Origin: Sulfuricella sp.
Lineage (GTDB): Bacteria > Pseudomonadota > Gammaproteobacteria > Burkholderiales > Sulfuricellaceae
Direction: 5' to 3'
Length of the DNA: 15,978 nucleotides
Assembly (NCBI GenBank): GCA_019911785.1
Contig: JAIOJM010000237.1
Location: forward strand, 1 to 15,978
The notes beneath the pieces are model-generated. The model saw only the letters and a program-made list of their open reading frames with translations, was not told where the DNA came from and searched no databases. This document shows positions 1-15,978 of the stretch, piece by piece (position 1 is the stretch's first letter; every line of letters begins with the position of its first letter). Position numbers and translations under genes: made by a program.

Positions 1-330
1 GCCCTTGCGTTGAAACTTTGGATGGCCGCCCTGTTTCTTGAAGAAGCGCTGGAAGGAGGCATCCAGGTCGATCAGCGTCGCTTGCAGGGCGTGAACCGGC
101 GCTTCCTTCAGGAAGCCGAATTCCTCGCTGTTGCGCCAGGTGGTCAGCCATTTCCGCGTCTCGTGATGATTGGCGTAGGCTTCGCCGCGCTCATGCCGTG
201 CTTGCAGCTCGGCCAAGGCCTTGTTCCAGACGAAGCGGCGACACCCGGCAAAACGGCGCAGCAAAGCCGCCTGCTTCGCGCCGGGGCGAAGCAGGTATTT
301 AAATCCCTGCCGGATTGTAATATCGCTCAT
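1..330 (-). CDS. tnpB: TnpB-like (IS200/IS605 OrfB) protein, N-terminal part, truncated by window edge
   Basis: The minus strand is open without a stop from an ATG at 328-330 to the first base of the window, giving 110 codons. The protein begins MSDITIRQGFKYLLRPGAKQ and continues through RRFAGCRRFVWNKAL, then ends with FQRFFKKQGGHPKFQ. This order (QGFKYxLxP, CRFVWNKAL, then FFxxxGxPxFK) is the classic N-terminus of the IS605 OrfB/TnpB family, the RNA-guided nucleases related to Cas12 that accompany IS200/IS605 transposons. The RuvC-like catalytic residues, the zinc ribbon and any omega RNA lie beyond the left edge and cannot be judged. A short AAGG sits just before the start. No tnpA is adjacent here; the tnpA at 2364 belongs to a separate element 2 kb away. 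It could equally be an IS1341-type solitary tnpB. Family call is secure, completeness unknown. Confidence 0.9.
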   Translation of the reverse strand, partial: MSDITIRQGFKYLLRPGAKQAALLRRFAGCRRFVWNKALAELQARHERGEAYANHHETRKWLTTWRNSEEFGFLKEAPVHALQATLIDLDASFQRFFKKQGGHPKFQRKG

Positions 331-370
331 GCCTTAAAACCCAAAACCATGGATGCCTGCTGCACCCGCA

Positions 371-634
371 CTATCCTTCCCTGCCCTGAAGTGGCGAGGG
401 TTGCCGTGCAATTTGCTCAACGACGCCTTCCTGCTTGCGTGGCGCCACATCATCGAGGCGCACGTACTTGTTGTCTATGATCGCAGCGCCGCAGAATGGC
501 TTGCCAATGTATGGCACCGGGACTTCGGCCGGCACGCCTGCCACGAGTCTTGGGATTACGCAGTAATTCCCGGTCTCGCTGGCCAAGCTGGTCAATGGCA
601 GCAGGGCGATTGCTGCAGCGATTACTTTTCGCAT
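371..634 (-). CDS. Small exported protein of unknown function
   Basis: An 87-residue protein starting MRKVIAAAIALLPLTSLASE, which is a textbook Sec signal peptide with probable cleavage after LAS (about residue 19). The mature part carries two cysteines (about residues 25 and 48) that could form a periplasmic disulfide, and is otherwise unremarkable. The start lies inside the end of the neighbouring gene at 622-798 (13-base overlap in another frame), so the two are probably translated from one message. I do not recognise the family. The signal peptide and the coupled arrangement make it likely to be a real gene, but function cannot be inferred. Confidence 0.6.
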   Translation of the reverse strand: MRKVIAAAIALLPLTSLASETGNYCVIPRLVAGVPAEVPVPYIGKPFCGAAIIDNKYVRLDDVAPRKQEGVVEQIARQPSPLQGREG

Positions 635-798
635 TTAAGGGTCTTGTATGCCTTGTCCTGCGCGGACGCAGATTTGGCGATGACCGCGCACTCGTCGGCT
701 TTTTCTGCGGCGTTGACGAGTCCATAGAGCATGGAGGGAACTGCTAGGATGGCGAGAACCAGGAAAAAACTTCCGGGGATACGACGACTTTGACCCAT
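622..798 (-). CDS. Small membrane-anchored or exported protein of unknown function
   Basis: A 58-residue protein, MGQSRRIPGSFFLVLAILAV and onward, with one hydrophobic segment (about residues 11-30) that is either a signal peptide ending near VNAAEK or a membrane anchor. A short charged tail with two cysteines follows. I chose the ATG at 796-798 because GAGGTG lies about 6 bases upstream; the frame stays open to an ATG at 855, but that longer start lacks a visible ribosome site and would put an unlikely polar stretch before the signal sequence. It overlaps the start of the next minus-strand gene by 13 bases, suggesting a two-gene operon of small envelope proteins. Function unknown. Confidence 0.55.
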   Translation of the reverse strand: MGQSRRIPGSFFLVLAILAVPSMLYGLVNAAEKADECAVIAKSASAQDKAYKTLKCEK

Positions 799-952
799 GA
801 TGCACCTCATATCAGACTTTTCAGAGATGATCCCCCTCGGGCGTGCGCTGGTCACGCTAGTAATGCTGCGCTGTTGGCCTAGTTAACAGCAGATATGGGG
901 TTTTGACGTCGTATTTTTCGTATTCCATGTGGGTTGAAGATACAATTCGGGC

Positions 953-1672
953 ATGATCCCGCTTAGAATTTTCCGCGCGCTCCTTCTCCTTTTCACTGTG
1001 AGCGGAGTCCTGGCCCTGGCAGACAATGCTCTGGCGGTGAATAACGTCCACGAACAATATGTGAAAGTGCTCACCGGCTTTCTGGCGGGCGGCGTGGTCT
1101 TTTTCCTGGCCTACGAAGGGGGGAGAGTGCTCCGCTTTTGCGGGAAAGGTCTGGTGTCTGATGCTACGCGGGAGGGACATATCAACCGTGCTTTGGGAGA
1201 AATCGGCCGCAATGATGCCGGTGTCCAGGTATCCCTGGTTGAGACCGATTCCTTTCTTGCCAGCACCGTGCGGGAGGGTAGGGGGCATCGAATGTTCATC
1301 AGCACATGTATCGTTGATTCCCTGTCGCCGGTTGCTTTGCGAGGCGTCCTGGCGCATGAACTTGGCCACGTCGAAAGCGCTCACCCCATTAAGCTGGCTG
1401 TCCTGTTGGGGCTGCTTGCAGCCGTCAAGTTGTCCGTCGGCGTGCCGCTCGGTGCCGTATTGGCCATCCTTGTGGCCTTTCTTTTTATGTTGAGGGAATG
1501 GGAGTGCGTTGCGGACTCACACGCGGTTGATTCGGCAGGGCAAGGGGCGGTTCTGTCTGCTTTTGAAGAATACCGGGTGATTGCTGGCGATAGGAAGATT
1601 GGCCGGATTGAGGAGTGGTTTTCAGGACACCCCAGCACACAGCGACGTATCGCGGCCGTTAACCGAAAGTGA
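953..1672 (+). CDS. M48-family (HtpX/Ste24-type) integral membrane zinc metallopeptidase
   Basis: The 239-residue protein has the M48 zinc site HELGH (H135, E136, H139) in the context GVLAHELGHVESAHP. It also has a third ligand in REWECVAD (E184, with D188 giving the family ExxxD pattern) and the C-terminal HPSTQRRIAAV motif usual in M48 peptidases. Hydrophobic segments lie at about residues 8-26, 40-56 and 145-178, so it should sit in the inner membrane and act in protein quality control or processing of membrane proteins. At 239 residues it is a short member of the family. A TACAAT box lies only seven bases before the ATG without a convincing -35, so the transcript could be leaderless, but this is weak. 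The stop TGA is followed after four bases by the start of a secreted protein, implying an operon and perhaps a substrate or partner relationship. Family assignment is strong; substrate unknown. Confidence 0.88.
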   Translation: MIPLRIFRALLLLFTVSGVLALADNALAVNNVHEQYVKVLTGFLAGGVVFFLAYEGGRVLRFCGKGLVSDATREGHINRALGEIGRNDAGVQVSLVETDSFLASTVREGRGHRMFISTCIVDSLSPVALRGVLAHELGHVESAHPIKLAVLLGLLAAVKLSVGVPLGAVLAILVAFLFMLREWECVADSHAVDSAGQGAVLSAFEEYRVIAGDRKIGRIEEWFSGHPSTQRRIAAVNRK

Positions 1673-1676
1673 GGAT

Positions 1677-2288
1677 ATGGTGAAGATATTGAACCGACTG
1701 CTTGTACTGTTCTGCGCCACGACTGGTTCCGCTTTGGCGCAGGACGCCGAGAGTTATTACACATACCGACGGCCGGCGCCATCTCAGGCATCACCCTCCG
1801 CACACGGCAATATCCGGTCCTACGGATACACGAGCAAGGTGATTCGTGAGGCCGGTCCGGTTGGCAAAACCCTGGTTGGCAAGGTGAGTGGGCCGAGTGC
1901 GCGTCCGGCTAAGGCCGGTGGACTGGCCACAGGGAAAGAAGGTGCGGAAACGGGTGCCATGCTCGAAAAAACCACCGATGGCGCGGACCAGGCGTCAGAT
2001 ACTCACGACCGCTCGGCTGTTAGCCATCCTACAGTGACGTTGCCGCCTAACATGGAGCGCGGTGTCCGCGAACTGGAGGAGAGCGTTGGCGAGCTCCCTG
2101 GCTATACGTCAGCTATGTCCAAACATGTTCAGCAGAATGGATTGCGTGGTTTTCTTGCCGTGACGCCAGAACTGAAGGCACAGGGCCAGTCTTTAGGCGG
2201 TCGGATGGGTGGAGGAATTCTCGGGATCATGACGGATGTTGGAAAAGAGATGGCCACTCAAACCACTCCTGAGCGGCCAGCTAAATAA
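1677..2288 (+). CDS. Secreted protein of unknown function, partner of the M48 peptidase gene
   Basis: I take the ATG at 1677 (203 residues) instead of the longer frame from 1581. It is preceded by GAGG, it follows the peptidase stop by four bases, and it gives an ideal signal peptide (MVKILNRLLVLFCATTGSAL, cleavage near ALA-QD). The mature protein has a Tyr/Pro-rich start, a low-complexity Gly/Ala/Thr middle, and a C-terminal block (residues about 139-195, beginning ELPGY) rich in glycine. That C-terminal block is recognisably similar, without gaps, to a decayed copy at 3373-3570, so it is probably the conserved domain of a small family. Its product is probably periplasmic. The IS200-type element begins directly after its stop codon. 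I do not recognise the family. Confidence 0.7.
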   Translation: MVKILNRLLVLFCATTGSALAQDAESYYTYRRPAPSQASPSAHGNIRSYGYTSKVIREAGPVGKTLVGKVSGPSARPAKAGGLATGKEGAETGAMLEKTTDGADQASDTHDRSAVSHPTVTLPPNMERGVRELEESVGELPGYTSAMSKHVQQNGLRGFLAVTPELKAQGQSLGGRMGGGILGIMTDVGKEMATQTTPERPAK

Positions 2289-2326
2289 AAGGTGCGATTA
2301 AAGTCCCCCATAGGGGATCCGTAAAT

Positions 2327-2347
2327 CCCTCGCCTTTAGGCGAAGGG
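2327..2347. repeat. Left-end subterminal hairpin of the IS200-type element
   Basis: CCCTCGCC (2327-2334) pairs with the GGCGA/AGGG side (2339-2347) around a TTTA loop, with one bulged A at 2344. The same arm and loop recur as a perfect hairpin at 2840-2859. The bulge distinguishes the left from the right end, a feature known to matter for end recognition in this family. Confidence 0.75.
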
Positions 2348-2363
2348 GAAGTAAAATATCGGA

Positions 2364-2792
2364 ATGAGAGATTATAAGTCAGGCAGTCACACGGTGTGGG
2401 ACTGCAAATATCATCTGGTATGGATTACCAAGTACCGATATCCGGTGTTGGTGGGAGATGTTGGCCAAAGGGCGAGAGAATTGCTCAGAGAGATAGCGCG
2501 AAGCATGGAGATGACGATCTACGCAGGAGCGATCAACCGAGATCATGTACACATGTTGATAGGAATACCACCACACATATCGGTATCGAAGGCAGTGCAA
2601 TATCTGAAGGGGAAGAGCTCACACAAGATGTTATCGGAATTTCCGAGCCTGAAGAAACGTTACTGGGGCCAGCACTTGTGGGGCAGGGGATACTGGGTCT
2701 CGTCGAGTGGCAATGTAACCGATGAGGTATGGAAGAAGTACATCGAAACTCAGAAGCCGGAGGAACCGGATGATAATTTCCACGTGGTGTAA
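2364..2792 (+). CDS. tnpA: IS200/IS605-family TnpA, Y1 HUH single-strand transposase
   Basis: The 142-residue protein is full length for the family. It shows the N-terminal signature HTVWDCKYHLVWITKYRYPV, the metal-binding HUH motif HVHMLI (H61, H63) and the catalytic tyrosine in KKYIETQ (Y126). Between them stands the usual KAVQYLKGKSSHKM helix and the RYWGQHLWGRGYWVSSSG block. The enzyme excises and inserts the element as single-stranded DNA through a covalent phosphotyrosine intermediate, targeting short tetranucleotides, often at replication forks. All key residues are intact, so the element may be active. Start chosen at the ATG with GGGAAG upstream; the first hairpin lies upstream and could dampen expression, as seen for IS200. 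Confidence 0.95.
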   Translation: MRDYKSGSHTVWDCKYHLVWITKYRYPVLVGDVGQRARELLREIARSMEMTIYAGAINRDHVHMLIGIPPHISVSKAVQYLKGKSSHKMLSEFPSLKKRYWGQHLWGRGYWVSSSGNVTDEVWKKYIETQKPEEPDDNFHVV

Positions 2793-2859
2793 GTCGGCCA
2801 AAGGCCGACATAATTACCGGCTTGAGCCGTAACTTTAAGCCCTCGCCTTTAGGCGAGGG
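2793..2859. repeat. Right-end hairpin cluster of the IS200-type element
   Basis: Three successive stem-loops follow the tnpA stop: GTCGGCC/GGCCGAC (2793-2809), CGGCT/AGCCG (2818-2829), and the perfect CCCTCGCC-TTTA-GGCGAGGG hairpin (2840-2859) that matches the left end. The last is the likely transposase recognition hairpin; the first may also act as a transcription terminator. Confidence 0.7.
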
Positions 2860-2944
2860 TAGTTAACCCCGGTTGCAATATCGTCAACGACTCCGGCCAT
2901 TTGACCATGGCGTGACCATGCGGTTTGGCATCTTAGCCTATCCG

Positions 2945-2998
2945 TTAAGTTGCACCAGGCTCATGGGCGAACTCGATCCATTTGCGTGAAACTTTCAT
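2945..2998 (-). CDS. Very short ORF with a good ribosome site, possibly a truncated gene
   Basis: A 17-codon frame, MKVSRKWIEFAHEPGAT, begins 38 bases after the membrane-protein gene at 3037-3351 ends, on the same strand, and has AAAGGA five bases before its ATG. The ribosome site is better than that of many genes here, which suggests a genuine start whose downstream body has been lost by rearrangement near the IS200-type element. It could also be chance. No function can be given. Confidence 0.25.
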   Translation of the reverse strand: MKVSRKWIEFAHEPGAT

Positions 2999-3036
2999 GG
3001 CAGTCCTTTCCTATCTTCTGATGATAAGGCTCGCGT

Positions 3037-3351
3037 TCACAGCTCGCTGGCAGCGGCGGTATTTTTCCGCTTCCGCCAGCCGGTTATCTGAATAACCTCC
3101 GCGCTGGTTCGTGCGATACGCCGGGGTTGAGTAGACGACAGTGTGGGCACTGGCCAGTCCGGCAGTTGGATGGTCTGGACGCCTGGCAGGGGTTTCAGGA
3201 GGTAGAAAAGGATGGCCAGAACCATGCCCAGCCCGAGTGCCAGAATGCCGAGAATAAGCGTCGTTGCGTTCGGGGCCAACAGACCGACCGCGATGGCACC
3301 CGTAAGCCCAGCCATGGCGATCACGATGAGACGACGAAAGAAGATTATCAT
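3037..3351 (-). CDS. Small inner-membrane protein with two predicted helices, unknown function
   Basis: From the ATG at 3349-3351 the protein has 104 residues: MIIFFRRLIVIAMAGLTGAI starts a first hydrophobic helix (about 6-25), and a second runs about 31-51 through GILALGLGMVLAILFYLL. A soluble, basic C-terminal tail of about 50 residues (ending in a WRKRKN stretch) follows. The frame is open upstream to 3507, but the extra residues read as antisense of the paralogue fragment at 3373-3570, and AAAGGCAAG lies before the internal start, so I prefer the short form. The arrangement (helical hairpin plus basic tail) is common in element-encoded membrane proteins. I do not recognise it. Confidence 0.55.
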   Translation of the reverse strand: MIIFFRRLIVIAMAGLTGAIAVGLLAPNATTLILGILALGLGMVLAILFYLLKPLPGVQTIQLPDWPVPTLSSTQPRRIARTSAEVIQITGWRKRKNTAAASEL

Positions 3352-3372
3352 CTGTCTTGCCTTTCTGGTCGC

Positions 3373-3570
3373 CAGTTGCCCGGCTACGCTGTAAAAGTGG
3401 CTGAGCAAGTGGAAAAACATGGAATAGCTGGTCTGGCCTACGAAAGTCCTGAAATGAAGAAGGCTGGACGTGATCTGGGCATGGATATAGGCAGTGGGAT
3501 TCGGCACTTTGCCATTGCCCTGAGCAAGGACATGGTAGCAGCTGTCGCATCAGCGCGGCAATACAACTGA
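3373..3570 (+). pseudogene. C-terminal fragment of a paralogue of the secreted protein at 1677-2288
   Basis: The plus-strand frame ending at 3570 gives QLPGYAVKVAEQVEKHGIAG and then SPEMKKAGRDLGMDIGSGI. Set against residues 139-195 of the 1677-2288 protein (ELPGYTSAMSKHVQQNGLRG, then TPELKAQGQSLGGRMGGGI), it aligns without gaps. LPGY, V, the two G of GxxG, PE, K, G, LG, GxGI, K and M are shared, about 18 of 55 positions by eye. Upstream of 3373 the frame stays open to 3127 but reads as the antisense of the membrane-protein gene, so the N-terminal half of this paralogue, including its signal peptide, appears to be missing. It is therefore called a remnant; a short functional protein with an unusual start cannot be excluded. 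Confidence 0.5.
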
Positions 3571-3592
3571 TCAACTGCAGCGGGTAAAAGAA

Positions 3593-3612
3593 AGCCGGCG
3601 TTTCCGCCGGCT
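3593..3612 (-). terminator. Perfect GC-rich hairpin, probable rho-independent terminator
   Basis: AGCCGGCG and CGCCGGCT form an 8-bp perfect stem with a four-base loop. On the minus strand the stem is followed by TTTCTTTTA, which suits termination of leftward transcription; on the plus strand no T-run follows. It separates the 3.4-kb fragment region from the replication module. Confidence 0.5.
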
Positions 3613-3713
3613 AATGATGCACGATTCCTGCCAAGGAAAATCGACGCCCCAGCGATCCCAAGTGTGTAGAATTTGGTATGTAACAAGAGCACACACAGAT
3701 TACCTTAAAATGT

Positions 3714-3738
3714 TTGTGTACTCAAGATGAGTACACAA
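3714..3738. promoter_or_regulatory. 25-bp perfect palindrome, probable operator of the HTH gene at 3770
   Basis: TTGTGTACTC and its exact reverse complement GAGTACACAA flank a 5-bp centre (AAGAT). Ten-base perfect arms with an odd central spacer are typical of a dimeric HTH repressor site and there is no T-tract to make a terminator. It lies 31 bases before the start of a putative HTH regulator, so autoregulation is the simplest reading. Related GTGTGT and ACACAC half-sites lie 30-50 bases upstream. Confidence 0.6.
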
Positions 3739-3769
3739 CTTTACGACGAGACTAAAAAGGCTAGCAAAC

Positions 3770-4141
3770 ATGGATGAAGAAGAATCCACCATGGACCAGG
3801 AGCGCAACCAAAGACATGTTGGTCTTTTGGATGCCCTTAATGTGCGCTTCAGCATGAACGATCGTGAGGTTGCTGATCTCTTAATGACTAAGAAAGGCAT
3901 CGTCTGCGATGTCCGTGGCGGTCGGCGTGATTTGACCTTCCAGCAGGAGCTTAGGGCATATAGCCATCTTGGGTATGCGTGGGCTCGTGCGGCCATGCTG
4001 AAGTTGCTGCCGGATGAGGTCCAGGAAAACTTGCTTGAACTGGACAATGCCAGAACTAAGGCTGGCGTCGAAGAACTGAAGGATGCCGGACAGGATAAGA
4101 CAAGCGGGTCGCAAAAGTATAAGTCTGGGCCGGCTATGTGA
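3770..4141 (+). CDS. Putative small HTH DNA-binding regulator of the replication module
   Basis: The 123-residue protein contains, at about residues 28-70, a stretch that fits a Cro/C1-type helix-turn-helix layout: MNDREVADLLMTKKGIVCDV, then RGGRRDLTFQQELRAYSHLGY. The order (EVADLL, turn, recognition helix, GRRxLT, LGY) resembles XRE-like repressors of small replicons and phages. A helical Leu/Glu-rich segment and a Lys/Gly/Ser tail follow. The annotated ATG at 3770 and a second ATG at 3791 are both possible; neither has a strong ribosome site. It sits directly behind a perfect palindrome and upstream of the origin, which supports a role in copy or transfer control, but the HTH call rests on pattern alone. 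Confidence 0.55.
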   Translation: MDEEESTMDQERNQRHVGLLDALNVRFSMNDREVADLLMTKKGIVCDVRGGRRDLTFQQELRAYSHLGYAWARAAMLKLLPDEVQENLLELDNARTKAGVEELKDAGQDKTSGSQKYKSGPAM

Positions 4142-4289
4142 AGACTGCGGACTTGAAGCCTGTCTGGCCTTCAAGGTAACAACAGCCGCTGGTTACTATG
4201 CCACCTGTGGCGAAGGCTGTCTGAAAGGCAGCCGCTTTATCTGCCTGCACTCTTCATTTCTGCTGTCTTCCTGTTTGGGTCTGAGCTGA
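4083..4289 (+). CDS. Possible Cys-rich small protein (zinc-knuckle-like)
   Basis: A 68-codon frame overlapping the end of the preceding gene by 59 bases. Its middle, RLCEDCGLEACLAFKV followed by GYYATCGEGCLKGSRF, holds a CxxC, a third Cys, and a CxxxC, spaced like a small zinc-binding fold. The C-terminus is hydrophobic and ends just before the first iteron. The ATG at 4083 has AAGG directly abutting, too close to be a good ribosome site. Either a genuine translationally coupled metal-binding protein or chance; the cysteine pattern is the only support. Confidence 0.3.
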   Translation: MPDRIRQAGRKSISLGRLCEDCGLEACLAFKVTTAAGYYATCGEGCLKGSRFICLHSSFLLSSCLGLS

Positions 4290-4292
4290 AAG

Positions 4293-4307
4293 GTGACAAA
4301 AAGACGG
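4293..4307 (+). repeat. Iteron 1 (GTGACAAAAAGACGG)
   Basis: This copy is exactly identical to the downstream copies at 5372, 5576 and 5599 and lies on the far side of the A+T-rich tract from the main array. It is preceded by GAGCTGAAAG, similar to the bases before the copies at 5463 and 5576, hinting that the distal iterons were duplicated with some flank. Confidence 0.85.
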
Positions 4308-4345
4308 CGGGGGGTTTTGTGGCAATAAGCAAAAACGGGGCTGCG

Positions 4346-4389
4346 TATTTTTAAGATATTTTTCCTTGTTTTTAGAACCTTGTTTTTAA
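4346..4389. other. A+T-rich tract with direct repeats, candidate DNA-unwinding element
   Basis: Very T-rich run containing CCTTGTTTTTA twice (4364-4374 and 4378-4388, 14-base period) and further T5 runs before it. Position between iteron 1 and the main array is right for the duplex-opening site of an iteron origin. Confidence 0.6.
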
Positions 4390-4453
4390 GCGAGGGCGTT
4401 ATCTCTGAAAGCCTTGCCAGTAGCGGGTTTCGGGATGTCCGGTTTTCCCAATA

Positions 4454-4530
4454 GTGACAAACAGACGGCGGGGGTGACAAACAGACGGTCAGGGGTGACA
4501 CCAAGGCGGTAAACGGTGACGCCGAGACGG
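4454..4530 (+). repeat. Main iteron array, four direct repeats in helical phase
   Basis: Copies start at 4454, 4474, 4495 and 4516, so spacing is 20, 21 and 21 bases, two DNA turns each. The first two are GTGACAAACAGACGG; the last two degrade to GTGACACCAAGGCGG and GTGACGCCGAGACGG. The conserved outer blocks GTGAC and ACGG or GCGG mark the contact half-sites of the initiator. Confidence 0.9.
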
Positions 4531-4532
4531 TA

Positions 4533-4541
4533 ATATCCACA
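4533..4541 (+). promoter_or_regulatory. DnaA box (one mismatch)
   Basis: ATATCCACA differs from the consensus TTATCCACA only at the first base, and it lies three bases after the last iteron, the usual place for a DnaA site helping the initiator. Confidence 0.55.
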
Positions 4542-4549
4542 GGAACCGG

Positions 4550-4600
4550 TTGCCATTTGCCATTTTCAGCTATAAAGTGACTACACAAAATCTTCGTCAC
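4550..4600 (+). promoter_or_regulatory. Probable Rep promoter with inverted half-iteron operator
   Basis: TTGCCA (4550-4555) and TATAAA (4571-4576) resemble -35 and -10 boxes, although with a short 15-base spacer. GTGAC (4577-4581) and its reverse complement GTCAC (4596-4600) match the iteron half-site in inverted orientation over the likely transcription start. Initiators of this class commonly repress their own gene through such inverted half-iterons. Confidence 0.45.
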
Positions 4601-4607
4601 CGCGGCT

Positions 4608-5372
4608 ATGGCTAAATCCACAAAAGAGAGTGCACCAGATATGCCAAGCCTGTCTGATGCGCTTTCGGATCATCTGATTAGCAAGTCGAATTCGCTAGTC
4701 AGGGCGTCGTACAAACTCTCGCTCCAGGAACAGCGGTTAATCCTGGCTGCGATCAGCAAGCTGGATTCCCGAAAACTTGGCATTCGTCCAGGTCATGATC
4801 AATCACATGTGCGTATTACGGCTGCTGAGTTTGCCGAAACCTTCGGCATTTCCACAAAAAATGCGTACGATGAACTGAGATCGGCGACCAATGATCTGTT
4901 CGAGAGAAAAATCACCGAGATCGATGGCAAGCAGACCACGAAACTGCGATGGGTCAGCAAGGTGCGTTATCACGATGGCGAAGGGTGGGCGGATCTTACT
5001 TTTGCCCAGGATATCCTGCCGTATTTGACCCTGCTGAGAAAACAATTCACTTCTTACAAACTCAAGCAGGTTGCGGGTCTCCGAAGTGTTTACAGCATCC
5101 GCATCTTCGAGCTGTGTGCCCAGTTTGCCGAAACAGGTTTGCTGCGCATTTCTCTGGCTGACCTTATCACGAGCCTAGACCTTCCTTACACTCGCTACAT
5201 TGATATCGTACGACGCGTTATTCAGCCTGCTGTCGATGAGCTGCGTGTGAAATCCAATCTTGAAATCATCTGGCGGCCGATTAAAGAGGGTAGGGCGGTC
5301 AAAACTATTGAATTTCAATTTCACGAAGCCGCGCAACAAAAGCTCGAACTGGAGACCCCGCTTCCCGAATAG
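4608..5372 (+). CDS. repA: Rep_3-superfamily plasmid replication initiator
   Basis: The 254-residue protein fits the two-winged-helix initiators of iteron plasmids (Rep_3, as in pPS10, R6K and pSC101). The SNSLVRASYKLSLQEQRLIL motif (about residues 27-46) is the conserved start of the first domain; ITAAEFAETFGIS and AYDELRSATNDLFERKI follow. FTSYKLKQVAGLRSVYSIRI then leads into the second winged helix near residue 160, and the protein ends with a basic iteron-binding region (DIVRRVIQPAVDEL, then IIWRPIKEGRAV). It should bind the GTGACAAAAAGACGG repeats on both sides of the gene, open the A+T-rich tract and repress itself. The start ATG lacks a clear ribosome site and lies about 25 bases after the expected transcription start. 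The TAG stop shares its last base with a downstream iteron. The Rep function is well supported; symbol used generically. Confidence 0.93.
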   Translation: MAKSTKESAPDMPSLSDALSDHLISKSNSLVRASYKLSLQEQRLILAAISKLDSRKLGIRPGHDQSHVRITAAEFAETFGISTKNAYDELRSATNDLFERKITEIDGKQTTKLRWVSKVRYHDGEGWADLTFAQDILPYLTLLRKQFTSYKLKQVAGLRSVYSIRIFELCAQFAETGLLRISLADLITSLDLPYTRYIDIVRRVIQPAVDELRVKSNLEIIWRPIKEGRAVKTIEFQFHEAAQQKLELETPLPE

Positions 5373-5613
5373 TGACAAAAAGACGGTCGTCTAATGTTGG
5401 CGCCCACTCTCCTGTGATCACTCATTGCATATAGGGAATCCATTTTTGGGTATGAGCTTAAAGTGACAGAAAGACGGTCAAGGTATGTGGCCGCCGATAT
5501 GGGCGCACACTACCGTGTAACCTCCTGTTAATCAATGCATATCAATGGCTGTTTACACCTGGCTGCGCTTGAAAGGTGACAAAAAGACGGTTATTACGGT
5601 GACAAAAAGACGG
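5372..5613 (+). repeat. Downstream iteron group, four copies
   Basis: GTGACAAAAAGACGG recurs at 5372-5386, 5576-5590 and 5599-5613, and as GTGACAGAAAGACGG at 5463-5477. The first begins inside the Rep stop codon. Spacing is wide (91 and 113 bases), then 23 bases. The stretches before the second and third copies are themselves alike (GGCGC-CACTC or CACT, then ATTGCATAT or AATGCATAT, then GAGCTTAAAG or GCGCTTGAAAG), so they look like a diverged tandem duplication of about 100 bases. Such extra iterons may titrate Rep or mediate plasmid handcuffing. No gene is visible in 5387-5598. Confidence 0.85.
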
Positions 5614-5734
5614 CAAACGCCAGGTTGCGATCTGGGTTGACGAAGGCCAGGAACGCGAGATCAAAAGTCTGCTTGCCTGCGAGCGTCTGGCGCCGCAAAA
5701 TGGGACAACGCTGTCAGTGCTTCGCTTCCCCTAG
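5603..5734 (+). pseudogene. C-terminal remnant of an unidentified gene joined to the iteron region
   Basis: A 43-residue frame without a start codon, opening at a TGA inside the last iteron, reads RQVAIWVDEGQEREIKSLLA and then CERLAPQNGTTLSVLRFP. It looks like real protein (amphipathic helix, then beta-strand and stop) and its third codon positions are GC-biased, but no ATG, GTG or TTG precedes it. It is probably the tail of a gene truncated when the iterons were joined to this region. It ends tail-to-tail with the gene at 5714-5992, overlapping by about 21 bases. Confidence 0.35.
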
Positions 5735-5992
5735 CCCACTGCATACATTCCCCAGCACCCCCACAAAGATCTCCAGGCTATCGGCCAGCATTTTGGCCTG
5801 TTCGTCATTGGGCACATCTGCTTCCAGCGTGGACAGAGTTTCCTCCAGCGGGATTTCTCCGTATTTGCCCTGGTAATGTGCTAGATTCATCGCAAGCAGT
5901 TGGGCGCACTCCGCCAGTTGGTCCTTGGTGGCTTGTTCGATGAGCTGGATGGCCAGCGTGTTGTACTGGTCGAATAGGGAAAGATCTGCCAT
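5714..5992 (-). CDS. Small acidic helical protein of unknown function
   Basis: The 92-residue protein MADLSLFDQYNTLAIQLIEQ continues through a helical, acidic body (AECAQLLAMNLAHYQ, PLEETLSTLEADV, DEQAKMLADSLEIF). There are no membrane segments or recognisable motifs. Its start lies only 11 bases from the divergent start of the endonuclease gene at 6004, leaving no room for separate promoters, so each promoter would have to lie within the opposite coding sequence or one start is misplaced. Sequence character is that of a genuine soluble protein of a mobile element; function unknown. Confidence 0.6.
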   Translation of the reverse strand: MADLSLFDQYNTLAIQLIEQATKDQLAECAQLLAMNLAHYQGKYGEIPLEETLSTLEADVPNDEQAKMLADSLEIFVGVLGNVCSGLGEAKH

Positions 5993-6003
5993 GACGATTA
6001 TCG

Positions 6004-6762
6004 ATGCTGAAAAAACCTTACTTTACCTTATTTAGCCATGCTCTTTCTGTTGCCGTTCTGCTGCTGGCTGCGGTCTCAACAAGCTTCGCCGAGAATGCGG
6101 ATTTCTCGCAATGCCGGCAGATGTTCGTTAATGGCCAACCCCCGACATTTCATAATCAAGCCATGGTGCCGAGGGCGCTATGTTACAGCAGCTTCGCGAT
6201 CCTGCATTCCGGAAAAAGATACACACCGATTTATGTGGCGGAACGACTCAACAAAACACAGGTTGAAGCCAAAGTGGCCCGGGCGACACGATTTTTTGCG
6301 GATGTCAGCCTGCCACGCGCGGAACGTGCCGAGTTAGAGGATTACAAGGATTCAGGCATGGATCGGGCCCATATGACCCCGGCTGGCGATATGGCAACGG
6401 AAGAGTCAATGGCGCAAAGTTTCTCACTGGCGAACATGGTGCCGCAATATCCTGTCAACAACCGCAAGTCATGGGCCAGTATTGAAAAGGCTACCCGCAA
6501 ATATGTGATGCGTGCTGCCGGGGATGTTTTTGTGATGACTGGTCCGGTGTTCGCGCCAAATCCCCCGACGATTGGATTAAACAAGGTCTGGGTTCCCCAA
6601 TATCTATTCAAATTGGTCTACGATCCCTCTACTCGGCGGGCATGGGTACACTGGTACACCAATGCCGATGATGCGCGCGTGGGAAAGCCGATCAGCTATG
6701 AAGTGAACTGGTTCGTCGAACTGGGATTGATTTTATGCCGGGAGCTATCCGGAAATGACTGA
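6004..6762 (+). CDS. Exported DNA/RNA non-specific endonuclease (NUC1/EndA-type)
   Basis: The 252-residue protein starts with a Sec signal peptide (MLKKPYFTLFSHALSVAVLL, cleavage near SFA-EN, residue 29). It then carries the beta-beta-alpha metal endonuclease core: DRAHMTPAGDM (residues 120-130) is the DRGH-type active-site motif with Ala in place of Gly, H123 being the general base. SFSLANMVPQ contains the metal-binding Asn (N144), and PVNNRKSW followed by VMTGPVF completes the family pattern. Enzymes of this family cut single- and double-stranded DNA and RNA in the periplasm or outside the cell, for nutrient scavenging, defence against incoming DNA, or in conjugation-related roles. Four cysteines suggest disulfides. 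Its last bases overlap the start of the disrupted gene at 6755. Family assignment is strong. Confidence 0.88.
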   Translation: MLKKPYFTLFSHALSVAVLLLAAVSTSFAENADFSQCRQMFVNGQPPTFHNQAMVPRALCYSSFAILHSGKRYTPIYVAERLNKTQVEAKVARATRFFADVSLPRAERAELEDYKDSGMDRAHMTPAGDMATEESMAQSFSLANMVPQYPVNNRKSWASIEKATRKYVMRAAGDVFVMTGPVFAPNPPTIGLNKVWVPQYLFKLVYDPSTRRAWVHWYTNADDARVGKPISYEVNWFVELGLILCRELSGND

Positions 6763-7041
6763 TTTACCATCAAGCGTATCGCTCACACTTCAATACACCG
6801 GATCGTCTGCAAGGAGCTCTGGGCATCCACGCGGTTTCCACCTCAAAGTTCACAGCGCATATCCAATGCGATCCGTGTTTCGCCTCGACCGCCACCTACA
6901 GCACTGCTCCCAGGCAGTTTCGACGTGGTGCTGCTGGTCTGGCCGAACCTCGACACGCCGGTCGGCGAACAAGTCGCTCACACCATGCGCTCCGGACAGC
7001 TTACGATTCTCGAAGGCGAAGAGAAAGGCGGCAGATATTGA
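6755..7041 (+). pseudogene. Frame-disrupted small gene following the endonuclease
   Basis: An ATG at 6755 (with GGAG about 10 bases upstream, overlapping the endonuclease stop) gives a natural N-terminus, MTDLPSSVSLTLQYTGSSAR. In another frame 6823-6930 reads GALGIHAVSTSKFTAHIQCD. In the third frame the region 6919-7041 reads LLPGSFDVVLLVWPNLDTPV and ends ILEGEEKGGRY at a TGA at 7039-7041. Together these look like one protein of about 95 residues broken by two indels. The third frame alone is open from the endonuclease stop to 7041 but lacks a start codon. Family unknown. The alternative is a shorter real gene using a non-standard start. Confidence 0.4.
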
Positions 7042-7049
7042 GGAAAAAA

Positions 7050-7586
7050 ATGACCGAGGCGCCCATTAGCACGCCACCACAGACTTACATGGATATCATC
7101 GGCCCGCTGATCGACAAAGCGCGGGGTTTTCTGGAGGAGGGTGAAAAGCTTCAGGCGATGGCGTTCGTTGGCAACCTGACCACCAAGCAAGTCATCCCGG
7201 TGATGATTCAACCGGGAAGCGGGGAGGACAAAGATCAGTCTGCGCGGACGATCCAGTCGGCGGCGTTGGCATTGGGGGCTGATTTCGTGTTCGCGATCAT
7301 GGAAGCATGGACGCTTCGGCCAGACAAAATATCGAAGATGAACGCGATCCTCGACAAGTATGGAAGCATTGGCGCCTCGCCCTACGCGATAGATACGTGC
7401 TCGTTTACACTGGAAACGAGGCATGGGTTGTGGGCCGCACAACCGCAGATCAAGCCCAAGGGGATTTCCAAGAAGAAACGAACCATTGGGGAAGTCGAGT
7501 TCCGCTATTTCACGGAAGTTGAAGGCCGATTTGCACGCCTGCTACCCAAGAAGGAAGGCGACGAGCCACCAACGATTTTACATTGA
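7050..7586 (+). CDS. Conserved-looking protein of unknown function
   Basis: The ATG at 7050 is preceded by GAGG at the right distance and starts nine bases after the stop of the disrupted gene, giving 178 residues. The upstream TTG frame start at 7038 merely overlaps the ribosome site. The protein is soluble and mixed alpha/beta: a helix around YMDIIGPLIDKARGFLEEGE, strands such as AMAFVGNL and VIPVMIQPG, a helical AARTIQS-like segment (actual SARTIQSAALALGADFVFAI), then a basic GISKKKRTIGEVEFRYFT stretch. No catalytic motif that I recognise. It is probably the last intact gene of the endonuclease transcript before the pepN remnant. Confidence 0.6.
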   Translation: MTEAPISTPPQTYMDIIGPLIDKARGFLEEGEKLQAMAFVGNLTTKQVIPVMIQPGSGEDKDQSARTIQSAALALGADFVFAIMEAWTLRPDKISKMNAILDKYGSIGASPYAIDTCSFTLETRHGLWAAQPQIKPKGISKKKRTIGEVEFRYFTEVEGRFARLLPKKEGDEPPTILH

Positions 7587-7672
7587 GGGATGAAGTTAGA
7601 TTCCCTCTTTGCTATCGATGGTCGGGAATCCACCTGTCAAATTACGGTTTTCCTCCTGCCGTATTAGTTCCT

Positions 7673-8001
7673 ATGACTCAAGATATCCCGCAAACTATTA
7701 ATTTGGCCGACTACGCGCCGCCCACTTTTTTGATTGACACGGTAGATGTTGACGTCAATTTCCAGAGCGGAGAAGCTCTGGTGACGGCGCAGCTGTCAGT
7801 ACGCAGCAACCCGGAGGTGAAGACGTTCAATGTGCCAGTTGGTACTCGATGGCTAGGAATTGGAGTTGATCGCCGTAAGCCTCGACGGCGTGCTCATTGC
7901 CCCCAATCGTTACCGCTTAAGCACTGGCCATCTGACTCTGGTCGATCTGCCCGATGCCTTCCACCTAGCGGCCTGTCGGACTTGACCTGAATTCCAAAGA
8001 G
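7673..8001 (+). pseudogene. pepN: 5' remnant of pepN (aminopeptidase N), frameshifted and truncated
   Basis: From the ATG at 7673 the frame reads MTQDIPQTINLADYAPPTFL, IDTVDVDVNF and QLSVRSNPEV, the M1 aminopeptidase PepN N-terminus. Homology then continues in a second frame: QLVLDG, a TAG at 7854-7856 where Glu is expected, then ELELIAVSLDGVLIAPNRY and LTLVDLPDAFHL. It moves to a third frame with LDLNSKE at 7981-8001, matching the conserved LNPKENTALEGLY start. So there are two +1 shifts and one nonsense codon, and homology stops at about 8001. PepN normally has about 870-880 residues; about 108 codons remain here. The gene's other end is at about 12075-12391. The HExxH active site of the peptidase is absent, so no aminopeptidase can be made. 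Confidence 0.85.
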
Positions 8002-8196
8002 CTGCCGCGCACACGGGACGCGATTTGTTTCATTTTATGCGTTATGGCACCAGAGCCCTTCAAGAGCAGGAGGATTTGGTCTGAATTGCCGGGGATGTTG
8101 CGGTTGTATGATTTTTGGAAATCATGTCGAGTACATAGTTTTCCGGCTCCGAACAAAGAATGGTTTCCCGTTTTATGACTTGATTGGACGCACCAC

Positions 8197-8961
8197 TCAC
8201 CGGCCGAGGCTGATCATGGTCAGTACCGTTGAATCCGGTAACCTTACAGACTGCGTGGTGACATCAAGCCGGTAAGCTTCACGTCCTGATACCCAGCGGT
8301 TAGCCGGTTCTGTTTTGGGTCGGGTCATTCCGCTTCCGCCCCCAAACGCCATTCCGAAGGCGTCGGTATCGTGGTGAAGCTCAGAAAGCACATAGAACTC
8401 GAACGGAAAGGAGCGGCTTCGCTGGTGCCACGCAAGTTTTGACTGTGAGTGACAAGCCAGACAGACAGGGCCGGTGGCTCGTTTGACCAGTTTGATCGCC
8501 GCAGCGGTCAGGCTGGCGTTGAACTCCTTGTGGAGCAGGGCAGCCACCTCCAGCGTAATTTTCCGCCCCTGCAGCCACGGGTCCACGAGGTACGTTGGCA
8601 AAATAAGCTGGCTTGCGTACCCATTGGCGTGAGCCTCAACGGACTTAGCTTCCGAGTTTTGGGGGCCGATGTCCTCCTTCGCGCACAGAAACGAGCCCGT
8701 TTTCCGGTCACAGATCCAATGGGCCAGCTCATGGGCAAGGGAGAAGCGCTGGCGGCCATCGTTGCTATTCGAGCTGACGCTGATGATGGCATTATCCCCT
8801 CGTGCGACCAGACGGGCCTCACAGCCACCCAGTGGGCGGTATTTTACTTCGGCCCCATTGTCGTTCGCGATGGCATCCAGATCAATTTGCGTTGGCTTGG
8901 TTATGCCATAGTTCCAGAGCAGACGCTCGGCGGGAGAAATCTGTTGAGGGTCAATGATCAT
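8197..8961 (-). CDS. ImmA/IrrE-family zinc metallopeptidase
   Basis: From the ATG at 8961 the protein has 254 residues. QRFSLAHELAHWICD carries the HExxH zinc site (H77, E78, H81), and SVEAHANGYASQLILP provides the third ligand (E109) in the usual ExxAN-FA-LL-P context of the ImmA/IrrE (DUF955) family. About 100 further residues follow the peptidase core, with two cysteines in VCLACHSQ that could bind zinc. Relatives cleave specific repressors to switch on genes (ImmA on ImmR in ICEBs1, PprI/IrrE on DdrO). I chose 8961 because it overlaps the stop of the upstream gene by 11 bases; the frame is open to 9000. It is the third gene of a sigma-factor operon, so its target may be the 138-residue protein, the sigma factor, or conjugates made by the divergent ubiquitin-like system (inference). 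Confidence 0.9.
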   Translation of the reverse strand: MIIDPQQISPAERLLWNYGITKPTQIDLDAIANDNGAEVKYRPLGGCEARLVARGDNAIISVSSNSNDGRQRFSLAHELAHWICDRKTGSFLCAKEDIGPQNSEAKSVEAHANGYASQLILPTYLVDPWLQGRKITLEVAALLHKEFNASLTAAAIKLVKRATGPVCLACHSQSKLAWHQRSRSFPFEFYVLSELHHDTDAFGMAFGGGSGMTRPKTEPANRWVSGREAYRLDVTTQSVRLPDSTVLTMISLGR

Positions 8962-9367
8962 GGTCGTCTGGCTTGATTGCTCCCATGGCCACCAAGTCAT
9001 CGTAGAGGCTCAACCAGTCGTCGTCCGTTTGCTTTTTCCCTCCCCGGAAGGCCAGCCCAAGGTCACGATCCGCCTGAAAGATGTCTTGAACGATTTGTTT
9101 GATCTTCTCCATGGGGGGGCGTGCAGCGAGTGGACTCCGCGTGCTCGGTCTTGATTGCATGCGTTCCTTCGCCAATACCATGCGATGTCGCAGGGCGGCA
9201 GCGGCGGATTCCTGCATGACAGTGCCAACTAATGCGGCAACCGCATCCAGATCCTTACCTTCGTCTATGGCCTCCTGCAGCAGCTGCTCGTCGGTTGTGG
9301 CCATCAAGTCATCCAGGGCTGCTTCACGAAGTGCCGCAAGCTCACTGCGAGTCTTCGAAGAATTCAT
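8951..9367 (-). CDS. Helical 138-residue protein of unknown function in the sigma/ImmA operon
   Basis: The protein runs MNSSKTRSELAALREAALDD and is nearly all helical and charged in its first 75 residues (DEQLLQEAIDEGKDLDAVAA, then AAALRHRMVLAKERM). A basic Pro/Ser-rich linker and an acidic C-terminal segment ending DDHDH follow. It has no membrane helix. The start overlaps the sigma factor stop as ATGA and its end overlaps the peptidase start by 11 bases, so the three genes are translationally coupled. Position between a sigma factor and an ImmA-type protease makes it a candidate soluble anti-sigma factor or protease substrate, as in ImmR/ImmA-type pairs, but no sequence motif proves that. 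Confidence 0.65.
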   Translation of the reverse strand: MNSSKTRSELAALREAALDDLMATTDEQLLQEAIDEGKDLDAVAALVGTVMQESAAAALRHRMVLAKERMQSRPSTRSPLAARPPMEKIKQIVQDIFQADRDLGLAFRGGKKQTDDDWLSLYDDLVAMGAIKPDDHDH

Positions 9368-10074
9368 GGTTTTCTCTTCTCTGGAAACAATTTATCAAGG
9401 CCACGCCGGAACCGTTTCCGTGCTGTTTCGTACTGGGTTTGCGCCATTCCCGAAAGCTCACGGATTTCGGATACCGATAATTCATCCTTGTGGCCCATAA
9501 TGACCCAAGTTACTTCACTGTCCACTGAAAAATAGGCGTCTATCTTGCTGACGATCTCTTTGGCCCGGTCTTGCCGTTCGCTGGTTTCCTCCAGTTCAAG
9601 GGCTTGGGTGAGCACGTCTACGTGGTGATGCTCAAACCGCCCCAGAACTTCTTCGGCGCTGGCTGTTTCCGTTGCCATGGCCTCCATGTAATCGGTTCTC
9701 GTCTGGACGGATGATTCCCGCGAATCATTGGCCAGCCCCTGAATCGTCTTGATCATATAGGCGATGAATGGGATATTCTTGGGCCAATGGCGCCCCTTCT
9801 CGTCGCTGGCAGCGTTCATCGTCCGGACAATCGCTTCGTTAATGATTTCCTCTGGATCCTGGTACTCGGAACCCGGCAAACAATATTTGGCCGCTTTGAG
9901 AATGCGGTAGAGCTCTACCTTCGAGAGTGCGCCGATGGCCTGGCGAACATCTTCAGGTGTTGCTGCATCGTCCGGTGTGTCGTCAAGTTCCAAATCTTTT
10001 CCCTTTGCCTTTCTGGAGTATGCGGAGAACTCCCGAGATCCGGACATGCTAATGGTGATGTCCGGGTTTTTCAA
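9364..10074 (-). CDS. Sigma-70-family (ECF-like) RNA polymerase sigma factor
   Basis: The 236-residue protein shows a region-2-like block, EYQDPEEIINEAIVRTMNAA then WPKNIPFIAYMIKTIQGLAN (about residues 74-117), which is the pattern of ECF sigma factors (DxEDxVQE, then FxAxLxxxxRN). A region-4-like HTH lies at the C-terminus, ELSVSEIRELSGMAQTQYET then ARKRFRRGLDKL. An unusually long N-terminal extension rich in Asp and Lys and an acidic inter-domain linker set it apart from minimal ECF factors. The frame starts at a TTG (10072-10074) with GGAA nearby; an ATG at 10047 is the alternative and lacks a ribosome site. It is first in an operon with a 138-residue protein and an ImmA-type peptidase, and divergent from the ubiquitin-like operon, whose promoter it may recognise (inference). 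Confidence 0.75.
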   Translation of the reverse strand: MKNPDITISMSGSREFSAYSRKAKGKDLELDDTPDDAATPEDVRQAIGALSKVELYRILKAAKYCLPGSEYQDPEEIINEAIVRTMNAASDEKGRHWPKNIPFIAYMIKTIQGLANDSRESSVQTRTDYMEAMATETASAEEVLGRFEHHHVDVLTQALELEETSERQDRAKEIVSKIDAYFSVDSEVTWVIMGHKDELSVSEIRELSGMAQTQYETARKRFRRGLDKLFPEKRKP

Positions 10075-10143
10075 CTGTTCCGCATATATCAGTAAGCAGC
10101 CTCATTGTGTGGCTGAGCAAATCCATTCCAAGGAGAAAACACT
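10075..10143. promoter_or_regulatory. Divergent promoter region between the sigma and ubiquitin-like operons
   Basis: Only 69 bases separate the two starts, so both promoters are here or reach into the coding ends. An inverted repeat, CAGCC (10097-10101) and GGCTG (10111-10115), may be a protein-binding site. AAGGAG (10130-10135) is a strong ribosome site eight bases before the ubiquitin-like gene. I cannot identify -35 and -10 boxes of the ordinary sigma-70 type, which would be expected if a dedicated sigma factor is used. Confidence 0.4.
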
Positions 10144-10413
10144 ATGTCAAACAGTAATTCCAGTCAGGCTCCCGGTCAAAACAAGATTTCTATAATCATC
10201 GTCAATGGACGCCAGCGTGAAGTCAGCGGCCACAAGCTGAGCTATTCTGAAGTCGTATCTATTGCCTTCCCGGATGACCAGCCGGATCCCAACATCCTCT
10301 ATACGGTGGCCTACGCAAACCCTCACGGTAAAGATGGTACGTTGGTCGAGGGGCAGGATGTCGAAATCAAGAATGGGATGAGCTTCAATGTCTCCAAAAC
10401 AAATCGTTCTTAA
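10144..10413 (+). CDS. Ubiquitin-like modifier (Multi_ubiq-type beta-grasp domain)
   Basis: The 89-residue protein has a short Ser/Asn-rich lead and then a single beta-grasp domain: KISIIIVNGRQREVSGHKLS (strand, turn, strand), YSEVVSIAFPDD (the helix), NILYTVAYANPHGKDGTLVE and DVEIKNGMSFNVSKTNRS (last strands). The pattern ITIxVNGxxxEV, SYxEVVxLAF, YTVxYxxxxGxxxGxLxxGxxVxVKxGMxFNVxxTxxS is that of the prokaryotic multi-ubiquitin family. The C-terminus is TNRS, not GlyGly, so activation must use a different tail chemistry, trimming, or the domain may not be conjugated through its C-terminus. A strong AAGGAG precedes the start. The E1-like gene begins within its last 26 bases. Confidence 0.85.
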   Translation: MSNSNSSQAPGQNKISIIIVNGRQREVSGHKLSYSEVVSIAFPDDQPDPNILYTVAYANPHGKDGTLVEGQDVEIKNGMSFNVSKTNRS

Positions 10414-11590
10414 TCCCGACATCATGCGCCTGCTGGATAAGGGGTATGAGGTTGATGTCCAGAACGGACATTTGCTCATTCATGCAGTTCCCTATGTCAA
10501 CGCCCAGTGCGCTGTACTGAGGGGGACCATCGTGACGGATATTAGTGAGAATGCAGGTGAGTTGCTTCCACCCAAAGATCATCAGGTCTGGTTTGTCGGT
10601 GAGTACCCTTGTCACCATACAGGCGCCCCCATAGAGCCTATTCGTAATACCTCAAATGCCCATCATCTCTGGGAAGGTTTTATCGCCCAGCACCGGTTTT
10701 CCAACAAACCGCATGGGGCGAGTAACTACCCGGACTATTATTCGAAGATGACCGCTTACATTCAGATCATCTCGAGTGAGGCCAATGCGATCGATCCGGA
10801 CGCAGATCCTCGCACATTCCGGGTAATACCACCCCACGATGAGGACTCGGTGTTTCGTTATCGGGATTCCGCGTCAAGTCGGGCGGATATTCTGGCCCTT
10901 TCAAGGAAGTTGGCCAAGGGGCGGGTTGCCATTATCGGTATGGGCGGCACGGGGTCATACGTGCTGGATCTGGTGGCCAAAACGCCAGTTCGGGAACTAC
11001 ATCTGTTCGATGGGGATGCCTTTCTCCAGCACAATGCCTTTCGGTCACCCGGGGCCGCTTCGTACGAAACCCTGGATAAAAAATTGCCGAAGGTGATCTA
11101 CTATCAACAGGTCTATGACGCCATGCGTAAAGGCATCATTCCTCACGGCGAGTACGTTACCAGGGAAAACATCGAGCAGCTTGCCGGATTCGATTTCGTC
11201 TTCCTGTGTGTGGACAAGGGGCCTGTTCGGAAACTGGTCAGCGAATACCTTCAGGCGCAAGGCATCCCATTTATTGATGTGGGAATGGAGCTAATGATGG
11301 TCAATGAAGAACAAAGTCTGATCGGGACATGCCGGGTGACGATGAGTACCCCCGAGCATTCTGCACACTTTCCAAAGCATGTGCCCATGATGGACGATGC
11401 CGCTGATGATTTGTATCGCAAGAATATCCAGGTCGCCGATATGAACGCGCTGAATGCGGCGATGGCCGTCATCAAATGGAAGCAGTTCTGCGGCTTCTAT
11501 CAGGACAACTATCGGCCGCTCCATACCACTTACTCCATCAATTCCCAGTCAATGACTCGGGACGAGATGGTAGGGATACCCGCCGAATGA
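10388..11590 (+). CDS. E1-like ThiF-family adenylyltransferase with N-terminal DUF6791-type domain
   Basis: The 400-residue protein has two parts. Residues 1-150 (LLDKGYEVDVQNGHLLIHAV, PYVNAQ, HQVWFVGEYPCHHTGAPI, FSNKPHGASNYPDYYSKMTAY) match the DUF6791 module that precedes ThiF domains in bacterial ubiquitin-like operons. Residues 160-360 are the Rossmann-type E1 fold with GMGGTGS (184-190) for ATP, LFDGDAFLQHNAFRSPG (D208/D210, N216, R219) for Mg-ATP and adenylation, and DFVFLCVDKGPVRKLV as the next strand. C274 and C315 are candidate thioester cysteines, but I cannot tell which, if either. There is no fused E2 or JAB domain. Expected role: adenylate the ubiquitin-like protein's C-terminus and pass it on. 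Its start overlaps the modifier gene by 26 bases and its stop overlaps the next gene as ATGA. Confidence 0.88.
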   Translation: MSPKQIVLNPDIMRLLDKGYEVDVQNGHLLIHAVPYVNAQCAVLRGTIVTDISENAGELLPPKDHQVWFVGEYPCHHTGAPIEPIRNTSNAHHLWEGFIAQHRFSNKPHGASNYPDYYSKMTAYIQIISSEANAIDPDADPRTFRVIPPHDEDSVFRYRDSASSRADILALSRKLAKGRVAIIGMGGTGSYVLDLVAKTPVRELHLFDGDAFLQHNAFRSPGAASYETLDKKLPKVIYYQQVYDAMRKGIIPHGEYVTRENIEQLAGFDFVFLCVDKGPVRKLVSEYLQAQGIPFIDVGMELMMVNEEQSLIGTCRVTMSTPEHSAHFPKHVPMMDDAADDLYRKNIQVADMNALNAAMAVIKWKQFCGFYQDNYRPLHTTYSINSQSMTRDEMVGIPAE

Positions 11591-12051
11591 AGCTGACAAC
11601 GGTAACGCCGAAATTTGTGGAATTTATTCCCGACAAACTCAGTGATGGCGTTCTTTACATCAGTGAGCGCTACCACACAGCTTCCCACAAATGTTGCTGC
11701 GGTTGCGGTGAGGAGGTTGTCACTCCTCTGACGCCGGCCGATTGGTCGCTGCGCAAGGATGGGGATGTTGTGACCCTTCACCCCTCAATCGGGAATTGGA
11801 GTTTTGCCTGCCGGTCCCACTATTGGGTCCGGCGCAACAAAGTTGTATGGGACGGGGCTATCTCTCGGCGGCAAGTTCAGCGGGTGCGGGCTCGCGATCT
11901 TGCAGACAAGGAGGCATACGTCGCTTCCGTTAATCGCAATAAGGGCCAGCCGAGAAAACCGGTTTCAGCATTCCCAAAGCCAGTCGGCACAGCGAGTACT
12001 AGCGTGCTTCATCAATTGTGGACGTCCTTCATCAAATGGTTGAATCATTGA
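11587..12051 (+). CDS. DUF6527-type Cys-rich protein, third component of the ubiquitin-like operon
   Basis: The ATG at 11587 overlaps the E1 stop as ATGA, giving 154 residues; the frame is open to 11476 but that part lies inside the E1 gene. The signature is SHKCCCGCGEEVVTPLTP (C36, C37, C38, C40) followed by LHPSIGNWSFACRSHYW (C75, H78), which matches what I know of DUF6527 proteins found beside ThiF and multi-ubiquitin genes. The Cys/His set could bind zinc, like a treble-clef or rubredoxin-like knuckle, or include a reactive thiol that takes the modifier from E1. The C-terminal third is basic and ends in a hydrophobic helix (VLHQLWTSFIKWL). Since the operon has no E2 or E3, this protein is the best candidate for that role, as inference only. 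Confidence 0.8.
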   Translation: MKLTTVTPKFVEFIPDKLSDGVLYISERYHTASHKCCCGCGEEVVTPLTPADWSLRKDGDVVTLHPSIGNWSFACRSHYWVRRNKVVWDGAISRRQVQRVRARDLADKEAYVASVNRNKGQPRKPVSAFPKPVGTASTSVLHQLWTSFIKWLNH

Positions 12052-12074
12052 AGAGCGCGCGTGATGGGGCGACC

Positions 12075-12391
12075 TTCATTAATGACCCCAGCCAGGGGGA
12101 GAGATTATTTAACGCGGGGAAGCTTCCATTCCAAAATCACGAACCCCGTAAGCAGACGTTCATGTTTCACAAAGACCTTGGGCTAACGATGGTCCGAATA
12201 GGCTGTAAGTTCGATTAAGTTCGATGCCGTCAATCCGCAGGTCGCTGCCCGCGTCGTCCGTTGTTTTGATCGATGGAAAAAGTTTGACTCCCGTACGCCA
12301 GGTACACGCCCGTGCTGCCTTGGAGATACTGCGCAACCATGCCGGGCTGTCGCGTGATTTGTTCGAGATCGTCGATAAACAGTTGGGTTAG
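12075..12391 (+). pseudogene. pepN: 3' remnant of pepN, same strand as the 5' remnant
   Basis: The clear part is KFDAVNPQVAARVVRCFDRW followed by KKFDS (12217-12291), then in another frame VRQVHARAALEILRNHAGLS and RDLFEIVDKQLG ending at TAG 12389-12391. This is the conserved PepN C-terminus (LNPQVAARL, RW-RYD-R, ALE, LS-DVYEIVSKSL). One extra C in 12289-12292 explains the frame change. Upstream, a 10-base tandem duplication (AAGTTCGATT/AAGTTCGATG, 12207-12226) introduces a TAA; removing one copy joins FMFHKDLGLTMVRIGCKFD to AVNPQ, resembling the PepN FHAADGSGY segment. Homology further up to about 12075 (FINDPSQGERL) is weaker. About 105 codons of the original tail remain. The left half is at 7673-8001, the catalytic middle is gone. 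Confidence 0.8.
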
Positions 12392-12426
12392 TACTCGTTG
12401 AATACCAGCCATCAGCACTGAGAGCG

Positions 12427-12446
12427 ATGGCAGCCAGGGCTGCCAT
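12427..12446. terminator. Strong hairpin, probable bidirectional terminator
   Basis: ATGGCAGCC and GGCTGCCAT form a 9-bp perfect stem around a two-base AG spacer, with TATTTACT after it on the plus strand. It lies between the end of the pepN remnant and the end of the convergent minus-strand operon, where a shared terminator is expected. Confidence 0.55.
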
Positions 12447-12455
12447 TATTTACTC

Positions 12456-12680
12456 TCAGACAGATGTCCGCAGCCTGACCCCGAAATCCGCAACCCCTAG
12501 CTTGAACAACAGCTTTGCCGTCGCATCCAGCGTCTTGAACTCCCGAGGTTCCTTTTTGCCGGTCTCCAGCGGCTTGCCATCGGCCACGATCATGTAGCCC
12601 TGCGACATCACCGCATAATGCACCTGCACCTGTTTGATGGCACACGCATCCAGCAGGAGTTTCAGTTCACGTTCGGTCAT
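12456..12680 (-). CDS. Small protein of unknown function, second gene of the XRE operon
   Basis: The 74-residue protein MTERELKLLLDACAIKQVQV continues HYAVMSQGYMIVADGKPLET and ends in FKTLDATAKLLFKLGVADFG. The layout (helix, beta-hairpin carrying a GYMIVADGKPL strand, then an FKTLDxxAKLL helix and a final strand) is one I have seen in small plasmid- and ICE-associated proteins, but I cannot name the family. Its start overlaps the stop of the XRE gene as ATGA, so the two are co-translated. Not obviously toxic or membrane-bound. Confidence 0.65.
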   Translation of the reverse strand: MTERELKLLLDACAIKQVQVHYAVMSQGYMIVADGKPLETGKKEPREFKTLDATAKLLFKLGVADFGVRLRTSV

Positions 12681-12934
12681 GGCGTCTCCTGTCTGGAAGA
12701 AGATTGAGGTTCCTGCGTCTCGAAAAGATCGCCCTGATCGACCAGCTCTATGAGGTCGCCGGGCTTGACCTTCAGAAAGCGGCAGAGCTTGTGCAGCACT
12801 TCACGGTCATAGCTTTTGACGCGGTCGTAGTAATAGCGGTCGATCGTGGCGCGAGCAATGCCGGTGGCGCGGCAGACATCGGAAACCTTGATGCGTCGTG
12901 CGCCCAGCAGGGTGGAAAGCTTGCAAGTGATCAT
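12677..12934 (-). CDS. XRE/Cro-type HTH transcriptional regulator
   Basis: The 85-residue protein is one compact Cro/C1 helix-turn-helix domain. KLSTLLGARRIKVSDVCRAT provides helices 1-2, GIARATIDRYYYDRVKSYDR the recognition helix and turn, and VLHKLCRFLKVKPGDLIEL the closing GDL-type helix typical of the YozG/HTH_26 group. A short acidic and Ser/Gln tail follows. No ribosome site is visible before the ATG, so it may be translated from a leaderless or weakly initiated message. A perfect palindrome at 12950-12969, 16 bases upstream, is its likely operator and suggests autorepression, perhaps also control of the divergent phosphoesterase pair. Confidence 0.8.
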   Translation of the reverse strand: MITCKLSTLLGARRIKVSDVCRATGIARATIDRYYYDRVKSYDREVLHKLCRFLKVKPGDLIELVDQGDLFETQEPQSSSRQETP

Positions 12935-12949
12935 ACAGAGTAAGTAATT

Positions 12950-12969
12950 ATTGATCGATAACGATCAAT
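12950..12969. promoter_or_regulatory. Palindromic operator upstream of the XRE gene
   Basis: ATTGATCG and CGATCAAT are perfect 8-base arms around ATAA. The site lies in the A+T-rich gap between divergent genes and directly before the XRE start, the usual place for autoregulation by such a repressor. A second hairpin (GGCTCAC/GTGAGCC, 13018-13034) lies nearer the phosphoesterase gene. Confidence 0.55.
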
Positions 12970-13017
12970 CTATCATACTATTCGAATATCCAACAGCTAA
13001 GAGATATGTTTTCTTAT

Positions 13018-13034
13018 GGCTCACGTGGTGAGCC
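13018..13034. promoter_or_regulatory. Short hairpin in the leader of the phosphoesterase operon
   Basis: GGCTCAC and GTGAGCC are perfect 7-base arms around GTG, about 50 bases before the GTG start. It could be a second regulator site or an mRNA stem-loop; it has no T-run and so is a poor terminator. Confidence 0.35.
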
Positions 13035-13083
13035 CTAGCGTAAGGTAGAATATGCTATTGATATCTCCCCAAAGGGACGAATA

Positions 13084-14349
13084 GTGCGTTTCATTCATTG
13101 TGCTGACCTTCACCTCGACAGTCCGCTGCGCGGTTTGGAACGCTACGAAGGCGCACCGGCACAGGACATGCGGGAGGCGACACGCCGTTCGTTCACCAAC
13201 GTCATTGATCTTGCCCTGGAGCGGGAAGTTGATTTCGTCCTGATCGCGGGGGACATCTTCGACGGTGACTGGCTCGACTTCAACACCGGGCTGTTTTTCG
13301 CGAACCAACTGCGTCGCCTTGCCGATGCCGATGTCCGTGCCTTCATTGTCCGCGGTAACCATGACGCTTTGAGCAAGATATCCAAGGCCGTGACGCTGCC
13401 AAAGAACGTGCACGTGTTCAAGTCAAATAAGCCCACCACGATCCTCGACGAAAATCTCGGCTTCGCCATCCATGGCCAGAGCTTCGCCACCGGCGTGGTG
13501 ACGGACGATCTTGCCGCCCAGTATCCGGACGTACATTCCGGGCTCCTCAATATCGGTCTTCTCCACACGGCCCTCGCCGGTCGTGAGGGCCACGAATCCT
13601 ATGCGCCGACAACGCCAGAGCGCCTCATCGGCAAGGGCTACCACTATTGGGCGCTGGGCCATGTCCATACGCGTGAGACCGTACGACAAAATCCCTGGAT
13701 CGTTTTTCCCGGCAATACCCAGGGACGGCATGCCCGCGAAGTCGGACCGAAAGGCTGCGTGGTCGTGGAAGGTGACGCGGACGAAGGTATCCGTTCCGTC
13801 GAGTTTGTCGCAACGGATGTCGCGCGTTGGCAGCACCTGACCCTGGATGCGACCGACGTTGCGAACCTGGATGATCTTCAGGCGGCTGTTCAACAAGCCG
13901 TGCGTGGCGCCGTGCTGGAGTCCGGCGACCGCCTGCTGGCATTGCGGATCTCTGTCGGCGGGCGGACACCGCTGCACGGCAAGCTTGCAGGCAGCCCGGA
14001 AAGTTTTCGGGCGGAGGCCTGCGCCTGGTTGAACGAAGCCTCGGGCGGCACGGCCTGGCTGGAAAAGATCAAGCTTTCGGTGTCAGCCCCGATGGACCTC
14101 GCGGCGCTGGCAACGCGGGACGATCCCTTCGGCATCCTGTTGAGGCGTCTCGATGAGCTCGCCGCCGACCCGGAGGGATTGGCCAGGTTGGCGGAATCAG
14201 CCCTGTCGGAACTCGAACAAAAAATCCCTGCCGAGCTGCGCGAAAGGGACGCGCTGTTGAAGCCGCTTTCGGAGGAGGTTCGCGCCGAGGCGCTGGCGTC
14301 GGCGCGGGAACGGCTTCTCGCCGCGATTTCCCTGGAGGGGTCGCAATGA
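13084..14349 (+). CDS. SbcD/YhaO-like metallophosphoesterase (DNA exonuclease family)
   Basis: The 421-residue protein has the full calcineurin-like metal site of Mre11/SbcD nucleases: CADLHLD (D8, H10), LIAGDIFD (D57), RGNHDAL (N92, H93), GLLHTAL (H161) and LGHVHTRE (H193, H195). After the catalytic domain (about 1-215) comes a capping and C-terminal region of alternating strands and helices that likely docks the partner ATPase. Start is a GTG with AAGGGA six bases upstream, so a non-ATG start is well supported. The stop overlaps the ATG of the ATPase gene as ATGA. The closest general model is the YhaO/YhaN pair, an SbcCD-like complex acting on DNA ends. Base composition from here to the window end is visibly more GC-rich than the preceding 13 kb. 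Confidence 0.88.
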   Translation: MRFIHCADLHLDSPLRGLERYEGAPAQDMREATRRSFTNVIDLALEREVDFVLIAGDIFDGDWLDFNTGLFFANQLRRLADADVRAFIVRGNHDALSKISKAVTLPKNVHVFKSNKPTTILDENLGFAIHGQSFATGVVTDDLAAQYPDVHSGLLNIGLLHTALAGREGHESYAPTTPERLIGKGYHYWALGHVHTRETVRQNPWIVFPGNTQGRHAREVGPKGCVVVEGDADEGIRSVEFVATDVARWQHLTLDATDVANLDDLQAAVQQAVRGAVLESGDRLLALRISVGGRTPLHGKLAGSPESFRAEACAWLNEASGGTAWLEKIKLSVSAPMDLAALATRDDPFGILLRRLDELAADPEGLARLAESALSELEQKIPAELRERDALLKPLSEEVRAEALASARERLLAAISLEGSQ

Positions 14350-15978
14350 GGATCGCGCAACTCGACCTGAAGGCCTTCGGCCACTTTACCAACCATCCCC
14401 TCTCCTTTGAAGGCGGACCTGATTTCCATATCGCGTACGGGCCCAACGAAGCCGGCAAGACCACGATTTCCCGCGCGCTGAAAGCGGCCCTGTTCGGGGT
14501 GCCGGAGCGCACCACCGACAATCACCTGCACCCCAACCCGAGCCTGCGCGTCGGCGTGGTGCTGGCCTTGGCCAACGGTGAGCGGCTGGCCGCCATGCGG
14601 CGCAAGGGGCGCAAGAACAGCCTGGTCACCTACGATCCGTTGACTGGCGAGGAACTGGGTGTCGCCATCCCCGACGAGCAACTGACCGCCTGGATGGGCG
14701 GGCTGACGGAAGGCCTCTATACCTCGATGTTCGGTCTCGATCACGACGAGCTGGTTGCCGGCGGCAAGGCGTTGAGCGAGGGGAGGGGGGAGCTCGGCCA
14801 AAGCCTGTTCGAGGCCGGCGCCGGTCTCTCCTCGATCAGGGCGCTTCGGGAGCGTCTCTTGAAAGAGGCGGATGAGCTTTTTAGGCCACGGGCGCCGAGT
14901 TCAGCCATCTACAAGGTGCTGGACCAATACGGAGAAGCCCGCAAGGAGGCGAAGGACGCGCAGACCAAGCCGGCGGAGTGGGAAACGCTGAGAAACGCGG
15001 CGGATGGGGCGAAAGCCGCTTACGACGGGGCGCGCGGGCAACAGGAAATTCTCCAGAAGGAAGCGCGCCGGCTCGAGCGCCTGGCGGCCGTCTTGCCGGA
15101 TGTCGCGGCCCGGTCGCTGGCGATGGAACGCCTCGCCGTGCTGGGCGACGTGACCAGGCTCCCCGCGGAGGCGCCGGCCGAGCGCATTGCCGCGGAAACC
15201 CGGTTACGCCACGCCGAACTCGCCCATGAGGATGCCGCGGCCAACGTGGCACGGCAGCAGGCTGACCGGGATGCCATCGTGCTGCCCGAAACCCTCCTGG
15301 AAGAAGGCGCATCGATCGAAGCGCTCTATTACGAGCTCAACGCTTTCAGAATCGCCCGCGAGACGGTCGCGAGCGCGAGCGGCAGGATAGGACAAGCCAG
15401 CGTGCAATCCAGTTCACTGCTCGCCGCGATCGGCGAATCGATGCGGGACGACTTGCGTGCCCTGATTCCGAGCGCGACCTTGCGCGCCCGGGTGCAAAGC
15501 CTGGTCACCCAGGGCGCCAGGCTGCAGGCCGAACGGGACGCGGCAGCCCGCCTCTCCGCGACCACGACAAAGGAACTCGACGAGTTGAGCGACGAGATCG
15601 CCGAGGTCGGACCGCAGGCTGTGCCCGCCCCGGTGGTCGAGGCGCTCAACGCTTTCGAGGCGCAGGGAAACCCCGAAGCGAAAGCGGAAGACCTGGCCCG
15701 GCAAGTCGCCACCCTGGAAGCGACCCTGGTTCGCACGGCCGCCGCTTTGACGGACGGCACCATGGAGGGGCTCGTCGCCATGGGGACGCCCCTGCCGGCA
15801 GAACTGCAGCGATTCCGCGCCGCCCGTGACGACCTCGAAGCCCGGAAGCTTTCCCTCCGGGACAAGATCGAGGGTATCGAAAACGACCTCGCGGCCGTGA
15901 ACGGTGAGTTGGAGGGCCTCATGCTGCAAGGAGAGATTCCCACCGCCGGGCACCTTGCCGAGCAGCGCGGTCTTCGCG
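14346..15978 (+). CDS. SbcC/YhaN-like AAA ATPase with coiled coils, truncated by window edge
   Basis: The frame is open from the ATG at 14346 to the last base (544 codons). MRIAQLDLKAFGHFTNHPLS leads to the Walker A motif YGPNEAGKTT (residues 31-40), then ALFGVPERTTDNHLHPNPSL and GLYTSMFGLDHDELVAGGKA, the latter diagnostic of the YhaN branch of SMC-like ATPases (MFGLDHxxLxxGG). From about residue 170 the sequence is Ala/Glu/Arg/Leu-rich coiled coil. The Walker B and signature motifs must lie beyond the window, since family members exceed 1000 residues. It should form a complex with the metallophosphoesterase encoded immediately upstream (ATGA overlap) and process DNA ends. Repair and anti-phage roles are both known for such pairs; the sequence does not decide between them. 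Confidence 0.9.
   Translation, partial: MRIAQLDLKAFGHFTNHPLSFEGGPDFHIAYGPNEAGKTTISRALKAALFGVPERTTDNHLHPNPSLRVGVVLALANGERLAAMRRKGRKNSLVTYDPLTGEELGVAIPDEQLTAWMGGLTEGLYTSMFGLDHDELVAGGKALSEGRGELGQSLFEAGAGLSSIRALRERLLKEADELFRPRAPSSAIYKVLDQYGEARKEAKDAQTKPAEWETLRNAADGAKAAYDGARGQQEILQKEARRLERLAAVLPDVAARSLAMERLAVLGDVTRLPAEAPAERIAAETRLRHAELAHEDAAANVARQQADRDAIVLPETLLEEGASIEALYYELNAFRIARETVASASGRIGQASVQSSSLLAAIGESMRDDLRALIPSATLRARVQSLVTQGARLQAERDAAARLSATTTKELDELSDEIAEVGPQAVPAPVVEALNAFEAQGNPEAKAEDLARQVATLEATLVRTAAALTDGTMEGLVAMGTPLPAELQRFRAARDDLEARKLSLRDKIEGIENDLAAVNGELEGLMLQGEIPTAGHLAEQRGLR

Follow-up and report, generated by a model that had tools for sequence, protein, structure and literature searches.

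Among the controllers described for Bub (bacterial ubiquitination-like) operons, CapW, CapH+CapP and CapK+CapS work by de-repression, and in the available text of PMC13373217 the first two are credited with 219 and CapK+CapS with 59 of 544 Bub operons. The peptidase CapP is activated by single-stranded DNA and cleaves CapH (PMC10904395, PMC13373217, in their accessible parts), and the protease PprI is likewise reported to be activated by single-stranded DNA (PMC10904395). In type III CRISPR systems, the Calp switch is built of the CalpL protease, the CalpT anti-sigma factor and the CalpS sigma factor (PMC12751052). A WYL-type activator responding to genotoxic stress has also been reported (PMC10693628), so that activation as such is not new in the field; a sigma-factor controller is nonetheless not described among the Bub regulators in the available portion of PMC13373217. 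Here we analyse a 15,978-nucleotide stretch of Sulfuricella DNA (the window) in which a Bub-type operon faces a divergent three-gene arm: this arm, encoding a sigma factor, a 138-residue protein (p138) and CapP, is the new part of the locus, a portable controller that stands outside the modification chemistry.

Gene content and boundaries of the two arms

Six open reading frames occupy positions 8197..12051 in two divergent arms, at the places given by an earlier sequence-only reading, and Pfam recognises M78 peptidase, Multi_ubiq, DUF6791 plus ThiF and DUF6527 domains in their products. The rightward arm (plus strand) starts with a Multi_ubiq ubiquitin-like protein of one beta-grasp domain (10144..10413; Pfam Multi_ubiq, 2.6e-17; PDB 9cd2, 2.4e-7), whose C-terminus, ...KTNRS, is without Gly-Gly, and continues with an E1-like enzyme combining an N-terminal DUF6791 and a ThiF adenylation domain (10388..11590; 8.1e-55 and 4e-14 by Pfam) and a Cys-rich DUF6527 protein (11587..12051; 6.2e-25), the three identities that the earlier reading had proposed and that Pfam confirms. 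The best PDB match of the E1 is Citrobacter BubCD (3.5e-6), covering the ThiF part alone, and alignment of its profile (A7) to BubCD is similarly confined to that part, leaving DUF6791 outside. The further claim that E2 and JAB peptidase are both absent agrees with Pfam, which finds neither among the 14 window proteins, but for the E2 it goes further than is established, as the E1 carries DUF6791. DUF6527 also occurs in the Ubl-E2-E1 operon of locus L134, where a separate Prok-E2_E gene lies between those for the ubiquitin-like protein and the E1. On sequence grounds the right arm is a Bub-type operon of a published kind (PMC13373217, available text), and the statement that the layout has no assigned function fails for this arm; for the left one, as for any sigma/CapP controller, we found no report in the open-licence literature. 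The window additionally encodes a Rep3 initiator (Pfam).

The distal gene of the leftward arm (minus strand, as are its two partners) encodes the ImmA/IrrE (M78) zinc peptidase recognised earlier (8197..8961; Pfam Peptidase_M78, 3.5e-12; HELAH motif). PADLOC capP matches it at 7.4e-53 over residues 23-265 of its 267-aa form and PDB 7t5t (CapP) at 5.9e-8; these similarities identify it as CapP, the protease component of a known transcription controller. Its start is most likely 8961, which yields 254 aa, the length annotated in a Polaromonas relative, with an alternative longer start at 9000; given 8961, adjacent genes within each arm overlap by 4 to 26 bases, in keeping with the overlaps originally noted.

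Upstream of it lies p138 (8951..9367), a putative anti-sigma factor and CapP substrate, which had been called helical and whose AlphaFold model is indeed all-helical (pLDDT 77). The PADLOC capH profile matches 25 of 30 p138 family members at E <= 0.05 (best 4.1e-5; window protein 0.0086), a weak likeness located in the C-terminal half, and profile-profile comparison with XRE CapH (hhalign) was not significant. Pfam detects no HTH domain in p138, and CapH's XRE repressor domain is thus missing. Neither a Foldseek search of the PDB with the p138 fold nor its profile run against PDB sequences returned a credible match; entries 7t5u and 7t5v we take to be CapH.

The first gene of the arm (9364..9993) encodes an ECF-like sigma factor. 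The earlier assignment as sigma-70-like stands in this form, although the window protein itself is invisible to Pfam, showing no sigma domain and reaching no curated cut-off when searched alone, and its identity is founded on homologues, fold and promoter evidence. Of 36 family members, 14 match TIGR02937 (sigma70-ECF) at E <= 0.05, the best at 2.6e-7, and the 50 VIA-align rows of fold matches all carry titles of sigma factors or transcription complexes, with region 2 superposing at 2.8 A over 83 residues (5uxx) and region 4 at 2.7 A over 75 residues (1rp3), so that both regions are kept. The sigma profile (A1) also finds, at 9.7e-5, an ORF of an unrelated genome (L017) that by eye resembles a classical ECF sigma factor, and for the L015 sigma protein JGI labels two out of four homologues sigma24; the profile matched no PDB sequence, and no relatives were found in viral contigs. 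Translation very probably starts at TTG 9993 rather than at TTG 10074 as first read, because the -10 element of the leftward promoter (10019-10025) lies upstream of 9993 and downstream of the longer starts, 10074 being upstream of the gene's own promoter, and because the resulting 209 aa is the commonest homologue length (20/50). AAAGGG is found upstream of this TTG. With this start, the divergent gap measures about 150 bases, with two promoters inside, and not the 69 bases formerly given.

Distribution of the trio and its cargo

Sigma factor, p138 and CapP occur in identical gene order at 22 loci, the window included, and the HExxH motif of CapP is kept at all 22; a phylum-wide search added no new trio. 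The count includes L013, where the sigma gene is truncated (127 aa). Sigma-like loci devoid of p138 or CapP (L016/L138, L017, L029, L132, L133, L135, L136, L137) were excluded, as were duplicate or shorter copies: L014 and L106 (of L010), L030 and L052 (of L015), L056 and L019 (of L032), L111 (of L011), L112 (of L012) and L113-L123 (of L124-L134). L001, L002 and L028 are plasmids.

The facing operons, or cargo, are exchanged between loci: Bub at four, Ubl-E2-E1 at one, CBASS at four, DUF2188 with Thoeris-type TIR genes at four, DUF2188 with no recognised effector at five, and genes not recognised as immune at four, one of which (L129) faces PEP carboxylase. Known or predicted immune operons thereby make up 13 of the 22 cargoes, DUF2188 appears in 10, and no ubiquitin-like gene was seen in 17. 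The complete six-gene set of the two arms is found again in Limnobacter (L007), in Geothrix of the Acidobacteriota (L008) and, more distantly related, at L032, and the layout is therefore not a chance one.

It had been suggested that homologous E1/DUF6527 operons be examined for an adjoining sigma arm, and the answer is "rarely": only one of ten DUF6791 loci in 399 Burkholderiales has it, and a sigma gene next to the E1 homologue was detectable by tblastn in 0/123 plasmid records. Other Bub operons carry WYL, CapK/CapS-like or HTH plus M78 genes in its place, and this adjacency test was aimed at the wrong relationship, given that the controller formed by the sigma arm can be exchanged. In the same 399 Burkholderiales, the 38 best capP matches (ten weaker rows, 1.2e-33 to 9.4e-21, being left out) include 34 at which XRE CapH adjoins CapP; among other capP loci XRE CapH is present at 34 of 35, and neither the sigma nor the p138 profile finds a match there.

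The divergent promoter pair and the mode of control

The intergenic gap contains one ECF-style promoter, TGTCCG-N15-CCGCATA, in two divergent copies, of which the leftward (10019..10046, minus strand) is predicted to drive sigma-p138-CapP and the rightward (10059..10086, plus strand) the Bub operon. The pair is present at 15 of the 22 trio loci vs. 0 of 48 control loci (551,775 bases); the motif was suggested by nine loci, and six of the 15 (L028, L124-L128) lie outside those nine. Four further trio loci have an exact, self-consistent pair of their own, of a kind seen in 3-13 of 1000 resampled sequences and in 0/34 control regions near XRE capH genes, and no pair was found in L013, L032 or L134. 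Away from the trio, exact motif matches in eight trio genomes number five vs. seven for the reversed pattern. DNA-level homology with Polaromonas pPNAP05 stops at window position 10100, just past the rightward promoter. A classical GGAAC...CGTC motif, our first guess, was dropped since its matches were merely scattered. The distribution of the pair, together with the recurrence of the layout, shows that the two arms belong together, as had been supposed, and the right arm probably owes its expression to the sigma factor that the left arm encodes.

In light of these results, we consider it rather probable that the left arm controls the transcription of immune operons as a self-contained unit, working by CapP-p138-sigma release. 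In the resting cell, p138 would act as an anti-sigma factor and keep the sigma factor inactive; DNA damage or phage infection would generate single-stranded DNA and thereby activate CapP, a signal carried over by analogy from CapP and PprI; cleavage of p138 would then free the sigma factor, which would recognise TGTCCG-N15-CCGCATA and fire both divergent promoters, turning on the cargo along with its own operon in a positive feedback. The trio thus probably switches the facing antiviral operons on upon DNA damage, and its control is probably one of activation and not de-repression, the XRE repressor being replaced by sigma factor and p138.

The two sites form one inverted array, and the sigma-like protein could instead sit there as the DNA-binding subunit of a split CapH and repress both arms together with the weakly CapH-like p138, until CapP cleavage of p138 lifts repression and a housekeeping sigma factor transcribes the cargo. 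A weak sigma-70-like leftward site does overlap the promoter region (one found vs. a shuffle mean of 0.3), but no such promoter was found in the cargo direction in the region scanned. Moreover, each site consists of two parts set apart by a constant spacer, as in -35/-10 elements (15 bases at 14 of 15 pair loci, with L028 having 16), whereas the two copies stand anywhere from 10 to 15 bases apart, and the sigma protein retains both regions 2 and 4 where a repressor needs a single DNA-binding domain. We therefore regard repression by a split CapH as unlikely.

Still less probable is that the trio serves the element on which it resides, by regulating plasmid transfer for instance, and that the facing operons are incidental cargo. 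The Rep3 initiator and the three plasmid loci would fit such hitch-hiking, as would the four loci facing nothing recognised as immune and the distant sigma-like genes that lack p138 and CapP (L132, L133, L135-L138), yet a motif copy points to the cargo at 15 loci with differing cargo, and at 13 of the 22 loci the cargo is an immune operon, known or predicted; chance neighbourhood was rejected on the shared promoter pair and the recurrence of the full layout in Acidobacteriota. The sequence-only reading, by which ImmA takes part in the modification chemistry and releases or reverses conjugates while the sigma factor merely drives expression, is very improbable, since, although the six genes stand together at four of the 22 loci (with closely related proteins in the window, L007 and L008, and more distant ones at L032), 17 trio loci have cargo with no ubiquitin-like gene seen, on which ground a deconjugating role was rejected, the trio faces CBASS, TIR or DUF2188 rather than this Bub operon at 13, nine of the ten DUF6791 loci are without it, and CapP habitually adjoins XRE CapH.

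Comparison with described systems

With Bub operons (PDB 9ea5, Citrobacter BubCD; 9cd2, multi-ubiquitin protein), the right arm has the Multi_ubiq protein and ThiF-type E1 in common and differs in a DUF6791 without sequence alignment to the N-terminal part of BubCD and in DUF6527 as its third gene; unlike Bil, no separate E2 or JAB peptidase is found by Pfam among the 14 window proteins. As for the left arm, its closest counterpart is the CapH+CapP pair that controls CBASS and Bub operons (PMC13373217, available text; PDB 7t5t), with which it shares the peptidase family over nearly the full length, the adjoining interchangeable immune operons and the small partner gene preceding the peptidase, but the window has a sigma factor and a helical 138-aa protein in place of the XRE repressor CapH. 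Like CapK+CapS and CapW, which the same source describes as interchangeable control genes lying upstream of immune operons, those of Bub and CBASS among them (PMC13373217), the trio is portable; unlike them, its three proteins have no kinase, STAS or WYL domain by Pfam.

On balance, we favor the view that the trio represents a class of immune controller not described so far, in which CapP gates a sigma/anti-sigma switch activating Bub, CBASS, TIR/Thoeris-type and DUF2188 operons via a shared promoter pair. If sigma-based, it would act by activation and reinforce itself through positive feedback, unlike the de-repression controllers, and one protease family would be wired to two kinds of transcription control, with DNA damage licensing many defences by positive, self-amplifying transcription and not by loss of a repressor. 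Searches for new defence operons could start from the promoter signature, DUF2188 emerges as a concrete candidate for a defence gene, and DNA-damage induction of Bub operons is made directly testable. The logic that we propose, a signal-activated protease, a cleaved anti-sigma factor and a released sigma factor, is that of Calp as described in the accessible part of PMC12751052, although no CRISPR genes were recognised among the 14 window proteins scanned: whereas the Calp protease is a Lon fused to SAVED that senses cA4 (PMC12751052), that of the trio is an M78 metallopeptidase, which would make the trio the metallopeptidase counterpart of the CRISPR Calp switch.

Two divergent arms in the window

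All six open reading frames that the sequence-only reading had described, three leftward and three rightward, were found as stated. The leftward genes encode an M78 peptidase (Pfam), the 138-residue protein (p138) and a sigma-like protein, the latter with no Pfam sigma match in the window and only a weak one to HTH_28 (0.023); the rightward genes encode Multi_ubiq (Pfam 2.6e-17), DUF6791+ThiF (8.1e-55 and 4e-14, respectively) and DUF6527 (6.2e-25) proteins. The sigma start, earlier placed at TTG 10074, needs correction, very probably to TTG 9993: the leftward promoter occupies 10019-10046, so that both TTG 10074 and ATG 10047 lie upstream of the gene's own −10, and TTG 9993 is preceded by AAAGGG and yields a product of 209 residues, a size shared by 20 of the 50 sigma homologues in one set. 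The divergent gap consequently grows from the proposed 69 bases to about 150. The peptidase start also needs correction, most likely to 8961, which gives 254 residues as in the Polaromonas annotation.

A Rep3-family replication initiator at 4608-5372 (Pfam 5e-42) indicates that the window is probably plasmid DNA. Also present are an IS200-like Y1 transposase (2364-2792, 4.1e-44) and a DNA/RNA non-specific endonuclease (6004-6762, 4.1e-41), possibly secreted, with an N-terminus that resembles a signal peptide by eye. Beyond the arms, a calcineurin-like phosphoesterase (13084-14349, Pfam 2.6e-14), SbcD-like by eye, may be the first gene of an operon for DNA repair or additional defence, and a minus-strand HTH_26 gene (Pfam, 12456-12934) overlaps a 74-residue gene without a Pfam match, with which it might form a small regulator pair.

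By homology the right arm is of an already known kind, a Bub operon: the best solved relative of its Multi_ubiq protein is the multi-ubiquitin protein 9cd2 (2.4e-7) and that of its E1 is Citrobacter BubCD (3.5e-6, ThiF part only), with which a nine-member DUF6791-E1 profile likewise aligns over the ThiF part only. Facing another trio (L134:3878-6642) are Ubl, Prok-E2_E (4.1e-12), E1 and DUF6527 genes in that order, the Ubl match (0.001) falling below the Pfam cut-off; DUF6791 thus sits where an E2 sits elsewhere, and in the window's E1 it may stand in for one. In PMC13373217, Bub operons are presented as putative immune pathways whose protection against phage has yet to be demonstrated; of the 544 such operons counted there, 219 go with CapW or CapH+CapP, a further 59 with CapK+CapS.

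Distribution and cargo of the trio

Sigma, p138 and peptidase genes are adjacent in that order at 22 loci including the window, a biased census in which searches were ranked by sigma similarity and mostly sampled one order; the peptidase HExxH motif is intact at all of them. A DNA search located the left arm, at ~69% identity, on Polaromonas and Rhodoferax plasmids, where it faces DUF2188 genes and not Bub, the Polaromonas match being limited to window positions 8211 to 10100. Plasmid tblastn added L028 and L029, scanning genomes with the sigma alignment added seven loci (L007-L013), and a search of 399 Burkholderiales added L015; 398 Pseudomonadota gave no further trio. Within a single family, 379 genomes yielded 13 matches; 11 had not been met before, and nine of these have trios (L124-L131, L134). 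L032 was reached via its Bub operon. Relatives of the trio's sigma factor with neither p138 nor CapP found next to them occur at L132, L133 and L135-L138, and at L136 a single TGTCCG-N15-GCGCATA site lies upstream of the relative.

What faces the trio varies. Bub operons do so at 4/22 loci: the window, L032, Limnobacter L007 and Geothrix L008 (Acidobacteriota), the last two with all six genes and E1 identities to the window of 63% and 68%. The Ubl-E2-E1-DUF6527 operon of L134 is the cargo at one locus, and CBASS at four: L015 (cyclase, 2.3e-138), L125 (cyclase, HNH-SAVED effector, E1-E2), L128 (DUF2188, phospholipase, cyclase, E1-E2, JAB) and L130 (cyclase, E1-E2, SAVED nuclease). DUF2188, found at 10/22 loci, is joined by a TIR protein at four, a PADLOC ThsB at L010, L012 and L126 and a Pfam TIR_2 match (3.6e-13) at L127, L010 having in addition a SIR2 protein (ThsA-like, 9e-19); at five (L001, L002, L009, L011, L124) it lacks a recognised effector, with an IS21 element separating it from the trio at L001. 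The remaining four show nothing recognised as immune: the facing genes of L028 (two small genes) and L131 (one of 313 residues) match no family, the nearest recognised genes at L129:212-6392 encode PEP carboxylase and an EAL-GGDEF protein, and those scanned at L013 an aldehyde dehydrogenase and an FAD oxidoreductase. Well-supported branches of the peptidase tree force at least two label changes for Bub, at least three for CBASS and at least two for ThsB, from which we infer that cargo has been exchanged.

Beyond DUF2188, L009:1506-1970, L011:3305-3763 and L124:6106-6624 encode a conserved Cys-containing protein of ~150-170 residues, a candidate new effector, for which none of the three copies matches Pfam.

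The sequence-only reading had proposed counting sigma, 138-residue and ImmA genes beside homologues of the E1 and DUF6527 proteins; the association does recur, but in only one (L032) of the ten DUF6791 loci among 399 Burkholderiales. Sigma and p138 profiles found nothing in the nine others or in four plasmid Bub loci, and tblastn at 1e-3 detected no adjoining sigma gene in any of the 123 plasmid records that carry an E1 homologue. Those nine Burkholderiales loci carry WYL regulators (L037, L038), a CapK/CapS-like pair of kinase-type ATPase and wHTH (L036), an M78-type gene adjoining an XRE gene with a CapH profile match (L031, L035), or, in the part inspected, an HTH gene among others (L039, L040); near two of the nine (L033:9862-13236, L034:9978-13361) lies an M78 peptidase fused to UvrD helicase and PD-(D/E)XK nuclease. 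Such rarity is what an exchangeable controller predicts.

Paired promoters between the arms

Nine of the ten divergent gaps inspected first, from which the motif was defined, hold two inverted copies of TGTCCG-N15-CCGCATA, one per arm (window, L001, L002, L007-L012); the tenth, L015, lacks the pair. Allowing at most 2/13 mismatches per site and spacers of 15-16 bases, the pair is present at 15/22 trio loci, six of which (L028, L124-L128) played no part in the definition, the L028 sigma being only ~25% identical to that of the window over the matched part. Fourteen of these loci share a spacer of 15 bases, L028 having 16, whereas the distance between the copies varies from 10 to 15 bases, as expected of promoters rather than one operator. 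Across 48 control loci (551,775 bases; Bub without the trio, plus capP loci of the other kind) there was no pair and no site with fewer than two mismatches, and 30 sites with two; away from the trio, eight trio genomes hold five exact copies of the motif vs. seven of the reversed pattern.

Four more trios (L015, L129, L130, L131) have an exact pair of their own sequence, TGTCCA-N17-CGCCAT in L015, such pairs arising in 3-13 of 1000 Markov-resampled sequences; 34 control stretches, each 350 bases long and lying 350-700 bases ahead of a capP match (approximately the region upstream of XRE capH), contain no such pair. No promoter pair was seen at L013 (truncated sigma), L032 or L134.

A proposed sigma-type variant of CapP control

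The window peptidase matches PADLOC capP over nearly its full length (7.4e-53) and also the CapP structure 7t5t. Matches to capP at E ≤ 1e-20 occur in 41 genomes of 399 Burkholderiales; among the 38 best (E ≤ 4.8e-48, ten weaker ones left out), 34 have an XRE CapH upstream, three the sigma trio and one (L102) neither. The XRE alignment finds 7t5u as its best PDB match, and its C-terminal part also 7t5v and 7t5w, all of which we take to be CapH. For p138, Pfam shows no HTH, yet PADLOC capH picks up 25 of the 30 family members (E ≤ 0.05; best 4.1e-5), and no other family has more than one match among them. Against this, aligning the p138 profile to that of XRE CapH gave no significant score, and a fold search with the helical model (pLDDT 77) gave no match.

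PMC10904395 and PMC13373217 describe CapP as activated by ssDNA, upon which CapH is cleaved. Combined with the sigma and p138 genes and the paired promoters, these reports make a sigma/anti-sigma switch the simplest reading of the left arm, and one we hold somewhat likelier than all others together: p138 would hold sigma, damaged DNA would activate CapP, and the activated peptidase would cut p138, whereupon sigma would fire both divergent promoters. The main rival, a split repressor acting at the same sites, we consider unlikely. Control of the right arm by the left, through sigma switch or split repressor, can be proposed with good confidence.

A search of open-licence PMC papers found no sigma-type CapP controller, and we regard the left arm as new in the sense of a variant within the already known class of immune-operon controllers. 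A parallel is Calp of type III CRISPR, where, according to PMC12751052, an activated Lon protease cleaves the anti-sigma factor CalpT and thereby frees CalpS: the logic is common to both systems, whereas the parts differ, the Calp protease being Lon.
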